Source: Thermococcus thermotolerans
GTDB lineage: Archaea > Methanobacteriota_B > Thermococci > Thermococcales > Thermococcaceae
Length of the DNA: 64,000 nt
NCBI RefSeq assembly: GCF_024707485.1
Contig: NZ_CP102602.1
Location: forward strand, 744,001 to 808,000
Direction of reading: 5' to 3'
Position numbers and translations under genes: made by a program
Part shown: piece by piece, positions 1-64,000 of the stretch
Layout: every line of letters begins with the position of its first letter
How positions within the stretch are numbered: the first letter of the stretch is position 1
The notes under the pieces: model-generated
Seen by the model: the letters and a program-made list of their open reading frames with translations, nothing else
What the model was told of the DNA's origin: nothing
Database searches by the model: none

Positions 1-68
1 GCTACGTGAAGAGGAAGTATAAGATACTGGACAGGTTCGATGAGGATAAGGACACCTATGTGATCTGA
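1..68 (+). CDS. mbxK: MbxK-like subunit, C-terminal end only
   Basis: Partial gene cut by the window edge. An open frame from base 3 encodes about 21 residues ending in a TGA at 66-68, rich in charged residues (ends DKDTYVI). It lies just before mbxL, whose ribosome binding site overlaps the stop. In Thermococcales the sulfane sulfur reductase operon runs J-K-L-N at its end, so by position this should be the NuoC-like subunit MbxK. Too little sequence remains to confirm this from motifs. Confidence 0.55.
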   Translation, partial: YVKRKYKILDRFDEDKDTYVI

Positions 69-78
69 GGTGAGGATA

Positions 79-1254
79 ATGGTTTCACAGAGCGAGCTTG
101 TTAAAGAGGCAAGAGAGAACGGGATGGAGCTGCTTCCAATAGACAAGGATACTTACGAGCTGTTCTTCGGACCGCAGCACATGGCAACCGAGAACTACAG
201 CATAATCCTCAAGATGGACGGCAACAGGGTCGTTAAGGCTATAGCAAACCCCGGCTTCCTCCACAGGGGGTTCGAGAAGCTGGCCGAGTACAGACCGTGG
301 TACACGAACATAGCCTTACTGCTTAGAGTCTGTGTTCCCGAGCCCGATGTCCCGGAGGTCATATACTCAATGGCCGTCGAGGAAATACTCGGCTGGGAAG
401 TCCCGGACAGAGCGCAGTGGATCAGGACAACCGTCCTTGAGATGGCGAGGGTCTCAGCGTACCTGTTCTGGACGATGGGTATGGCCTTCAAGCTCGGTGT
501 CTATACTGCAGGCCAGTGGGCTGCGGCATACCGTGAGAGGTTCATGGCGCTCTTCGAACAGCTCACCGGGGCCAGGGTCTACCACATTTACACAATCCCG
601 GGAGGTGTGAGGAGGGACATACCCAGCGACGCCTGGCTGAGGCGCCTCAGGGACACGGTGGAGTACATAAAGAGCAAGCTCCCCGACTTCGACGAGATAC
701 TCTTCGAGAACTACATAACCCACCGCAGGCTTGAAGGGATAGGCGTTATGGACAAGAAGTTTGCCCTTGACGAGGGCGTTACCGGGCCCAACCTCCGTGC
801 CACCGGAGTTCCCTACGATGTGAGGCGCGTTGACCCGTATCTCCTCTATCCGGAGCTTGACTTCGAGGTGCCCGTTCTGAGGGACGGGGATGCCCTCGCG
901 AGGGTCATGGTGAGGCGCTTTGAGATAGAGCAGGACCTCTACATTTTAGAGCAGCTACTCGACATGGGGCCGCCCAGCGGGCCATACAAGATCGAGGACC
1001 CGAGGCTCAAGAACCTGCCTAGGTTCAAGGTTCCGGCCGGAGATGCCTTTGCCCACGTCGAGAGCACCAAGGGAGACTTCGGCGCCTACGTCGTCAGCGA
1101 TGGAAAGAACAAGCCGTACAGGCTACAGCTCAGGGGGCCGAGCATATCCCACGGAATCAGAGTCATCGAGCAGCTCCTCGTCGGAGCGAGAATAGCCGAC
1201 GTGCCCGTGATACTCGTGAGCCTTGACAACTGCCCACCGGATATCGACAGGTGA
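79..1254 (+). CDS. mbxL: Membrane-bound sulfane sulfur reductase large subunit MbxL (NuoD / [NiFe]-hydrogenase large-subunit fold)
   Basis: Peripheral catalytic-arm subunit of the Mbx/MBS respiratory complex, which takes electrons from ferredoxin to polysulfide and pumps ions. The 391-residue protein has the NuoD/hydrogenase large-subunit fold (GPQH near the N-terminus, HRGFEK after it). The [NiFe] cysteine pairs are incomplete. The first motif reads RVCVPEPD, with one Cys near residue 85, and the C-terminal motif reads DNCPPDIDR, with one Cys near 385, so a canonical NiFe site cannot form. This matches what is known of MbxL as opposed to MbhL. I start it at the ATG at 79 because GAGGTGA lies just upstream; an in-frame GTG at 70 is less likely. 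It overlaps mbxN at its stop codon, implying translational coupling. Confidence 0.9.
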   Translation: MVSQSELVKEARENGMELLPIDKDTYELFFGPQHMATENYSIILKMDGNRVVKAIANPGFLHRGFEKLAEYRPWYTNIALLLRVCVPEPDVPEVIYSMAVEEILGWEVPDRAQWIRTTVLEMARVSAYLFWTMGMAFKLGVYTAGQWAAAYRERFMALFEQLTGARVYHIYTIPGGVRRDIPSDAWLRRLRDTVEYIKSKLPDFDEILFENYITHRRLEGIGVMDKKFALDEGVTGPNLRATGVPYDVRRVDPYLLYPELDFEVPVLRDGDALARVMVRRFEIEQDLYILEQLLDMGPPSGPYKIEDPRLKNLPRFKVPAGDAFAHVESTKGDFGAYVVSDGKNKPYRLQLRGPSISHGIRVIEQLLVGARIADVPVILVSLDNCPPDIDR

Positions 1255-1259
1255 TGGCC

Positions 1260-1976
1260 ATGGAGGTAGATTTTAAGGTCGCCCCGGAGAGCAAAATCAG
1301 GAAGAAGCCGTCATACATAAAGCCCTGGATGGGTCTAAAGTACCTCTTCAAGAAGCCGGTCACGATAAAGATACCCCAGGAGAAGACCCAGATTGCGAAA
1401 GAGTACCGTGGGCTTCACACCCTCGACTGGAAGAAGTGCGTCGGCTGTAACTTCTGCGGCCAGATATGCCCGGCGAGAGCCATAGAGATGACCTGGCTCG
1501 AAAAGGACGGCCAGATGGAGAAGAGGCCCCATCCCAAGATAGACTACGGAAGGTGCACCTACTGCCAGTTCTGTGTTGACGTGTGTCCCACCGGAGCCCT
1601 GGGCTTCATCGAGACATTCATGATAACCACCACCTGGCAGGAGGAGCAGCTTGAGATATTCGACTGGGTTCCCATACACCCGAACGAGTTCAGGAAGTAT
1701 CAGGATGAATACGGCGACTACCGCTTCCCGGTCGAGAAGATAGAGTTCAACAGGGAGACCAAGGAAGTTACCTACCACCTCAGGGACGGCACCGTGTTCA
1801 AGTTCAAGATACTCGGCTACGGCATAAGGCCGCCCAAGAAGCCAACCCCGGCCAAGCCCGCGGCAAAGCCCGCCGAGAAGAAGCCCGAGGAAAAAGCGAC
1901 CGCCAAGACCGCAGAAAAGCCTGCGGAGAAGAAGGAAGCCGAGCCCGCCGAAAAGACCGAGGAGAAGAAGGAGTGA
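1260..1976 (+). CDS. mbxN: Membrane-bound sulfane sulfur reductase ferredoxin-like subunit MbxN (NuoI-like)
   Basis: Electron-transfer subunit carrying two [4Fe-4S] clusters between ferredoxin and the complex core. Two classic cluster motifs are visible, CVGCNFCGQICP (about residues 60-71) and CTYCQFCVDVCP (about 99-110), each CxxCxxCxxxCP. The last 50 or so residues form a low-complexity Lys/Pro/Ala/Glu tail, as seen in thermococcal homologues. In-frame starts exist at 1251 (GTG), 1254 and 1260 (ATG). I prefer 1260 because GGTGAT at 1250-1255 then serves as ribosome binding site. It is the last gene of the mbx operon and a T-rich tract follows. Confidence 0.9.
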   Translation: MEVDFKVAPESKIRKKPSYIKPWMGLKYLFKKPVTIKIPQEKTQIAKEYRGLHTLDWKKCVGCNFCGQICPARAIEMTWLEKDGQMEKRPHPKIDYGRCTYCQFCVDVCPTGALGFIETFMITTTWQEEQLEIFDWVPIHPNEFRKYQDEYGDYRFPVEKIEFNRETKEVTYHLRDGTVFKFKILGYGIRPPKKPTPAKPAAKPAEKKPEEKATAKTAEKPAEKKEAEPAEKTEEKKE

Positions 1977-1983
1977 TTCCATC

Positions 1984-1993
1984 TTTTTTCCTT
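1984..1993 (+). terminator. T-rich terminator after mbxN
   Basis: A run of six T followed by CCTTCTT lies 8 bases after the mbxN stop, with no hairpin. Oligo-T tracts are the usual intrinsic terminators of Thermococcales. Confidence 0.45.
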
Positions 1994-2045
1994 CTTAATC
2001 GTAAACTTTTTCAGGAATTCGGGTTTTATATGATTGGTGGTCTCC

Positions 2046-2645
2046 GTGGGTGTGGACATAAGGAGTGAGAGGACCTTAGGCCTCATAGGGTCGATACTCG
2101 TTCTCGTCGGAGGGTTTACAGGAGTCGTCCCGTACGTCGGAGTATTCACAGGGACGATATCACTCGTGGGTGCGATACTTATCCTTGTCGCCCTGAAGGG
2201 GATAGGCGACAAGATGGGGGACGACAGACCGTTCAAATACTATCTCTACTCAATCATAGTCGCCTTTGCGGGCTCAATAATAGCCGCCATACTCATCGTT
2301 ATTGGCATATTCTCACTATCCAACGCAGCCATGATTGGAATGAGACCCTTTGAACACCCGCTGAGCTTCTTCGGGGCAGGAGTCCTCATCGTCGGCTTCG
2401 TGGCGTTCGTGGCGGTGTTGCTAATAGGGGTATACTTTGCAAAGCAGGCATGGCAGGCAATGTACGAGATAACTGGAGTCGATGCATTTGAAAGCACCGC
2501 CAAGTGGCTCTGGTGGGGCGCGCTGACCGCCATAATCCTCGTCGGATTCATCCTGCTTCTCGTGGCGGCTATCTATCAGATAATTGCCTTCGCAAACCTC
2601 CCAGAGGAACTCGAAGCCGGGCCCTCGACCGCTCCGGTCGTGTAA
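2046..2645 (+). CDS. DUF996 family membrane protein
   Basis: Unknown function. About 199 residues with four or five predicted membrane helices: two N-terminal hydrophobic hairpins separated by the polar loop LKGIGDKMGDDRPFKYYLY, a central helix, and a C-terminal helix ending IIAFANLPEEL. The LKGIGD and NLPEEL motifs are shared with the next gene and, more weakly, with the protein at 42405-42929, so these are paralogues of the archaeal DUF996 family. Start is uncertain: GTG at 2046 has GGTGGT upstream and aligns with the neighbour's start, but TTG 2034 and GTG 2052 are also in frame. A TATA-like TTTTATAT lies at 2024-2031. Confidence 0.8.
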   Translation: MGVDIRSERTLGLIGSILVLVGGFTGVVPYVGVFTGTISLVGAILILVALKGIGDKMGDDRPFKYYLYSIIVAFAGSIIAAILIVIGIFSLSNAAMIGMRPFEHPLSFFGAGVLIVGFVAFVAVLLIGVYFAKQAWQAMYEITGVDAFESTAKWLWWGALTAIILVGFILLLVAAIYQIIAFANLPEELEAGPSTAPVV

Positions 2646-2712
2646 TATTTCATTTTCTCACTCTTCTGGGTAAAGGTTTTAAGCTCAATGTTGATTTTTA
2701 TATGGTGATCCG

Positions 2713-3285
2713 ATGGGTGCTGTCAATGTTAGAAGTGAAAAGAGCATGGGCCTGTGGGGAGCTATCCTCACCCTAGTTGGCAGCTTTATACCGTATATCG
2801 GCGGTGTAGTGTCGCTGATCGGCTTCATCCTGATACTGCTGGCACTCAAGGGCATAGGTGATGCCGTGAACGACGAGAGGCCCTTCAAGAACTACCTCTA
2901 CGGCATAATCTTTGCCATCGGTGGCCTGATAGTCCTCATAGCTCTACTGCTCGGAACTTTCGCCATAGTTCCAGCGGGATGGCGCCTCAGCGAATCGGCC
3001 GGGATAGGTCTGGCAATCACCTTCTTCATACTGTTCGTGGCCCTGATAGTCGGGGCCGCCTACTTCCAGAAGAGGGCATGGCTCGCGATGTACGAGATAA
3101 CCGGCACCAAGGAGTTCAGAGACGCAGCCACGTGGGTGTGGTGGGGTGCGCTGACTGCCATAATCCTCGTCGGATTCATTCTGCTCCTGATCGCGCGCAT
3201 CTTCGTCATAATAGCATTCAACAACATGCCCGAAGAACTCGGAGAAGAACCCGAACCAGCGCCGGTGGAAGAGGTCATCTGGTGA
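2713..3285 (+). CDS. DUF996 family membrane protein, tandem paralogue
   Basis: Unknown function. 190 residues with four or five predicted membrane helices. It is closely related to the preceding gene: shared VRSEK...GLxGxILxLVG start, LKGIGD, ERPFKNYLYGII, WLAMYEITG, WWGALTAIILVGFILLL and NNMPEEL. The pair looks like a tandem duplication. The start ATG at 2713 has GGTGATC upstream. The acidic C-terminal tail (GEEPEPAPVEE) probably lies in the cytoplasm. Confidence 0.82.
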   Translation: MGAVNVRSEKSMGLWGAILTLVGSFIPYIGGVVSLIGFILILLALKGIGDAVNDERPFKNYLYGIIFAIGGLIVLIALLLGTFAIVPAGWRLSESAGIGLAITFFILFVALIVGAAYFQKRAWLAMYEITGTKEFRDAATWVWWGALTAIILVGFILLLIARIFVIIAFNNMPEELGEEPEPAPVEEVIW

Positions 3286-3317
3286 GCCCCTTTATTTTTA
3301 TGCAAAAATAGGAGGGT

Positions 3318-4619
3318 TCAGAGGAGCCTGTCGAGGATTATGGCCGTAAGCGCTCCAACAGCCATGCCGGACTCAAGGATGCTGGCGATAACCTTCGGAA
3401 ATACTGCCAGGAACTCCGCAGGAAGTTGAGGCGCGCCGAGACCTGCTATCAGAGAGGTGGCTAGTATCAGGGTGTTCCTGTCGCTGAACTCTACCTTTTC
3501 CTTTATCAGCCTCAAGCCGGTGACGCTGATCATTCCGTACAGGGCCAATGTCAGACCCCCGAGAACCGGCGCCGGCATCGAGGCAAGGATTCCGGCGAAT
3601 TTGGGAATCAGCGAGAGCAGTATGAGGATAACCGCCCCTATCTGCACCACGTACCTGCTGCCGACCTTGGTCAGCGCAACAACGCCTATGTTCTCGGAAT
3701 AGCTCGTCGTCCCGCACGCTCCGAGGAGACCGGCTATTGAACAGGCTAAACCCTCACTGCCGATGCCCCTCGCTATCCGCTTCTCGTTTATCTCGGAGTT
3801 GGTTACGGCCGCTATCGCGTGGTAGTCGCCGACGCTCTCTATTATGCTCACCATGAAGGCAAAGAGGAGGAGAACCACCGCGGTGGTGTTGAATATCGGC
3901 TCGTCCCACGGAAAGAGCGTGGGAAGGCTTACCGCGGGCAGGGTTTTTACCAGCCCGAAGTCCACCAGTCCCAGAGGGACGCTGACGAGGTAGCCCACGA
4001 GCGCGCCGACCACAACGGGCATGGCCCTCAGACTCCCCCCGGCCTTAAGGGCGACCATGACGGTCGTGAGGAAAGTTACAGCCGCCACCAGGGTGGCCTT
4101 GACAACCGTTCCGCCGGAGGGGTCGGCGTAGAAATTGAAGAAGTTCTTTACCGCAACATCTGCTAGACTGAAGCCGATGAGGGTTATCGTGACACCGGTG
4201 ACCAGCGGTGTGAAGAGATTCCTGACCTTCCCGATTATCCCAAGCCAGCCTATTGCGGCCTCGATTAGGCCGCCGACTATCAATGCCCCTTGCACCGCGG
4301 CCATTCCCAGGGAAGAGCCTATGGCTATCAGCCCGGGAATAAAGGCGAAGCTCGATCCCTGCACTATCGGATAGCGGGAGCCTATCGTCGTCTGGAGCAG
4401 AGTTGCGATGCCCATCGCCAGCAGAACTGCCTGTATCATGAGGGCAACCTCGGAGCCGCTCAGACCAACGGCACCGCCGACGACCAGGGGCACGGTGACG
4501 GTGGCACCGAACATCGCGAGAACATGCTGAAGGCCAAAAACCAAAGCCTTTGAAGGTTCAACTTTATCCTCGATTCCAACCTTAAGTACCGGTCCTTTCG
4601 TGGTTTCAAGGGTTTCCAT
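3318..4619 (-). CDS. uraA: NCS2-family nucleobase permease, uracil permease-like
   Basis: Predicted inner-membrane nucleobase:cation symporter of 433 residues with about 12-14 membrane segments. Family signatures are visible: GLQHVLAMFG near residue 28, QGSSFAFIPG in the third helix region, SIIESVGDYHA with the conserved Glu in TM8, and TTSYSENIGVVALTKVGSRYV in TM10, the pattern of UraA/PyrP-type uracil transporters. Substrate is inferred from these signatures; xanthine or another purine cannot be excluded. It is monocistronic and convergent with the DUF996 pair upstream in coordinates. Confidence 0.82.
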   Translation of the reverse strand: METLETTKGPVLKVGIEDKVEPSKALVFGLQHVLAMFGATVTVPLVVGGAVGLSGSEVALMIQAVLLAMGIATLLQTTIGSRYPIVQGSSFAFIPGLIAIGSSLGMAAVQGALIVGGLIEAAIGWLGIIGKVRNLFTPLVTGVTITLIGFSLADVAVKNFFNFYADPSGGTVVKATLVAAVTFLTTVMVALKAGGSLRAMPVVVGALVGYLVSVPLGLVDFGLVKTLPAVSLPTLFPWDEPIFNTTAVVLLLFAFMVSIIESVGDYHAIAAVTNSEINEKRIARGIGSEGLACSIAGLLGACGTTSYSENIGVVALTKVGSRYVVQIGAVILILLSLIPKFAGILASMPAPVLGGLTLALYGMISVTGLRLIKEKVEFSDRNTLILATSLIAGLGAPQLPAEFLAVFPKVIASILESGMAVGALTAIILDRLL

Positions 4620-4695
4620 TGAAGCCCGCTCAACCTGTGTAAAAGTTTGTTTAAAAAGATTTCGGGAGCTGAAAAAATAAACAGAAAAATGTCAA

Positions 4696-6039
4696 TCACC
4701 AGCCCTGAACCTTCGTCAGAACCTCGTCCGGGACCCTGCCCTCCTCCACGTCTGCTATGGCCTTCTCCAGCCTGTCGAGACCCTCGTCAAGGAGCTCCTC
4801 CTCTATCGTGAGGGGCGGCTGAATCCTCAGCACGTTGCCCTGGAGGAAGGCAAGCACAAGGCCGAGCTCGTAGGCGCGCCAGACGACCTTTCTGGCCTCC
4901 TCGTAGGCCCTCTCCTTTGTCTCCCTGTTCTTCACGAGGTCAACGCCGAGCATCAGGCCGAGGCCGCGGACGTCGCCTATGAGCTCGTGCTCCTCCTTCA
5001 TCTTCTCCAGCCTCTTTTTAGTGTGTTTTCCGAGCTTCTCCGCCCTCCTAAGGAGGTCCTTCTCCTCTATCTCCTCGATGACGGCCAAAGCCGCCCTGCT
5101 CGCCAACGGATTGCCGCTCAGTGTAAATGTATGGCCCAGGGACGGCAGGGAATCGAGGATCTCTCCCCGGCCGATTATCGCGCTTATCGGCAGTCCACCT
5201 CCGAGGGGCTTTGCGAGGGTTATTATGTCTGGCTTGACCCCGAAGTGCTCTATTGCGAACCATTTGCCGGTTCTCCCCATTCCGCTCTGAACCTCGTCCA
5301 CAGCCAGGAGGATGCCGTGTTCATCGAGGATTTTCTTCACCTTTTTGAAGTATCCATCCGGTGGGACGACCATTCCAGCATCGCCCTGTATCGGCTCGGC
5401 AAAGAGTGCGGCGGTTCCCTCCGCGTAAACCTCCCCTTCGAACTTTTCCTTGATGTAGGAGACGCACTCCATTTTGCAGGTCTTCGGCTCCTTCCCGAAG
5501 GGACAGCGGTAGCAGTTGGGATAGGGAATGTAGTGAACGTCGCTCAGCTCCCCCACTACCGAGCGAACCTCAAAGTCGAGTCCGGTTATGCTCATGGCAC
5601 CGTAGGTTGCCCCGTAGTAGCTCCTGAGGTAGCTCAAAATCGTCCTCCTGCCTGTGTAAGCCCTCGCGAACTTTATTGCACCGTCGTTGGCATCGCTCCC
5701 CGTCATTCCGAAGCTGACCTTTGGACTTTCAATCGGCGCTATCTCGGCGAGCTTCTCGGCCAGGAGGAGAGGCTCAACAGGGAAGCCGTAGATGAACGTG
5801 AAGTGGATCAGCCTTTCCGCCTGGTCTTTTATTGCTTGGACAATACGGGGGTTGTTGTGGCCAACGTTCTGCACCGCCGCATCGCTCAGGAAGTCTATGT
5901 ACTCCCTGCCCTCGATGTCCCAGACGAGGGCGTTCCGGGCTTTCACTCCCACTATCGGGGCATAGGTAACGCGTGCCGACCTTGGGAAAACCCGTGAATA
6001 GCGCTCCACGACTTCCTCCTTGTTTTTGGGATACCCCAT
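4696..6039 (-). CDS. Class III PLP-dependent aminotransferase or amino-acid racemase
   Basis: 447-residue fold-type I PLP enzyme. The PLP lysine is K277 in TLAKPLGGG, and D248 in [15 protein letters not shown] contacts the cofactor ring nitrogen. Thermococcales members of this family include broad-specificity amino-acid racemases, an alanine/serine racemase and ornithine aminotransferase, and sequence inspection alone does not separate them. A cysteine cluster C176-x2-C179-x8-C188-x3-C192 lies mid-protein and could hold a metal or disulfides. An Lrp/AsnC regulator is divergently transcribed next door, which suggests amino-acid control. The start has GGTGAGAGC upstream. Confidence 0.8.
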
Positions 6040-6078
6040 GCTCTCACCGTACTGCTATACGCATTTGAAATTAATAGC

Positions 6079-6102
6079 AATTTCGCCTAGATTTTGCGAA
6101 TT
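6079..6102. promoter_or_regulatory. Inverted repeat upstream of the Lrp-type regulator gene
   Basis: AATTTCGC (6079-6086) and GCGAATT (6096-6102) form a near-perfect inverted repeat between the divergent aminotransferase and Lrp/AsnC genes. It lies just upstream of the regulator's TATA-like ATATTTAAAA at 6111-6120. It is a plausible autoregulatory or shared operator; no binding data are implied. Confidence 0.4.
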
Positions 6103-6156
6103 CCGTGGAAATATTTAAAAAGATAACATAAGATTGGCAAAAATAGGTGGGAAATA

Positions 6157-6618
6157 ATGCGAAGTAATGGACATCTTGACGAGCTGGACAGGATGATACT
6201 CCACATCCTCCAGGAGGACGGAAGGGCCAGCTACTCGGAGATAGCCAGACGTCTAAAGGTTCCGGAATCAACGGTCAGGCTCCGTGTGAAGAAGCTGATG
6301 GAGCGGGGCGTCATCAGGAAGTTTTCAGCCCTCATAAACCCCTTCAAGGCAGGCTACTCGATCGTTGCTTTCATAGCCGTTGATGTCGAGCCAAGCAGGG
6401 TGAAGAAAGCGGCCGAAGAGCTCAGCAAGCTGCCGGAGGTGGACGTCCTAGGCATAGCAACCGGGGCACACGACATACTCATGCAGGTAACAGTTAAGGA
6501 CCTCCAGGAGCTGGAGAGCTTCCTCATTGAGAAGCTCGGAAGAATAGAGGGAATAAGGAGCACGGAGACGTCTATCCTGACGAGCGTGCGGAAGTGGGGC
6601 TACGCGAGGGTGTTCTAA
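6157..6618 (+). CDS. Lrp/AsnC family transcriptional regulator
   Basis: 153 residues. The N-terminal winged helix-turn-helix (about residues 5-55: LDELDRMILHILQEDGRASYSEIARRL and the VPESTVRLRVKKL recognition region) is followed by an alpha/beta RAM-like ligand-binding domain (about 65-145). Lrp-family proteins bind DNA as octamers and sense amino acids. Divergent placement from the aminotransferase/racemase gene suggests that gene as target. Start ATG 6157 has GGTGGGA upstream. Its stop overlaps the convergent M24 gene by 4 bases. Confidence 0.88.
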   Translation: MRSNGHLDELDRMILHILQEDGRASYSEIARRLKVPESTVRLRVKKLMERGVIRKFSALINPFKAGYSIVAFIAVDVEPSRVKKAAEELSKLPEVDVLGIATGAHDILMQVTVKDLQELESFLIEKLGRIEGIRSTETSILTSVRKWGYARVF

Positions 6619-7691
6619 GTGACTTTCTCAAGTCCCGCTTTTTTGACGATGTAGGTGTCTTCGTGCTTTATCGCACCCTCCGGAATCATGAGGGGCGGGT
6701 GTATTATCGTCAGAACCATGTTCTCCTGAACCTTCGTGGTCCTCTGGGGAACGACTATTGTGGTTATTGGCGGCTCCTCGATGAGAAGGCCGACACCGTG
6801 GGTGTAGCCGGCTAGATAGGAGTCGGCGAATCCCTTTTCCCTGAAGAACTCCGCGAGCTTCTTCTCGACGGCGCTCAGCGGGACTCCAACCCTGGTTTCC
6901 TCAAGCGCAATCCTGTAGGCCTCTTCCTTGACCTCAATGGCCCTTCTGACCCTTTGCCCCGGCTCTCCGACGATGAAGGTTCTCGCCATGTTGGCATAAT
7001 AGTGATTCCAGTCCGCTCCAATGACGACGGTAACGACCCCGTTCTCCGGAACCTTCAGGTCGCGGAACGGTTCGGCATGGGCTCTGGGCGTCACAGAAAC
7101 GTAGACCTTGGGATCCTCGCTTCCGTTGAGCATGAGCTCCCTGACCACCTCCGCCGCTATCTCAAGCTCGCTGAGGCCGGGCTTTATAATCTCCTCGGCG
7201 ACCTTCATTCCCTTAACGGCTATATCTCCCGCCTTTCTGATGTTGTCCAGCTCCCACTCGTCCTTTATCATTCTAAGGCCCATTGTGAGATCAAGGATGT
7301 CAACTATCTCCACGGTGGGGTTAAGGCGCTCGAATATTTTGAGGAATATCAGGTAAGCGTCGCGCTCTATGCCGAACTCAAGGCCTACTCTCGTCATTCC
7401 GTTCCCGTGTATCCACGTTACTATGCCCGCCATGAGGTCCTCAACGCGCTGGAACTCCACGACGTTTTCGATCCAGCTCTTTTCCCGGAAAAGCTCCGCT
7501 TCACCTTTGACGACGTAAACCACTGGCTCACCTTCGGCGGAAATTAGGAGGCTCGGCCTGAGCCACTTGGTTCCGGTGAAGTATATGAAGCTGGAGAGGG
7601 TCCTTACGACGGCCCCGTCTATCTCGTTCTCCCTGAGGAGCTCCTGAAAGCGCTCCACCCGTTTTCGAAATACCTTGGGGTCACCCCTCAT
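6615..7691 (-). CDS. M24 (creatinase/prolidase-fold) protein with degenerate metal site
   Basis: 358 residues with the two-domain Xaa-Pro dipeptidase architecture (N-terminal creatinase-like domain 1-130, pita-bread domain 135-358). Against prolidase the expected dinuclear metal ligands are largely lost. The first Asp position is V223, the second is N234 (ANMART where SDITRT is usual), and the third-ligand His is kept (H298 in YTHGVG). The TIEPG glutamate is replaced (TIIHPP, about 330-331), and only the last Glu (E344, HEDT) remains. It may therefore be a metal-free hydrolase, like creatinase, or a non-enzymatic binding protein. It is the third gene of an operon with the cupin and DUF438 genes, under an ATGAC-N4-GTCAT operator. 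The start has GGTGTGAAAG upstream. Confidence 0.75.
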   Translation of the reverse strand: MRGDPKVFRKRVERFQELLRENEIDGAVVRTLSSFIYFTGTKWLRPSLLISAEGEPVVYVVKGEAELFREKSWIENVVEFQRVEDLMAGIVTWIHGNGMTRVGLEFGIERDAYLIFLKIFERLNPTVEIVDILDLTMGLRMIKDEWELDNIRKAGDIAVKGMKVAEEIIKPGLSELEIAAEVVRELMLNGSEDPKVYVSVTPRAHAEPFRDLKVPENGVVTVVIGADWNHYYANMARTFIVGEPGQRVRRAIEVKEEAYRIALEETRVGVPLSAVEKKLAEFFREKGFADSYLAGYTHGVGLLIEEPPITTIVVPQRTTKVQENMVLTIIHPPLMIPEGAIKHEDTYIVKKAGLEKVT

Positions 7692-7694
7692 CTT

Positions 7695-8006
7695 TCACAC
7701 CACCTTGATAACGAGGAATGCCATGTCGAGGCTCCCCCCGTTGGAGACCGCGTGTGGCACTTCCTTCGGTAGGTATACGGCGGTTCCCTTCTTAACCTCT
7801 GCCCTTTCGTCGCCGACCTCCACGATGCCCCTGCCCTTGAGGACATAGATGAACGCATCAACTGGTGTTGTGTGTCTCTTCAGGCTCTCCCCGGGCTTCA
7901 GGGTTATGTAAAATATCTGGGCGCTTTCCTCGTCCATCAGCTTTCTCACGTCCACCCCGTGAGGATTATCAACCCTCTCGGCCTCTTCAACCCCAACGAC
8001 CTTCAT
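7695..8006 (-). CDS. Small cupin-domain protein
   Basis: 103-residue single-domain cupin (beta-barrel). Motif 1 reads PGESLKRHTTPVDAFIYVLKGRG and motif 2 LPKEVPHAVSN. Candidate metal ligands are H in KRHT and H in VPHAV, while the second His of motif 1 is replaced by Asp. It probably binds a divalent metal or a small ligand. I start at ATG 8006, which has GGAGGGACTG upstream, rather than at an in-frame start further out. It lies one base after the DUF438 gene stop and three bases before the M24 gene, so the three are an operon. Confidence 0.8.
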   Translation of the reverse strand: MKVVGVEEAERVDNPHGVDVRKLMDEESAQIFYITLKPGESLKRHTTPVDAFIYVLKGRGIVEVGDERAEVKKGTAVYLPKEVPHAVSNGGSLDMAFLVIKVV

Positions 8007-8007
8007 C

Positions 8008-9348
8008 TCAGTCCCTCCAGTCAAGGAGTCTCTTCTCGCCTTCAATCTTCCTGTAGGGCTCGATGTCCATGGTCATTTCGAGGGTTCCCAGATAGTTGCC
8101 CTCGTTGTCAAAGAGGGGCACGTATTTTATGTAAACATACTTCGGCCCGAGCCTGAGCCAGAAGGTGGCCTCCTTCTTCCTGCCCTCCTTGAAGGCCTTG
8201 AGTATCTTGTTGACGATGTGAACGCTCTTCGGCGGGTGGCAGAGCTGAACTGGCCTCCCGAGCACGGAGGGAGTTCTTGTGAATATCCTCTCGCCCGGCG
8301 AGAAGAAGCGAACGCGGTCGTCCTTGTCGATGAAAGTCACATCAACCGGCAAAGCCTCAAATATCGCTTTCAGCTCTTCCAGGCTAACAAAGCCCGTTCC
8401 AAGGTCGATGTCCCCCTCGCGCTTCAGCTGGCTTTTGTCAAACTCCAGAGGGCGGCCTTTCAGGGCCTGCTGAACTTCCTTCGGAAGGTTCAAAAGTTCC
8501 TCAACGCTCAGTTCAGGGTTGATTTCCCATGGGTGGAGCGGTTTAACGTCCTCGCCAGGATCCCAGGCGGGTGGGTTGACCTTGTAATAGCCAATCTCAT
8601 CCTCCTGCATCCTTATTGCCTTCCACTCGCCCTCACCGAGCAACGCTTTGAGCGTTGGATAATAGATGTTGTTCTCCCTGAAGACCATGTCGCTCAGCGC
8701 GAATGAAGCCTCTCCGGCTTTCTCCTTAAAGCGTTCAACGAACTCTTCCCAGGGCATCTCATTCCTTTTCCTCAGGAGTTCGGCAAGCCTCTTTATCATG
8801 AACCTGATTTCGTCGTGCTTCGTCCAGAGGACGGTCGCTATGGCAGTTAAACCGCGGCGCTCGATGTATGGGAAGGTGAGCATCTCCTCCCGGTTGTAGT
8901 GAGTGAAGCCGACCTTTCTGAGGTTGCCCACTATCTCCTCCAGGACACCGAGGATTTCCTCCCTCATGCGTTCGTCCTTGGTGGTTACCAAAGTCCTCGC
9001 GTAGAGGTTGAGCATCTCGGCGTCCTTCATTATCTCCTTGTTTTCGAGGTAGAGCGTCTTGAGAGGATGCCCGTCCGGAAGGTCTTTCTCCTCAACCTCC
9101 TCCGCCCCGGCAACCGCTTCCCTGAACAGCTCGACGTGCAGGTCGCACATCTTGGCTATATCCTTGGCGGAGATCCCCTCCTTCACGAGCTCCTGCTCTA
9201 TGATGGGAATCTCAAGGGGTGAAATACCGCTCAAAACCTGGCGGAATTCCTCTTTGAGTTTATTCACGTCCTCACCTTCGTGAATCCTGAGGAGGAGTTT
9301 CTTCAGCTGCTCCTTCTTGTATTCGCGATTGTTCAGCAACTCAGTCAT
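8008..9348 (-). CDS. DUF438 / hemerythrin-like / PAS domain protein
   Basis: 446 residues. The N-terminal DUF438 helical region (about 1-75, LLNNREYKKEQLKKLL) is followed by a hemerythrin-like four-helix region (about 80-245) containing FTHYNREEMLTFPYIE and TKHDEIRFMIK, suited to a non-heme diiron site. The C-terminal PAS domain (about 325-440) includes LPVDVTFIDKDDRVRFFS. Such proteins are widely found near hybrid cluster proteins and are thought to sense or bind O2 or NO; the exact role is unproven. Start ATG 9348 is chosen for its GGTGATAAAG. The palindrome at 9362-9375 sits between its TATA-like element (9382-9390) and the start. It is the first gene of the operon with the cupin and M24 genes. 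Confidence 0.8.
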   Translation of the reverse strand: MTELLNNREYKKEQLKKLLLRIHEGEDVNKLKEEFRQVLSGISPLEIPIIEQELVKEGISAKDIAKMCDLHVELFREAVAGAEEVEEKDLPDGHPLKTLYLENKEIMKDAEMLNLYARTLVTTKDERMREEILGVLEEIVGNLRKVGFTHYNREEMLTFPYIERRGLTAIATVLWTKHDEIRFMIKRLAELLRKRNEMPWEEFVERFKEKAGEASFALSDMVFRENNIYYPTLKALLGEGEWKAIRMQEDEIGYYKVNPPAWDPGEDVKPLHPWEINPELSVEELLNLPKEVQQALKGRPLEFDKSQLKREGDIDLGTGFVSLEELKAIFEALPVDVTFIDKDDRVRFFSPGERIFTRTPSVLGRPVQLCHPPKSVHIVNKILKAFKEGRKKEATFWLRLGPKYVYIKYVPLFDNEGNYLGTLEMTMDIEPYRKIEGEKRLLDWRD

Positions 9349-9361
9349 CTTTATCACCTTC

Positions 9362-9375
9362 ATGACGAGTGTCAT
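9362..9375. promoter_or_regulatory. ATGAC-N4-GTCAT operator, DUF438 operon
   Basis: ATGACGAGTGTCAT is a 5+4+5 palindrome. On the minus strand it lies just downstream of the TATA-like CTTAAAAGT (9382-9390), near the expected transcription start, a position typical of repressor sites. The same palindrome occurs at three other promoters between 9.4 and 11.5 kb. Confidence 0.65.
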
Positions 9376-9423
9376 ACTGGGTACTTTTAAGCGTTTCTGG
9401 GCAGATTTGCCCAACAATCTTTA

Positions 9424-9437
9424 TATGTCGCATGTCA
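9424..9437. promoter_or_regulatory. ATGAC-N4-GTCAT operator (one mismatch), DUF2249 gene
   Basis: ATGTCGCATGTCAT matches the palindrome with one change in the left arm. It overlaps the end of the TATA element TTTATAT (9419-9425) of the gene starting at 9460. Confidence 0.6.
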
Positions 9438-9459
9438 TAGAAGGGAGCGGTGATGAAAA

Positions 9460-9936
9460 ATGATGCTCGATGTTCGCGGTTTGAAGCCACCCCAGCCGGC
9501 GGTTATGATCGTAGAGGCCCTTGGAAAGCTTCAGGTGGGAGAGACTCTCGAAGTTATAGGAGACAAGCCCTTCGTTGACATGCTGGGGAGACTTGAGGAG
9601 GCAGGTTATCGGGTTGAACTGAAAGAAGTTGGCGGGGCATTCGTGCTCAGGATAATGAAAACCGAGGACTCCAGGGAGCTTACGATGGAAGTCAAGGAGT
9701 GCGACGATAAGCTGGACGAGATAACGGAGGAAACCAATGTTGGCAAGCTCCTAAAGGCCTATCCGGAATCCCTCAAAATCCTGGTGAAGTACGGATTCTC
9801 GCCCCTTGAGAACCCCGAGATGAGGAAGACCCTCGCAAGGACTATTACTCTGAAGCAGGCGAAGGAGCTCATAGGTATGAGCGACGAGAAGTTCAAAGAG
9901 ATGATGCAGGAGCTTAAGGCCCTGGAAAAGGGCTGA
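9460..9936 (+). CDS. DUF2249 (TusA-like) - DUF1858 two-domain protein
   Basis: 158 residues. Residues 1-70 resemble the TusA/SirA-like DUF2249 fold (LDVRGLKPPQPAVMIVEALGKLQVGETLEVIGD), though the TusA cysteine in the CP motif is absent (PPQP). Residues 85-155 form a DUF1858-type helical domain (TNVGKLLKAYPESLKILVKYGFSPLENP). These domains recur with hemerythrin/DUF438 and hybrid-cluster proteins in anaerobes; biochemical function is unknown. GGTGATG precedes the ATG at 9460 (a second ATG follows at 9463). It is divergent from the DUF438 operon and shares its operator type. Confidence 0.78.
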   Translation: MMLDVRGLKPPQPAVMIVEALGKLQVGETLEVIGDKPFVDMLGRLEEAGYRVELKEVGGAFVLRIMKTEDSRELTMEVKECDDKLDEITEETNVGKLLKAYPESLKILVKYGFSPLENPEMRKTLARTITLKQAKELIGMSDEKFKEMMQELKALEKG

Positions 9937-10026
9937 GTGTTTTCTTTAATTCTTCAGTTCTTGAAACCAATAATTAAATAATTCTGCGATCTAGGAATTC
10001 AGAAAAGAAAAAATGAGGACGGAAGA

Positions 10027-11397
10027 TCAATCAAGCTCCTCCGCGAGGGACGAACTCTCCTCCACGCTTATTCCCTTGCTGAGCATGTCCCTGAGGTCAG
10101 CCTCCGGGTCGCCGGTGAGCCTGAGGTCAAACTGCCTTCTGAGAACGTCAAAGACGTTCGGAGTGAGGAACTCCGGCGGCCTCGGACCAATGTAGATGCC
10201 CTTGATTCCCAGATAGAGGAGCGAGTAGAGTATCGCTATTGCCTTCTGCTCCATCCAGCTCAGGACTATGCTCACCGGCAGGGAGTTCACATCCGTCCCG
10301 AGCTCGTTCGCAAGTGCTATTGCAATCTCGATTATTGAGTAAACGTTGTTGCACTGGCCGAAGTCGAGGAATCTTGGAATGCCTTCGATGGTTCCGTAGT
10401 TCCTCGCGTTGTAGCGGAACTTGCCGCATGCCGCTGAGAGTATCAGCGCATCCTTTGGAATCAGCTCGGTGAGCCTCTCGTAGTAGCCCATGCCCTTGTG
10501 CGGGGTGTCACAACCACCCACGACGAAGATGTGCCTTATCTTGCCCTCCTGGATGAGTTCAATGAGCTTATCCTTCATGGCCAAAACGTTGGTGTGGTGG
10601 AAGCCGGTGAGGAGCTTTCCGCCGTCGTAAGCCTTCATCCTGGGGGTCTCAAGTGCGCGCTTTATGAGCGGCTCGAAGTTGTAGTCCTCTATGTGGGGAA
10701 CCCCCTCAAGGCCCGCTATTCCAACGGTGAAGATTCTGTCGGCGTAAGCCTTCGCCGGCTGCTGGACACAGTTGCTCGTGCCAAGAATAACGCCCGGGAA
10801 CTCCGCGAATTCCTTCTTCTGGTAGAGCCACGAGCCTCCCCAGTTGCCGTAGAGGGCTTTGAACTTCCTCAGCTCGGGGTATGCATGTGCTGGAAACATC
10901 TCCGCGTGGGTATAAACTTTAAGCTCCTCCTCAAGGCCCATCTCCTCGATCTGCCTGAGGAGTTCATACAGAGCCTTGTAGCTGTGGCCGGTAACGAGTA
11001 TGCCCCTTCCTTCCGCAGTTCCGGTCGGGACTTCAACGGGCTCGGGTCTGCCGAAGGTCTCAACGTAAGCTCTGTCGAGGAGCTTCATCGCCTCAAGGTG
11101 AACCCTTCCGTTCTCAAGGATGAGCTCCAGAAACCTGTTTTTATCAAAGTTGACGTTGGTGAGCGTCGAATAAAGGGCCTCCGCCAAGAAGTGGCCTATC
11201 CTCGGGTCGTCATAGCCGACCTCAAGGGCATGGTAGTAGTAGGCCGAGGTTCCCTTTATGCCGTAGAGCAGGGCCTCCTGGAGCGAGTTGAGGTCCGGGT
11301 CTTTGCCGCAGACTCCCCTTATAGTACATCCTCCCGCCAAACTCATCGAACACTGGTTGCAGAGCATATCAAACGCTTCCGGAACGCGTATCGCCAT
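10027..11397 (-). CDS. hcp: Hybrid cluster protein (hydroxylamine reductase / NO-detoxifying Hcp)
   Basis: 456-residue cytoplasmic Fe-S protein of the short, archaeal-type Hcp class. The N-terminal cluster motif is CNQCSMSLAGGCTIRGVCG (residues 12-30). Hybrid-cluster ligands are visible further on: the GTSNCVQQP Cys, the VGGCDTPHKGMGYY Cys, SAACGKFRYN, and DFGQCNNVYS. Hcp reduces hydroxylamine in vitro and is linked to NO detoxification in vivo. The start ATG 11397 follows GGAGGTTGGTGG. The promoter (TATA-like element about 11440-11447, minus strand) carries a perfect operator palindrome at 11418-11431. It is divergent from the HTH regulator gene. Confidence 0.9.
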   Translation of the reverse strand: MAIRVPEAFDMLCNQCSMSLAGGCTIRGVCGKDPDLNSLQEALLYGIKGTSAYYYHALEVGYDDPRIGHFLAEALYSTLTNVNFDKNRFLELILENGRVHLEAMKLLDRAYVETFGRPEPVEVPTGTAEGRGILVTGHSYKALYELLRQIEEMGLEEELKVYTHAEMFPAHAYPELRKFKALYGNWGGSWLYQKKEFAEFPGVILGTSNCVQQPAKAYADRIFTVGIAGLEGVPHIEDYNFEPLIKRALETPRMKAYDGGKLLTGFHHTNVLAMKDKLIELIQEGKIRHIFVVGGCDTPHKGMGYYERLTELIPKDALILSAACGKFRYNARNYGTIEGIPRFLDFGQCNNVYSIIEIAIALANELGTDVNSLPVSIVLSWMEQKAIAILYSLLYLGIKGIYIGPRPPEFLTPNVFDVLRRQFDLRLTGDPEADLRDMLSKGISVEESSSLAEELD

Positions 11398-11417
11398 ATC
11401 CACCAACCTCCATTTTT

Positions 11418-11431
11418 ATGACACGTGTCAT
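11418..11431. promoter_or_regulatory. Perfect ATGACAC/GTGTCAT operator, hcp promoter
   Basis: ATGACACGTGTCAT is a perfect 14-base palindrome; with one flanking base pair it is 16 bases (11417-11432). It sits 20 bases upstream of the hcp start, about where transcription would begin given the TATA-like element at 11440-11447. Confidence 0.7.
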
Positions 11432-11497
11432 ATCCTTCGATTATAGATGAAGTGACCTTCATAAAAGTCTTGCGGTTTCTTAACCTAAAGCGGCCAC

Positions 11498-11511
11498 ATG
11501 ACTTATGTCAT
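11498..11511. promoter_or_regulatory. ATGAC-N4-GTCAT operator upstream of the HTH regulator
   Basis: ATGACTTATGTCAT lies about 30 bases upstream of the TATA element TTTAAATAT (11542-11550) of the regulator gene. A further half-site (GCGTCAT, 11556-11562) lies between that TATA box and the start codon, suggesting autoregulation. Confidence 0.6.
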
Positions 11512-11572
11512 ATCAAAACCCCGAGGGGCTTGGCAGAAAGGTTTAAATATTCCACGCGTCATAAAGGATATC

Positions 11573-11959
11573 ATGAAGACCAACGCCTTTGAAGTGGCCT
11601 CGCGCTACGTGTATCCCTCACTCAGGCGGAGGCTCGTTGAGATACTCTACGAAAACGGCCTGAAGCAGACTGAGATAGCTGAGCTTCTCCACATAACCCA
11701 GTCGGCTGTTTCCCGCTATCTTCGGATGGACAGGGGCGCGTTGATGGACGTTTCCAGCTATCCCGACATAGAGGAGGAACTCCAGTCCCTCGCCCGGAAT
11801 ATAGTCGAGAAGAAGCCGGGTGAATACGAGATACACCGGAGAATAGTGGAGATATCTCTGGAGATGCTCGGAAAAGGATACGTCTGCTCCATCCATTCCA
11901 AAGTTGACCCCGAGGTCGACCCGGGGGAGTGCAATATCTGCCTAGAACTTTTCGGATGA
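11573..11959 (+). CDS. HTH regulator with C-terminal Cys/His cluster, probable sensor of the hcp regulon
   Basis: 128 residues. A helix-turn-helix occupies about residues 15-55 (LVEILYENGLKQTEIAELLHITQSAVSRYL), followed by a helical linker and a C-terminal cluster C105-x2-H108-x11-C120-x2-C123 that could bind an Fe-S cluster or zinc. This suits a redox or NO sensor. I place the start at ATG 11573 because an upstream in-frame ATG at 11498 lies inside the operator palindrome and before the TATA box. Promoter geometry (TATA 11542-11550) implies a leaderless or nearly leaderless mRNA. That it is the repressor of the shared palindrome is inferred from proximity, and its target sites are not proven. 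Confidence 0.8.
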   Translation: MKTNAFEVASRYVYPSLRRRLVEILYENGLKQTEIAELLHITQSAVSRYLRMDRGALMDVSSYPDIEEELQSLARNIVEKKPGEYEIHRRIVEISLEMLGKGYVCSIHSKVDPEVDPGECNICLELFG

Positions 11960-12031
11960 GCTAAGTCTTCTCGGCTTGGCTAAAGCAAGGTTTAATACCT
12001 TTCGACGCCGATTTTAATGGAGGTGATTGGG

Positions 12032-12844
12032 ATGAAAAGAGCGCTTGTAACCCTCACCCCGCCCGAAAGCAAGAGACTCATCGCAAAGGCCGTCGTTGCC
12101 ATGCCCGAAGTTCAGCACGCCCTCAAACATGGCTTCGTCTATATAGCCACCGGCACAACAGCGGCCTATGTAGCCGAGGAAATACTCGGGGAAAAGATTG
12201 AGAAGGAGAAATGGACCGTCGGCGTTATAAGCAAGGGGCGAACGTGCGTCACACCCAAACAGACGTGGCCCAAGCACCTAGTCCTCTACAAGGGCGAGCC
12301 CTTCGACGATCCGCTTGAAGCCCTCAAGAGGATGGGGCCGAAAGACGTCTTCATAAAAGGCGCCAACGCGATAGACATAAACTGGAACGTGGCAGTTTTT
12401 GCCGCCGCCCCTGACGGCGGGACGATAGGGAAGACCTTTGGCTGGACTATAACCAAGGGGGTCTTCACGATAACACCGGTAAGCCTTGAGAAGTTTGTGC
12501 CGACGCCGGTCGAGGAGAGCGCCAAGCTCACCGGCATCTACTCCTTCGACTGGGGAACCGGCCTTTACTCCGCACTCGTGCCGATACCCCACTCCCACCC
12601 GGTTACCGAGGTGGAAGCCTACAGGATTCTGGCGGACGTGGAGGCGATTCCGATAGCGGCAGGCGGAGCGGGCGGAGCTGAAGGAAGCGTCACCCTCGTC
12701 CTTGAGGGGGACGACGAGGCAATGGAGAGGGCGAAGGAGATAACCAAAGCAGTCAAAGGCGAGCCCTACCTCAAGCCGTACACCGAGGACTGCTCTGTGT
12801 GTCCGTTCGCAAAGATATGTGGCCTCGGGAGTGGCGCTTTCTGA
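12032..12844 (+). CDS. Conserved archaeal protein of unknown function with C-terminal cysteine motif
   Basis: Not recognised. 270 residues, soluble and alpha/beta in appearance, with Gly-rich stretches (IATGTTAAYVAEEILG, AAGGAGGAEGSVTLVLEG) that could bind a nucleotide or phosphate. A C-terminal EDCSVCPFAKICGLG motif (C-x2-C-x5-C) could ligate an Fe-S cluster or zinc. Start ATG 12032 is chosen because GGAGGTGAT precedes it; an in-frame ATG at 12017 overlaps that site. It is followed 10 bases later by the His-pair membrane protein, so the two are probably an operon. A TATA-like GGTTTAATACC lies at 11990-12000. Confidence 0.75.
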   Translation: MKRALVTLTPPESKRLIAKAVVAMPEVQHALKHGFVYIATGTTAAYVAEEILGEKIEKEKWTVGVISKGRTCVTPKQTWPKHLVLYKGEPFDDPLEALKRMGPKDVFIKGANAIDINWNVAVFAAAPDGGTIGKTFGWTITKGVFTITPVSLEKFVPTPVEESAKLTGIYSFDWGTGLYSALVPIPHSHPVTEVEAYRILADVEAIPIAAGGAGGAEGSVTLVLEGDDEAMERAKEITKAVKGEPYLKPYTEDCSVCPFAKICGLGSGAF

Positions 12845-12854
12845 GGTGGTGCGG

Positions 12855-13424
12855 GTGAAGCGGGTTCTCGTTTTCTTTCTTTTGATCATTCTGATGGCTC
12901 CCCTTGTAATGGCGGATGACAACGGCGAGGAAAACGAGTACGAAGCAGGCTACGGCGGACTCGCGGCTCTTGGAGTGGGCCTTATTGCTGCCGGCGTCGT
13001 CTACTACTCCCTGACAAAGAGAAAGCTCGTCATAGTGCACAAGAAGTCCAGTGAGTGGGGCTTTGAGATAAGGCCGGAGCACCCGTACATGACGATATTT
13101 GGCCCAGTGTATCCCCTCACCATTCACCACGTCCTCACCATAACGGGAACGGCTCTCGTTTTCGTCCACTTCTTCTCATGCGACAACTACTCGGGGCTCA
13201 CGGGAGGCACGGGGCTCGCGATGGGCATCGTACTGGTTCTGCTGAACCTGAACGGGTTCATCGGCAGGTACATACATGGAAAGGTTCTCCTCGCGGCGAA
13301 GAAGCACGACAGGAAAATGGCAAAGAAGTTCGTGGGCATACTGGGCCACTGGAAAAAAGTCCACATAGCCCTGGCCATCCTGTTCGTCATTCTGCTGGCC
13401 ATTCACCTCGCCACTGGCGATTAG
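12855..13424 (+). CDS. Four-helix membrane protein with two His-x13-His pairs, candidate b-type cytochrome
   Basis: 189 residues from GTG 12855, which has GAGGTGGT upstream. A signal peptide or first helix (KRVLVFFLLIILMAPLVMA) is followed by four predicted membrane helices (about 32-52, 88-108, 118-140, 166-187). Two helices each carry histidines 14 residues apart: H91/H105 and H170/H184. That spacing is the classic bis-His heme arrangement of diheme b-type cytochromes and ferric-reductase-like membrane proteins. No family is named from sequence here. Thermococcales are generally regarded as lacking heme synthesis, which makes the motif noteworthy or coincidental. Operonic with the preceding gene. 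Confidence 0.7.
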   Translation: MKRVLVFFLLIILMAPLVMADDNGEENEYEAGYGGLAALGVGLIAAGVVYYSLTKRKLVIVHKKSSEWGFEIRPEHPYMTIFGPVYPLTIHHVLTITGTALVFVHFFSCDNYSGLTGGTGLAMGIVLVLLNLNGFIGRYIHGKVLLAAKKHDRKMAKKFVGILGHWKKVHIALAILFVILLAIHLATGD

Positions 13425-13496
13425 TATCCCATGAACTCTTTTTCAAAAATTTCTTTTTAAATCCCCTTCCTTCTCTTTTCTAACGGGGGTGAGAGA

Positions 13497-13844
13497 ATGG
13501 ACGAGCTTGAGATGATAAGGAGAAAAAAGATGCTAGAACTCATGAAGAGGGCCGGCATGATAGAGGTCAAGCCAAAGAGAAAGGTAGTCATCGAGGTCAT
13601 AACGTCGCCCGGCTGTCCGTACTGCCCGATAGCCTGGGCAATGGCTCAGGAGCTTGAGAGAAAATACGAGGGCGTCATAGCGAGGGAACTGAGCGTGGCC
13701 ACTCCCGAAGGCCAGAGGAAGGCCATGGAGCACAACATAATGGGAACCCCCACGATAATCATAGACAACAGGGTGGAGTTCATAGGGGTTCCGAACTTCG
13801 CCGAATTCGAGAGAAGGGTGAGGGAAAAGCTCGGTTTAGGGTGA
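13497..13844 (+). CDS. Glutaredoxin/thioredoxin-like protein
   Basis: 115-residue thioredoxin-fold protein with a glutaredoxin-type C40-P-Y-C43 active site after a charged N-terminal helix of about 30 residues. The cis-proline is in MGTPTIII (about residue 85). It has no signal peptide, so it is a cytoplasmic thiol-disulfide oxidoreductase. Start has GGGGGTGAGAG upstream; the TATA-like TTTTTAAAT is at 13454-13462. It is convergent with and overlaps the ccdA-like gene by 9 bases. The neighbouring CcdA and surface thioredoxin suggest a shared thiol relay. Confidence 0.85.
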   Translation: MDELEMIRRKKMLELMKRAGMIEVKPKRKVVIEVITSPGCPYCPIAWAMAQELERKYEGVIARELSVATPEGQRKAMEHNIMGTPTIIIDNRVEFIGVPNFAEFERRVREKLGLG

Positions 13845-14564
13845 GGCACCCGTAAGAACCCAGACCCCTATAGCTATCAGCAGCAGCCCGGCTATGACCG
13901 AGAGCTCCCTGCTGTGCCGCACCATCGCCTGGGAGAAGCGCTTGCTCTCAGTGACGCTCCCCATGGCGAGCAGTATGACGACCAGGGGAAGCACAAACAC
14001 CAAGTTGTAGAGTGCCAGGAGGAGGAACGCGAGGGCCTGGCCGCCTTTGGAGATTATTATCGCGTACACGAGGTAGCTTCCAGCCGAGCACGGGAGGAGG
14101 GTTGTTGAGACTATAACCCCGAGCGTAAAAGCCCCAATTGCAGTTGCGTCGCTGCTGAATATTTTCCTCCTGATTTTGCTTTTGTCTCCGACGCGGGATT
14201 TTTCCATCAGACCTGTGGCTAGGGTGTAAGCACCGAATAATATTGCCGCAACTCCAGCGACCCAGAGGGGCAGATAACCGGCGAAGTACAGTAGTCCGAC
14301 GCCAAGGAGGTAGTATGATATGTAAACCGCGGCTATGAATGTGGCCCCTATGAAATACAGCCTCTTCTTTGATACCTCCCTGACGGAGAGTGCTATGAGG
14401 AGCATGGTGTATATGACGAAGGTGCACGGGTTTATCGAGTCGCTCATGGCCAGGGCGAAGAACTTGGGTATAAAGTCCACCATACCCAGCGCCCACAGCG
14501 CAAGGGAACTCACCCCGAAGGATGCCAGAAGAATTATTGCCAGCCCCTTTATCTCACTCCTCAT
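13836..14564 (-). CDS. ccdA: CcdA-like thiol-disulfide membrane transporter
   Basis: 242-residue membrane protein with six or seven predicted helices. The two intramembrane cysteines expected of CcdA/DsbD are present in NPCTF (C47) and LLPCSAGSY (C159). The family passes reducing equivalents from cytoplasmic thioredoxin to extracytoplasmic thiol proteins. It is next to a cytoplasmic glutaredoxin-like gene on one side and an exported thioredoxin-like gene on the other, which supports that role. The start lacks a strong ribosome binding site. Confidence 0.85.
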   Translation of the reverse strand: MRSEIKGLAIILLASFGVSSLALWALGMVDFIPKFFALAMSDSINPCTFVIYTMLLIALSVREVSKKRLYFIGATFIAAVYISYYLLGVGLLYFAGYLPLWVAGVAAILFGAYTLATGLMEKSRVGDKSKIRRKIFSSDATAIGAFTLGVIVSTTLLPCSAGSYLVYAIIISKGGQALAFLLLALYNLVFVLPLVVILLAMGSVTESKRFSQAMVRHSRELSVIAGLLLIAIGVWVLTGASP

Positions 14565-14625
14565 GGTAGAAAGTTATCATAGCTCTTTTTGTGGGTTTCG
14601 AAAACAAAAAGTTGAGAACGAAAGG

Positions 14626-15264
14626 TCAGCGCCTTTTCTTCCACAGAGCCAGCGGAACAACGGCTAGAGCGACCACTATTCCGGGACCGCAGATTCCCCC
14701 GCCACTCCCGGTGTTGGTCGAAGTTTCAGCCGGGCCTTCCGTGTCTGGGGGAGTTCCAGTGTCGCTTGGAGTTTCAGTGGTAGTGGTGGTCTGGCCCTCT
14801 CCGGGCATTCTGTGCTCAACGTATATCGCCTGAAGCTCCTGGATTATTGTTTCGTTCTTGATTATGTACGCCTGTCCGCCGGTGAAGAGTATCAAGCCTC
14901 CGTTGTCAAGGGCCGCCTGAACAATCTTCGGGGTGGCGGAGACGTTGTACTCTCCTTCAACTATTGCCACAAGCTTTCCATCGTACGCTATACCTATGGC
15001 GGGCACTCCAGCTATGCCGGTGTACTTGTACTGGGCCGAAAAGAGCTTGTTGTTCTCCTCGTTGTTGATCAGCTCGTAGTAAGTTAGGCTGTTCTCACCG
15101 TAGAACTTGGGAATCTCTTCCTTCATTTTCTGACAGTGGGGGCATGTTTCCAGACCGTACATGTAAAAATGGAGCTTGTCCTGGTCTATCTGGGTTTCGG
15201 CGAAGGCATAGGAGACCGTTGAGAACACCAGCAGGCCTATGAAAAACAACACCAACTTCTTCAT
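14626..15264 (-). CDS. Exported thioredoxin-like protein with CGP-CTERM anchor
   Basis: 212 residues. Signal peptide 1-22 (MKKLVLFFIGLLVFSTVSYA), thioredoxin-like domain about 28-145 with active-site C41-P-H-C44 and a VPAIG cis-proline loop. A Thr/Pro/Ser-rich stalk (about 160-187) follows, then the C-terminal ICGPGIVVALAVVPLALW-KKRR, a textbook CGP-CTERM sorting signal (Cys about 192, hydrophobic helix, basic end). The signal is Thermococcales-specific and marks surface-anchored proteins. It is the predicted outside partner of the neighbouring CcdA. Upstream, GGTGAGAAA precedes the ATG. Confidence 0.88.
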   Translation of the reverse strand: MKKLVLFFIGLLVFSTVSYAFAETQIDQDKLHFYMYGLETCPHCQKMKEEIPKFYGENSLTYYELINNEENNKLFSAQYKYTGIAGVPAIGIAYDGKLVAIVEGEYNVSATPKIVQAALDNGGLILFTGGQAYIIKNETIIQELQAIYVEHRMPGEGQTTTTTETPSDTGTPPDTEGPAETSTNTGSGGGICGPGIVVALAVVPLALWKKRR

Positions 15265-15356
15265 TTTCTCACCTGAGTCTTATTCTCGTGGGAAGTTATA
15301 AACTTTGGCCGCGGAAAGCTTAAATCCTGGGAGTTGCAAAAGTTTTGGGGATAATC

Positions 15357-15821
15357 ATGCAGGAGTGGTACCGCTCTCGGGCGCTCTATGAGGCTGTTCT
15401 TAAGCTCGTTAATTCGGGAAGGGTGAAAGAGGCCATCGAGATGGCCGGTGGCATACCAGACAAAGCGATCAGATCCAAGGCATTCTCCCACATAGCAGTT
15501 GAAGTCGCACGGAAAGGTTCTCTCTACAAAGAAGCCCTGGATCAGGCTATCAGAGCGGCGCTGGATATAGAGAACCATGAAGAAAGCACGAAAGCCCTGA
15601 TGAGCCTGGCCTTCGAGTTCCTGAATCTGGGCAAACCGGAGGATGCCCTCCAGGTATCCAGATACATTACCGACCTTTCCAACAGGTCAAAGGTTGAGGC
15701 TGAAGTCGCGCTCACCCTTGCAAAAGCCGGAAAGATTTCTGAGGCCATGGAGATCATCAACGAAATCATGGATGAGGACGTTAAAACGTGGGCAACCTCA
15801 AGGCTCGCGAGCCAGCTTTAG
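15357..15821 (+). CDS. Helical-repeat (TPR-like) protein
   Basis: 154 residues, all-helical, made of repeated helix pairs of about 33-35 residues (AIEMAGGIPDKAIRSKAFSHIAVEVARKG; ALDIENHEESTKALMSLAFEFLNLGKPEDAL; VEAEVALTLAKAGKISEAMEII). It resembles the short TPR-like proteins common in Thermococcales; the larger protein at 32538 is of the same kind. It is probably a protein-interaction scaffold with no predicted catalytic function. Start is ATG 15357 (GGGGATAATC upstream) rather than TTG 15345. Confidence 0.72.
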   Translation: MQEWYRSRALYEAVLKLVNSGRVKEAIEMAGGIPDKAIRSKAFSHIAVEVARKGSLYKEALDQAIRAALDIENHEESTKALMSLAFEFLNLGKPEDALQVSRYITDLSNRSKVEAEVALTLAKAGKISEAMEIINEIMDEDVKTWATSRLASQL

Positions 15822-15923
15822 CTTAATTCTGTCTATTTTTTCGAGATTTTCCGGAAATTTTGACACTAATCCATCCACAAGGCTTTTTTACGCTATTCTC
15901 CTCCCCGTTGGGGGTGAGAGAAA

Positions 15924-16181
15924 ATGGATGGCGGAGCGATAATAGGACTGATAGGAATGCTACTCTTGGTGAGCTCGTGGGTTCCTCAGACGTGGGAGAC
16001 CATAAAGACGAGGAAGTGCCCGCTCAACATGCAGTTCATACTGATCTACGTGACGGCTTCGACGCTGCTCACAATATACTCCTACCTGATAGGGGACTGG
16101 ATATTCTTCGCCCTGAACTTCCTGGCGGCGTTCCAGAGCGCTATAAACCTCACCGTAAAACTAATGGAAAAGAAAAGGTAG
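15924..16181 (+). CDS. SemiSWEET/PQ-loop family membrane protein
   Basis: 85 residues with three predicted membrane helices, the size of a SemiSWEET protomer. The first helix ends in the PQ motif (SSWVPQTWETIKTRKC), and the middle helix carries an Asn-free LIYVTASTLLTIYSYLIG segment. Family members work as dimers in facilitated sugar or small-solute transport; the substrate here is unknown. Start ATG 15924 has GGGGGTGAGAG upstream. It converges on the PEBP lipoprotein gene with a two-base gap. Confidence 0.78.
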   Translation: MDGGAIIGLIGMLLLVSSWVPQTWETIKTRKCPLNMQFILIYVTASTLLTIYSYLIGDWIFFALNFLAAFQSAINLTVKLMEKKR

Positions 16182-16183
16182 GG

Positions 16184-16741
16184 TCACTTCCTCTCATAGA
16201 GGCCAATGAGCTCTCCCCACTGGATAACGTGGCCTGCCATGGCCCTTTCCAGTTCTTCCCTGCTTGAGCCCGGTTTGATGCTGAGGGTCGTGTCGAGCGC
16301 ATAGACCTTGAAGTGGTAATGGTGCACGCCGTGTCCACGCGGCGGACACGGTCCGCCGTAGCCTATTCTTCCGAAGTCATTGCGCCCCTGAACAACGTGC
16401 ACCGGGGCATCAACCTCCGGCTGGGGAGGCACACCTTTGGGAATCTCCCCTAGAGGGGGAATGTTCCAGGCTATCCAGTGGGTGAATGTTCCTCCGGGAG
16501 CGTCGGGGTCGTCCATGATGATGACCAGGCCTTTGGCCCTGGAGTCTATGTGGCCGATGAAGATGGGGGGATTGACGTTCTCACCATCGCACGTGAACTC
16601 AACGGGTATGTACTCCCCGTTGTGAAATATCGAACCAATCTCCAAATCCATACTAACCCCTCCTTCGGGCTTTTCTTGAGACGTACATCCAGCGGCCAAC
16701 GTCCCAAAAATCAAAACCAGCACTACCGCGAATTCCTTCAT
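16184..16741 (-). CDS. YbhB/YbcL-type PEBP lipoprotein
   Basis: 185 residues. The N-terminal lipobox LAAGC at residues 15-19 follows a hydrophobic signal, so the mature protein is a lipid-anchored surface protein. The remainder is a phosphatidylethanolamine-binding-protein fold of the prokaryotic YbhB/YbcL type: IPVEFTCDGENVNPP, the DDPDAPGG.FTHWIAWNIP signature and GPCPPRGHGVHHYHFKVYALD. Such proteins bind small anionic ligands; the physiological role is unknown. Confidence 0.88.
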   Translation of the reverse strand: MKEFAVVLVLIFGTLAAGCTSQEKPEGGVSMDLEIGSIFHNGEYIPVEFTCDGENVNPPIFIGHIDSRAKGLVIIMDDPDAPGGTFTHWIAWNIPPLGEIPKGVPPQPEVDAPVHVVQGRNDFGRIGYGGPCPPRGHGVHHYHFKVYALDTTLSIKPGSSREELERAMAGHVIQWGELIGLYERK

Positions 16742-16819
16742 ATGAATAATTCAGTTTTCAAACGTAAAAATATTTCGGCCTTAGACTTTATTAAGTTCAA
16801 AGGCGAAGAAGAGTCGGTG

Positions 16820-17548
16820 ATGTGTGTGGAGCTGAGCGGAAAGGTTGCCCTAGTTACCGGCGGCGGAAGGGGCATAGGGGGGGCGATATCACTCGTCCTC
16901 GCGGAGAAGGGGACAAACGTTGCGGTAAACTACGCCCACAGCAGAGAAAAGGCCGAAGAGACCGCCGAGCTCTGCCGTTCCTACGGGGTCGACGCGATCG
17001 CCGTAAAGGCCGACGTGAGCATCCGGGAAGAGGTCAGAAGGATGGTCGAGAAAGTTATCAACCACTTCGGAAGGATAGACATCCTCGTGAATAACGCAGG
17101 AATTCTTGGAAAGGCCCTGAAGCCGATGGAAGTAACTGACGAGGATTGGGATGCTGTTCTTAGCATCAACCTCAAGGGGGCCTTCATCGTCACCCAGGAG
17201 GTTCTCAGGTACATGAAGAAAGGAAAGATAGTCAACATAGCCTCGATAGCCGGCAAGGACGGGGGAACGGTTGGTCCTCACTACGCGGCCTCAAAGGGCG
17301 GACTGATAGCCCTCACGTTCAACCTTGCGAGGCATCTGGCTCCCAACATCCTCGTCAATGCAATAGCACCTGGTCCGGTTGACACCGAGCTGATAAGCCC
17401 AGAGATAAAGGAGAGGCTCCGCTCGCTCTCGCTGACGGGGGAGATAGCCAAACCGGAGGAGATAGCCCACGCGGTGATTTTCCTCCTCGAAAACGACCAC
17501 ATAACCGGCGAGGTCATAGACGTCAACGGCGGCAGGCTGATGGATTAA
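16820..17548 (+). CDS. Short-chain dehydrogenase/reductase, 3-oxoacyl-ACP-reductase-like
   Basis: 242-residue classical SDR. The cofactor motif is TGGGRGIGGA (residues 12-21), then NNAG (about 86), SIAG with the catalytic Ser, and YAASKGG with Tyr/Lys. NAIAPGPVDTEL and GEVIDVNGGRLMD close the subunit. The sequence resembles FabG-type reductases, but Thermococcales lack bacterial-type fatty-acid synthesis, so the natural substrate is unknown. Start is ambiguous: ATG 16820 or GTG 16826, the latter better spaced from GGTGAT. It appears monocistronic. Confidence 0.85.
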   Translation: MCVELSGKVALVTGGGRGIGGAISLVLAEKGTNVAVNYAHSREKAEETAELCRSYGVDAIAVKADVSIREEVRRMVEKVINHFGRIDILVNNAGILGKALKPMEVTDEDWDAVLSINLKGAFIVTQEVLRYMKKGKIVNIASIAGKDGGTVGPHYAASKGGLIALTFNLARHLAPNILVNAIAPGPVDTELISPEIKERLRSLSLTGEIAKPEEIAHAVIFLLENDHITGEVIDVNGGRLMD

Positions 17549-17634
17549 AATGTTACCCACGTCAGTCCAAAATTTTTATAATTTTCAACATCTTATATTT
17601 ATTTGGAAATCTTGGATATTTAGTGGTGATGGTA

Positions 17635-18303
17635 ATGACATGTTTAGATAGTATCTGGGACGAGTTAAGACCCGGGGAGACTGTGATCATAGAGTATAGC
17701 TCTCTTCTGTTTCCCGCGGTAGTGTTCTATCAAGCTCTCATGTGGGCCAGCAAAAGAAATTACAAAATCATAATCGATGACGTACTCGACAGTCTTTACC
17801 TGTATAAAGTCCACTTACAGCTGGCCGGGCTCAGCACGGACATCTTTGACAGCATAGAGATTATAAAAGAGGGTGGTGTCCTGCCCGTTGGAAGGGTCGC
17901 AAGCCATCTTGAATTAAAACAGTACGGTGTAAGGAAGGTTGAGTATGAACGTGCATATAAACTAATAATGTCCCGGACTGAAGAGAAACAAATAGTCAAC
18001 CTAGTCGTTGGTGCCGAAAAGCTATTTCTCATTTCTAATGTAAGGGAAAACATTAACACACTGAACCTCATACTAAGCTATATGGGCGATAAAAGAAAGA
18101 TAACACTTTATTTCATTAACAAAGATTTGTTAGAAGTCAGTGGTGCCTATCTCCTGCCGCTTCTCGAAGAGCTGGCAACCACAGTAATCAGAATAGACAA
18201 GAGAAATGAAAGGTACGTAGTTTCTGTGGCAAAGTCAATAAACAGCAAGTTAGAAGGGGTAGGAGTGCCCTTAAACCAGGAAAGCATAGGTAAGACTTTT
18301 TAA
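17635..18303 (+). CDS. DUF257 family protein
   Basis: 222 residues, soluble, of a Thermococcales-typical family with a RecA/KaiC-like flavour: GETVIIEYSSLLFPAVVFYQAL at the N-terminus recalls a P-loop region, but no intact Walker A is present. Function is unknown. GGTGATGG precedes the ATG at 17635. A TATA-like CTTATATTTAT lies at 17592-17602. A+T content is higher than in the neighbours, and it may be a genus-specific accessory gene. Confidence 0.72.
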   Translation: MTCLDSIWDELRPGETVIIEYSSLLFPAVVFYQALMWASKRNYKIIIDDVLDSLYLYKVHLQLAGLSTDIFDSIEIIKEGGVLPVGRVASHLELKQYGVRKVEYERAYKLIMSRTEEKQIVNLVVGAEKLFLISNVRENINTLNLILSYMGDKRKITLYFINKDLLEVSGAYLLPLLEELATTVIRIDKRNERYVVSVAKSINSKLEGVGVPLNQESIGKTF

Positions 18304-18331
18304 CACCCTTTTAAATTCTATATGATGCCCC

Positions 18332-18793
18332 ATGAAGGTGCTATGGGAGAGGGAAATTCCAGCGGATGAGATAGTTGTCTCGCCCAGACCGGTCTGGAAG
18401 TGTCGCTCCTGCCCGATGTATGGCAGAAGACCGAGCTGTCCGCCACACGTCCCGGACTGGAGGGAAGCGAAGGAGTGGGTGCGGCACTTCAAAAGGGCCC
18501 TGATAATAAAGTTTGAGATAGACATGGACCGCTTCGAGCAGGACAAGCGGGAAGCCCTCCTGTACCTGCTGAAAAGGGAGGAGGAATTTTTCCGGGAGGG
18601 AAAGATGTACGCGACAGCCTTATTCCCTGGCAACTGCAACCTCTGCGACGACTGTCCCTTCGAGAGGGGCGAGCCGTGCAGGATGCCAACCAGGGTCAGA
18701 CCGAGCATAGACGCCATCGGCATCGAGATTGGGAGGCTCGTGAAAATCGACTTCTCCGAAAGCGTTTTGTACGGAATGGTGCTAATTGAATGA
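18332..18793 (+). CDS. DUF2284 cysteine-rich putative metal-binding protein
   Basis: 153 residues with many cysteines arranged as in the DUF2284 family: CRSCPMYGRRPSCPPH near the N-terminus (C-x2-C-x8-C) and NCNLCDDCPFERGEPCRMP near residue 105. These probably hold an iron-sulfur cluster or zinc. Function is unknown. The TATA-like TTTTAAAT at 18309-18316 implies a leaderless mRNA. Its stop is followed 12 bases later by the small membrane protein gene, so it may be part of the CARF/PIN operon. Confidence 0.8.
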   Translation: MKVLWEREIPADEIVVSPRPVWKCRSCPMYGRRPSCPPHVPDWREAKEWVRHFKRALIIKFEIDMDRFEQDKREALLYLLKREEEFFREGKMYATALFPGNCNLCDDCPFERGEPCRMPTRVRPSIDAIGIEIGRLVKIDFSESVLYGMVLIE

Positions 18794-18805
18794 AGGTGTA
18801 AACGG

Positions 18806-18967
18806 ATGAAAAGGGACAACTCTTCCCTGGTGAAGTGGGGAATCTCACTCATTATGACGCTCGCCTATGCATTCGGGGCGGCCCTACAACTGCCTCACTC
18901 CACCATTTCAGCCCCTTCCAGTGGGGACGGTACCTCAGCGCGCGTCTGGGGGAATAAATTATGGTGA
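18806..18967 (+). CDS. Small single-helix membrane protein (53 residues)
   Basis: Unrecognised. 53 codons with one hydrophobic segment (about residues 11-30, WGISLIMTLAYAFGAALQLP) and a polar Ser-rich tail; it could be a membrane anchor or an uncleaved signal. GGTG at 18795-18798 precedes the ATG. Its end overlaps the start of the CARF-like gene by 7 bases, and the DUF2284 stop is only 12 bases upstream, so it fills an otherwise unexplained gap in an operon. Short length keeps confidence moderate. Confidence 0.5.
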   Translation: MKRDNSSLVKWGISLIMTLAYAFGAALQLPHSTISAPSSGDGTSARVWGNKLW

Positions 18968-19446
18968 AGATTGCCTACATAACCCTGCTCGGTCGCTCGG
19001 AATGGGCACTGGTAAATACCTACTACGCGGTCGTCTCAAGGGGGAGAAAGCCGGACAGGGTCTTCATATTCACGGAAGAGGCCTACCGCAAAAAGCTTCC
19101 CAAGGTTGTGGAGGCACTAAAGGCAATATCTCGGGCGTACAACTTCACCCCTGAAATCGAGACCATTGTAATCCCTGACAACAGCTTTCTTGAGGCCGAT
19201 AGGAAGTTCAAAATACTCTTCCAGAGGCTTGAAAAGGAAGGGTACACCATCGGACTGGATATAACGTCCGGGCGGAAGGCTCTTGCCACAGCGGCGGTGG
19301 TTCAGCTCAGGGAGTTTCCTGTGGACAGGATAATTTACATGGCCCTCCTCGACATGGACTTCCCGGACAGGCCCTACATGATGATCCCCCTCCACATGCA
19401 GCGCCTCAAGAACTTCCTGGGTGATGGAAATGCGCCGCCCTACTGA
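18961..19446 (+). CDS. CARF-like Rossmann-fold protein
   Basis: 161 residues. Alternating beta/alpha pattern, N-terminal IAYITLLGRSEWALVNTYYAVV and the mid-protein D100-I-T-S-G-R-K106 motif followed by a helix (ALATAAVVQL). This Asp-x-Thr-(Ser/Gly)-Gly-x-Lys loop is the hallmark of CARF domains that bind cyclic oligoadenylates in type III CRISPR signalling (Csm6/Csx1/Card1 relatives and ring nucleases). No effector domain is fused; instead the next gene, overlapping by 17 bases, encodes a PIN nuclease. Family assignment rests on the motif and fold pattern only. Confidence 0.65.
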   Translation: MVKIAYITLLGRSEWALVNTYYAVVSRGRKPDRVFIFTEEAYRKKLPKVVEALKAISRAYNFTPEIETIVIPDNSFLEADRKFKILFQRLEKEGYTIGLDITSGRKALATAAVVQLREFPVDRIIYMALLDMDFPDRPYMMIPLHMQRLKNFLGDGNAPPY

Positions 19447-20440
19447 ACTCATCGAAAAGCCGGAGCTTCAGGTTCTTCTGAACGTTCTCGGGGAAGTTGA
19501 CGTGAGCTATCCACTATACGGTCTCCACCTGCTGAGGGCGAAGCCGATAGAGACGGGCTACCGCGTTGAAGTCACCGTTGGCAGGAGGGAATTCAACGAC
19601 CGGGTCCCTGAGTACCTCTCCCACGAACTGCCCACATACACCGACTTCTACGAGACGTTCATATCGGCAGGTATAATCCTCTACGACAACGTGGACGAGT
19701 TCCTCCAGAACCTTGAGCTCTACGAGAGGCTCAAAAAGGGTGTCGCCTTTGCCCCGGACACGAACCTCTTCTACCACCGCTTCATCTCGGGCTTCAGGCC
19801 CCTCGACAGGTATCAGATAGTCGTGGCCGAGGGAGTGAAGAAGGAGATAGAGAACGCGATGAACTACAAGTACCACCACAGGGAGCTGGAGGAGATGAGA
19901 CGTGAGGTGAGGAACGGAAGCCTCCTGAAGGAGTTCAGCAACAGGAGGACAAAAAAGAGCAGAAAAGCCGCTTACATAGCCCTCAAGGAGTTCGAGAGGC
20001 TGAAGGATAGAATAATCATAGCGGAGAGCGTCAAGGAGCCGGCCCACAACAACGACGAGATAATAGTGAAGTCCCTCAAGCACTACGACAACATGACGCC
20101 GACCCTTCTGGTCTTCCTAACGGCTGACATAGCGATAACCGACGTGGCCGAGATGGAGGGGCTTGAGTACTTCCTCTTTAAGTATCCGCGCAAAGAGCTC
20201 GGAAGGCACGACGTTACGGCGTACCAGCTCAGGACGCTCCTCTTCAACCTCGCGGCGGTCTTCGGCGTCATAGAAGTGAACGGGATAACAATTTTCGGCG
20301 AGTTCGGAGGCAAGGGTGGGCTGAACGAGCTGAAGCTGGTCTTCCCGGCGGAGAACAGGGCATATCACGAGTTTGAATTCCACCTCAAGCTTTCGAGAAA
20401 GCTGAGGGAGATAATGGACAACATTGCTACGGGGGTCTAG
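19430..20440 (+). CDS. PIN-domain ribonuclease-like protein
   Basis: 336 residues. An N-terminal alpha/beta region (1-105) precedes a PIN-type nuclease core. Candidate acidic residues are D110 in APDTNLFY, E134/E139 in VAEGVKKEIENA, D209-E210 in NNDEII and D233/D238 in LTADIAITD. A C-terminal extension (about 255-336) follows. PIN domains are Mg/Mn-dependent RNases, often toxins or rRNA/mRNA processing enzymes. GGTGATGG sits before ATG 19430 (ATG 19424 and GTG 19421 are alternatives). Translational coupling to the CARF-like gene suggests the two act together. Confidence 0.75.
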   Translation: MRRPTELIEKPELQVLLNVLGEVDVSYPLYGLHLLRAKPIETGYRVEVTVGRREFNDRVPEYLSHELPTYTDFYETFISAGIILYDNVDEFLQNLELYERLKKGVAFAPDTNLFYHRFISGFRPLDRYQIVVAEGVKKEIENAMNYKYHHRELEEMRREVRNGSLLKEFSNRRTKKSRKAAYIALKEFERLKDRIIIAESVKEPAHNNDEIIVKSLKHYDNMTPTLLVFLTADIAITDVAEMEGLEYFLFKYPRKELGRHDVTAYQLRTLLFNLAAVFGVIEVNGITIFGEFGGKGGLNELKLVFPAENRAYHEFEFHLKLSRKLREIMDNIATGV

Positions 20441-20445
20441 ATTTT

Positions 20446-20799
20446 TCAAGATTTTGGGACTAATTTATCCTCAATAATCTTTAAGATGTCCTCCAGCGAG
20501 ACCTCTCTGGAAGGTTGAATGTTGTCTTTGGAGCTGACATGTTTATGGTGGGGAAAGGTCTCCAGCCTCCTGTGATGCGGCGCGTTGTCCCATCTAATTA
20601 TAAGCTCCCCGCCCCTCTGCCACTGGAAAGAGTAGTTATATTCATCCTCGGAGACGAACTCTCTAATGTAAAGAACGCTTCCGTCCCTCAGCCCTGCCTT
20701 AATTTTCAGGAAATAGAATCCCTCCCCCTCCTTGTAGTCGAGAACCTCATAGTCCCTAACAACTGGGCTGTTATCAAGCAATTCTAATTCTCTGAGCAT
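20446..20799 (-). CDS. TumE-type toxin (DUF6516)
   Basis: 117 residues. The diagnostic region is RWDNAPHHRRLETFPHHKH (about residues 65-83), typical of DUF6516/TumE toxins, after a beta-rich half (YEVLDYKEGEGFYFLKIKAGLRDGSVLYIREF). It is encoded immediately downstream of, and overlapping by 26 bases, its predicted antitoxin. GGGAGATTG precedes the ATG at 20799. Toxin activity is inferred from the family and gene order. Confidence 0.72.
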   Translation of the reverse strand: MLRELELLDNSPVVRDYEVLDYKEGEGFYFLKIKAGLRDGSVLYIREFVSEDEYNYSFQWQRGGELIIRWDNAPHHRRLETFPHHKHVSSKDNIQPSREVSLEDILKIIEDKLVPKS

Positions 20800-21046
20800 G
20801 CTCAATCTCCCTGAGCTTGCTTTCAAGCTCCGTTAGTTTTCTCGCGTAAGCCTTCCACTCAATATAGTCGTCCCATGCCTCAAATGACTCCTCTGAGCTT
20901 TTTAGCTTTCTCTCGAACTCCTCAAACGTCATCCTATACTTCTCCTCGAACAGCCTGATTTTCTCACGTATCGGGGCAAGTTCGGATATTATTCTCAGCC
21001 GTTCATGAAGGAGGATGTCCCTTTTCGAAACTATGACTTCGCTCAT
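20774..21046 (-). CDS. TumA-type antitoxin-like protein
   Basis: 90 residues, highly charged and almost wholly alpha-helical/coiled coil (LHERLRIISELAPIREKIRLFEEKYRMTFEEFERKL). This is the usual look of the partner of TumE toxins, and the toxin gene follows with a 26-base overlap. I start at ATG 21046 (GGTGTGATGG upstream). A TATA-like AGTATTTATC (minus strand, about 21076-21085) is the promoter candidate for the pair. Confidence 0.65.
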   Translation of the reverse strand: MSEVIVSKRDILLHERLRIISELAPIREKIRLFEEKYRMTFEEFERKLKSSEESFEAWDDYIEWKAYARKLTELESKLREIEHAQRIRIA

Positions 21047-21094
21047 TCCCATCACACCGTTAGCTCGGCATTGGGAGATAAATACTTTTCCACA

Positions 21095-21382
21095 TTAAGT
21101 CCCCCTTTTGAACTTAATAAAGAGAGCCGTCATCACGAGGATGAAGACGAACAGGGTCAGTATCTCGGCGACTCCCTCATGCAGGGGGAGAAGTACCACG
21201 GACATCGATATGCCGAGTGCAACCAGCTCGTCGCTTTCCCTGCTCTCTCCACCGTAGCGGTATTCCAAGGCAAAGGTGAGCCAGCCGAGGGTCAATATTA
21301 TCATCGGCGTTTCTCTGAAGTCCATGAAGAGGTATAGAAACCCCGCCAGGAGAAACGGAAGGGCAAAAAGGAGACGCCTCAT
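21095..21382 (-). CDS. Small three-helix membrane protein
   Basis: Unrecognised. 95 residues: helices at about 3-18 (LLFALPFLLAGFLYLFMD), 26-40 and 55-88, with a short charged loop EYRYGGESRESDE. Start ATG 21382 follows GGGTGGTACT. It is a single gene between the toxin-antitoxin pair and TIP49. Confidence 0.6.
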   Translation of the reverse strand: MRRLLFALPFLLAGFLYLFMDFRETPMIILTLGWLTFALEYRYGGESRESDELVALGISMSVVLLPLHEGVAEILTLFVFILVMTALFIKFKRGT

Positions 21383-21441
21383 AGTACCACCCAAGCAAGT
21401 TAAAGACTACCATAAAAAGTTAGAAAAAATGCTTAAAAGTT

Positions 21442-22764
21442 TTACTGAAGCATGCCCTCCAGCTTCTCGACAAAGCTCATGCTCCTCCTGAGATCCGCAA
21501 AGTACTCCTTCGCCCTCTCGATGTGCTCCCTCTCCACCCTTCCGCCCTTTGCCAGGACGCTGGCCGGGGCGAGGAGCTGAACAGCGTAGCGCAGGCTGGT
21601 TTTCTCCCCGAGCTCCGCGAGGTACTCAATGGCCTCCTCGCTGACCTCGATCTTCTCCTCCCTCGCGCGAATCTTGACTATCTCGCGAATTTCCTCCTTC
21701 CTGTAAGGCTCGGTGTTGATTATGAGCAGCCTGTCGAGCATGTCGATGGGTATCCCGTGCGGGGCTTCAAGGTCGGTGCCCCTTATCTTCGTTCTTCCGC
21801 GGTTCGTCGCGAGGATAAGAATCGGCGCCAGCTCGCTCTCCATAGCCCTCGCGAGGAAAGAGAACGCCTCGATGTCGAGCATGTGCACCTCGTCTATGAA
21901 AAGAACCCCCGGAACGAGGCTGGCCTTCCCTTCCTCGATCCACTTCTTGACCGTCTCGTCAACGCGCTGCCTTATCTCGTCGCTTATCTCCGCCCCTGTG
22001 CTGAAGAGCAGGCCGAAGATGTTTCCGCGGGCGTTGGCAACGTCGAGGTCGTGGAGCGTAACGGTGTAGGTGAACTCCTTTATCTTGAGAACCGGGCCGC
22101 TCGGCAGGTTCACCTTGCGCTTGAAGAACAGCCCCTCTTCCTCCTTGGTGGTGCCTATCTTCGAAATCCTTCCGGTCTCGGCGTCAATCTGTATGACGTC
22201 GCCCTCCTCAACGCCCATCTCAAGGAGCTGGTAGGCTATCTCCCTCCCGGCTCTAATCGTCTTCTCGTCGTCCTTCGTGCGGAGGGTTATAACGACGCTC
22301 TCCGGAATCTCGACGTAGGGGTTGAAGGGATGCCTGGTCTTTCTAACCTCTATCGACCTGACCTCACCCTCGTAAACCTTCCTCTCCTCGCTTATCCTTA
22401 CCCCTATCGCCCTCCTGAGGGCCTCCTTCAGGAACTCGGTCTTCTTGACCTCGGCGGAATAAATCTCACTGCCAGCTATCTGGACGAAGGGAACATCTTC
22501 GCCGAGCTCCCTAGCTATACCCATGGCTATCGCCGTCTTGCCGCTCCCAGTCGGGCCGACGAGGAGGATTCCCTTACCGGCGAGCTTGCCGCGCTTGATG
22601 AGCTCAACGGCTATTCCGGCAGCTTCCCTCGCCTTGACCTGGCCCACCATTCCGTCGGCCATAAACCTGGCCTTTCCGTTCTCATCGAGACCAAGGCCCC
22701 TTATGTGGGAGTGGCTTCCAATCCTCTCGAAGCTCCTTGGCGCCACTTCCTCTATCACTGGCAT
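21442..22764 (-). CDS. TIP49 (RuvBL1/RuvBL2-like) AAA+ ATPase
   Basis: 440 residues. Walker A GPTGSGKTA lies near residue 70 and Walker B LFIDEVHMLD near 290. A beta-rich insertion domain (about 120-240) with DVIQIDAETGRISKIG is characteristic of the eukaryote/archaea RuvB-like TIP49 family, not bacterial RuvB. Sensor and arginine-finger regions (ATNRGRTKIRGTD) follow. Family members form hexamers and act in chromatin remodelling and box C/D snoRNP assembly in eukaryotes; the archaeal role is unresolved. GGGGGTGG precedes the start. Confidence 0.92.
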   Translation of the reverse strand: MPVIEEVAPRSFERIGSHSHIRGLGLDENGKARFMADGMVGQVKAREAAGIAVELIKRGKLAGKGILLVGPTGSGKTAIAMGIARELGEDVPFVQIAGSEIYSAEVKKTEFLKEALRRAIGVRISEERKVYEGEVRSIEVRKTRHPFNPYVEIPESVVITLRTKDDEKTIRAGREIAYQLLEMGVEEGDVIQIDAETGRISKIGTTKEEEGLFFKRKVNLPSGPVLKIKEFTYTVTLHDLDVANARGNIFGLLFSTGAEISDEIRQRVDETVKKWIEEGKASLVPGVLFIDEVHMLDIEAFSFLARAMESELAPILILATNRGRTKIRGTDLEAPHGIPIDMLDRLLIINTEPYRKEEIREIVKIRAREEKIEVSEEAIEYLAELGEKTSLRYAVQLLAPASVLAKGGRVEREHIERAKEYFADLRRSMSFVEKLEGMLQ

Positions 22765-22826
22765 GATACCACCCCCTTAATCTTTCCAGGGGTTACTAAA
22801 AGAGGGAGGTTTAAAAATTTGACGGC

Positions 22827-23774
22827 TCACATGTGGGCCTTCCAGAAGCGCCTTATCGCCCCAAAAGCCTCTTCCTCGGGAGCATAATCCGCCGCCATTT
22901 CAGCCAATAGTCTGTGCTCGCTGGCCCTGCCACGAAGGGTAAACGCGCGCTTCAGCGAAGGGAATGAAGCGGCAGCGGCGGCACCCATCGAGCCCACAAC
23001 TGAGGTAAATCCATAGGGCAGGAGCAGCTTCCCAAGGAAAAAGCCCGAAGCCAAAAGCAACGAACCCAAGGTAAAGTTGACGAACCTCTTTGGGAGGGCT
23101 ATTGGAAACTCGGCGTAGGGGATTCTGCCGTCCGTTCCGTCAACGTAGGCTCTGTGAGTCAGCAGGCCGTACTTGTATTTGACCCGCCACATCGGGTAGT
23201 AAACCAGACCATCCAGCTGCACCTCGAAGGTTGGCATTCCCATCTCCACACTGCCCCAGTGGAAGTAGCGCCTTGCTTCCTTCTTCAGCAGGTTTCTAAC
23301 TTCATCCCGGAGCTTTTTCTGAGCATCGTCCTCATCCAGGGTTTTCTCTATGAGCTCTCCCTTGACCCTGCCATCAAAATACCGTCTCCCCTTCGTGGGC
23401 AGAGGGTAATTAACCAGCTCGTCGAAACCCTCGACCGCGGGGACGGTGATGTAGTTGAAGAACTCGACGTGACCGGCTCCCTCCGAGGAAAACGTGCCGG
23501 TGTGGGCAACGCCCTCTGCCCTTACAAAGAAGATGTAGAACGGGACGTACAACAGTTTTCTCTCGATAAGCCGGGCCTTCCACTCGATGTCGTTGGGTGA
23601 GAGGCGTTGAAGCCTGATAAACGATGTAAGGGGTCTCCAGGGGTCTTCTATTTTTAGGTCATAGGTGAATGTCCTGGCCTCCCCAAGCCTAATCTGAAAC
23701 CCGCAGTAGGGGCACGTTACTATTCCTCCTTCAGCCTTGAACTCCGCACCGCAGTTGGGGCATTTGATCCTCAT
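22827..23774 (-). CDS. Zinc-ribbon membrane-anchored protein
   Basis: Unknown function. 315 residues: an N-terminal zinc ribbon (CPNCGAEF...CPYCGFQI, residues 4-27), a large soluble mixed alpha/beta region (30-235), one or two membrane helices (about 238-275), and a short cytoplasmic tail. The preceding gene encodes a paralogue with the same layout, and its stop overlaps this start by 4 bases, so they are co-translated. Confidence 0.72.
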   Translation of the reverse strand: MRIKCPNCGAEFKAEGGIVTCPYCGFQIRLGEARTFTYDLKIEDPWRPLTSFIRLQRLSPNDIEWKARLIERKLLYVPFYIFFVRAEGVAHTGTFSSEGAGHVEFFNYITVPAVEGFDELVNYPLPTKGRRYFDGRVKGELIEKTLDEDDAQKKLRDEVRNLLKKEARRYFHWGSVEMGMPTFEVQLDGLVYYPMWRVKYKYGLLTHRAYVDGTDGRIPYAEFPIALPKRFVNFTLGSLLLASGFFLGKLLLPYGFTSVVGSMGAAAAASFPSLKRAFTLRGRASEHRLLAEMAADYAPEEEAFGAIRRFWKAHM

Positions 23775-24805
23775 CTTTCGACCCTCACATCTCTGGCCAT
23801 TTTCCTCCCGTAGCCCCTAGCGAGCCCAAACCCAAAGTAGGCGAGCAGAGCCGGGATTATCAGAGCCAGGAGCGCGCCCTGTCTGGCGTGGGCAACGAAG
23901 TCCCAGTATTCTAAGTTGCCGTACGGAGTCATGAATAACGCGGCCACCGTCACTCCCACCAGCGCCGCGAGTGCGTATGCCACCTTGCGCCAGACCCTCA
24001 CTGGCTCAAGAGCGAGCACTTCCTTTCCCTTGTGGCCGTCGTATGCAACGAAATACGTTCCACCCTCGATGTCGTAGTACACCTTCCAGAGGGGGTAAAA
24101 CACGAGGGCAAAGTCCTCGACCTCTCCTCCAAACCCAAATGATTTTATCTCAGTGTCCTTTGGAACGTGCTTCTCCTTTGCGAGGTCCGACGCCCTGTCC
24201 AAGAGGGCAAGCTTGGCCTGTTCCTTCCCAAAATCGGTGTTTAAGAACTCCAGCTCAAGACTTTCCCACCTACTGGGTGTCAGCTCAGCTATTGGCTTTG
24301 GCTCCATCATGTACTTAAGCGTGTTCTTTATCTCTTTGAAGGTTATGTAGCCCGCCCTTTCAAATTTTTTCGCGAGGGTCTCAACGGCTATGTCGTAGAC
24401 ACCTCTCCTTGCGGGAACGCAAACGAGGGGGTTATCTTCAAATTCCCTGTACCTGACGACCCTCTTCTTCTTGTTACCCTCCTTTTCGTAATCAACGAAC
24501 CTGACGTACCCATGGCCCTCGACCTTCCCGAACCACAGTGGAACGTAGAAACCCTCAATCTTGGCTATTTCAACCTTCCCGCGGAGGCCTATGTAGTCCC
24601 TGTCCTGCCCCACGCGCTCCCAGAAGAGGCGGAGTATTTCCTTCTTTGGGAGGCTCTCAACGAAGAAGACGTTCTTCTCGGTGAAAATTTTGTCGTAGGA
24701 GTTGGGGTAACCACAGTACGGGCAGACGACTATTATATCCTCGGGAGTGACATCAAGGGGCGCACCGCACCGCTCGCACCTGAGAACCTCGATGATTACC
24801 ACCAC
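23771..24805 (-). CDS. Zinc-ribbon membrane-anchored protein, paralogue
   Basis: Unknown function. 344 residues: zinc ribbon C9-x2-C...CPYCG (residues 9-34), a soluble region with LYVPFYIFF-like and FYPLWKVYYD segments matching the neighbour, two C-terminal membrane helices (about 275-325) and a basic tail (RGYGRKMARDVRVER). The paralogue is encoded directly downstream with a 4-base overlap. Start is GTG (24805 or 24802) without a clear ribosome binding site, so a start error is possible. Confidence 0.7.
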   Translation of the reverse strand: MVVIIEVLRCERCGAPLDVTPEDIIVVCPYCGYPNSYDKIFTEKNVFFVESLPKKEILRLFWERVGQDRDYIGLRGKVEIAKIEGFYVPLWFGKVEGHGYVRFVDYEKEGNKKKRVVRYREFEDNPLVCVPARRGVYDIAVETLAKKFERAGYITFKEIKNTLKYMMEPKPIAELTPSRWESLELEFLNTDFGKEQAKLALLDRASDLAKEKHVPKDTEIKSFGFGGEVEDFALVFYPLWKVYYDIEGGTYFVAYDGHKGKEVLALEPVRVWRKVAYALAALVGVTVAALFMTPYGNLEYWDFVAHARQGALLALIIPALLAYFGFGLARGYGRKMARDVRVER

Positions 24806-24838
24806 TGATTGGGAGGAAGGTAAAGGTTAAAAGTTTTT

Positions 24839-24895
24839 GGCTCAGGCCGTCGATCCCGGGCATCTTTTACCCCAAAGGCCAATGTCATCATCGCC
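24839..24895 (-). ncRNA. Candidate C/D box guide sRNA
   Basis: In a 119-base gap the minus strand has GGC, then GATGATGA (C box, 24892-24885), about 40 bases, then CTGA (D box, 24845-24842) and GCC. The GGC/GCC ends form the usual terminal stem. A degraded internal C' (AGATGC) lies 12-15 bases before the D box; D' is not obvious. A TATA-like CTTTTAAGG (24916-24924) is about 25 bases upstream of the predicted 5' end. The guide next to D reads CCCGGGATCGACGG on the RNA. Target not identified. Confidence 0.5.
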
Positions 24896-24924
24896 GAATT
24901 CAATTCGAGAAGTTCCTTAAAAGC

Positions 24925-25365
24925 TCACCTGTATCTCAGCCAGAAGTACAGCGACGCGCTCCCCACGACGATGGAAACCGCGAGCAGGAAAGCGCCAACG
25001 AACCGCGCCACGTACGAGCTCTCTCCAATGGCCAGCCACCCCATTATCAGCCCAGCCGGGACCAGAAGCAGAACTGATTTCTCGGAATTCCAGAAGAAGG
25101 CCGTCATCATAAGCCCGCCCGCGACGAGGTAAAGCGGGTTCCCGTAGTTCAAAAACAGCATCGTAGGGAGGAGAACGCCAAAAACGAGATAGGCCTCACC
25201 AGCACGCTTCGAAGGCTTTGAGCGGTTGATTATGGAAGCCCCGGAAAAGAGGGCCACGAATGCCGCCAGAAGGAGTGCGAGAGAAAGCTCCCCGCTGGAA
25301 CCCTGAAGATATGCGGAAAGGCCAGCGAACACGAGGGAGAGCGCAATAAGCGCCTCGCCCTTCAC
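24925..25365 (-). CDS. Small polytopic membrane protein
   Basis: Unrecognised. 146 residues with about five predicted membrane helices and no conserved polar motif (LIALSLVFAGLSAYLQG; LSLALLLAAFVALFSGASII; VLLPTMLFLNYG; LLVPAGLIMGWLAIG; FLLAVSIVVGSASLYFWL). It uses a GTG start with GAGGTGGGAGC upstream. Nine bases separate it from the queE stop, so it is probably co-transcribed. Confidence 0.65.
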   Translation of the reverse strand: MKGEALIALSLVFAGLSAYLQGSSGELSLALLLAAFVALFSGASIINRSKPSKRAGEAYLVFGVLLPTMLFLNYGNPLYLVAGGLMMTAFFWNSEKSVLLLVPAGLIMGWLAIGESSYVARFVGAFLLAVSIVVGSASLYFWLRYR

Positions 25366-25374
25366 GCTCCCACC

Positions 25375-26136
25375 TCAGAGGACGTTGAGGTACTTGTGAA
25401 CCTGGAAGCTCAGGCCGACGTTCTTCCGCCCCATAACGAGCGAGGCTTCACGGTACAGCTCCATGAGTCTCTCCTGGCTTACCTCAATCGGTTCCCTCGG
25501 CTGGATCACGAGGGGAGCCAGACCCTTCAGCAGCTCCGCATACCAGCTGATGTTCTCGATTTTTGTCTCGGATGTAACGACGAGCTTGGCGTAAACTTTT
25601 GCCCCTGCTTCCTTCAGAATCCTTATGCTCTCGACCTCACGGAGAACCAAAGCCCTCCAGTCCCCTGTGGCCTTTGCCGTCTCGTCCTTTATGTCAACGC
25701 TCGCGTAGTCGGTAAGGTGGGCAACCTCTCTAATCAGCTCCGGAAGGCCTCCGTGGGTCTCAAGGAAGTTATCAAAGCCGAGCTCCTTCATCCTCTCCAT
25801 GAGTGCCTTGAGCGCCCTTATCTGGAGCGTCGGCTCGCCGCCGGTGTAGCTTATCGAGTGTACGTCACCGGTATCGAGGCGTAGAACGGCCTCGATCACC
25901 TCATCAAACGAAGCGGGATTCGGTCTGTACTCGAACTTCCCCGTAAATGGCTCGACCTCGTAGCGCCAGCGGGAAACGCGAGAGGCGTTGATATATTTCC
26001 TGGAGTCACACCAGGCACAGTTAAGGTCGCAGCCTGCGAAGCGGACGAAGATCTGCCTCCTTCCAAAGGCAGAACCTTCGACGCTTCCACCTTCGCCCTG
26101 CCAGCTGTTGAAGACCTCGGCCATTATGAGCTTCAT
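25375..26136 (-). CDS. queE: 7-carboxy-7-deazaguanine synthase (radical SAM QueE)
   Basis: 253 residues. It has the radical SAM CxxxCxxC motif C-D-L-N-C-A-W-C (about residues 36-43) after FVRFAG, the glycine-rich SISYTGGEPTLQ motif, and the N-terminal NSWQGEGGSVEG substrate loop characteristic of QueE. It converts 6-carboxytetrahydropterin to CDG, the precursor of archaeosine in archaeal tRNA. GGTGTTGAC precedes the ATG. Confidence 0.9.
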   Translation of the reverse strand: MKLIMAEVFNSWQGEGGSVEGSAFGRRQIFVRFAGCDLNCAWCDSRKYINASRVSRWRYEVEPFTGKFEYRPNPASFDEVIEAVLRLDTGDVHSISYTGGEPTLQIRALKALMERMKELGFDNFLETHGGLPELIREVAHLTDYASVDIKDETAKATGDWRALVLREVESIRILKEAGAKVYAKLVVTSETKIENISWYAELLKGLAPLVIQPREPIEVSQERLMELYREASLVMGRKNVGLSFQVHKYLNVL

Positions 26137-26145
26137 GTCAACACC

Positions 26146-26406
26146 TCACAGGTCATCCACATCAACGCCCTTAACGTGCTCGCTCACGTAGCCTTCAAGA
26201 ATCTCAACCCGTACCTTTCTTTCCTCGCCGGTCATGTCGGCCATAAGCTGAACTCCCCTGGCGTAGTCCCAGAGGCGCCTCTTTACCTCGTCCGTAATCC
26301 TCTCCGCCATGATTATTATCTCCCGCTCGCTGGGCATTCCACTCACAATCTCGATGACCTTCCGGGCGTCATCCTCGGTGAAGGTTCCCCTCTTCTTGAA
26401 GAGCAA
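26146..26406 (-). CDS. Small conserved protein of unknown function
   Basis: Unrecognised. 86 residues, predominantly helical, charged, no cysteines (FTEDDARKVIEIVSGMPSEREIIIMAERI). Start is TTG 26406, supported by GGAGGTGG just upstream. The stop lies 9 bases before queE, so it is probably in the same operon. Confidence 0.6.
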   Translation of the reverse strand: MLFKKRGTFTEDDARKVIEIVSGMPSEREIIIMAERITDEVKRRLWDYARGVQLMADMTGEERKVRVEILEGYVSEHVKGVDVDDL

Positions 26407-26458
26407 GCTACCACCTCCAGCTTTAATTAAACAATTGCATAATTCAGCAATTACATTA

Positions 26459-26959
26459 TCAAATATATTTCATCAGCAGTTCGACGGCCTCCTCGAATAT
26501 CTCCCTGTCCCTTCCGTCAAGGACGCTTTCGAGGTAGTGAAGGCTCACGAGGTTGAGGATTATGTAGGCGGTGTTCCTGTCAAGGCCGAGGTCATAGGCC
26601 TCGTAGAAGACGATTTCCCTTCCAAGGGCCTCGTTCAGCATCTCCACGAAGTAGGCGATGTCCTCCACGCGGAGCTCGTCCCATTTGCTCTCCATTTCGT
26701 CAAAATACCTCTCCATTATCCTGAGGGTCTCAAGGTCAAGCCTGAGCGTCCCCTCAAAGTAAGGAAACTCGCCCACGCGGAAAATTTTGACACCCTCCTC
26801 GTCCTGGATGCCTATGTAGTCCCACAGGAGAACGCCTTCAACGGGATTGTGGCCGTATTTGCTCGCCAGATATGAGAAGCGCTCCATTATTTCGGTCATG
26901 TCGTCGAGAAACTCCTCTTCGTCGCGGAAGTGTATTATCTTGCTTATCGTTCCAGCCAT
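26459..26959 (-). CDS. Conserved hypothetical protein
   Basis: Unrecognised. 166 residues, acidic, alpha-helical, without signal peptide or membrane segments. Low-complexity acidic helices occur at DEEEFLDDMTEIMERF and ELRVEDIAYFVEMLNEALG. I start at ATG 26959 with GGTG upstream; GTG 26968 is also possible. It is a single gene 52 bases upstream of the previous operon. Confidence 0.6.
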   Translation of the reverse strand: MAGTISKIIHFRDEEEFLDDMTEIMERFSYLASKYGHNPVEGVLLWDYIGIQDEEGVKIFRVGEFPYFEGTLRLDLETLRIMERYFDEMESKWDELRVEDIAYFVEMLNEALGREIVFYEAYDLGLDRNTAYIILNLVSLHYLESVLDGRDREIFEEAVELLMKYI

Positions 26960-27062
26960 GTTCTGCACCTAATTGGAGTTGGGGGTGAAGTTATAAGGAT
27001 TTGGCACCACAAAGATAAAAAGACTAGGATGCATCTAATCAACCGATTCACTAGTATCCTCT

Positions 27063-27099
27063 TCTGACCTCCTCCCCGCCTTGAAGGGCGAAGCTTTCA
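27063..27099. repeat. Possible IS200/IS605-type element end
   Basis: The string CTGACCTCCTCCCCGCC and TTGAAGGGCGAAGC, with a short GCC/GGC hairpin, resembles the subterminal hairpin ends of thermococcal IS605-family elements. No transposase or TnpB gene is present, so if real it is a solo remnant. Identification is from memory of the pattern, not from a search. Confidence 0.3.
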
Positions 27100-27138
27100 A
27101 AAGAAAAAATGATAACAAAAATATGAATCCAAGAGACG

Positions 27139-28317
27139 CTAATTTATGCTCCAGTCCCAATAATAGACTAAGGTATTTGATGCATGGATGTCTGGAGACA
27201 AAGGTATGTTATTGACCCAATTGACGGTTATTGTAAATTTCTGACTAGCCTCGACGTGTTTGTTTGGAATCCTCAGCGAAAACATGTATCCTGGCTCTAC
27301 ACTGACCCACTCATCCCCAACTCCGAGATCTCTGTTAAATTTGTAAGTCCAGCGAACCCAATTCTCCCCGGTATTATCAACGGTGATTTTGACGGCTTTA
27401 AGTATGTTGGTAATCGTGACACTTGCTCCCCCATTACCCAAGGTATACTGAAGTGCCTGAGAATGTTCTTCGTTATAATAATCAACATTGTATGATGGTT
27501 TAAATGAATCTAGCGAAAAGACACTATTCCCATCAGGTCTTGTGTCGACTTGGATTGTAATCTTCTCAAATTCCCAATTGAGTATGGGTAGTATGCCCGC
27601 TGAGTTAGGCTGTATTTTTTGAACCTTGTTTGAGTTCCGCTTTGAACCCCAAAGATAACGGCCGGCATAAACATACGTCTGCATGTCAACGACACGCCAG
27701 TCGTAGTCAGGATTCATGTCTGCCAACTTGTAAACCAGGTAGACTAACTGTAACCTACCATGTGGATACCACCCATCACCCGATGTCCAAGTTATCTTGC
27801 TCTCAAGATATGCATCCGTTGAAGTGGAAACGGATTCTGCTGAAAAATTTGAGATAACCTTTCCATTTGCCATTGCCCTCCAAGAATAGTCAACGGGAAT
27901 TTCTATCGGAACCGTATATTCAACAAAATACGTCTTCCTGAACTCCGCTAGTGCCTCTTCTTTGAACTTTTTTATGTCCTTTGCGACATATTCTTCCGGA
28001 GCAGCATATATAAAAAACCTTCCTCTGGGGAGAATCTTGACGGCATATACCGTGTCATTGCCGAATCTAATGATATATGGAAGAAGTTTCGCATCTTTAA
28101 GTATTTCAAGACCATAAGAGTCCACTAAAATAAGCTGTCCTTCCTTGAGCAACTTCTCAGCCTGTTCCTGAGAAATAGCATGTATAATACCCGATGAGGT
28201 GGTTTCCTTTGGCGTATCCCTCTGCTGGAGGTAGGAATCCCCAGCAATTCCAATTCTAGCCGTCACTCCAACCATAAGCAGCCCTATCAGGACTGCTAGC
28301 AGCGGCTTCCATCGCAA
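27139..28317 (-). CDS. Secreted protein of unknown function, AT-rich
   Basis: Unrecognised. 392 residues. Start is TTG 28317: GGGGTGA lies five bases upstream, and the resulting N-terminus is a proper signal peptide (MRWKPLLAVLIGLLMVGVTA). An in-frame GTG at 28326 overlaps that binding site. The mature part is rich in Tyr, Asn, Ser and Trp with beta-strand periodicity and no cysteines. The signal peptide resembles that of the protein at 34504. Base composition is clearly more AT-rich than in neighbours, suggesting recent acquisition or weak constraint. Confidence 0.65.
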   Translation of the reverse strand: MRWKPLLAVLIGLLMVGVTARIGIAGDSYLQQRDTPKETTSSGIIHAISQEQAEKLLKEGQLILVDSYGLEILKDAKLLPYIIRFGNDTVYAVKILPRGRFFIYAAPEEYVAKDIKKFKEEALAEFRKTYFVEYTVPIEIPVDYSWRAMANGKVISNFSAESVSTSTDAYLESKITWTSGDGWYPHGRLQLVYLVYKLADMNPDYDWRVVDMQTYVYAGRYLWGSKRNSNKVQKIQPNSAGILPILNWEFEKITIQVDTRPDGNSVFSLDSFKPSYNVDYYNEEHSQALQYTLGNGGASVTITNILKAVKITVDNTGENWVRWTYKFNRDLGVGDEWVSVEPGYMFSLRIPNKHVEASQKFTITVNWVNNIPLSPDIHASNTLVYYWDWSIN

Positions 28318-28530
28318 GTTGCTCACCCCTTATAAGTTTCCGCATTATCACTTAAACAACTTGTCTTTATAGATTTTTCCTTTTAGTATAAGCAAGCTCT
28401 TTTTATTTTTTTAAGTATAAATTTTTTATAATTAAGTTTTACTCTTTAGAATGAACAAAAAGAAAGCAGAGTAAAAGACTGCGCTCTATTGTTCAGTAAC
28501 CTTTTTATCACTATTATCGCATTTCCTCCT

Positions 28531-28625
28531 GCCCGACGAGTATCGGGTTGCGATGATGTCGGGACCCCCAGGGGGCCGACATCTCCAATGGCCCCCTTAC
28601 AAACTTTTCTAGTGAAAAGTTTTAT
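28531..28625 (+). ncRNA. Candidate structured GC-rich small RNA
   Basis: A GC-rich island stands out in AT-rich surroundings. Two helices can be drawn by eye: CCCGA/TCGGG (28532-28536 with 28543-28547) and GATGTCGG/CCGACATC (28555-28562 with 28576-28583, extended inside by CCC/GGG). It ends in a perfect 9-bp hairpin (28601-28622) followed by TTATC, which could act as a terminator. TTTTTAT at 28502-28507 is about 26 bases before the predicted 5' end. High GC content is how structured RNAs stand out in hyperthermophiles. No known RNA family is recognised. Confidence 0.45.
28601..28622. repeat. Perfect hairpin AAACTTTTC-TAGT-GAAAAGTTT
   Basis: Nine-base perfect inverted repeat with a four-base loop. 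First of four related short hairpins in this gap; it also closes the candidate RNA. Confidence 0.6.
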
Positions 28626-28722
28626 CAAATACTTCTGACTGTTCCTGAGGCGGGTTTATTAGTCTGTGCACTTTAATGCAGGTAATTTTTGTTGTTGGTT
28701 TGTTTTACAATTACGAGTTAAC

Positions 28723-28777
28723 AGGGATCCACTCTCAAGAAAGACGTCCGTTGGACGCCAGAATGGAAGTGGACCCT
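28723..28777 (+). ncRNA. Second foldable segment, possible RNA
   Basis: The outer stem GGG(A)TCCACT (28724-28733) pairs with AGTGGACCC (28768-28776) with one bulged A. The inner hairpin is CGTCC-GTT-GGACG (28745-28757). No convincing promoter or family match is seen, so this is only a structural observation. Confidence 0.3.
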
Positions 28778-28837
28778 TGTAAAAGCGCACGCATTATCCT
28801 CTGCCAGTTCAACAGAAAAAACTTAAAGAAATTTTGG

Positions 28838-28860
28838 TGAAGCTTTTCCCAAAAGCTTCA
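28838..28860. repeat. Perfect hairpin TGAAGCTTTT-CCC-AAAAGCTTCA
   Basis: Ten-base perfect inverted repeat with a CCC loop, 15 bases before the next hairpin. Confidence 0.6.
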
Positions 28861-28867
28861 ATCACAC

Positions 28868-28899
28868 ACTTTGATGAAACTTTGCCCGGCAAAGTTTCA
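28868..28899. repeat. Repeat unit A: ACTTTGATG plus hairpin
   Basis: ACTTTGATG (28869-28877) runs into an 11-bp perfect hairpin TGAAACTTTGC-CCG-GCAAAGTTTCA (28875-28899). The same order recurs at 28960-28989. A TATA-like ATTTTATAAGG follows at 28912-28921. Confidence 0.6.
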
Positions 28900-28959
28900 A
28901 CGCTCAGATAAATTTTATAAGGGAATCCTCCATCAACCGGCGGGTTTAAGAACCGCGAA

Positions 28960-28989
28960 CTTTGATGGGACTTTGCTCCGCAAAGTTTC
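28960..28989. repeat. Repeat unit B: ACTTTGATG plus hairpin with G-T pairs
   Basis: Diverged copy of unit A. Hairpin GGGACTTTGC-TCC-GCAAAGTTTC (28967-28989) keeps pairing through two G-T wobbles where unit A has A-T, which points to selection on RNA pairing. The L37Ae TATA box follows 11 bases later. Confidence 0.6.
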
Positions 28990-28999
28990 CAGGCAAAGG

Positions 29000-29007
29000 T
29001 TTATAAA
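29000..29007 (+). promoter_or_regulatory. TATA box of the L37Ae-RpoP operon
   Basis: TTTATAAA preceded by purine-rich GGCAAAGG as BRE. The expected start is near 29030, giving an untranslated leader of about 35 bases that contains GGGGTGATG before the L37Ae ATG. Confidence 0.6.
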
Positions 29008-29064
29008 ACGTCTCCGGAAACACTCTCCAGTCGTGAAAACCGTTGATAATTAGGGGTGATGCTC

Positions 29065-29325
29065 ATGGGAAGGACTACTAAGGTTGGTTCAGCTGGAAGG
29101 TACGGTCCCAGGTACGGTCTCAAGATCAGGAGAAGGGTCGCGGCTGTTGAGGCCAAGATGAAGCAGAAGCACGTCTGCCCGGTCTGCGGAAGGAAGGCTG
29201 TCAGGAGGATAAGCACCGGCATATGGCAGTGCCAGAAGTGCGGAGCAACTTTCGCCGGCGGTGCCTACCTGCCGACCACTCCGGCCGGAAAGGTCGCCAA
29301 GCGTGTCACGGCCTCCAAGGCCTGA
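29065..29325 (+). CDS. rpl37ae: Ribosomal protein eL43 (L37Ae)
   Basis: 86-residue zinc-ribbon protein of the large ribosomal subunit. N-terminus [24 protein letters not shown] matches the family. Zinc ligands are CPVCGRK and CQKCG (C-x2-C-x14-C-x2-C, residues 36-56). ATG 29065 follows GGGGTGATGCTC. It is followed 33 bases later by rpoP, the usual archaeal order. Confidence 0.95.
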
Positions 29326-29358
29326 CCCCTTTCCTTTGCTTAGTTTAGGGTGATAACC

Positions 29359-29508
29359 ATGGTGATGGCCGTTTACCGCTGCGCAAAGTGTGGAAAGGAG
29401 GTCGAGCTCGACCTCGAAAACACCAGGGAAGTCCGCTGCCCCTACTGCGGCAGCAAGATACTCTACAAGCCCAGGCCCAGGGTGGCCAGGCGCGTAAAGG
29501 CGATCTGA
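29359..29508 (+). CDS. rpoP: DNA-directed RNA polymerase subunit P
   Basis: 49 residues, the size of archaeal Rpo12. Zinc ligands CAKCGKE and CPYCGSK (C-x2-C ... C-x2-C) are followed by the basic ILYKPRPRVARRVKAI tail. It is too short for many gene finders. GGGTGAT precedes ATG 29359; ATG 29365 is an alternative. It lies between L37Ae and the Brix protein, as in other archaea. Confidence 0.95.
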   Translation: MVMAVYRCAKCGKEVELDLENTREVRCPYCGSKILYKPRPRVARRVKAI

Positions 29509-29560
29509 TTCTTTCGTTTCGAAAGCCTTTTATCGATTAAACGAATTTTGAGTGAGGGCT

Positions 29561-30202
29561 ATGATGCTGATAACGACTTCCCACAGACCCACGAGGAGGA
29601 CGAGGAGCTTCGGCCACGACCTGGAGAAGGTGTTCCCCAACTCGCTCTACCTGACCCGGGGAAAGAAAACGATACAGGATTTACTCATGGAGGCTTACGA
29701 CAGGAACTACGAGCGACTTTTGATAGTCAACGTCTGGAAGGGGAACCCACTCAAGATGACCTTCATCAAGGTCGACCCCAACGACTGGGGCTACCTCGGC
29801 TATCTGTACCTCCACGGCATAAAGCTCCAGCGCGAGATTGGTTTCAGGGATATAAGGCCCATACGCGAGGAGATGCCGCTCGTGGTAACTACCGCCAAGC
29901 GCGTCGGCCTCGACCACGTTGCGTTCGCCCAGGTTTTCGCCGAGCTGACCGGCGGGAAGTTCGTTCCGAGAAGGGAGCGCTCGCTCCTCGGAATAGCAGA
30001 CAGGTACAACACCGACGTGCTGAGCGTCATCGAGAGGCACCCGCGCGGAATGGCGGTGAACTTCTACCGCCTTGATGTTAGTAAGGAGAAGGCCGTTGGC
30101 CCGCTCATAAGCGTCAAGATCTGGATAATGGAGGACGGGCGGAGATGGGACTACAAAGAGGCGGCGTGGCTGAAGAAAAAACCTGGCCAATCGAAGGGGT
30201 GA
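29561..30202 (+). CDS. Brix-domain ribosome-biogenesis protein (Mil/Imp4-like)
   Basis: 213 residues, a single archaeal-type Brix domain. The start LITTSHRPTRRTRSFGHDLEKVFPNS is the family's characteristic sigma-like N-terminal motif, followed by RLLIVNVWKGNPLKMTFI and the C-terminal beta-barrel. Brix proteins bind rRNA and assist ribosome maturation. GTGAGGGCT precedes ATG 29561 (ATG 29564 is also possible). Its 3' end overlaps pcc1 by 37 bases. Confidence 0.88.
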   Translation: MMLITTSHRPTRRTRSFGHDLEKVFPNSLYLTRGKKTIQDLLMEAYDRNYERLLIVNVWKGNPLKMTFIKVDPNDWGYLGYLYLHGIKLQREIGFRDIRPIREEMPLVVTTAKRVGLDHVAFAQVFAELTGGKFVPRRERSLLGIADRYNTDVLSVIERHPRGMAVNFYRLDVSKEKAVGPLISVKIWIMEDGRRWDYKEAAWLKKKPGQSKG

Positions 30203-30423
30203 TCGAGCTCTCCTTTCCCGATGAGGAGACCGCGAGAATAGTTTACGAGAGCGTTCTGTACGAGCACGAGAGCGTACCATATCGGAGGAGCAGGATAGAG
30301 TTCCTCCGCGAGGGGAACAGGGTGATAATCCGCTTCCTTGCCCGGGACAACTCAGCTTTAAGGGGGACGCTCAATTCCTACCTCCGCTGGATCAAGGTCG
30401 CTATGGACTCGCTTGAGGTTTAG
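30166..30423 (+). CDS. pcc1: KEOPS complex subunit Pcc1
   Basis: 85 residues with the Pcc1 KH-like fold: IELSFPDEETARIVYESVLYEHESVPYRRSRIEF followed by the dimer helix ALRGTLNSYLRWIKVAMDSLEV. Pcc1 dimerises inside the KEOPS complex, which makes the universal t6A37 tRNA modification. GTG 30166 has GAGGCGGC upstream and lies inside the Brix gene, so translation is coupled. Confidence 0.88.
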   Translation: MAEEKTWPIEGVIELSFPDEETARIVYESVLYEHESVPYRRSRIEFLREGNRVIIRFLARDNSALRGTLNSYLRWIKVAMDSLEV

Positions 30424-30486
30424 CCTAAACTATTTAAAGCCCATCCCTTATTCTAACCCGGCATTACGATTACGGAGGTGTTGGTT

Positions 30487-30837
30487 ATGCAGAACATTCC
30501 GCCTCAGGTTCAGGCCATGCTCGGCCAGCTTGAGAACTATCAGGGACAGCTCCAGCTCGTCATCCAGCAGAAGCAGAAGGTTCAGCTTGAGCTCACAGAG
30601 GCCAAGAAGGCCTTGGAGGAGCTTGAGAAGGTCGATGATGGAACGGTCATATACAAGACCGTCGGAACGCTCATCGTCAAGACGGACAAGGCCAAGGCCA
30701 TCGAGGAGCTGAAGGAGAAGGTCGAAACCCTTGAGGTCCGCCTGAACGCCCTTGAGAGGCAAGAGAAGAAGCTCAACGAGAAGCTTAAGGAGCTCACCGC
30801 GAAGATACAGAGTGCGCTCAGGCCCACAGCGGGCTGA
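30487..30837 (+). CDS. pfdB: Prefoldin beta subunit
   Basis: 116-residue long coiled-coil protein: two helices (about 8-50 and 70-110) joined by the beta-hairpin GTVIYKTVGTLIVKTD. This is the beta-type (six-stranded hairpin partner) prefoldin layout. It forms the alpha2beta4 jellyfish holdase that passes unfolded proteins to the thermosome. ATG 30487 has GGAGGTG upstream; the TATA-like CTATTTAAAGC is at 30430-30440. Confidence 0.93.
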   Translation: MQNIPPQVQAMLGQLENYQGQLQLVIQQKQKVQLELTEAKKALEELEKVDDGTVIYKTVGTLIVKTDKAKAIEELKEKVETLEVRLNALERQEKKLNEKLKELTAKIQSALRPTAG

Positions 30838-30865
30838 CCTCTTCTCTTTCATTTGGGTGGTAGCG

Positions 30866-31198
30866 ATGGGCGAGGAAGCCAGCGGGAGGAAGGTTATCAA
30901 CATTGGTCTGCCGGAGCTGAGCGAAGAGCAGCTCATAGAGGTCGGAGAGGTCGCTCAGGAGACGATAATCAAGCACGTCTTCGATGTCCTCAACAGGAGC
31001 GACGTCAAGGACATCGAAGTGACGATGAGGATAAACCGGAACGAGACCCTCGACCTTGAGGTTGAGGTTTACCTTGAGGTTCCGGTTTTTGTAAAGGTTG
31101 ACGTTGAAGGGCTTATTGACGATGCCGTTGAGAAGGCCTACGCGGCCGTCGAGAGGAAGCTGAGGGAGATCGCGGATGAGGGGCAAAATAAGGCTTAA
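30866..31198 (+). CDS. DUF3194 family protein
   Basis: 110 residues, acidic alpha/beta protein with a C-terminal amphipathic helix (VDVEGLIDDAVEKAYAAVERKLREIA). Always next to prefoldin beta or the DHH protein in Thermococcales as far as I know; function unknown. ATG 30866 has GGGTGGTAGCG upstream. It overlaps the DHH gene by 23 bases. Confidence 0.75.
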   Translation: MGEEASGRKVINIGLPELSEEQLIEVGEVAQETIIKHVFDVLNRSDVKDIEVTMRINRNETLDLEVEVYLEVPVFVKVDVEGLIDDAVEKAYAAVERKLREIADEGQNKA

Positions 31199-32159
31199 GC
31201 GCTTTCTTGAACGCTCACGGGATAGGTCTTTCATCCTCCTCTGCCACCACAACGCAGACCCCGATTCCCTCGGCTCGGCGATAGCCTTTGCCCTCTACCT
31301 GAAATCAATCGGCGTTGAGAAGGTGAGAATAGGCGTTGCCGAGAGCGTCTCCTCCTACGCGAAGAGACTGCTCACATTCTCACCCGTTCCGCTCGAAAAG
31401 GACCCCGTAGTTGCGGAAGAGGTCGTTGTAATCTTCGACACTTCATCCCTCGAACAGCTCGAACCCATCGAAATTCCGCGCGGTAAGACCGTTATCGTCA
31501 TCGACCACCATGCCGAGAAGGAAAAGCCCATCCGGGCCCATATAGCCGTCGTCGATTCATCACGAACCTCCACGGCCGAGATAGTCTGGGAGCTGTTTAA
31601 ATACCTAGACTTCTATGACAAGAAGGCCGTTAAGGCACTCCTGGCCGGAATAGTCACCGACACGGCAAACTTCCGCTTTGCGAACGCGAAGACCTTCAAG
31701 GCAGTGAGCGAGATGCTGGAGCGCTTTCCAGTTCAGATGGGCGAGATATTCCAGCTCGTGGCCCCTGTCAGCGACGAGAACATAGACCAGGCAAAGCGCA
31801 TGGCCATCCTCAAGGCCTGCCAGAGAATGGAGATAAGGAAGTTCAGGAAGTACCTAATAGCCGTCTCAAGGGTTTCAGCCTACGAGTCCCTCGCCTGCAA
31901 GACGTTCCTGAACCTCGGGGCTGACATAGCCATAGTCGGAAGCGAGAAGAAGGGAGTGAGAATTTCCGCGAGGGCAAAGGAGAACCTCGTGAAGAAGGGC
32001 CTGCACCTCGGCAAAATCATGGAGAAGGTCGGGCCGGTTATAGACGGCTCGGGCGGCGGCCACGCTGGAGCGGCCGGGGCCAACGGGAAGAGGAACCTTG
32101 ACGAGGCTATAAAGCTCATCCTGAAGGAGATTGAGAGGTTTTTGAGGGAGGTTGATTGA
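31176..32159 (+). CDS. DHH/DHHA1 family phosphoesterase (NrnA/RecJ-like)
   Basis: 327 residues. The DHH domain has LLCHHNADPDSLGSA (metal-binding His/Asp), VIFDTSS and the DHH motif IVIDHHA, then GIVTDTANFRF. The DHHA1 domain has the GSGGGHAGAAGA nucleic-acid-binding signature near the C-terminus. Such Mn-dependent enzymes degrade short oligonucleotides, pAp or cyclic-dinucleotide products; which substrate applies here is not determined. It overlaps the preceding gene and ends next to a zinc-finger gene, so it is operonic. Confidence 0.88.
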   Translation: MRGKIRLKRFLERSRDRSFILLCHHNADPDSLGSAIAFALYLKSIGVEKVRIGVAESVSSYAKRLLTFSPVPLEKDPVVAEEVVVIFDTSSLEQLEPIEIPRGKTVIVIDHHAEKEKPIRAHIAVVDSSRTSTAEIVWELFKYLDFYDKKAVKALLAGIVTDTANFRFANAKTFKAVSEMLERFPVQMGEIFQLVAPVSDENIDQAKRMAILKACQRMEIRKFRKYLIAVSRVSAYESLACKTFLNLGADIAIVGSEKKGVRISARAKENLVKKGLHLGKIMEKVGPVIDGSGGGHAGAAGANGKRNLDEAIKLILKEIERFLREVD

Positions 32160-32160
32160 T

Positions 32161-32487
32161 ATGGCAAAGTGCCCGCTCTGCGGAAAGCCCCTCGACTGGG
32201 CGGAGTTAATCGGGCAGATGCTCGTCCTTGAGAACGCGGAGGAGATTTTCCGGGAGCGAGAAAGGTTCATGGAAACCTTTGAAGGCTTTGTCTTCAAGTG
32301 TCCCCACTGCGGTGAGGAGTTCTACGGCAAGAATCTACCGAGAAAAGAAGCCGAAAAGGTCTTTGAGCTCCTCAGAGAGTTCAAGGGCTCTATAGACTGG
32401 GAGAGCCGGAAGGTCCGCCTCAGGCTCAACAGCCTTTTAGCGCTCGACACGATGCTCGAAAACTGGGACAAAAAGGTCAAGGGTTAG
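32161..32487 (+). CDS. Small zinc-finger protein
   Basis: 108 residues. The N-terminal CPLCGKPLDW and central CPHCGEEFYG form a two-knuckle zinc ribbon (C-x2-C ... C-x2-C, about residues 4-7 and 47-50) with helical flanks. Unknown function; it could bind nucleic acid. ATG 32161 lies one base after the DHH stop, so they are co-translated. Confidence 0.7.
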   Translation: MAKCPLCGKPLDWAELIGQMLVLENAEEIFRERERFMETFEGFVFKCPHCGEEFYGKNLPRKEAEKVFELLREFKGSIDWESRKVRLRLNSLLALDTMLENWDKKVKG

Positions 32488-32537
32488 CGATAGTCTTTTT
32501 TACTTTCGTCCCCTATTCCTAGCGGTTGGTGGTTCTC

Positions 32538-33770
32538 GTGGAGGCCGTGGAGCTTTACCTTTCAAAGGGGGATTACAAGAACGCTCTGAGGAACGCGCTG
32601 GCAATAGGGGACGGGATACGACGGATGGTGGCCCTCACAGAGGTGCTGACGGCCTTCCCGAGGGACGAGGTTTTAAGTCACATGCTGGAGACGCTCGAAT
32701 CCATAAGCGGAACGCCGGAGAAGGCTCTGGCGTATTCAATCCTCGGCAGGGCCCTCTACGTACTCGACAGGGACAGGGACGCGGAGGCGTACTTTGAAAA
32801 CGCCATGGAAATTGCGAGTAATATAGACTCTCCAAGGGTAAGGGGTGAAGTTTTAGCGGGAATAGCAAGGAACCTCGTTCTCTCAGACCGCTATAAGGAT
32901 GGATTAGAGCTGTTCAGGGAGTCTGTGGAGCTGCTTCAGGCCTCGCGAGGGCTGTCATCGGCGGCAACGTCGTCGCTGATAAAGGTCGCCAGATTGATCG
33001 AGAAGAGCGCTGACGAGATACCCAACGAGATAGCCCTTGAGTTCTACGGCCTGGCCCGGGATGTTTACGCCTCGATATTCTTCAAACTCCAGGCAAAATA
33101 CATCGAAGATAAAGTGGAGCTCATCAGAGACGTTCTCAAGAGGAGTAAAATGGCAGTAGAGGAGCTCCTTGAGAGGGGGGAGGTAGAGCTCGCTATCTCA
33201 ATGATGCGCTTCCTCCCGCTGGAGGGGAGGGCCATAACCATGCTTGAGCTGGCCTACTGGCTCTACCTCCATGAGCAGCCGAGGCTCGGCAGGAGGGTCT
33301 TCGATGACGCCCTTGAGATCATCTTTGTGGGTAAGTTCAAGCCGACGGACAGGGAGCTGGATGGAATAGCGAGGCGCTTCCTTCGCATAGGCTTCCTGGA
33401 GGAGCCGCTTATCCTTGCCGGCGTTATCAGGGACGATAAGATAGCGTCGGAGCTCCTTGGGGAGGTGGCTCTGGCGTATGCCCGCTGGGGCGATAAAGCC
33501 AGAGCCCGTTCGATAGCCGAGGGAATAAGGGACGAAAGCGTTAAGAACCGCATTTTAGAGGCACTGGAGGGTGAGAGTTATGTGGGACACGAGCAAGGAT
33601 TACCGCTTACTGGTTGCGGAGAAGGCGGTGGAGCTGTTCCTGAAGACGGTGGAGCACGCGAAGTTCAAGGGGAAGTGGAACAAGAAGGGAGCGATTCAGC
33701 TGGCGAAGGAGATGATTCCGGAGCTTCAGGCGATGAGGTACAGCTACGTAGAACCAAAGGAGCTGATTGA
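32538..33770 (+). CDS. Helical-repeat (TPR-like) protein, 3' end probably extended by loss of stop
   Basis: Up to 410 codons. The first about 345 residues are regular TPR-like helix pairs ([83 protein letters not shown]), a likely protein-interaction scaffold. From about 33575 the frame runs on across the start of the tRNA-binding gene, and its 65 residues turn Gly/Glu-rich ([23 protein letters not shown]), as expected of an out-of-frame read. The natural end is probably near 33573, where a TGA lies in another frame. GTG 32538 has GGTTGGTGG upstream. Confidence 0.7.
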
Positions 33771-34305
33771 GACACCGCAGATGAAAGCTTTGAAGGAGAA
33801 GGCCAGTAGTATAATCGAGGCCCTTGGAGGAGAGGACTGGCACCACAAGTTCATCAGCCTGGCGGATAAGAGCGAGCGCGAGAAGGTCGAGGAGCAGGTA
33901 GCCAAAGTCCGCTTCTTCCTGAACACGATACTCGGCCTCGACAAACGCCTCGCCCTCGGCAAGATAAACGACCCGGTCATAGCCGTTGACATCAAGGTCG
34001 GTGAGGTCATGAGCGTCGGCAAGCACCCGAACGCCGACAGACTTCTCGTCACCAACGTGAACATCGGCGACAGGGCGATAACAGTTGTTACTAACGATTT
34101 AAGCGTTAAGGAAGGAAACCGCGTGGCAGTTGCCCTGCTCCCGCCGGCTAACTTCAGGGGAATAGTCAGTGAGGGCATGTTCCTCGGTGCCGGAGAGGGA
34201 GTCCTCAAGGATGTGAATGGAGAAATAGGTGGATTGCCTAAGGGAATCCCCCTTGAGGCCTTCAACGAGACGAGGAACCTGGTGGAGGCGTTTTTGAAGG
34301 GGTGA
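33580..34305 (+). CDS. tRNA-binding (EMAPII/CsaA-type OB-fold) domain protein
   Basis: 241 residues. The N-terminal helical region (1-125) precedes an OB-fold tRNA-binding domain (about 126-235): [66 protein letters not shown]. The same domain occurs at the C-terminus of methionyl-tRNA synthetase and in CsaA/Trbp111. It could act in trans with an aminoacyl-tRNA synthetase. GGAGGGTGAGAG precedes ATG 33580. Its first 190 bases are overlapped by the upstream frame. Confidence 0.85.
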
Positions 34306-34503
34306 CTTTTCGCTTTTTGTTCTGATGTATTCACTAGCCTACTCGATTACTCTTCTTTCTTTTGGCCCATATCAACCGTAAAACCCAACTCTGAATAAAT
34401 TTATACTTGGAAAAAAAGAAAGACATTGTACTAATAGTAAAAGGAAAAGTTTATATGTGCCAACAGTAATGAGATCATGAAAAACTCTCAGGAGGTGAAC
34501 GAC

Positions 34504-35487
34504 TTGAGATGGATGGCTATGTTGGCAATCCTTTTGGGACTGCTGATGGCTGGAGTGAGTGCAGAAGCCGCAAGCGCAATATCCCCTCCAATGCTAGATA
34601 ATGAAGGGTTCTCAGTATCTCTAAATAATGATTCCATGTTAAACACTTCAACGAAAATTTCATTTTTTAAATATACGAGACTAAATCAAGAGTTCACATT
34701 GATACTAGAGAATGGAACAGTTTTCAAGCTGACTCGAGAATCTGCAAACATTAATATCAAGAGAGATCGGGAAGTCATAAAAATTATCAGGAAATATCAT
34801 CTAGGAAAAATGCTCGTTTCGGAAATAATATTTGTGGAGAGAGATAAACTAAAGACTATTCTTGTCGTTAGTTCCAAAGAAGCAACTAGTTTAAGGGTAT
34901 TGTGGAATGTTCATTCTCCAGTCCTCAGAGATTTTGGCACAATGAATGCTAATCAAGCTCATCTCGCCGGCACAATTTCCCCAGCAATCATAGGCCAAAG
35001 CAATAACATTAGATTTACCCTGTCATATGGTGAAGTATACTCAAAATTTAGATCCTCGACCATAACCCGGCAGGGCATTTCTCTAACATTCGGCCCATTC
35101 AACATATCCCAACACGAGACACTCAATATTGGTAAGTTTGAAGTATCCATTCAAAGAGCCCATGTTAACAAGATAACTCCTGTGAGATATTACTATTACA
35201 CACCATCCCCCGCCAGATATCCAATAAAAAGGCATTTCGACATCTACGATCACAATGGTAACGTTGTTGGTAGGGCTGTTGTGGCAATCTACGGGAGCAG
35301 AAAACGAGGAAGCAACTATGCATATCTTGAAGACGGAATGGAAGGATTTACCTCAGTCGGCTATGCTGTAGCTCCTAAATATGGAAAGTTTCATTCATTG
35401 TACACCAAATTTGAGTTTTGTGGGGGTTATTTCGGTTCGGGATATCCGAATGTTCCAATAGTATGGATAGCACTCCAGAGGCCATGA
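34504..35487 (+). CDS. Secreted protein of unknown function, AT-rich
   Basis: Unrecognised. 327 residues from TTG 34504, chosen because GGAGGTGA is five bases upstream and the N-terminus then is a normal signal peptide (MRWMAMLAILLGLLMAGVSAEA). An in-frame ATG at 34477 would add an unsuitable polar extension. The mature protein is beta-rich with Ser/Asn/Ile-rich segments; one or two cysteines near the C-terminus. A TATA-like GTTTATATG is at 34448-34456. The signal peptide closely resembles that of the protein at 27139-28317. Confidence 0.62.
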   Translation: MRWMAMLAILLGLLMAGVSAEAASAISPPMLDNEGFSVSLNNDSMLNTSTKISFFKYTRLNQEFTLILENGTVFKLTRESANINIKRDREVIKIIRKYHLGKMLVSEIIFVERDKLKTILVVSSKEATSLRVLWNVHSPVLRDFGTMNANQAHLAGTISPAIIGQSNNIRFTLSYGEVYSKFRSSTITRQGISLTFGPFNISQHETLNIGKFEVSIQRAHVNKITPVRYYYYTPSPARYPIKRHFDIYDHNGNVVGRAVVAIYGSRKRGSNYAYLEDGMEGFTSVGYAVAPKYGKFHSLYTKFEFCGGYFGSGYPNVPIVWIALQRP

Positions 35488-35508
35488 CATGGTATGGGGT
35501 GACACGTG

Positions 35509-36012
35509 ATGAATATCAAAGATTGGGCACGCACTAATTTCAAAGAACTCCTTGCAGTTTATCTCCTTTATGTTATTCTTTTTAATATGGTTGTTCCACA
35601 GTCGTCCCTGATATCAGGTGGTAAGGATGCCGAATTGCACGGGGCACTCAAATTGCCCGTAAAAGGGATGGCCTATGAAGGATCTCTAAATTGTTGGAAT
35701 TCAACCAAAGAGTCGGTAAACGGACTGTATCTCATATGCCACTTCGCCATCTCGAAAAAGGGCTTTGTAAGCAGGGGGATTATAGTCAAGTTCTCATCAA
35801 GTTCATCAGAATCATTTCGAATCGAAGCTGTAAGAGATGACTTGATAGTAAAGGTACCTCCAAATTTTATAGGTAATGAGACACTCAAAATTACGATTAA
35901 CACATACGATGTCTGGTGGATAGGTATCATTATTCAACATCGTACTAGCACTGTTTTAGTACTTAACTGTACTGAAACAAAATGTGCGCTGAGTTACATC
36001 ACCAAAGAATAA
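35509..36012 (+). CDS. Membrane-anchored extracytoplasmic protein, unknown
   Basis: Unrecognised. 167 residues: an N-terminal signal anchor (about 12-30, LLAVYLLYVILFNMVVPQSSL) then a beta-rich domain with cysteines at GSLNCWN, YLICHF, LNCTET and KCALSY, perhaps two disulfides. ATG 35509 has GGGGTGAC upstream. It follows the secreted-protein gene by 21 bases and shares its AT-rich composition, so the two are probably one acquired unit. Confidence 0.6.
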   Translation: MNIKDWARTNFKELLAVYLLYVILFNMVVPQSSLISGGKDAELHGALKLPVKGMAYEGSLNCWNSTKESVNGLYLICHFAISKKGFVSRGIIVKFSSSSSESFRIEAVRDDLIVKVPPNFIGNETLKITINTYDVWWIGIIIQHRTSTVLVLNCTETKCALSYITKE

Positions 36013-36142
36013 TGCATGCGTCTGTTTACTTAGCAGGCCTCTATATTGTATAAGTATATTCGAGCCAGTAGGGGACAGCATCGTCCAGGAGGTAATATCA
36101 GAATGCGAGAGGGTGTGGAACACAACGGAAAAGTGAGGGGCG

Positions 36143-37999
36143 TCAAAGCCCCATCCTCTTTCTCACAATCTCCAATGCCCTCTCAGCATCGTCCTTGAAC
36201 TCCGGATAGCCAAGCCCCTCCATCGTCTCCGGTAGCGGAACGCCGAGTTCCTCGTGCCAGCCCCTCAGCCTGTAGAACTCCCTACGAGCTTCGAGAAAGT
36301 CGTTGTAGTCTATGAAAGCCGCGTTACCTTCCGCTGGTCCCTCTGGCTCCTGCTCCCACCAGCGCGGTGGAATTGTATCGTCGAGAGGAGGCGTAACCCA
36401 GTCGAGAGCGTCGTGTATGCGCGCTATGCTCTCCACAGCCTGCGCGACCTTCCTGAGCCTTTCAACGGTCCACTCCTCGCCGGTCGCGAGCGAGTAGAAC
36501 CTCGCGAGGTTCTCCATCTTGTAGGGCACGAACTTGCAGGTTCCGAGCATGTCCGTGATGTAGCTCTCGTCCCTGCCCTCTATCATCGAAGGCACGAGCT
36601 CCTTTGCCGGTCCCTGGTTCGGTAACTGGTGAGGTCTCGGCCAGCCCCTCAGATGGCTCGCTCCGACGTCAGCAGTGGCGTAGCTCAAAGCGTAGGTTCT
36701 CCTTCCGCGCGGGTCCCAGGCGGGACTCTCCATGCCCTTTACATGAACCGCGGACTCACAACCCCTACCGAGCCTTTCACAGGCCCGCTTCACACCGTCC
36801 GCCAAGATTGCCCCAAAGCCCTTCCTCTCGGCCATGAGCTTTAGGAGCTTCTCTTCAGCCTCCTCATCTCCGAAGCCCTTCACAGGGAAGCCTATCTCCT
36901 CCTCGGTGACTAGGCCATTCTCGACCATCTCGAAAAGCCAGCCTATAGTGGCCCCCGCCGCTATGCTGTCCAGTCCGAGGTCGTTCACGAGCCAGTTGAA
37001 GTAAGCCACCGCCGGGAAGTTGAAGACTCCGGTAGCTGCTCCGAGCATCGCTATGCTCTCGTACTCCGGCTTGACGCGTATTTTCCTGCCTTTGTATTCA
37101 ACCTCGACGTAGCGGGCGCACTTAATCGGACAGCTCTTGCCGTGGACGAACCATTCCGGCTCGACTTCATACTTCTTGACCTCGTCTCCAGCTAATTTGC
37201 TCGCCAGCTCGTCAGGGATGTATGGCCTTGAGAAGTTGTAGGCAGGGCTCATGCCGAGCGAGGCGGCGCTCCTTAGTGCATCGGTCGTTCCGTAGTTCCT
37301 CGTGTGCTCGTATTTCGGGTTTGTTGCAAACTCGTTGTAGAACTCCATCCAGAGTTTCTGGAACTCCTCCGGGCTGGCCACATTTGGCTTTTCGCCCGGC
37401 TCAACGACTACCGCCTTCACCCTCTTGCTGCCAAGAACCGCCCCGAGACCGCCCCTTCCGCTGGCCCTCTCGGTGTCGTAAATGACGTTGGCGATCCTGC
37501 TGAGTCTCTCGCCTGCGGGGCCTATCAGGGCCATGCTCGCCTTCGGGTGTTCCTTCCAGAGCCTTCTGGCAACCTCATAGTTGCCCTTCCCCCAGAGGTG
37601 GCTCGCGTCTCTAATCTCTACTTTTCCATCGTGGACGTGGAGGTAAACCGGCTCCTCTGCTTTTCCCTCGATTATCAGTGCATCGAAGTGCCCCTTCAGC
37701 TTCGGGCCGAAGGCGTCTCCACCGCTGGAATCGCTTATAAGCCCGGTCTCCGGGCTCTTGCTCACCGCTATGACCTTGCTTGAGCCCGGCACTAGGCCGG
37801 TCAGTCCACCAGGAGCAAAGATGAACTTGTTGGCCGGGCTGAGCGGGTCGGTTCCGGGCGGCACTTCCCTGTAAATCAGGTAGTAGCCCAGGCCCTTCCC
37901 GCCGATGAACTTTCTTATTATCTCATCCGGCAGTTCCTCGTAGGTTACCTTTCCCGTTGTCAGGTTCACCCTTGCGAGCTTGTTGTGGTAGGCAAACAT
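36143..37999 (-). CDS. wor4: Tungsten aldehyde:ferredoxin oxidoreductase family, WOR4 type
   Basis: 618-residue cytoplasmic tungstopterin enzyme of the AOR/FOR/WOR family: IGGKGLGYYLIY, GGLTGLVPGSSK, SDSSGGDAFGPKLK, ASGRGGLGAVLGSK, and ATGVFNF in order. Of the four cysteines that hold the Fe-S cluster in AOR, three are visible (SCPIKC and LGTCKF); the first is replaced by Gly (HGKSCPIKC against PCYACPIGC), compatible with a 3-Fe cluster. This, the length, and the following aldo-keto reductase and phosphoglycerate mutase genes (the order I recall for P. furiosus WOR4) support the call. The natural substrate of WOR4 is unknown. The start overlaps the aldo-keto reductase stop. Confidence 0.82.
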   Translation of the reverse strand: MFAYHNKLARVNLTTGKVTYEELPDEIIRKFIGGKGLGYYLIYREVPPGTDPLSPANKFIFAPGGLTGLVPGSSKVIAVSKSPETGLISDSSGGDAFGPKLKGHFDALIIEGKAEEPVYLHVHDGKVEIRDASHLWGKGNYEVARRLWKEHPKASMALIGPAGERLSRIANVIYDTERASGRGGLGAVLGSKRVKAVVVEPGEKPNVASPEEFQKLWMEFYNEFATNPKYEHTRNYGTTDALRSAASLGMSPAYNFSRPYIPDELASKLAGDEVKKYEVEPEWFVHGKSCPIKCARYVEVEYKGRKIRVKPEYESIAMLGAATGVFNFPAVAYFNWLVNDLGLDSIAAGATIGWLFEMVENGLVTEEEIGFPVKGFGDEEAEEKLLKLMAERKGFGAILADGVKRACERLGRGCESAVHVKGMESPAWDPRGRRTYALSYATADVGASHLRGWPRPHQLPNQGPAKELVPSMIEGRDESYITDMLGTCKFVPYKMENLARFYSLATGEEWTVERLRKVAQAVESIARIHDALDWVTPPLDDTIPPRWWEQEPEGPAEGNAAFIDYNDFLEARREFYRLRGWHEELGVPLPETMEGLGYPEFKDDAERALEIVRKRMGL

Positions 38000-38820
38000 C
38001 AGACGCACCCCCTTGCCCTTTCCCTATCCTCCATTGAAAGCCTCCAGCCCATGGCCCCGGCGTTCTCCTCAATGTGCTCCTTCTTCCCGGCCTTGGGTAT
38101 TGTCACGACGTTCTCCTCCCAGATGAGGTAGTTCAAAGCCACCTGGGCTGCGGTTTTGCCGTAGGGTTTTCCAATCTCGGTCAGACAGGGGTTCCTCGCG
38201 AGGGAGCCCTTTTCGAGAGGGGTGTATGCCATAAGAGCTATTCCCTCGCGCTTCATGTAGTCGAGAAGGCCGCTCGTTTCAGGCCACCTGTCTCTGAGTG
38301 AGTACTTCACCTGATTGGCCACTATCTCGTACTTTCTCATTGCCTCTTGGGAGCGTTTGAGGAGCTCAAGGTCAAAGTTGCTCACACCGATGTAGCGGAT
38401 TAACCCCTCATCAACCAGTTCCTCAAGTGCGTGAAGCGTCTCCTCTATTCTCCCAAAGTCGTCAACCGGCCAGTGGAGCAGGTACAGGTCTATGTACGTG
38501 CCGAGCCTCCTTGCACTCGCCCGTGCGGCCTTCTTTGCGCTCTCATACCCGAAGTGCGTGGGCCACACCTTGCTGACGATGAAGAGTTCTTCGCGCTCGA
38601 AGCCTCTGATGGCCTCTCTCACGAGCTCCTCACTGTGGCCGGCACTGTAGAACTCGGCCGTGTCTATTAGGTTTATCCCGAGCTCAAGGCCGTACTTTAG
38701 GGCCTCAACGCTCTCCCTGTCGCGCGAGTAGTCGGGGCCTTCTTTTCCACCTATGCCCCACGTCCCCATCCCTACGGCGGTAACTCTGTCCCCGCCTATT
38801 TTCTTCACGTCCCGTCTCAT
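37999..38820 (-). CDS. Aldo-keto reductase
   Basis: 273-residue TIM-barrel NAD(P)H-dependent oxidoreductase. The catalytic tetrad is Asp and Tyr in LIDTAEFYSAGHSEE, Lys in LFIVSKVWP, and His in YLLHWPVDD. It reduces aldehydes/ketones or oxidises alcohols; a thermococcal homologue was described as an alcohol dehydrogenase. GGTGTGCCC precedes ATG 38820. It is co-translated with the WOR4 gene (stop and start share a base), which suggests both handle the same aldehyde or alcohol. Confidence 0.88.
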   Translation of the reverse strand: MRRDVKKIGGDRVTAVGMGTWGIGGKEGPDYSRDRESVEALKYGLELGINLIDTAEFYSAGHSEELVREAIRGFEREELFIVSKVWPTHFGYESAKKAARASARRLGTYIDLYLLHWPVDDFGRIEETLHALEELVDEGLIRYIGVSNFDLELLKRSQEAMRKYEIVANQVKYSLRDRWPETSGLLDYMKREGIALMAYTPLEKGSLARNPCLTEIGKPYGKTAAQVALNYLIWEENVVTIPKAGKKEHIEENAGAMGWRLSMEDRERARGCV

Positions 38821-38944
38821 TGGGCACACCTGATGGAATTGGATTTCGAACTAATTAAAGTTTGCGTCTGAACGCTAAGATAGCAGGCCAAACGGAGGTG
38901 AATTTAGCGCCGGGTTAATTCCATACAAGAAAAGATTATGGGGG

Positions 38945-40180
38945 CTAGGCCCCGAACTTCTCGCTCCTGTTCATGAGATCCATCATTATGTGAACGATGT
39001 CGTGACCCTTTATCCTGCCGAGGCCTCCGCGCATGCACTCGCGCTCGCCGAAGCTCTCGGTGTAGTCCGCCCTGACACCGCCTCCAGAGATAAGAACCGG
39101 AACGGGGTCGCCGCTGTGGTTCATGACCTCACAGGGCGTGCTGTGGTCGCCGGTTATGGCTATAACAACGTCCTCCAGGTTGATGTTATTGACTATGTAG
39201 CCTATCATCCTGTCGGCCTTCTCTATCATCTCGGCCTTGAGCCTCGGATTGTTGTCATGGCCGGCAGCGTCAGTCGGCTTGAAGTGAAGGAACACGAAGT
39301 CATAGTCCTTGAGGAGTTCGACGACCTTCTTCGCCTTCGCCATCTCGTCCGTGTTGTACTCGCCGGTGGCTCCATCGGGGGTGTATATGTCAAAGCCTAT
39401 TGCCCTTGCGACGCCCTTGACAAGGGAAACTGCAACGACGGCCGCCGCCTTCACCTTCCACTGCTCGGTGAACTTCATCGGTATGTCCGGGTAGGTGCCG
39501 GCGCCCCTCACAAGGAGGTAGTTGGCTACGGGCTTGCCCTCTCTCTTCCTCCTCTCGTTAACAGGGTGCTTCTCAAGAACCTCGTGGGCCTGCTTCACGA
39601 ACTCCTCAAGGATTTCTGCAACGCGCCTGCTCTCCTCGTCCTCCCAGGTGAACTCGTGGGGCGGCTTTCCAGCCTCGTGCGGGTCGTTCTCTCCGACTTT
39701 ATAGCCAGTCGCCATGCCCCTGAGAACGAGAACGGCCCTGTGGCCGGTTGCACCGACGAAGATGAAGTCAACGGGCAGCTTGACGTTTTCCTGGATGGCC
39801 TTTGCCAGCTCGTGGGCCTCTTCGGTGCTTATCCTTCCGGCGCGCCTGTCGGTTATGATGCCGTTTTCGATGGTCGCGAAGTTGACGCGGAAGGCCAAGT
39901 CGTCCTCATTGAGGTCTAGGCCAACGCCGAGGGCCTCAAGGAAGCCCCTTCCGCGGTAGACCTTATAGGGGTCGTAGCCGAAGATGCTGAGGTGGGCTGT
40001 ATCGCTGCCAGCCGGCTGTCCGGGCTTTATCGGATCCTGCTGGCCGAGGATTCCGAACTTTGCAAGACCGTCCATGTTGGGTGTGTCCGCGTACTCAAGC
40101 GGGGTTTTTCCGCCGAGTTCTTTTATGGGCCTGTCACCGAGGCCGTCGAGGATTATGAGAAGTCCCTTTCTCTGCTTCAT
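38945..40180 (-). CDS. apgM: 2,3-bisphosphoglycerate-independent phosphoglycerate mutase (ApgM)
   Basis: 411-residue alkaline-phosphatase-superfamily mutase of the archaeal type. It interconverts 3- and 2-phosphoglycerate in glycolysis/gluconeogenesis. Motifs: ILDGLGDRPI with metal Asp, GSDTAHLSIFGYDPYKVYRGRG (nucleophile Ser), DRRAGRIS, HFKPTDAAGHDNN, ITGDHSTPCEVMNHSGDPVP. Start is ATG 40180 with GGTGATAGGC; the open frame continues upstream without a better start. Its promoter is back to back with the HIT gene promoter. Confidence 0.93.
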   Translation of the reverse strand: MKQRKGLLIILDGLGDRPIKELGGKTPLEYADTPNMDGLAKFGILGQQDPIKPGQPAGSDTAHLSIFGYDPYKVYRGRGFLEALGVGLDLNEDDLAFRVNFATIENGIITDRRAGRISTEEAHELAKAIQENVKLPVDFIFVGATGHRAVLVLRGMATGYKVGENDPHEAGKPPHEFTWEDEESRRVAEILEEFVKQAHEVLEKHPVNERRKREGKPVANYLLVRGAGTYPDIPMKFTEQWKVKAAAVVAVSLVKGVARAIGFDIYTPDGATGEYNTDEMAKAKKVVELLKDYDFVFLHFKPTDAAGHDNNPRLKAEMIEKADRMIGYIVNNINLEDVVIAITGDHSTPCEVMNHSGDPVPVLISGGGVRADYTESFGERECMRGGLGRIKGHDIVHIMMDLMNRSEKFGA

Positions 40181-40308
40181 GCCTATCACCTGGAGTGAGT
40201 AGCGGCTTGGAGTTAAAAGCTTTGTTGGCCGGATTTGAAACGCTTCATCACCCGGAGTTTCAAAAAAGCTTTTAACCCCTCCCCCTTTCTCCCACTGGAG
40301 GTGAGGGA

Positions 40309-40815
40309 ATGAAAATAATGTGGGCACCGTGGCGCATCGAGTACATACGCTCACCAAAGCACGACGGCTGCATATTCTGCGACTTCCCGAAGGAGAACCG
40401 CGATAGGGAGAGGCTCATCCTCTACCGCGGGAAGCACGCTTTTGTCATCATGAACAACTACCCCTACAACCCGGGCCACGTCATGATAGCCCCCTACCGG
40501 CACGTCGGGAAATGGGAAGACCTCACCGACGAGGAACTCCTTGAGATTATGAAGCTCTCCCAGCTCATGATAAAGGCCCTGAAGAAGACCATGAACCCCC
40601 ACGGCTTCAACATGGGTGTGAACCTCGGCAGGGTCGCCGGGGCAGGGATAGACGACCACGTGCACCTCCACATAGTGCCGAGGTGGAACGGTGATACCAA
40701 CTTCATGCCGGTAATAGCGGACACCAAGGTAATCCCGGAGTCGCTTGAGGAGGCCTACGAGGAACTCAAGGCCGCGATAGATGAAATAGTGGGGGAGACT
40801 TCTAAATCCTCCTGA
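40309..40815 (+). CDS. HIT-family nucleotide hydrolase/transferase
   Basis: 168 residues. Histidine triad HVHLHIVPRW (about residues 107-116), GCIFC near the N-terminus, and NPGHVMIAPYRHV. The size and CxxC resemble Ap4A phosphorylase/HIT hydrolases; the exact substrate is unknown. GGAGGTGAGGG precedes the start; a TATA-like GCTTTTAAC is at 40269-40277. It overlaps the convergent gene at 40802 by 14 bases. Confidence 0.87.
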   Translation: MKIMWAPWRIEYIRSPKHDGCIFCDFPKENRDRERLILYRGKHAFVIMNNYPYNPGHVMIAPYRHVGKWEDLTDEELLEIMKLSQLMIKALKKTMNPHGFNMGVNLGRVAGAGIDDHVHLHIVPRWNGDTNFMPVIADTKVIPESLEEAYEELKAAIDEIVGETSKSS

Positions 40816-41497
40816 CCTTTATCCTAAACGTGTCATCCAGGGGAAGGCCTTCAAAGAGGTCCGGGCCTATCTCCAGCACCGGGAGGTCGGCCTCGACCAC
40901 AGTCTCTTTGTTAAGCGGGTCCCTCACAGTGAGTCTAACTAGCCTCCCTCCCCTGACGGTTGCGGAGAGCCTGACGCCCTTCTCGGACACACCTTCGAGG
41001 ACGAAGTCCTCCCCTCTGAGCTCCCAGACTATCCTCTTGATGAGTGCAGGAGCGCTTTCGGGAGTTATGTGGTGAACCACCCCCTCGTCGGATTCCAGCT
41101 CCAGCACCGGACAGGTCGCCTGAGCACTGCAGAAGTCCCTTATCGCTTCCGCTATCCCCCTGGCGAAGATTTGAAGAGGCTTGCCCATTAGTAGTTCGCC
41201 AAATCCAGACCAGCTTGCTGTCACTTTAAGCCTGTTCCCCTGCATCTCAAAGGTTACCGTAAGCACACCCTTCTCCCCTGTAAAGGTGTAGACCGCACCG
41301 TTCTTTCTGAAGCCCAAGGCCAGTTTAAACTCATAACCAAAGTCAAAGATGAACCGGGGGACTTTGAATCTAACCGTATCGTCGTGTAAGCTCTCGAAGT
41401 ACGGGAAGAACGGAAGGGTCTTTTCCGGTTCGCTGAGAATTACCTGAAGGCTCTCCCATGAATGGGGCAGTTCTACCTCATAGCTCCTGATTTTCAT
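40802..41497 (-). CDS. Conserved hypothetical protein, SRPBCC-like N-terminal half
   Basis: Unrecognised in function. 231 residues. The N-terminal part (1-125) alternates long strands and a C-terminal helix (FGELLMGKPLQIFARGIAEAIRDFCSA), like START/SRPBCC ligand-binding folds. The second part (130-231) is beta-rich. Not membrane-bound. No strong ribosome binding site is seen. It is a monocistronic gene between the HIT and ThyX genes. Confidence 0.6.
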   Translation of the reverse strand: MKIRSYEVELPHSWESLQVILSEPEKTLPFFPYFESLHDDTVRFKVPRFIFDFGYEFKLALGFRKNGAVYTFTGEKGVLTVTFEMQGNRLKVTASWSGFGELLMGKPLQIFARGIAEAIRDFCSAQATCPVLELESDEGVVHHITPESAPALIKRIVWELRGEDFVLEGVSEKGVRLSATVRGGRLVRLTVRDPLNKETVVEADLPVLEIGPDLFEGLPLDDTFRIKVRRI

Positions 41498-41544
41498 GAT
41501 TACCCACCGAGAATTTGTGAAGAAAAGCTATGTAAAAAAGTTTC

Positions 41545-42294
41545 TTAAACCGTTGGTTTGGAACCTGCCAGGGCCTTCCATTTCTCCTTCGTCCTCTTCC
41601 AGCAGCCCGGCGGCATGAGCTCGCCCTCGGGGCAGTAGCCGAGCTGAACGCACCTGGGCCCGAGCTTGGCCCACTTTATGACGGGCCTGAGGTCATCGTT
41701 CTTTGCGATCTCCTCCAGCATCTTCCAGGCGACCTCGCGGATCTCCCACTGGGCCCTCTCGCAGGCGCGAAGGCCGAAGAAATGCTTGAGCTCACGGAGG
41801 TTCATCGTGACGACAAGCTTTGTCCTTACCGCCTGGGGCAGTATAAAGCGCGCATCCTCCTGATGAACCCCTGCATTGTGACTTTCTTCATAGAGTTCTA
41901 TCGCCTCCTTCATGAGGCGCTTCCATTTCTCATAGAGTTTCGGGCGGTTCTTTACATCCTCCGGAATCACGAAGGTCTCCTCAACGTCATCGGGGTTCAG
42001 TTTTATATATCTCTGGCTCTGCTGGGTGTAGCTGGCTATCCTGTGGCGGACGAGTTGATGCGAACAGACACGAGAACATCCCTCAACCGCAAAGGTCAGA
42101 ACTGCATGTTCCAGTATTGATTCGTGGCCGTAGCCGAGAACCTTGGGAAGGTGCATCTCGACGTCCCTATCGCTGATCCGCTCGAAAGCTTCCGTCTCCC
42201 ATTCATCCCAATAGCTTATGAGAGCCGCCCATGTGACAGTTTCCAGAGGCTTTTTTGTATAATTGACAAGGGTAACCTTGATTCCATCCCCCAT
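41545..42294 (-). CDS. thyX: FAD-dependent thymidylate synthase ThyX
   Basis: 249 residues. The ThyX signature RHRIASYTQQSQRY (RHR-x7-S-x-R, about residues 77-90) is intact, with upstream HESILEHAVLTF and downstream LRELKHFFGLRACERAQWEIR for FAD/dUMP binding. It makes dTMP from dUMP using folate and NADPH. A C-terminal CPEGELMPPGCW segment is typical of archaeal forms. I start at ATG 42294, preceded by GGTGGCGCGC, instead of the open frame's outer start. Confidence 0.93.
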   Translation of the reverse strand: MGDGIKVTLVNYTKKPLETVTWAALISYWDEWETEAFERISDRDVEMHLPKVLGYGHESILEHAVLTFAVEGCSRVCSHQLVRHRIASYTQQSQRYIKLNPDDVEETFVIPEDVKNRPKLYEKWKRLMKEAIELYEESHNAGVHQEDARFILPQAVRTKLVVTMNLRELKHFFGLRACERAQWEIREVAWKMLEEIAKNDDLRPVIKWAKLGPRCVQLGYCPEGELMPPGCWKRTKEKWKALAGSKPTV

Positions 42295-42404
42295 GCGCGC
42301 CACCAGGGATAGAAGAGGATTGAGTTTATTAGGTTTATCGCGTGATGGCAGTGTTGCCACAATAGGATTCGCCCAGAGAAAATATCAAAAAGGGGGGCAG
42401 GAGG

Positions 42405-42929
42405 TTAAATAGGTGCCGGCTCTTCGACTGGCTTGGAAAGCTCGTCAGGCAGGGAGAAGAAGGCCACTATCTCAAGTATTGCGGCAATGAGTATCAGCAG
42501 CATCCCTATCATTACAATCATGAGAATTGCTCCGACGAGGTACAGCAGTGCCGTTGTGTGGAACAGGCCGACCCCTGTCTCCTCGGAAATCATGTCGTAG
42601 CTCTGCTTCATGAACCAGACACCGACTATCATAAGAACCGCCGCCAAGATGACACCGGTGGTGGCCATTCCAAAGCTCATCATCGAGTAGCCGTATGCTC
42701 CGCCCCTAAACATGCTTCCCCAGAAGCTCCACATCGCGACAATACTGGCCAGTATGGCAAGTATGGCCGCCCACAGGTATTTAGTGAAAATCTCTTCCCG
42801 TTTTGTCACCTCTGAAATGTTTTTGACTGCCAGGATTTTCAGGACGAATCCCACAATGGCAACACCCGGTATCAGGGTGAGTATTGCGCCGATACCGCCC
42901 ATAGTTTTTGCAGACTTAAGGTCCCCCAT
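42405..42929 (-). CDS. DUF996 family membrane protein, third copy
   Basis: 174 residues, four or five predicted membrane helices. It shares TMGGIGAILTLIPG, LKILAVKNIS, SFDMISEETG-like and FFSLPDEL with the DUF996 proteins at 2046 and 2713, but is more diverged. Function unknown. ATG 42929 has GAGGTGATGG upstream. The 235-base gap to argF has no recognisable feature besides the two promoters. Confidence 0.75.
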   Translation of the reverse strand: MGDLKSAKTMGGIGAILTLIPGVAIVGFVLKILAVKNISEVTKREEIFTKYLWAAILAILASIVAMWSFWGSMFRGGAYGYSMMSFGMATTGVILAAVLMIVGVWFMKQSYDMISEETGVGLFHTTALLYLVGAILMIVMIGMLLILIAAILEIVAFFSLPDELSKPVEEPAPI

Positions 42930-43164
42930 TGCCATCACCTCACTTTTAATAGACGCACTTATCCTATAAAAACATTCACACTCATGCCAATAAAATCACC
43001 GACACATTTCCATCCGAACTGCACTGATGGATGGATATATGCCCCCGTGCCCATTACGTTTGGAAAGTCCACATGTATCGATGTTCAAAAGATTTCAGTG
43101 GCGACGCCCATTCTCCGACGAAAGGATTATTAAATCCGCTCCCCAGCTTTAGACGGTGATGCAC

Positions 43165-44112
43165 ATGGTGGTTAGCCTCGCAGGAAGGGATGTTCTCTGC
43201 CTCCAGGACTTCACGAGGGAGGAGATTGAAACTATTCTCAAAACCGCCGAGATGATGAAGATATGGAACAAGATAGGAAAGCCGCACCGCGTCCTTGAGG
43301 GAAAGACGCTCGCCATGATATTCCAGAAGCCCTCAACGAGAACAAGGATAAGCTTTGAGGTCGGCATCTACCAGCTCGGCGGCTACGGCCTCTACCTCAA
43401 CGCGAACGACCTTCAGCTGAGGAGGGGAGAGACCATAGCCGACACCGCCCGCGTTCTCAGCCGCTATGTTGACGGAATAATGGCCCGCGTCTTCGACCAC
43501 AAGGACGTTGAGGACCTCGCCAAGTACGCCGACGTTCCGGTTATCAACGGTCTCAGCGACTTCTCCCACCCGTGCCAGGCTTTAGCTGACTACCAGACCA
43601 TACTTGAGAAGAAGGGCAGGATTGCTGGCCTCAAGATAGTCTACGTCGGCGATGGAAATAACGTTGCCCACTCGCTCATGATAGCCGGAACCAAGCTTGG
43701 AGCGAACGTTGTCGTTGCAACTCCGGAGGGCTACGAGCCGGACAAGAAGGTCATCAAGTGGGCGGAGCAGAACGCGGCCGAGAGCGGTGGTTCCTTCGAG
43801 CTCCTCCACGACCCGGTCAAGGCCGTCAGGGACGCAGATGTTATTTACACCGACGTCTGGGCCAGTATGGGGCAGGAAGCTGAAGCCGAGGAGAGGAGGA
43901 AGATATTCCAGCCCTTCCAGGTCAACAGGGACCTCGTCAAGCACGCCAAGCCGGACTACATCTTCATGCACTGCCTCCCGGCCCACAGGGGAGAAGAAGT
44001 TACGGACGATGTCGTTGACTCCCCGAACAGCGTCGTCTTCGACGAGGCCGAGAACAGGCTCCACGCCCAGAAGGCGGTGATGGCCCTCATCATGGGCGGG
44101 ATTAAGGTCTGA
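43165..44112 (+). CDS. argF: Ornithine carbamoyltransferase
   Basis: 315 residues. Carbamoyl-phosphate motif STRTRISFE (about 53-61), ornithine-domain HPCQALADYQ (about 133) and C-terminal HCLPAHRGEEV (about 272) are intact; SMGQEAEAEERRKIF is the SMG loop. It makes citrulline from ornithine and carbamoyl phosphate. ATG 43165 follows GGTGATGCAC. Confidence 0.95.
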   Translation: MVVSLAGRDVLCLQDFTREEIETILKTAEMMKIWNKIGKPHRVLEGKTLAMIFQKPSTRTRISFEVGIYQLGGYGLYLNANDLQLRRGETIADTARVLSRYVDGIMARVFDHKDVEDLAKYADVPVINGLSDFSHPCQALADYQTILEKKGRIAGLKIVYVGDGNNVAHSLMIAGTKLGANVVVATPEGYEPDKKVIKWAEQNAAESGGSFELLHDPVKAVRDADVIYTDVWASMGQEAEAEERRKIFQPFQVNRDLVKHAKPDYIFMHCLPAHRGEEVTDDVVDSPNSVVFDEAENRLHAQKAVMALIMGGIKV

Positions 44113-44167
44113 TTCTCTTCTATTTTTCTGGTTTTGAAGTTCAGCAAAGAAATGCTTATAAACAAAG

Positions 44168-44204
44168 AAACTTACTCTAAAGTATGATACTCGTGAGTAA
44201 GTTT
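44168..44204. promoter_or_regulatory. Inverted repeat spanning the start of the DUF234 ATPase gene
   Basis: AAACTTACTC (44168-44177) and GAGTAAGTTT (44195-44204) are a perfect 10-base inverted repeat around a 17-base centre that itself holds GTATGATAC and the start codon. With TATA-like CTTATAAAC at 44155-44163, transcription should begin inside it. Likely operator, possibly autoregulatory. Confidence 0.5.
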
Positions 44205-45554
44205 ATTGACCGTGAAAGGGAGCTTGAGTTCCTGAGGAGCAGATACCGTTCCGAAAGGCCCGAACTGATAATCCTATACGGTCGGAGGAGGATAGGCAAG
44301 ACGTATCTTCTTCAGAAGTTCCTTTCCGAGGTTGATGGGGTCTATCTGCTCGCCGAGGAGAGCGAGACAATTCTTGAGGACTTCTCCGAAAGGCTCGCCG
44401 AATACTTCAACGACCCTCTCCTGAGGGAGAACCCGCTCCAGAACTGGAGGGCGTTCTTCACTTATCTCGCGGGAAAAAGCTCTGAAAGGCTCGTCGTAGT
44501 AATAGATGAAGTCCAGTATATAGCGAAAGCCCAAAGAGACTTTCTCAGCGTCCTTCAAAAGTACTGGGATACTCATCTCTCAGAGACAAAGATAATGCTG
44601 ATCCTCTGCGGCTCGCTGGTTTCATTCATGGAGGGTATTCTTTCAGCTAAATCCCCCATCTACGGAAGGAGAACCGGGGCGTGGAAAGTTGAGGAAATGG
44701 ATTTCTTCAATGTAAGAAAATTCTACCCGCTGAGCACCGCGGAGGCACTCCACGTTTACTCCGTCTTTGGGGGAGTCCCACAGTACTGGGTGGATTACAA
44801 TCCAGAGCTTGACTTCTGGGACAACCTTCGCAATCTCCTGCTGTCTAAGGGCGCAAAATACTACGACGAACCCAAATATCTGCTTAAGCAGGAGCTAAGG
44901 GATGTCTCGCGGTACTTCTCCATACTGAGGGCGATAGCACTTGGATACAACCGCTTCGGCCAGATAGCCGACAAGGCCAAGGTCGATGTCAACTCGCTCG
45001 GCAAGTACCTCAACGTTCTTGAGGAGATGGGATACGTCGGAGAGGAGAAGCCCATCGTGGGAAGGGGAAGGAGCATCTACAAAATAACCGACAGGCTCTT
45101 CAACTTCTGGTTCCGCTTTGTCTACCCGAGGAAAAGCGAGATCGAGATGGGATTCGATGTTGTGGAGGACATCAAGTTCAGGTTTAACGAATACATTGGC
45201 TTCGTTTTCGAGGAGATAGTGAGGCAGTTCTTGGTTGAGCTTAACAGGGCTGGAAGGTTACCGTTCAGGTTCACAAAAGTTGGAAGGTGGTGGCATAAAG
45301 GGGAAGAGATTGACCTCGTGGCTTTGAACGAGAAGGAGAGAAAGGTGCTCTTCGTCGAGGTTAAGTGGAAAGACCTGAGCGAGAGGGAGGCGAGGGGGAT
45401 TCTCAAAGACCTGAAGAGAAAGAGTAAGCTCGTCGGTCTCGATGATTGGGAGAAAAGCTGCGGTCTTGTGGCAAAGAGCGTTGAGGGGAAGGAAAAGCTA
45501 AGAGCTGAGGGCTGGCTTGTGTGGGATTTGGAGGACTTCGAAAGGCTTATTTGA
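44184..45554 (+). CDS. Archaeal AAA ATPase with DUF234 nuclease-like C-terminus
   Basis: 456 residues. It has the STAND-like archaeal ATPase domain: Walker A GRRRIGKTYL (about 32-41), Walker B LVVVIDEVQYI (about 107-117). A winged-helix region (about 250-300, GQIADKAKVDVNSLGKYLNVLEEMGYV) follows. The DUF234 C-terminus ends in a PD-(D/E)xK-like GEEIDLVALNEKERKVLFVEVKWK. This family is abundant, mobile and functionally unassigned in archaea; a defence or DNA-maintenance role is often guessed. A leaderless start at ATG 44184 is implied. It begins the accessory island after argF. Confidence 0.85.
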   Translation: MILVSKFIDRERELEFLRSRYRSERPELIILYGRRRIGKTYLLQKFLSEVDGVYLLAEESETILEDFSERLAEYFNDPLLRENPLQNWRAFFTYLAGKSSERLVVVIDEVQYIAKAQRDFLSVLQKYWDTHLSETKIMLILCGSLVSFMEGILSAKSPIYGRRTGAWKVEEMDFFNVRKFYPLSTAEALHVYSVFGGVPQYWVDYNPELDFWDNLRNLLLSKGAKYYDEPKYLLKQELRDVSRYFSILRAIALGYNRFGQIADKAKVDVNSLGKYLNVLEEMGYVGEEKPIVGRGRSIYKITDRLFNFWFRFVYPRKSEIEMGFDVVEDIKFRFNEYIGFVFEEIVRQFLVELNRAGRLPFRFTKVGRWWHKGEEIDLVALNEKERKVLFVEVKWKDLSEREARGILKDLKRKSKLVGLDDWEKSCGLVAKSVEGKEKLRAEGWLVWDLEDFERLI

Positions 45555-45588
45555 GGATTTAAGCTTAATTGGTTGGAGGCGAGTAGCG

Positions 45589-46717
45589 ATGGTCATCCCT
45601 AAAACGTTGCCCAAAAAGAAAGGAAAAATAAAAGAAAAGGGGTTACTGCGAGAGAAAGAGGTGCCAGTAGATTACTACCACGTATACGGTGACACAAACA
45701 CTGTGATCTCTTCAATACTTGGCGGAGAATACCCTCCAACAAACACACACACCCATACTCAACCACAAAGAATTCGCCATTATATCAGAGCACCATGCAG
45801 ACAGTGCAGCATACGAAACGCTCATCGGTGGGGTGCACCAGATCTTCGAAGCCCATTCAAAGAAAACAGATCCAGGTGATAAGACAGAAAAAATACTCGA
45901 GTACATTGTAGACACTTTCGGCAAGAAAAACGGCGAGGAATTCGTATATCTGTCAGACAGCGAACCCAAGCGCTTGGAGCAATACGATAAAAAACCAGTC
46001 ATAATATTGCAGCCTTTCGACTCTGCAGCAGACGCTCTTGAAAAGGAACTTGCACAAAAAATGATAGACGAAATAGAGTTTCAGGAGCGAGTACTGACAA
46101 AAAATGAGAAGGAAAAAATACAGAAAGCTGCAAAACTAATAATACGTGCTGCAAAGAAAATGAAGAAACTAATGGAAGATAGGCCAGTATGGGACTACAA
46201 CGCTCTCGCAGATGCACAGGCACGACTGTATAAACAGCCACACTTGCTTGCAAGAGAAGCGGCAGAAATCCTGGGCATCGATCCGCTTGAGCATTTCCAG
46301 GAAGAGATAATGGAGCTCGCAAAGATGTTTCCCAAAACTATAAAGCCGGAAAAAACATACGGCGACCGCTGGTACGAATTCCTCAAAAAGAAGGGAATTG
46401 GCCCTGAGGGGCTCAATCCCGGGAGAAGGGAGAAACCGGAGAAGCAGAAAACCCGGGAACACGTCCCGGCGAAGGTACAGAATCTCCTCGGCATTCTCAA
46501 TGGATTGAAGTTCGCGGACTACTCAGAAAATGCCATCCAGAAAGCCATCAGAAGCCTTGAGCTTGAGGTCGAGAGGCTCTCGAAGAACCCGATGGAGAAC
46601 CTTGAGCTGATAGGCCTTTACTGCCTCGTCATTCGAGCGCTGGAAAATGGCGATTTCGGAAGGGCCGAGGAAATGCTGAAGGATCTCTCTGGCCGTTATC
46701 CTTCTGGGGCTTTGTGA
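45589..46717 (+). pseudogene. Frameshifted gene of unknown function, interrupted at an (AC)5 tract
   Basis: ATG 45589 with GGAGGCGA upstream opens a frame (VIPKTLPKKKGKIKEKGLL...GGEYPPTNTHT) that is diverted after 45752 and stops at 45879 (96 residues). The adjacent frame continues the protein from about 45753 (PILNHKEFAIISEHHADSAAYETLIGG) to 46717. Adding one AC unit at 45743-45752, or removing one base there, gives an unbroken 375-376-residue product. The 3' quarter (from about 46380) is GC-richer than the AT-rich front, suggesting a mosaic. No family recognised; the C-terminal part is helical. It may be a dead gene, a sequencing error, or a slippage switch. Confidence 0.65.
45743..45752 (+). 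repeat. (AC)5 dinucleotide tract at the frameshift
   Basis: Five AC units within the coding region. One more unit would join the two reading frames of the surrounding gene. Confidence 0.6.
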
Positions 46718-46857
46718 AAGGCCCCTTTCATAACAAATTTTATGGAAGCTGGCTTTCACAAATGGTGCAATTTATGAAAGTGCACTTTCATAAAACGGCA
46801 CGTCTGTGAAAGTGGAGTTTCATAAATCTTATAAGTTATGAAAGCACACTTTCACAC
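46712..46857. promoter_or_regulatory. Array of five palindromic operators before the DUF4143 ATPase gene
   Basis: Five 22-24-base palindromes built on TTATGAAAG(TG)/(CA)CTTTCATAA at 46712-46733, 46740-46761, 46771-46794, 46804-46825 and 46836-46857. The third is perfect over 24 bases; the others have two to five mismatched or wobble pairs. Their centres are 28, 32, 32 and 32 bases apart, three helical turns. The TATA-like CTTATAAG (46827-46834) lies between the fourth and fifth, and the last abuts the ATG at 46858. This looks like cooperative repression by a dimeric regulator; iteron-like replication repeats are an alternative. Confidence 0.7.
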
Positions 46858-48177
46858 ATGGCAGTTAAGGTAGTCAAACTCGTCAGGTACAACCCCTGGT
46901 GGAAGGGTGAAGAGTGGGAAAAGGAAGACTACGACCTATCCAGAGCCAAGGAGATCATCCCGCGAAAGACGATTGAAGTTAAGGGAGGCTCAGTAACACT
47001 CATAAGGGGCATCAGGAGGGCAGGAAAGAGCTTCTACCTCAAAATGCTCATCAGTGGACTAATAGAAAACGGCGTTGAGTCGAGGAGAATAGTTTACATT
47101 CCCTCAGACCGGTTCACGAAGGGCGAAGTCAAGGCCTTCATAGAGGAGCTGAGGATTAGGCATGGCAGTCTTTATGTCTTCCTTGACGAGATAACCTACC
47201 TTAGAGACTGGAGACTCCTCCTCAAGGAGCTCGGCGAAGAGGGGATAACCACGGTGGCGACAGGCTCGAATCCCGTTGAGCTGAAGAGAGAAAGTGAACT
47301 CCTGCCAGGGAGAGGAATAGAAGGCAACGAATATTACTTCAACCCGCTGAGCTTTAGGGAGTTTGCACGCTTTATGAAGCCCAAGTTGCCTCGGGCATCT
47401 TTCAGCTACCGTGAACCGGAAATTGATGACCTTATACCCTGGTACGAGGAAATTGAGGGACTTTTCTATGCATATCTTCAGACGGGTGGCTTTCCGGAGG
47501 CAGTGACTGACTTTAAAAACCATGGAGAAATTAAAGAAGAGCGCTACGAGGAGATAATAAGGCTGGTCCTCGGCGAGATCGCCAAATCCGGAAAGAGTGA
47601 AGAGATTGCGAGGGAGCTCTTAGAGACGATTTTCAGGCTCAAAGGCAACCGCGTTGATTACGTAACCCTGGCTGGGGAAATCGGAGTTTCTCACCCCACT
47701 GTCAGGGAGTACTTAGCGACCCTTGAGAGCGCGAGAGTGATTTACACCCTTGAGGCCTGGGACGTGAGCAGAAATAGGCACGCCCACAGAAAGGAGAAGA
47801 AGATAGTCTTCCAGAGTCCACTCATAGCGACGGCTCTGGCGGTTTACCTTGGAGATGACCCTGTTGAGTTCGTTGAGACCAACATGGAGTGGCTCGTCGA
47901 AAACACCGTCGCTTCCCACGTCATATGGCACCTTGAGGAGCCCATACTCCGGGAAAAGCACTCCCTCGCGGGGTTCTACTACGACAGGAACAAGGAGTGT
48001 GACCTCGTGATAAAGGAGCGCGGAAAGTTCTTCGGAATCGAGGTTAAGTACGGAAAGGTTAAGAAGAAGCGGTACTCCTTCCCTGTGCTCTATCTATCGA
48101 AGGACGAGCTTGGGGAAGACACCGTTCCGGTCTCGCTCTACCTCTACGGCCTTGAGAAAAGTGCAAGGTCAATATGA
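46858..48177 (+). CDS. AAA ATPase with DUF4143 C-terminus
   Basis: 439 residues. P-loop RGIRRAGKSFYL (about 50-61), Walker B LYVFLDEITYL (about 103-113), and sensor ATGSNPVEL. A winged-helix (about 265-300, VTLAGEIGVSHPTVREYLATLESARVIYTL) precedes the DUF4143 region with a PD-(D/E)xK-like NKECDLVIKERGKFFGIEVKYGK. Same broad class as the DUF234 ATPase 1.3 kb upstream. The start ATG directly follows the last operator palindrome, implying leaderless, tightly controlled expression; its own winged helix is the obvious candidate for binding the array, but this is inference. Confidence 0.85.
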   Translation: MAVKVVKLVRYNPWWKGEEWEKEDYDLSRAKEIIPRKTIEVKGGSVTLIRGIRRAGKSFYLKMLISGLIENGVESRRIVYIPSDRFTKGEVKAFIEELRIRHGSLYVFLDEITYLRDWRLLLKELGEEGITTVATGSNPVELKRESELLPGRGIEGNEYYFNPLSFREFARFMKPKLPRASFSYREPEIDDLIPWYEEIEGLFYAYLQTGGFPEAVTDFKNHGEIKEERYEEIIRLVLGEIAKSGKSEEIARELLETIFRLKGNRVDYVTLAGEIGVSHPTVREYLATLESARVIYTLEAWDVSRNRHAHRKEKKIVFQSPLIATALAVYLGDDPVEFVETNMEWLVENTVASHVIWHLEEPILREKHSLAGFYYDRNKECDLVIKERGKFFGIEVKYGKVKKKRYSFPVLYLSKDELGEDTVPVSLYLYGLEKSARSI

Positions 48178-48205
48178 TTTTAAACCCTTCCCCCAACTTC
48201 CCACC

Positions 48206-49135
48206 ATGCTGGAAAAGCTCTTCAGCCTCGGCTACTCCAAGGCCTTCGCGGAGAGGTATTACGAGCTATGGGGAGAGAGGGCTCTGGCCATAGCCGAGGC
48301 CATGGAAAAGCCCCTTCCGAGGTGCTTCCGCGTAAACACGCTCAGAATAGAGGTTCTAAAGCTCACCAAGCTCCTCAATAAGAAGGGCTTCCAGTTCAGG
48401 CGCGTCCCCTGGGCGAGAGAAGGCTTCTGCCTGACGCGGAAACCCTTTTCGATAACCTCAACGCCGGAATATTTGAGCGGTCTCCTCTACATACAGGAGG
48501 CCAGTTCGATGTATCCGCCAGTTGCACTCGAACCGAAGCCGGGAGAAGTTGTCGCAGACATGGCCGCCGCGCCAGGGGGGAAGACGAGCTATATGGCCCA
48601 GCTCATGGAGAACGGGGGTATAATCTACGCCTTCGACGTCGGCGAGGAGCGCTTGAAGGAGACGAGGTTGAACCTCTCAAGGCTGGGGGTTACGAACACC
48701 GTCCTCATCCACAAGTCTTCGCTCCACATAGACGAGCTGGAGATTGAGTTCGATAAAATCCTTCTCGATGCCCCGTGCACCGGCTCCGGAACGATACACA
48801 AGAACCCCAAGCGAAAGGCCAACAGAACGATGGAGGACGTTAAGTTCTGCCAGAACCTCCAGATGAAGCTCCTTGAGAAGGGCCTAAGCGTCCTCAAGAG
48901 AGGTGGAACCCTCGTTTACTCTACCTGCTCCCTTGAGCCGGAGGAGAACGAGCTCGTAATCCAGTGGGTCATTGACAGCTTTGACGTCGAGCTCCTGCCC
49001 CTCCGCTACGGCGAGCCGGCCTTGACGAATCCCTTTGGAACGGAGCTAAGCGAAGAAATAAGAAAGGCAAGGCGGTTCTATCCGGACAGGCACGGGACGA
49101 GCGGATTCTTCGTGGCAAAGCTCAGGAAGCTTTAA
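48206..49135 (+). CDS. NOL1/NOP2/Sun-family tRNA/rRNA m5C methyltransferase
   Basis: 309 residues. SAM motif I ADMAAAPGGKTSY (about 112-124), motif IV LLDAPCTGSG with a Cys, motif VI YSTCSLEPEEN with the catalytic Cys. The short N-terminal domain (about 1-90) lacks a PUA extension. Family members methylate cytosine C5 in RNA. Start at ATG 48206 is near a TATA-like AATATGATTTTAAAC. It ends overlapping the convergent gene by 4 bases. Confidence 0.9.
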   Translation: MLEKLFSLGYSKAFAERYYELWGERALAIAEAMEKPLPRCFRVNTLRIEVLKLTKLLNKKGFQFRRVPWAREGFCLTRKPFSITSTPEYLSGLLYIQEASSMYPPVALEPKPGEVVADMAAAPGGKTSYMAQLMENGGIIYAFDVGEERLKETRLNLSRLGVTNTVLIHKSSLHIDELEIEFDKILLDAPCTGSGTIHKNPKRKANRTMEDVKFCQNLQMKLLEKGLSVLKRGGTLVYSTCSLEPEENELVIQWVIDSFDVELLPLRYGEPALTNPFGTELSEEIRKARRFYPDRHGTSGFFVAKLRKL

Positions 49136-50106
49136 TCCTCGACCTCCCTGACCAGAACTTCCTCTATTCTGCGGAGCCTCTCAAGAACGTCTTCACTCAG
49201 GTTCTTTTCCAGCTCCTCGCGGGCGGCCTTGGCCAGCTCGAACTTTGAGTCATATTTCCCGAGGGACGTCCAGTGTATCTTCTTGCCCTCAAGGAAAACG
49301 TCTATGTCGCAGAGTCTCTTGTAGCCGACGTACTCAATGCCCTTGAGAAGAAACTTGACGCGCATGGGGTCCTCCCACGTGAGGAGCCTGAGCTTGTAGA
49401 CCGGAACCCGCATAAACGGTCTTGGATAGTCCCAGTCCCAGCCCTCACCGACGACGAAGCCGAGATCGAGGTCCTCTATGACCATCATCAGCCTCTCTAT
49501 GTTCTCCTCGTAGCGCTTGTCGGTGTCGTAGATTTTGATGGTGATCTCCTTCCACTCGGGCATCAGCTTGAGCAGGAGGACGGGGACATCAAGGGTCAGC
49601 TCACGGTAGACCTCCAGGAAGTCCCTTCTGATGAGAACCGCCCCCTCAATATCTTCCGGGCCAATTGGGGAGTTGAGCTTCTTCTTCGTTACCCCGATTA
49701 TCGTGTCCCCTGCCTCACCCTCATCGAAGGCCGTTCTTATATCCATGATCTCTCCGCCGTACTTTTTGGCCAGAAGCTGAAGCCCCTCCTGAACCTTGTC
49801 AGGAACCCTCATGAGGATCAGCGTGCCCTCGACGTGAACCTTCTCCACCGGGAGTTTCCGGTTCACGATGGTGCTCAGAACAACAGGGGCGTGACAGCCC
49901 AGAAGGAATGCCCTCTCAGGGGGAATCGTTTCCTTCTTCCACTCGTCAGTAACAAATACTATTGTCTCGAACTCACTGCTGTTCCTTATAGCTGCATCGG
50001 TCGGCATCTCCTCGACACCGAAGACCTGGGAGATTGCCGCCTTCACGGCCTCCCTGTGGGGAGTTCGAAGGAAGATTATCGACGGCCCAAAGCGGAGAAC
50101 CCTCAT
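49132..50106 (-). CDS. Conserved hypothetical protein
   Basis: Unrecognised. 324 residues, soluble, alpha/beta, no cysteine motif. Segments such as RFGPSIIFLRTPHREAVKAAISQVFG and VVGEGWDWDYPRPFMRVPVYKLRLLTWEDP may be typical of its family. I start at ATG 50106, since GGAGGGG lies inside the longer frame. Start and stop codons overlap with the upstream phosphoesterase gene, so they are co-translated. Confidence 0.65.
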   Translation of the reverse strand: MRVLRFGPSIIFLRTPHREAVKAAISQVFGVEEMPTDAAIRNSSEFETIVFVTDEWKKETIPPERAFLLGCHAPVVLSTIVNRKLPVEKVHVEGTLILMRVPDKVQEGLQLLAKKYGGEIMDIRTAFDEGEAGDTIIGVTKKKLNSPIGPEDIEGAVLIRRDFLEVYRELTLDVPVLLLKLMPEWKEITIKIYDTDKRYEENIERLMMVIEDLDLGFVVGEGWDWDYPRPFMRVPVYKLRLLTWEDPMRVKFLLKGIEYVGYKRLCDIDVFLEGKKIHWTSLGKYDSKFELAKAAREELEKNLSEDVLERLRRIEEVLVREVED

Positions 50107-50684
50107 CACATACCCCTCCACATCTTATAACCCCTATCGAAGTCCGTCCCCCCGGGATACTTTACCTTGTACGTCCTCCCGCTCGGGAGGAGGACAAAGT
50201 TGACGCCGAGAATCCCATTTAAGCCCCTCTCAATCAGCTTGAAATTGTGGCCGTAAAGTCTGAAGTCGGCTTCCCTATCCACGACCTCTCTCCAGGTGTG
50301 GCCGAGGGCGAACCTGCTCCCCTCGATTTCAATGACCGTGCCCGGCTCAACGACGGAATCGCCGAAGAACTCCCTGAGCAGTTCGGGGTCATCTTCATTG
50401 CCCGGAACGATGTAGAGAACCGCGCCGGAGCCTTTAAGGACACGTGCCAGTTTTCTCAGAGCACCTCTGTAACGGGGCACCAGCTCCGGCCTCCTCTCAA
50501 GCTTCACGTTGTCGGCCAAGTCTCCGGTGTGGATTATGTAGTCAGGCTCGGTCTTTTCTATGAGATTATTGATGAAGCGATAAACGCTCTCGGGAGTGTC
50601 GCTTATGTGCATGACCTTGGTCTCATCGGATGAAGAGAGCACTTCCAGTACATTTTTCCGAAAGATCGGTAGCTTGAACGGCAT
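50106..50684 (-). CDS. Calcineurin-like metallophosphoesterase
   Basis: 192 residues. Motifs in order: HISDTP (first Asp; the usual D-x-H His is replaced by Pro), IIHTGDLADN, VPGNEDD, GHTW and YGHNF. The loss of the first-motif His may weaken one metal site. Possible substrates are phosphodiesters or cyclic nucleotides; not determinable here. Operonic with the downstream hypothetical gene. Confidence 0.78.
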   Translation of the reverse strand: MPFKLPIFRKNVLEVLSSSDETKVMHISDTPESVYRFINNLIEKTEPDYIIHTGDLADNVKLERRPELVPRYRGALRKLARVLKGSGAVLYIVPGNEDDPELLREFFGDSVVEPGTVIEIEGSRFALGHTWREVVDREADFRLYGHNFKLIERGLNGILGVNFVLLPSGRTYKVKYPGGTDFDRGYKMWRGM

Positions 50685-50743
50685 TAACGGGGGTAGGAGC
50701 AGGGCTTATATATACCTTCCCACAAGTTTCAGGGGGTGTTACC

Positions 50744-52469
<1,726 letters not shown>

Positions 52470-52573
52470 ATTGAGTAGAAAAAGCACACAATGTTTTTAT
52501 ATTAGTTTTCTCTTATTTCTTCTGCAAATCTCGCCTAAAATATGGGGCTGAACCTCCATGGGGGTGTGAATCT

Positions 52574-53953
52574 ATGCGAAAAATAAGCTTCCTGATGGCG
52601 TTTTTGATAACGGGATACATCCTCGGCATCTGGAACTTTCTGGTGCTACCAAAGTACTACATAAACTTTGGACTGAAGGGGTTCCTGATATCGCTGATAC
52701 CGATGCTTCTGGCGCTGTTTCTGATATACAGTGAGGCAGAGAGCACTAAACGCACGAGATACCTGATATATGAATTGTTCTTCAAGATATCCCGCACTCC
52801 AGCACTGATATTCGTTCTCATCATGTTCCTGCTCGTGATGCTCGGAATCACAACCTACTACTCCTCGTACAGCATCATATACATCCTTGGCATCGCTCCC
52901 AGGTATGTCCCCGTAATAGCCCTCGGAACGATACTTGTCTCTGTGGTTCTACTTATCCTCGCCAAGGGCAGAACCCTGGAAGTTATCTCAGTGCTCTCGG
53001 TGCTTTTCGTGCTCTTTGCAATAGTTTCCGCAGTCCTCGTCAGGAACCAGGCCCTCAACACCGTCACCGATCCCCAGGCAGTTCACTACATGAAAAACGC
53101 GGTCTCGGCAATAACTTCCTTCGGACAGCCGCTCTCCCTCAGGGGAGTGCTCTACATGTTCATCTCGGTGCTCATGTCCTTCGGCCTTGGTGCCGGCGTT
53201 TATTATGTGGTTGGGAGCTTCACCCCCGAGGAGCTTGACCTCAGGAAGGTTCTTGCCGCTGTTTTTGTCCTCCAGATAATACTGAGCTTCGCCGCGGCTT
53301 TTACCGTCGCTTACTCCCTCGGTGCAGCCTACCAGGGATTTGGAAAAGCCTTCCACAGCCCCAACATCCCAGCGGAGGAGTCCATGAGGCTATACCTTGG
53401 ATTTCAGGATCTCAGAGAATACGCTACGAACAGTGAAAAGAGCCCGATGGACTCGATTGAGGTGTTCTATTCAATCCCGTACGTACTCAAGGGCAACATC
53501 GCCAACGCCGGCAGGTTGATATCTCTGCTCATGCTCTCGCTATACTTTGCCGGGCTGACCACGATCATCGTCCTCATAGAGATGGGCAGTCAGATACTCT
53601 CCGAGGTCATGCAGCTTGGAAGGAACAGAAGCCTGACTCTGGTGGCGCTCCTTGGCTTCCTGCTCTCAGCGGTGATGGTCATAGGGGACATCAGGACAAT
53701 GTTTCTTGTGGTGCCGTTCAGCGTGGGTGCAATAATAGCCGCTATCGAAGCATATCCCCTCCTCTCAGAGGAACTCGCGCACAACAAGGGCGCCGTGGCG
53801 GGCATAATGATCGTCCTCTTCCTCATGGGCCTGCTCACGCTGTACTACGCGTTCAGAGCGCCAGGCACCACCGTCAAGATAGGTGCACTGCTCGGTCTCG
53901 TCCTCCTAGTGCCCGCTCTCATGAACAGCATGCTGATGAAGGGCCGTCGCTGA
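52574..53953 (+). CDS. Sodium-dependent transporter (NSS/LeuT-like)
   Basis: 459 residues with about 11-12 predicted membrane helices. The N-terminal GYILGIWNFLVLPKYYINFG corresponds to the TM1 G-x-GN-x-WRFP region of neurotransmitter:sodium symporters in diverged form, and SFGLGAGVYYVVGSF to the TM6 region. Substrate (amino acid or similar) is uncertain. GGGGGTG precedes the start; the TATA-like TTTTTATATT is at 52494-52503. Confidence 0.65.
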   Translation: MRKISFLMAFLITGYILGIWNFLVLPKYYINFGLKGFLISLIPMLLALFLIYSEAESTKRTRYLIYELFFKISRTPALIFVLIMFLLVMLGITTYYSSYSIIYILGIAPRYVPVIALGTILVSVVLLILAKGRTLEVISVLSVLFVLFAIVSAVLVRNQALNTVTDPQAVHYMKNAVSAITSFGQPLSLRGVLYMFISVLMSFGLGAGVYYVVGSFTPEELDLRKVLAAVFVLQIILSFAAAFTVAYSLGAAYQGFGKAFHSPNIPAEESMRLYLGFQDLREYATNSEKSPMDSIEVFYSIPYVLKGNIANAGRLISLLMLSLYFAGLTTIIVLIEMGSQILSEVMQLGRNRSLTLVALLGFLLSAVMVIGDIRTMFLVVPFSVGAIIAAIEAYPLLSEELAHNKGAVAGIMIVLFLMGLLTLYYAFRAPGTTVKIGALLGLVLLVPALMNSMLMKGRR

Positions 53954-54027
53954 TTCTTTCTTTTATTCAAAAATTTTTTAAAGACCCTTCCCAATCGGTT
54001 TTAGAACGCTTATGGGAGGTCTGAAAA

Positions 54028-54438
54028 ATGGGAGACAAGACCAAGGTTCAGGTTAGCAAGCTCAAGCCGGGAAGGTACATCCTCATCGATGGAGAGCCCT
54101 GCAGGATCGGCAACATAACCGTTTCCTCGCCCGGAAAGCACGGTTCAGCCAAGGCCAGGATTGAGGCCGTTGGAATCTTCGACGGCAAGGTCAGGAGCAT
54201 TGTCAAGCCCACCAGCGCAGAGGTTGACGTTCCGATCATCGACAAGAGAACCGCCCAGATAATAGCCATGACTCCGGACACCGTCCAGATTATGGACATG
54301 GAGACCTACGAGCTCTACGACGTCCCTATTGAGACCGGTGTCGCTGACGAGATCAAGGATCAGCTCAGGGAAGGAATAAACGTCGAGTACTGGGAGACCC
54401 TCGGCAGGATCAAGATAATGAAGCTCAAGGGCGAGTGA
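54028..54438 (+). CDS. eif5a: Translation factor aIF5A
   Basis: 136 residues. The hypusine loop is [10 protein letters not shown] with the modified lysine at K37; an N-terminal SH3-like domain (1-70) and C-terminal OB fold (72-136) follow. It helps ribosomes through difficult peptide bonds and termination. GGGAGGTCTG precedes the start; the TATA-like TTTTTTAAAG is at 53976-53985. Confidence 0.95.
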
Positions 54439-54462
54439 GCCCTTCTTCCACCTCTTTAAACA

Positions 54463-54480
54463 AACTTTTCTTGGAAAGTT
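54463..54480. repeat. Short hairpin after aIF5A
   Basis: AACTTTTC and GGAAAGTT (one G-T pair) form a hairpin 25 bases after the aIF5A stop. It resembles the AAACTTTTC hairpin at 28601. Confidence 0.4.
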
Positions 54481-54536
54481 AATAGCCAAAGAATCCAAAT
54501 AAGAGAAAGGGATTGTTTGAGGCGTCAGCCCGGCAA

Positions 54537-55609
<1,073 letters not shown>

Positions 55610-55610
<1 letters not shown>

Positions 55611-56458
55611 CAGCCTTTCCCTCCCGTAATGACTATACCCCTAATGAGGTACCTGTTTAGCACGAGGAAGAGCAGTATCGTGGGTGCCGAGGCCACCAGC
55701 GAGCCTGCTATGATTGGGGTGTACTCCGTCCACATGCTCCTCTGGAAGGCGAAGCTGAGACCGACCGGCAGGGTGAAGTTTTCCGGCGAGCGGAGGAAGA
55801 TGAGCGGCCCGATGAAGGCGTTCCAAGAGCCGAGGAACTGGTAAACGGCAACCGCACCGAGGGCAGGTTTGGCCAGCGGCATGGCTATGTAGAAGAACGC
55901 CTTTATCGGACCGCACCCATCCAGGCGGGCGGCTTCGAATATCTCGTTGGAAAGGGACGTGAAGTACTGCCTCATGAGGAAGATACTTGACACGTTCACT
56001 ATCCCCAGTAGTGCAAGGCCGAAGATGTTGTCGATGAGGCCAAGTTTGTACATTATGATGTAGTTTGGAACCAGCGTGACGAACATTGGAATCATAAGGA
56101 GCGAGAGCAGCGCGGAGAATATTACGTCTTTTCCCGGGAATTTGAGTCTGGCGAATGCGTAGCCGGCCATGCTGGTGAAGAGCACGTTGCCGGCAACGAT
56201 TAACCCAGCGTAGAGCGCGGTGTTGCGAATCCAGCGCGGGAACAGGTCAAGCCTGAAGAGTTTCTGATAGTTTTCAAGCGTGAATGGATTGGGAACCCAC
56301 TCCGGGGGGTATGCCGAAGCCTGCGCCCACGTCATGAACGAAGCGACCAGCGACCTGATGAAGGGCATCAGATATACCAGTGCAAAGGTTATCAGCACGG
56401 CGTAGGTTATGACAATCCAGATACGGCGGATGAGCCTCTCCTTCTCTTTGGGGGTCAT
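55610..56458 (-). CDS. Carbohydrate ABC transporter permease (MalG-like)
   Basis: 282 residues, six membrane helices. The cytoplasmic EAA loop reads EIFEAARLDGCGPIKAFFYIAMPLAKPAL, fitting MalG-type inner-membrane permeases. Four-base overlap with the preceding permease (ATGA) and one base with the ATPase gene, so all are translated together. Confidence 0.9.
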
Positions 56459-57396
56459 CTCATAGCCCTCCCGTACTTCTTCTGGAACAGGTAGGTGGTC
56501 GTGAATATTATCGCGAACAGGAACCAGCTTTTGGCCGCGGCAACACCGGGACGTATCCTGGTGAACGCCTCGTTATAGATGTCCAGCGCGACGGTATAGC
56601 CTGCCCCTCCCGGGCCGCCGTTGGCCCCCGCCATTATCCACGCGAGGTCGAACATCTGGAGGGCCCCTATGAGTCCCATGACCACCACGTAGGTTATCAT
56701 CGGCCTGAGCATCGGGATCGTTATGAAGAAGAACCTCCTTATCGGCCCTGCACCGTCAAGCATTGCCGCCTCGTATATCTCCCTGGGAATGGCCTGCATC
56801 GCCGCCAGGAAGGACACCATGAAGTGTCCGCTGGTCCCCCAGATGGCGACAGTGGCTATGGCGAAGAGCAGGTAGTCTTTGTTGTTTATCCAGTCCACCG
56901 GCTCAAAGCCCGGGATCACGTGGGCCAGGACGTAGTTTATGTAGCCGTTCTTCATGAAGAGCCATATGAATATCAGGGCCACGATGACCGAAGAAGTCGT
57001 CGCGGGCAGGAAATAGGAGACCTTGAAGAACTGCTGGCCGCGAATCTTCTGGTTGGCAAAGGAGGCCAGCACTATTGCCAGGAAGGTCTGGATGGGCACG
57101 ACGATGAGTGTGTAGAGCAGGATGTTCTTCAGGCCGGTGTAGAAGGGCACGAGAAGGTAGGGCGCTCCGTGAAGCCCCCTGATAAGGTCCCTTATCACAA
57201 TCTCAAAGTTTTGAAGCCCTACAAACTGCATCTCGCCTATATAATCCCATTTGAAGAAGCTCAGGTAGAAGGCAAAGAACATCGCGAAGTAACCGAAAAC
57301 CAGGTTCAGAATAACGGCAATCGAGATGAGAGTTAATCCGGCTACGATCTCCTTATTTCTAGCCTTCTCGTAAAAGGAAGAAAAAGACGAAAACAT
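56455..57396 (-). CDS. Carbohydrate ABC transporter permease (MalF-like)
   Basis: 313 residues, six or seven membrane helices. EAA loop EIYEAAMLDGAGPIRRFFFITIPMLRPM; first large helical segment at 17-45. It forms the membrane channel with the MalG-like subunit. GAGGTGAG precedes the start; it lies 9 bases after the binding-protein gene. Confidence 0.9.
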   Translation of the reverse strand: MFSSFSSFYEKARNKEIVAGLTLISIAVILNLVFGYFAMFFAFYLSFFKWDYIGEMQFVGLQNFEIVIRDLIRGLHGAPYLLVPFYTGLKNILLYTLIVVPIQTFLAIVLASFANQKIRGQQFFKVSYFLPATTSSVIVALIFIWLFMKNGYINYVLAHVIPGFEPVDWINNKDYLLFAIATVAIWGTSGHFMVSFLAAMQAIPREIYEAAMLDGAGPIRRFFFITIPMLRPMITYVVVMGLIGALQMFDLAWIMAGANGGPGGAGYTVALDIYNEAFTRIRPGVAAAKSWFLFAIIFTTTYLFQKKYGRAMR

Positions 57397-57405
57397 GTTC
57401 TCACC

Positions 57406-58767
57406 TCAGCTGCTCAGCTCTTCCTGAACGACCTGCTTCATAACCTCAATGGCCTCGTCCACGCTCATCTCGCCCCTCATCGCTGCGGCCATGGCGTCGC
57501 TGAACTTGCCCTCAAGTGGTCCCGACTTCGGACCCCAGAGGAAGACTATCATCTGGTCGTACTTGAACGAGAGGGTCTTCTTGTGCTGCGGCCACATGTC
57601 CGGGTCGTTCTCGAATCCCTTTATGCTGGGTAGGGTCTGACCGCCCTTGACGACGAGTTCCTTCTGTCCCTCCGGCCCAAGGAGGAACTCGACGAACTTC
57701 CAGGCCTCCTGCGGGTGTTCGGTCTTGGCGTTTATTCCCAGGATGACTGTGTAGACCATGGTCACCCTTCCTTCCTTTCCGGCCGGGACAGGAGCTATGT
57801 CCCAGTCCTCACCGTACTTGAAGTCGGGGAACTGGTCTGCAAGGAATGGAATCATCCAGTTTCCGCTGATGACCATTCCAACCTCCTGCTGGCCGAAGGC
57901 GTCACCGAGCCAGCCGGCTCCAACGTCACTCGGCTGGACGACGTACGGGGTAAGCCCCTGGTTTTCCCTCTCAGTCTTGCCCTTCCTGTAGAGGTCGATG
58001 TACCACGTGAGGGTCTCCCTAACCACGGGGTTGTCGAACCAGGAGGCGTCTTCAGGTTTCTCGAACCAGGGCTTGGGGGCACCGTTGCTTACGGCAACTG
58101 GGACGTACCTGTTAAATCCTCCAAGGTATATGGCCAGTCCGGGCTTTCCGGTCTTGTCAGCTATTATCTTGGCGTACTCCTCAAGCTCCTCCCAGGTTTC
58201 GGGCGGCCTGGTGAGGCCAGCCTGTTCGAAGAGCTTCTTGTTGTAGAAGAGGGCCAGCATGCTCCAGTCCTTAGGCAGGCCGTAGAGCTTTCCGTCCTTC
58301 ATGAAGGGCTCAAGAAGGAACGGGTAGAACTGGTCAATGAAGCTCTGGTCAGCGAGGTCAGATATCGGATAGAGGGCCCCCTTGTCGATGAAGATTGGAG
58401 CCCATGCACTGTCAACGTAGAAGACATCGGGGGCAACTCCTGCACCGTAGGATGCCAGGATGTTCTCGTGGAACATCTGGGTGATGACCTCGTACTTGAT
58501 GCCGATGTTGGGGTTCTGCTCTTCGAAGGCTTTAATCATCTTCTCGTAGTTCTTCATCTCGGTTTCTCCGGCACTCCAGCCGGCGAACCTCACGAAAACT
58601 TTCTCCTGCACCTGGGTCTCAACCTTGGTCTCAGTTTTAACTTTGGTCTCCGTGACGGTCGCCGGTGTTTGGGTTCCGGTCTGTTCTCCACCGCCGATGC
58701 ACCCGGCAGCCACTACTGCCAAAAGCAGAACAAAAATCAAAAGACCACCAGCAAGGACTTTTTTCAT
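57406..58767 (-). CDS. Sugar ABC transporter substrate-binding lipoprotein
   Basis: 453 residues. Lipobox VAAGC (Cys about 23) after a hydrophobic signal; Thr/Val/Lys-rich linker (about 28-55); then an extracellular-solute-binding family 1 fold: VTMVYTVILGINAKTEHPQEAWKFVEFLLGPEGQ near the C-terminal half. It captures an oligosaccharide outside the cell. With the GH65 phosphorylase downstream of the divergent regulator, a gluco-disaccharide is the likely ligand. First gene of the transporter operon; promoter shares symmetric elements with the regulator gene. Confidence 0.9.
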   Translation of the reverse strand: MKKVLAGGLLIFVLLLAVVAAGCIGGGEQTGTQTPATVTETKVKTETKVETQVQEKVFVRFAGWSAGETEMKNYEKMIKAFEEQNPNIGIKYEVITQMFHENILASYGAGVAPDVFYVDSAWAPIFIDKGALYPISDLADQSFIDQFYPFLLEPFMKDGKLYGLPKDWSMLALFYNKKLFEQAGLTRPPETWEELEEYAKIIADKTGKPGLAIYLGGFNRYVPVAVSNGAPKPWFEKPEDASWFDNPVVRETLTWYIDLYRKGKTERENQGLTPYVVQPSDVGAGWLGDAFGQQEVGMVISGNWMIPFLADQFPDFKYGEDWDIAPVPAGKEGRVTMVYTVILGINAKTEHPQEAWKFVEFLLGPEGQKELVVKGGQTLPSIKGFENDPDMWPQHKKTLSFKYDQMIVFLWGPKSGPLEGKFSDAMAAAMRGEMSVDEAIEVMKQVVQEELSS

Positions 58768-58826
58768 ACCTCCTCACCCCTCGACATACGTGCATGGAAT
58801 AATATGGGCATTCAATGTTTATACTA

Positions 58827-58882
58827 CAATACTATTATATAAACCTTACTGAATTAGTATCCAATATATTTAAATAGTATTG
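58827..58882. promoter_or_regulatory. Symmetric divergent promoter/operator, ABC operon and TrmB-like regulator
   Basis: CAATACTATT (58827-58836) and AATAGTATTG (58873-58882) form a perfect inverted repeat centred at 58854.5. Each lies directly downstream of an opposing TATA box (minus: TTATATAA, about 58835-58842; plus: ATATTTAAA, about 58865-58874). A smaller TACT-N5-AGTA palindrome (58847-58859) sits close to the centre. It is placed to let one regulator control both directions. Confidence 0.55.
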
Positions 58883-58926
58883 AAGCTCAAAAATACGTAG
58901 TGGCAGTGACCTGTGGAGGGGTGCAG

Positions 58927-59985
58927 ATGGAAAATTATGCTTTTTTGATTGAAAAATTGCAGGAACTCGGGCTCACCAAAAGGGAGGCTGAGGTTTATCT
59001 GACGATTCTCATAAAGGACGGCGCCACCGTGAAGGAGCTCCTTGAGGCCCTTGACATCCATCAGCCCCAGCTCTACAACATAATCCAGAGCCTGATACGA
59101 AAGGGATTCATCAGGGCTTCCGCCGGAAGGCCGAGGGTCTACACGGCGAGCGATATAGGGGCCCTCATCGACATTCAGAAGATGAAGTTCGACCTCCTCC
59201 GGAGCGTCCTTCAGGAGGAACTTATGAAGATCAAGGGAAGAACCGAAGAAGAGGGGCCCTATATCTCACTTGTGAGGAGCCTGGAAGGTGTCCTGGCGAG
59301 CATTATCGAGATAATAAACTCCGCGGAGGTCGAGATTAGGGCCGAACTCCCCTATCCCGTCTTCAAGGAGCTCAAACCCTACCTGCTGGGAGCCCTCCAG
59401 AGGGGAGTGAACCTGTACCTTCTGGTCTACCCCAGCATAGGCACTCCAGAGGAGTTCGAAAGGTTCAGGGATCAGGTCAAGATACGCACCTTTGACCTTG
59501 GAAACTTTCTCCTCGTTATATCCGACCTCTCAAGCGCTGTCTACTCAAAACGGCGCTTCTTCAGCGTTCACAAGCTCCCGATTTCCAGCAACGAAATCTA
59601 CGGATACGTGATACAGGAAAAAGACCTCCTCCTCAGACTCCTCAACATCCACAACAACCTCTGGCTCAAGTCAAAGGAGGTCATGGGATGGATTCCCAGG
59701 CCCGAGCTGTATCCCAAGGTGTTCATAGAGTTCTCGATGGCGCTCAACGAGCTTGAGACCCTGCTGAAGCTCGGCTACACTCCGGTGGTGACCGTGGAGG
59801 GCAGGGACGTTAAGAGCGGCTACCCAGTGAGCATTACCGGAAAGGTTCGCTCGATAAACCGCTTCGGAATAGTCAGCAACTTCGTCCTCGAAGGCGAGAA
59901 CGGAACCTTTACCGTCGGGGGTTTTGATGCGGAGGTTGAAGACATAGAGGCACAGAAGATTGTTATCAGGGAAATAACCAAATAA
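58927..59985 (+). CDS. TrmB-family sugar-sensing transcriptional regulator
   Basis: 352 residues. Winged helix (about 5-80: LGLTKREAEVYLTILIKDGATVKELLEALDIHQPQLYNIIQSLIRKGFI), coiled linker (about 85-110) and the TrmB-type sugar-binding domain (about 115-340). TrmB proteins in Thermococcales repress sugar transporter genes or control glycolysis and bind maltose, maltodextrin or glucose. Start is ATG 58927 after GGAGGGGTG. Divergent from the ABC operon it probably controls. Two catabolic genes follow at close spacing. Confidence 0.88.
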   Translation: MENYAFLIEKLQELGLTKREAEVYLTILIKDGATVKELLEALDIHQPQLYNIIQSLIRKGFIRASAGRPRVYTASDIGALIDIQKMKFDLLRSVLQEELMKIKGRTEEEGPYISLVRSLEGVLASIIEIINSAEVEIRAELPYPVFKELKPYLLGALQRGVNLYLLVYPSIGTPEEFERFRDQVKIRTFDLGNFLLVISDLSSAVYSKRRFFSVHKLPISSNEIYGYVIQEKDLLLRLLNIHNNLWLKSKEVMGWIPRPELYPKVFIEFSMALNELETLLKLGYTPVVTVEGRDVKSGYPVSITGKVRSINRFGIVSNFVLEGENGTFTVGGFDAEVEDIEAQKIVIREITK

Positions 59986-59995
59986 GGTGGCACCA

Positions 59996-60700
59996 ATGGT
60001 CAGGATAGCACTGATATGGGACTTCGACGGAGTCCTCGTTTACACGCCCCACGAGGAAGCCTGGCGAAAGGCCGCAGAGATATATGGGGCTGAAATCGAT
60101 CACGAGTTCTACGTGAGGTACGTCTCAGGAAAGCCGCGCTACGAGGGTGCGCACAACATACTGGAGCTGACGGGTATCTACGAGCGCCACGGCGCGGACA
60201 CCGAGGAAAAGAGGAAAAAACTCCTCACGGAGTTCGCCGAGTTCAAGAACAGAATGGTCAACGAGATGTTTGACCGGGGAGAGTACGAGGTTAACCGGGG
60301 GGCAATAGAGTTCCTGATGAGGGCAAGGGGAAGGGGAATACCAAACGCCCTGGCTTCTGCCTCAAAGAACGCCCCGAAGCTAGCGGCCAAGGTCAGGGTG
60401 GGAGAGAAGAGGCTGATAGACTTCTTTGACGTCAACGTCAGCGGCATGGCACCCAGCAAGAAGGAGGTATTCCAGCTGGCTAGGAAAAAGCTCATGGAGA
60501 TGTTCCCGGGGGTGGAGTCGTTTTTCGTCGTTGAGGATGCCCCCGCAGGCGTGAAAGCCGCCAAGGAGCTCGGAATGCTTGTTTTGGGATACGAAAGAGA
60601 GGCGGAGCTTGAGGGGGCAGATCTGAGGTTCAGGGACTTTGGGGAGGTCTCCATCGAGCTGCTGGTGAGGCTGAGCGAAGGCAAGGAGGGAGATCGATGA
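59996..60700 (+). CDS. HAD-family hydrolase, beta-phosphoglucomutase-like
   Basis: 234 residues. HAD motif I WDFDGVLVYT (nucleophile Asp), motif II NALASASKN, Lys in SKKEVFQ, motif III VVEDAPAGVKAAKELGM; an all-helical cap (about 18-90). Next to a GH65 phosphorylase, conversion of beta-glucose 1-phosphate to glucose 6-phosphate is the likely job. GGTGGCACC precedes ATG 59996. Its stop overlaps the phosphorylase start (ATGA). Confidence 0.85.
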   Translation: MVRIALIWDFDGVLVYTPHEEAWRKAAEIYGAEIDHEFYVRYVSGKPRYEGAHNILELTGIYERHGADTEEKRKKLLTEFAEFKNRMVNEMFDRGEYEVNRGAIEFLMRARGRGIPNALASASKNAPKLAAKVRVGEKRLIDFFDVNVSGMAPSKKEVFQLARKKLMEMFPGVESFFVVEDAPAGVKAAKELGMLVLGYEREAELEGADLRFRDFGEVSIELLVRLSEGKEGDR

Positions 60701-62940
60701 AATTCCGGTTCAGGCTTTCCCGGTATTCACCCGAGGAGGAGGCAGTCTACGGGACGATACTGACCCTGGGAAACGGGCATCTCGGAGTTCGGGGCGAGGT
60801 TGAGCTTGAGCCAACTATATACGGCACGACCATAGCCGGTGTTTATGATGATGCCCCTTACTTTTACCGCGAAATCGTCAACGCCCCCAGGGTCGTGGGT
60901 CTGCAGCTGATGTTCAACGGTGAGCCCCTGAATCTGAGCACCCACAAAATTCTGCGCTACGAGAGGGAGCTGGACATAGAAAAAGGAACCCTAAAAACGT
61001 GGGTGGAGCTCGAAGCCAAAAAGGGAGCCAGAATTAACTACGAGAGCACGCGGATAGTGCATGGAAAAAGAAAAAACCTCGTTATTGTGAGGTTCAGGTT
61101 CAGGGCCAGTCAGGACGGCCTCCTCACGATACTGAACCCGATAGAACTCGACACGGCCAATCCGTCCTACAGAGGGGAGATACTCGTCAGGCACTATTCA
61201 GTGAAGGAGCTGGACTGCGAGGAGGAGGCGGTGTACGCCCACGTCAGGACGCTGGACGGTAGATACCACGTGGGCATAGCGAGCTCAATTTTCACCCCCT
61301 GGAACCACGAGAGAAGCACCGTAAAGAGCACCAAGCTCATAGGGGAAGTCCTGACGCTGAACGTTGAGGGCGGAAAGGAGTACGAGTTTGTAAAATACGT
61401 TGTAGTGTCCTCAAGCGGCGGAAGCGACATGAAAAGTGCCGTCCTTGAGGAGCTCAGGGAGAGCAAAAGGACGGGGTTTGAGGGGCTGTACGAGGAACAC
61501 GTAGAGTACTGGAAGAAAATCTGGGATAGGGCCCGGGTGGAAATAGAAGGCGACGAAGACGCCGAGAAGGGAGTTGCATTCAGCCTTTTCCATCTGGTGC
61601 AGTCACTTCCCCGCGATAGCCGCATCTCCCTAACCGCAAGGGGGATACACGGCTTTGGCTACCGCGGGCACGTCTTCTGGGACACTGAAATCTACGCGCT
61701 CCCCTTCTTCATGGCAACGATGCCGGAGGAAGCCCGCAGAATGCTCGTTTACAGGTACAACAACCTCAACGCGGCCCGGGAAAATGCAAGGCTTAACGGC
61801 TACGAGGGCGCGCAGTTCCCATGGGAATCGGCCGACGACGGCAGGGAAGCAACGCCTCCCCTCGTGCCGCTGGACATGAGGGGGGAGAGGACGGTCAGGA
61901 TATACACCGGTGAGGAGGAGCATCACATAACGGCCGACATAGCCTACACCGTTGACCTATACTACCGCCTTACGGGGGATGAGGAGTTCATAATCCGCCA
62001 CGGCCTTGAGATTATCCTGGAAACGGCGCGCTTCTGGGCGAGCCGGGTGAGGTACGACGATAAGAAAGGCTACGTGATAGAGAAGGTGATCGGACCGGAC
62101 GAGTACCACGAGCACGTTAACAACAGCTTCTTCACCAACCTGATGGCCAAGCACAACCTGCTCCTCGGGGTCTCGTATTTCAGAAAAGGTCTCGGGAAGA
62201 GCGGGTGGAAGGAGGTCATCGAAAGAGTCGGGGTGACCGAAAGGGAAGTCCAGAGATGGCTTGAGATAGCCGAGGGGCTTTACCTCCCACCGCAGAGGGA
62301 TGACGGGGTTTACGAGGAGTTCGACGGGTATTTTGCACTGATGGACTACACGGTTGACCCCTACGGCCTGGGCGAGGGAAGACTGCCGGAGGAGATAAGG
62401 GAAAACCTCGGAAAAACAAAGCTCATCAAGCAGGCGGACGTTATAGCCGCCCAGTACCTCCTGAAGGACTGGTTTGATATGGATACCATCAGGAGGAACT
62501 TCGAGTACTACATCGTCAGAACCACCCACGCGTCCTCACTTTCAATGCCCACCTACGCCATAGTCGCATCGTGGCTCGGAAACATGGAGCTCGCGTACGA
62601 CTACTTCATGAAATGCGCCTACATAGACCTGAAGAACATCTACGGAAACACCGCGGACGGATTCCATCTGGCAACCGCCGGCGGCCTGTGGCAGATACTC
62701 TTCAGGGGCTTTTGCGGTGTTGATTTCAAGGGAGACACCCTGAAGGTCAACCCGAACCTCCCGGAAAAATGGAAGTCGGTGAGGCTGAGGTTCTTCTTCA
62801 GAGGCTCGTGGCTTGAGCTGGGGGTAAAGCACGGCGAAGTCCACATAAAGATGCTGGAGGGCACGAAACCGATAGGTGTGGAAGCCTTCGGAAGTGAGGC
62901 GGTTCTTCAGCCGGGGGAAGAGGTCGTACTCCGGCCTTAA
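60697..62940 (+). CDS. GH65 disaccharide phosphorylase
   Basis: 747 residues, the usual length of GH65 inverting phosphorylases. The beta-sandwich N-domain (about 1-260) leads to the (alpha/alpha)6 barrel: RGYRGHVFWDTEIYALPFF, GAQFPWES, catalytic acid Glu in GPDEYHEHVNNSFFTN, phosphate-binding KQADVIA, and GHNTADGFHLAT-like GNTADGFHLATAGG. No signal peptide, so it acts on imported sugar, giving beta-glucose 1-phosphate and glucose. Whether the substrate is maltose, trehalose, kojibiose or nigerose cannot be told from the sequence alone. Confidence 0.9.
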   Translation: MKFRFRLSRYSPEEEAVYGTILTLGNGHLGVRGEVELEPTIYGTTIAGVYDDAPYFYREIVNAPRVVGLQLMFNGEPLNLSTHKILRYERELDIEKGTLKTWVELEAKKGARINYESTRIVHGKRKNLVIVRFRFRASQDGLLTILNPIELDTANPSYRGEILVRHYSVKELDCEEEAVYAHVRTLDGRYHVGIASSIFTPWNHERSTVKSTKLIGEVLTLNVEGGKEYEFVKYVVVSSSGGSDMKSAVLEELRESKRTGFEGLYEEHVEYWKKIWDRARVEIEGDEDAEKGVAFSLFHLVQSLPRDSRISLTARGIHGFGYRGHVFWDTEIYALPFFMATMPEEARRMLVYRYNNLNAARENARLNGYEGAQFPWESADDGREATPPLVPLDMRGERTVRIYTGEEEHHITADIAYTVDLYYRLTGDEEFIIRHGLEIILETARFWASRVRYDDKKGYVIEKVIGPDEYHEHVNNSFFTNLMAKHNLLLGVSYFRKGLGKSGWKEVIERVGVTEREVQRWLEIAEGLYLPPQRDDGVYEEFDGYFALMDYTVDPYGLGEGRLPEEIRENLGKTKLIKQADVIAAQYLLKDWFDMDTIRRNFEYYIVRTTHASSLSMPTYAIVASWLGNMELAYDYFMKCAYIDLKNIYGNTADGFHLATAGGLWQILFRGFCGVDFKGDTLKVNPNLPEKWKSVRLRFFFRGSWLELGVKHGEVHIKMLEGTKPIGVEAFGSEAVLQPGEEVVLRP

Positions 62941-62991
62941 CCCCCACAAAGGTTTTTAATCGTGCCCTCGGAAATCTCCCCGGTGGGAGAG

Positions 62992-63852
62992 ATGGAGTTC
63001 CTATACACATACGAGACGCTCAAGCTTGAATTTCCGCTTTCCGAGCCTGAAGAAGCAAAGTTCGTAATTCTCGGCGTCCCCTTCGACGGGACGACTAGTT
63101 TTAAGCCCGGGGCGAGGTTCGGGCCAACCCTGATCAGGCACGCCACCCTCAACCTTGAGAGCTACATCCTCGACTATGACGTTGACCTAGCCGAACTCCC
63201 CATAGCGGACATAGGGGACATTGCCGTCGTCGCCGGCGACCCCCGAAAGACCGCGGACAGGGTCAGAGAGACCCTTGAGGAGCTTAAACGCATAAACCCC
63301 AACGCCCTGCCGATACTCCTCGGTGGAGAACACTCACAGACCCTTGGGGCCGTTGAAGCGCTTAGGCCGGCCAGCTACGTCGTCTTTGATGCACACCTCG
63401 ACCTCAGGGACAGCTACGAGGACAACCCATACAACCACGCCTGCGTGGCGAGAAGGATAGGGGAGCTGGGGGTAAGGGAAGCGATGTTCGGAATACGAAG
63501 CGGGACAAGGGAGGAGGTAGTCTACGCAGAAGAGAACGGAATCCCGTGGGTGCACGCTAGGGATTACGACTTTGATGCTTTTGTTGAACTTGTGAAGCCC
63601 CTCCCGGAGCCGGTGTACCTCTCGGTTGACATAGACGTCTTTGATCTTTCGCTCGTCCCCTCAACCGGAACCCCTGAGGCAGGAGGCCTGGGCTTCTGGG
63701 AAGTCGTGGAAGCCATGGAGTGGCTCGTGGAAAACAAGAATGTAGCGGGCTTCGACATAATGGAGGTTGGGGGGAACGAACTCGGGGACATCACCGCCCT
63801 GACCGCCGCAAAGCTTCTCTTCCACTTCATGGGAGCGAAGGGCAGCCTCTGA
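62992..63852 (+). CDS. speB: Agmatinase/ureohydrolase
   Basis: 286 residues of the arginase-agmatinase family. Binuclear Mn ligands: H in GGEHSQT, DAHLDLRD (D, H, D) and SVDIDVFD (D, D). In Thermococcales such enzymes act on agmatine or aminopropylagmatine in polyamine synthesis. I start at ATG 62992 (GGTGGGAGAG upstream); the TATA-like GGTTTTTAA is at 62951-62959. Confidence 0.9.
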   Translation: MEFLYTYETLKLEFPLSEPEEAKFVILGVPFDGTTSFKPGARFGPTLIRHATLNLESYILDYDVDLAELPIADIGDIAVVAGDPRKTADRVRETLEELKRINPNALPILLGGEHSQTLGAVEALRPASYVVFDAHLDLRDSYEDNPYNHACVARRIGELGVREAMFGIRSGTREEVVYAEENGIPWVHARDYDFDAFVELVKPLPEPVYLSVDIDVFDLSLVPSTGTPEAGGLGFWEVVEAMEWLVENKNVAGFDIMEVGGNELGDITALTAAKLLFHFMGAKGSL

Positions 63853-63902
63853 CAATCATTTTATTTCGAGACTTACAACGAATTGAAATTGAAAAAGAGA
63901 AA

Positions 63903-64000
63903 TTAGGAAGCTTTCAGCTCGTGTTTCATCTTCTCGTAGCTCTCCATCCTGTCCTGCACGGTCTCGGTTCTCAGCAACTTTGCCCTGAGGAAGGGGAGCC
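63903..64000 (-). CDS. C-terminal end of an unidentified gene
   Basis: Partial gene cut by the window edge, minus strand. The frame ends in TAA at 63903-63905; the visible last residues are LLRTETVQDRMESYEKMKHELKAS, a charged helix. Not enough to name it. It converges on the agmatinase gene. Confidence 0.5.
   Translation of the reverse strand, partial: LPFLRAKLLRTETVQDRMESYEKMKHELKAS

Follow-up and report, generated by a model that had tools for sequence, protein, structure and literature searches.

What controls the gene for hybrid cluster protein (hcp) in Thermococcus thermotolerans, through which DNA sites, and in answer to which signal? In the window analysed here, a 64,000-nucleotide stretch of the genome, hcp adjoins the gene for a small helix-turn-helix (HTH) protein and lies close to a DUF438-cupin-M24 operon and a TusA-DUF1858 gene, with similar palindromes at their promoters. 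The features concerned, by position in the window, are as follows.

6615–7691, minus strand: M24 peptidase-family gene of the DUF438 operon (Pfam)
7695–8006, minus strand: cupin gene of the DUF438 operon (Pfam)
8008–9348, minus strand: gene for a DUF438-hemerythrin-PAS protein (Pfam)
9362–9375, minus strand: predicted operator of the DUF438-cupin-M24 operon, between TATA (9384–9391) and start codon
9398–9413, no strand assigned: second dyad, TGGGCAGATTTGCCCA (TGGGCA-N4-TGCCCA, perfect arms), midway between the divergent DUF438 and TusA promoters
9425–9438, plus strand: predicted TusA-DUF1858 operator, ATGTCGCATGTCAT, overlapping TATA (9420–9427)
9460–9936, plus strand: TusA/DUF2249-DUF1858 gene (Pfam)
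10027–11397, minus strand: hcp, hybrid cluster protein, 456 aa (TIGR01703; PDB match 7e0l)
11418–11431, minus strand: predicted hcp operator, ATGACACGTGTCAT, between the TATA region and the start codon (38/41 loci)
11498–11511, plus strand: dyad ATGACTTATGTCAT, between regulator and hcp, upstream of the regulator TATA (exact copy; many loci)
11549–11562, plus strand: predicted autoregulatory operator, a degenerate ATTCC arm and a GTCAT arm (58/59 orthologues)
11573–11959, plus strand: regulator gene, 128-aa HTH protein (orthologues, invariant ligand residues, AF2 model)

Palindromes at the promoters around hcp

The gene identities given in the original prediction hold by Pfam and NCBIfam profile scores. 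Hcp scores 641.8 bits against TIGR01703 (cut-off 360.8), which identifies it as a hybrid cluster protein, and its closest PDB structure, 7e0l, belongs to class III (PMC10502027). The nearest solved structure to the DUF438 protein is 3cax, P. furiosus PF0695. Downstream of the regulator (12032–14564) lie genes for a 270-aa protein with no Pfam match, a thioredoxin-like protein and a membrane protein, which are conserved and carry no operators. Several Thermococcus genomes also have, between hcp and the TusA gene, genes of a MGTTYY(V/T)VAVFDK... type with no Pfam match (L053 13033–13830, L057 6892–7731, L062 13029–13868, L128 2201–2995), as if this spot were an insertion site.

Of the four palindromes reported near hcp, a scan of the window found three to be exact copies of ATGACNNNNGTCAT (ATGAC-N4-GTCAT), at 9362, 11418 and 11498, while the fourth has a single mismatch and begins at 9425 rather than at the 9424 first given. 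The exact copies are the only three in the whole genome (2,070,864 bases), and all lie inside 2.2 kb. Base composition predicts 1.7 exact palindromes per genome by chance and 0.0018 per 2,150 bp, and the probability of three within 2,150 bp is ~1e-9. Allowing one mismatch yields 79 genome matches, among them a copy at 8063 that plainly sits inside DUF438 coding sequence, at the same coding position in relatives, and is not counted in the regulon; ATGTCCATNGTCAT, close to where DUF438 ends, is likewise a conserved coding stretch and hence no operator. Such matches are what one would expect if the palindromes had arisen by chance or as coding repeats and regulated nothing, but the clustering of the exact copies, together with their conservation at orthologous promoters in two phyla (see below), reduces that explanation to a negligible one.

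The predicted operators overlap or abut TATA at the TusA gene and the regulator, and lie between TATA and the start codon at DUF438 and hcp. At the regulator promoter TATA occupies 11542–11549, and the operator abuts it from 11549, with its GTCAT arm at 11558–11562. Being at or downstream of TATA, bound sites should block TBP/TFB or polymerase, as known archaeal repressors do, and it is from this geometry that we infer repression by the regulator. The earlier suggestion that the site positions fit repression therefore stands for these operators; it does not extend to the dyad at 11498, which lies upstream of the regulator TATA and does not fit simple occlusion. As the neighbourhood scan found this dyad conserved in many loci, the regulator might instead be mainly an activator, or dual in function, using the 11498 dyad to stimulate its own gene or hcp. 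We regard this as improbable, given that the other operators lie where binding should block transcription.

Two further elements were seen in these intergenic regions. Elsewhere in the genome the dyad TGGGCAGATTTGCCCA has no counterpart, whether exact or with one mismatch. Its arms covary in relatives, TGGGCA/TGCCCA becoming TGGACA/TGTCCA, which suggests another regulator, and its DUF438-side half persists in a genome that has lost the HTH protein (G017, discussed below). On this comparison it probably belongs to another factor. The element GGTTAAKAAACC at 11474–11485, just upstream of the hcp BRE/TATA, is conserved in 26 of the 41 loci scanned and is possibly a site for another factor.

Conservation and coupled loss of operator and regulator

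Full-length regulator orthologues are present in 69 of 94 Thermococcales genomes, and 60 regulator neighbourhoods were retrieved from Thermococcales and scanned for the palindrome. The dyad consensus over 123 sites is ATGACAYRTGTCAT, placed at or just downstream of TATA at hcp, at DUF438-hemerythrin-PAS (or a flavodiiron gene leading it), at TusA-DUF1858 and at the regulator. Of the 41 loci with an hcp match, 38 have an exact palindrome upstream of that gene, and the other three look like remnants or disrupted genes; the TusA-DUF1858 promoter region has an exact copy in 35/37 loci. DUF438 is directly preceded by one in 39/48 loci; eight of the remaining nine have a flavodiiron gene ahead of DUF438, and it is this gene that bears the operator. 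This close flavodiiron subtype was found in 16 genomes, with an exact palindrome just upstream in 15, the 16th lying at a contig end. The ‘half-site’ noted at the start of the regulator proved to be real: in 58 of 59 orthologues the autosite TTAAATATTCCRCNCGTCATA, a degenerate arm plus GTCAT, abuts TATA and is separated from the start codon by 9–14 bp, and it approaches a full palindrome in some other genera. Searching 59 genomes with ATGACNNNTGTCATA gave more than 100 matches (symmetric sites counted once per strand), compared with two for the reversed control.

Shared ancestry can by itself preserve similar DNA in linked neighbourhoods, and targets lying away from the regulator are therefore the stronger evidence. 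Pyrococcus-like genomes have the palindrome ahead of DUF438 genes (DUF438-M24) far from the regulator (L115, L118, L120, L125) and, at L114, ahead of an hcp remote from it, and unlinked regulators retain their own TATA-abutting site (L090, L093, L094). G093 has, on a separate contig, a flavodiiron gene of 38% identity to the operon type (L161), where TATA is followed in turn by operator, RBS and ATG. The expectation that the palindrome would recur at orthologous promoters is thus borne out at essentially every intact one across Thermococcales, unlinked targets included. Two more genes are candidate targets of the regulon, namely an MFS transporter gene preceded by a palindrome with TATA and RBS (G084; L164 2229), and a ferritin/rubrerythrin-like gene with a palindrome 42 bp upstream, divergent from a hydrogenase maturation protease gene (G009; L119 4199).

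Some other copies have no such setting. Two Pyrococcus-like genomes have an exact intergenic palindrome upstream of an Orc1/Cdc6 gene (L113 4057, L116 3689), with no convincing target. Those in L162, L163 and L165 were attributed to coding sequence or to chance, and that in L124 was discounted as it overlaps an open reading frame.

The same pairing extends to Thermoproteota. In five loci (L166–L170), regulator relatives of 52–62% identity are divergent from hcp with an exact palindrome in between; another (L050) has a DUF438 gene preceded by ATGACACGCGTCAT as well as an auto-site that abuts TATA, and two more (L172, L173) have palindromes at the regulator and at an M24 gene. In G115 and G116 the exact palindrome is confined to these regulator and target loci. 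More distant regulator relatives beside DUF438 (L171, L174, L175) have no exact palindrome. Some of these Thermoproteota records are metagenome-assembled, and single contigs could be misbinned, though the set as a whole is consistent.

Regulator and targets are also lost together. The near-complete genomes comprise 62 with the regulator, of which 60 have DUF438, and 12 without it, of which one does (Fisher P 2e-10, phylogeny ignored); for hcp the figures are 43/62 and 0/12 (Fisher P 6e-6, again ignoring phylogeny). Two assemblies, G052 and G066, have hcp without a full regulator, and in both a contig ends beside hcp. The sole DUF438 exception, G017, keeps DUF438-M24 while regulator, TusA gene and hcp are gone; its DUF438 promoter has an intact TATA and RBS and a decayed operator (AATGTGACTGTGAAGG, compared with ATGACANNTGTCATGAAGG in relatives). 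Genomes without the regulator contain no palindrome sites beyond chance. In G011 and G027, where broken regulator remnants persist (L111, L112) and hcp, DUF438 and operators are all missing, the circuit was lost as one unit.

Palindromes alone do not name their protein, and a different factor could bind the dyads, with the HTH gene merely one of its targets. However, the regulator is the one gene with an operator in nearly every locus, unlinked and Thermoproteota loci included. Because regulator-less genomes are without operators, and G017 lost its operator along with the regulator, we set this possibility aside as very unlikely. The comparison across Thermococcales lends strong support to the small HTH protein as the predicted regulator of the palindrome, as originally proposed, and the regulon, its operator, autoregulation and the identity of the regulator all appear well supported at the sequence level.

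The regulator and known families

The regulator matches Pfam and NCBIfam models over a short HTH only. Its AF2 model is all helical (pLDDT 85.7), so it is no winged helix, and a PDB fold search produced no structural match along its full length (best E 0.6). Four residues, C105, H108, C120 and C123 (Cx2H-x11-Cx2C), are invariant in 61/61 orthologues and in the Thermoproteota relatives. This site was absent from the original prediction, as were the flavodiiron link, the cross-phylum link and the dyad at 9398–9413.

The regulator falls outside the HcpR, NsrR, NorR and ArsR/SmtB families. A fragment scores 26.9 against HTH_5 (Pfam cut-off 22), but the ArsR/SmtB model NF033788 reaches 22.1 bits against a cut-off of 55, and the predicted fold is without strands. 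For the XRE-like superfamily, HTH_3 scores 23.9 bits (cut-off 23) over 26 residues only. A scan of viral contigs gave no relatives.

Bacterial regulons offer the closest functional parallels. In anaerobic bacteria HcpR, of the Crp/Fnr family, is encoded beside hcp and controls it along with some redox and hemerythrin-like genes (PMC1274295). Here too a predicted dedicated regulator adjoins hcp and the target set is similar, but the archaeal protein is not Crp/Fnr-like (128 aa, all helical, with no cyclic-nucleotide-binding domain by Pfam or NCBIfam), and its operator differs in sequence and position. Target functions also overlap with those of NsrR (Rrf2) and NorR, namely Hcp, a hemerythrin-type repair protein and a flavodiiron NO reductase. 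In contrast to NsrR, the regulator gives no Rrf2 match in Pfam or NCBIfam and its model has no beta-wing; in contrast to NorR, its 128 aa contain neither GAF nor sigma54-interaction AAA+ domains. As the defining domains were looked for and found absent, the regulator is no member of NsrR or HcpR; the circuit would work like an NsrR/HcpR regulon, under a different regulator.

Distant archaeal HTH proteins of ~300 aa, which may be ThiR-like, share a homologous HTH and a similar CxxH...CxxC segment. They differ in having, often, an extra CxxC and a large C-terminal domain, and no regulon operator was seen with the relatives examined. The segment is probably ancestral, judging from its distribution. 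Since it also occurs in these larger proteins, the Cx2H-x11-Cx2C site could be structural zinc rather than a sensor. COG2522 is a family name that may apply to the regulator. The literature searched, with many subscription papers outside its reach, held no account of the regulator, of archaeal hcp regulation, of COG2522 or of PF0695.

Proposed mechanism and signal

We consider an autoregulated repressor regulon, with a dyad-binding protein whose metal site would let it be released by NO or a related nitrogen species, to be the best explanation, and a probable one. The 128-aa HTH protein would bind ATGACAYRTGTCAT, presumably as a dimer, and cover the stretch that runs from TATA to the transcription start. 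This would repress hcp, the TusA-DUF1858 gene, the DUF438-hemerythrin/cupin/M24 operon (flavodiiron-headed in some relatives) and the regulator gene itself. The Cx2H-x11-Cx2C site may hold a metal, either zinc or an Fe-S cluster, and this site would react with NO or a related nitrogen species; the repressor would be released, and detoxification or repair of the Hcp, flavodiiron and hemerythrin types would be switched on. Of these steps, the metal, the signal and the release are our conjecture.

The gene content points to NO or hydroxylamine as the likely signal, and less so to O2. Hcp and a hemerythrin protein, joined in relatives by a flavodiiron protein, lie under one operator, a target set like that of the bacterial NO regulons. 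The closest structure to this flavodiiron protein is the Moorella NO reductase 1ycf, and its presence under the same operator in relatives strengthens the originally suggested link to NO. Both flavodiiron proteins and hemerythrins can act on O2 as well, and because the former can be O2 reductases, oxygen is the main rival signal. The same repressor, operator and targets would then answer to oxygen or reactive oxygen and protect a strict anaerobe, the flavodiiron protein reducing O2 while Hcp and hemerythrin serve in repair or scavenging. The F420H2 oxidase FprA does rank among the flavodiiron protein's best structural matches, and MsrA/B and ferritin-like genes occur near some loci or sites. 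However, the best match remains an NO reductase, and bacterial Hcp is tied to NO or hydroxylamine. Moreover, most genomes, whether or not they have the regulator, have another flavodiiron gene (~34% identity), which in T. thermotolerans has no exact operator. On balance oxygen seems to us unlikely as the signal.

Returning to NO, we propose tentatively, and with slightly less than even confidence, that the regulator may represent a widespread archaeal family of XRE-like HTH repressors whose Cx2H-x11-Cx2C metal or Fe-S sensor would sense NO directly, controlling Hcp, flavodiiron and hemerythrin proteins in two phyla independently of NsrR, NorR and HcpR. Within the literature searched, the candidate regulator would be the first one identified for hcp in archaea, and would amount to convergence with bacteria, which met this need through unrelated regulators. 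What archaeal Hcp does physiologically is still an open question (PMC10210160). The candidate regulator, together with an exact operator and a fixed set of targets, would make that function directly testable in genetically tractable Thermococcales.
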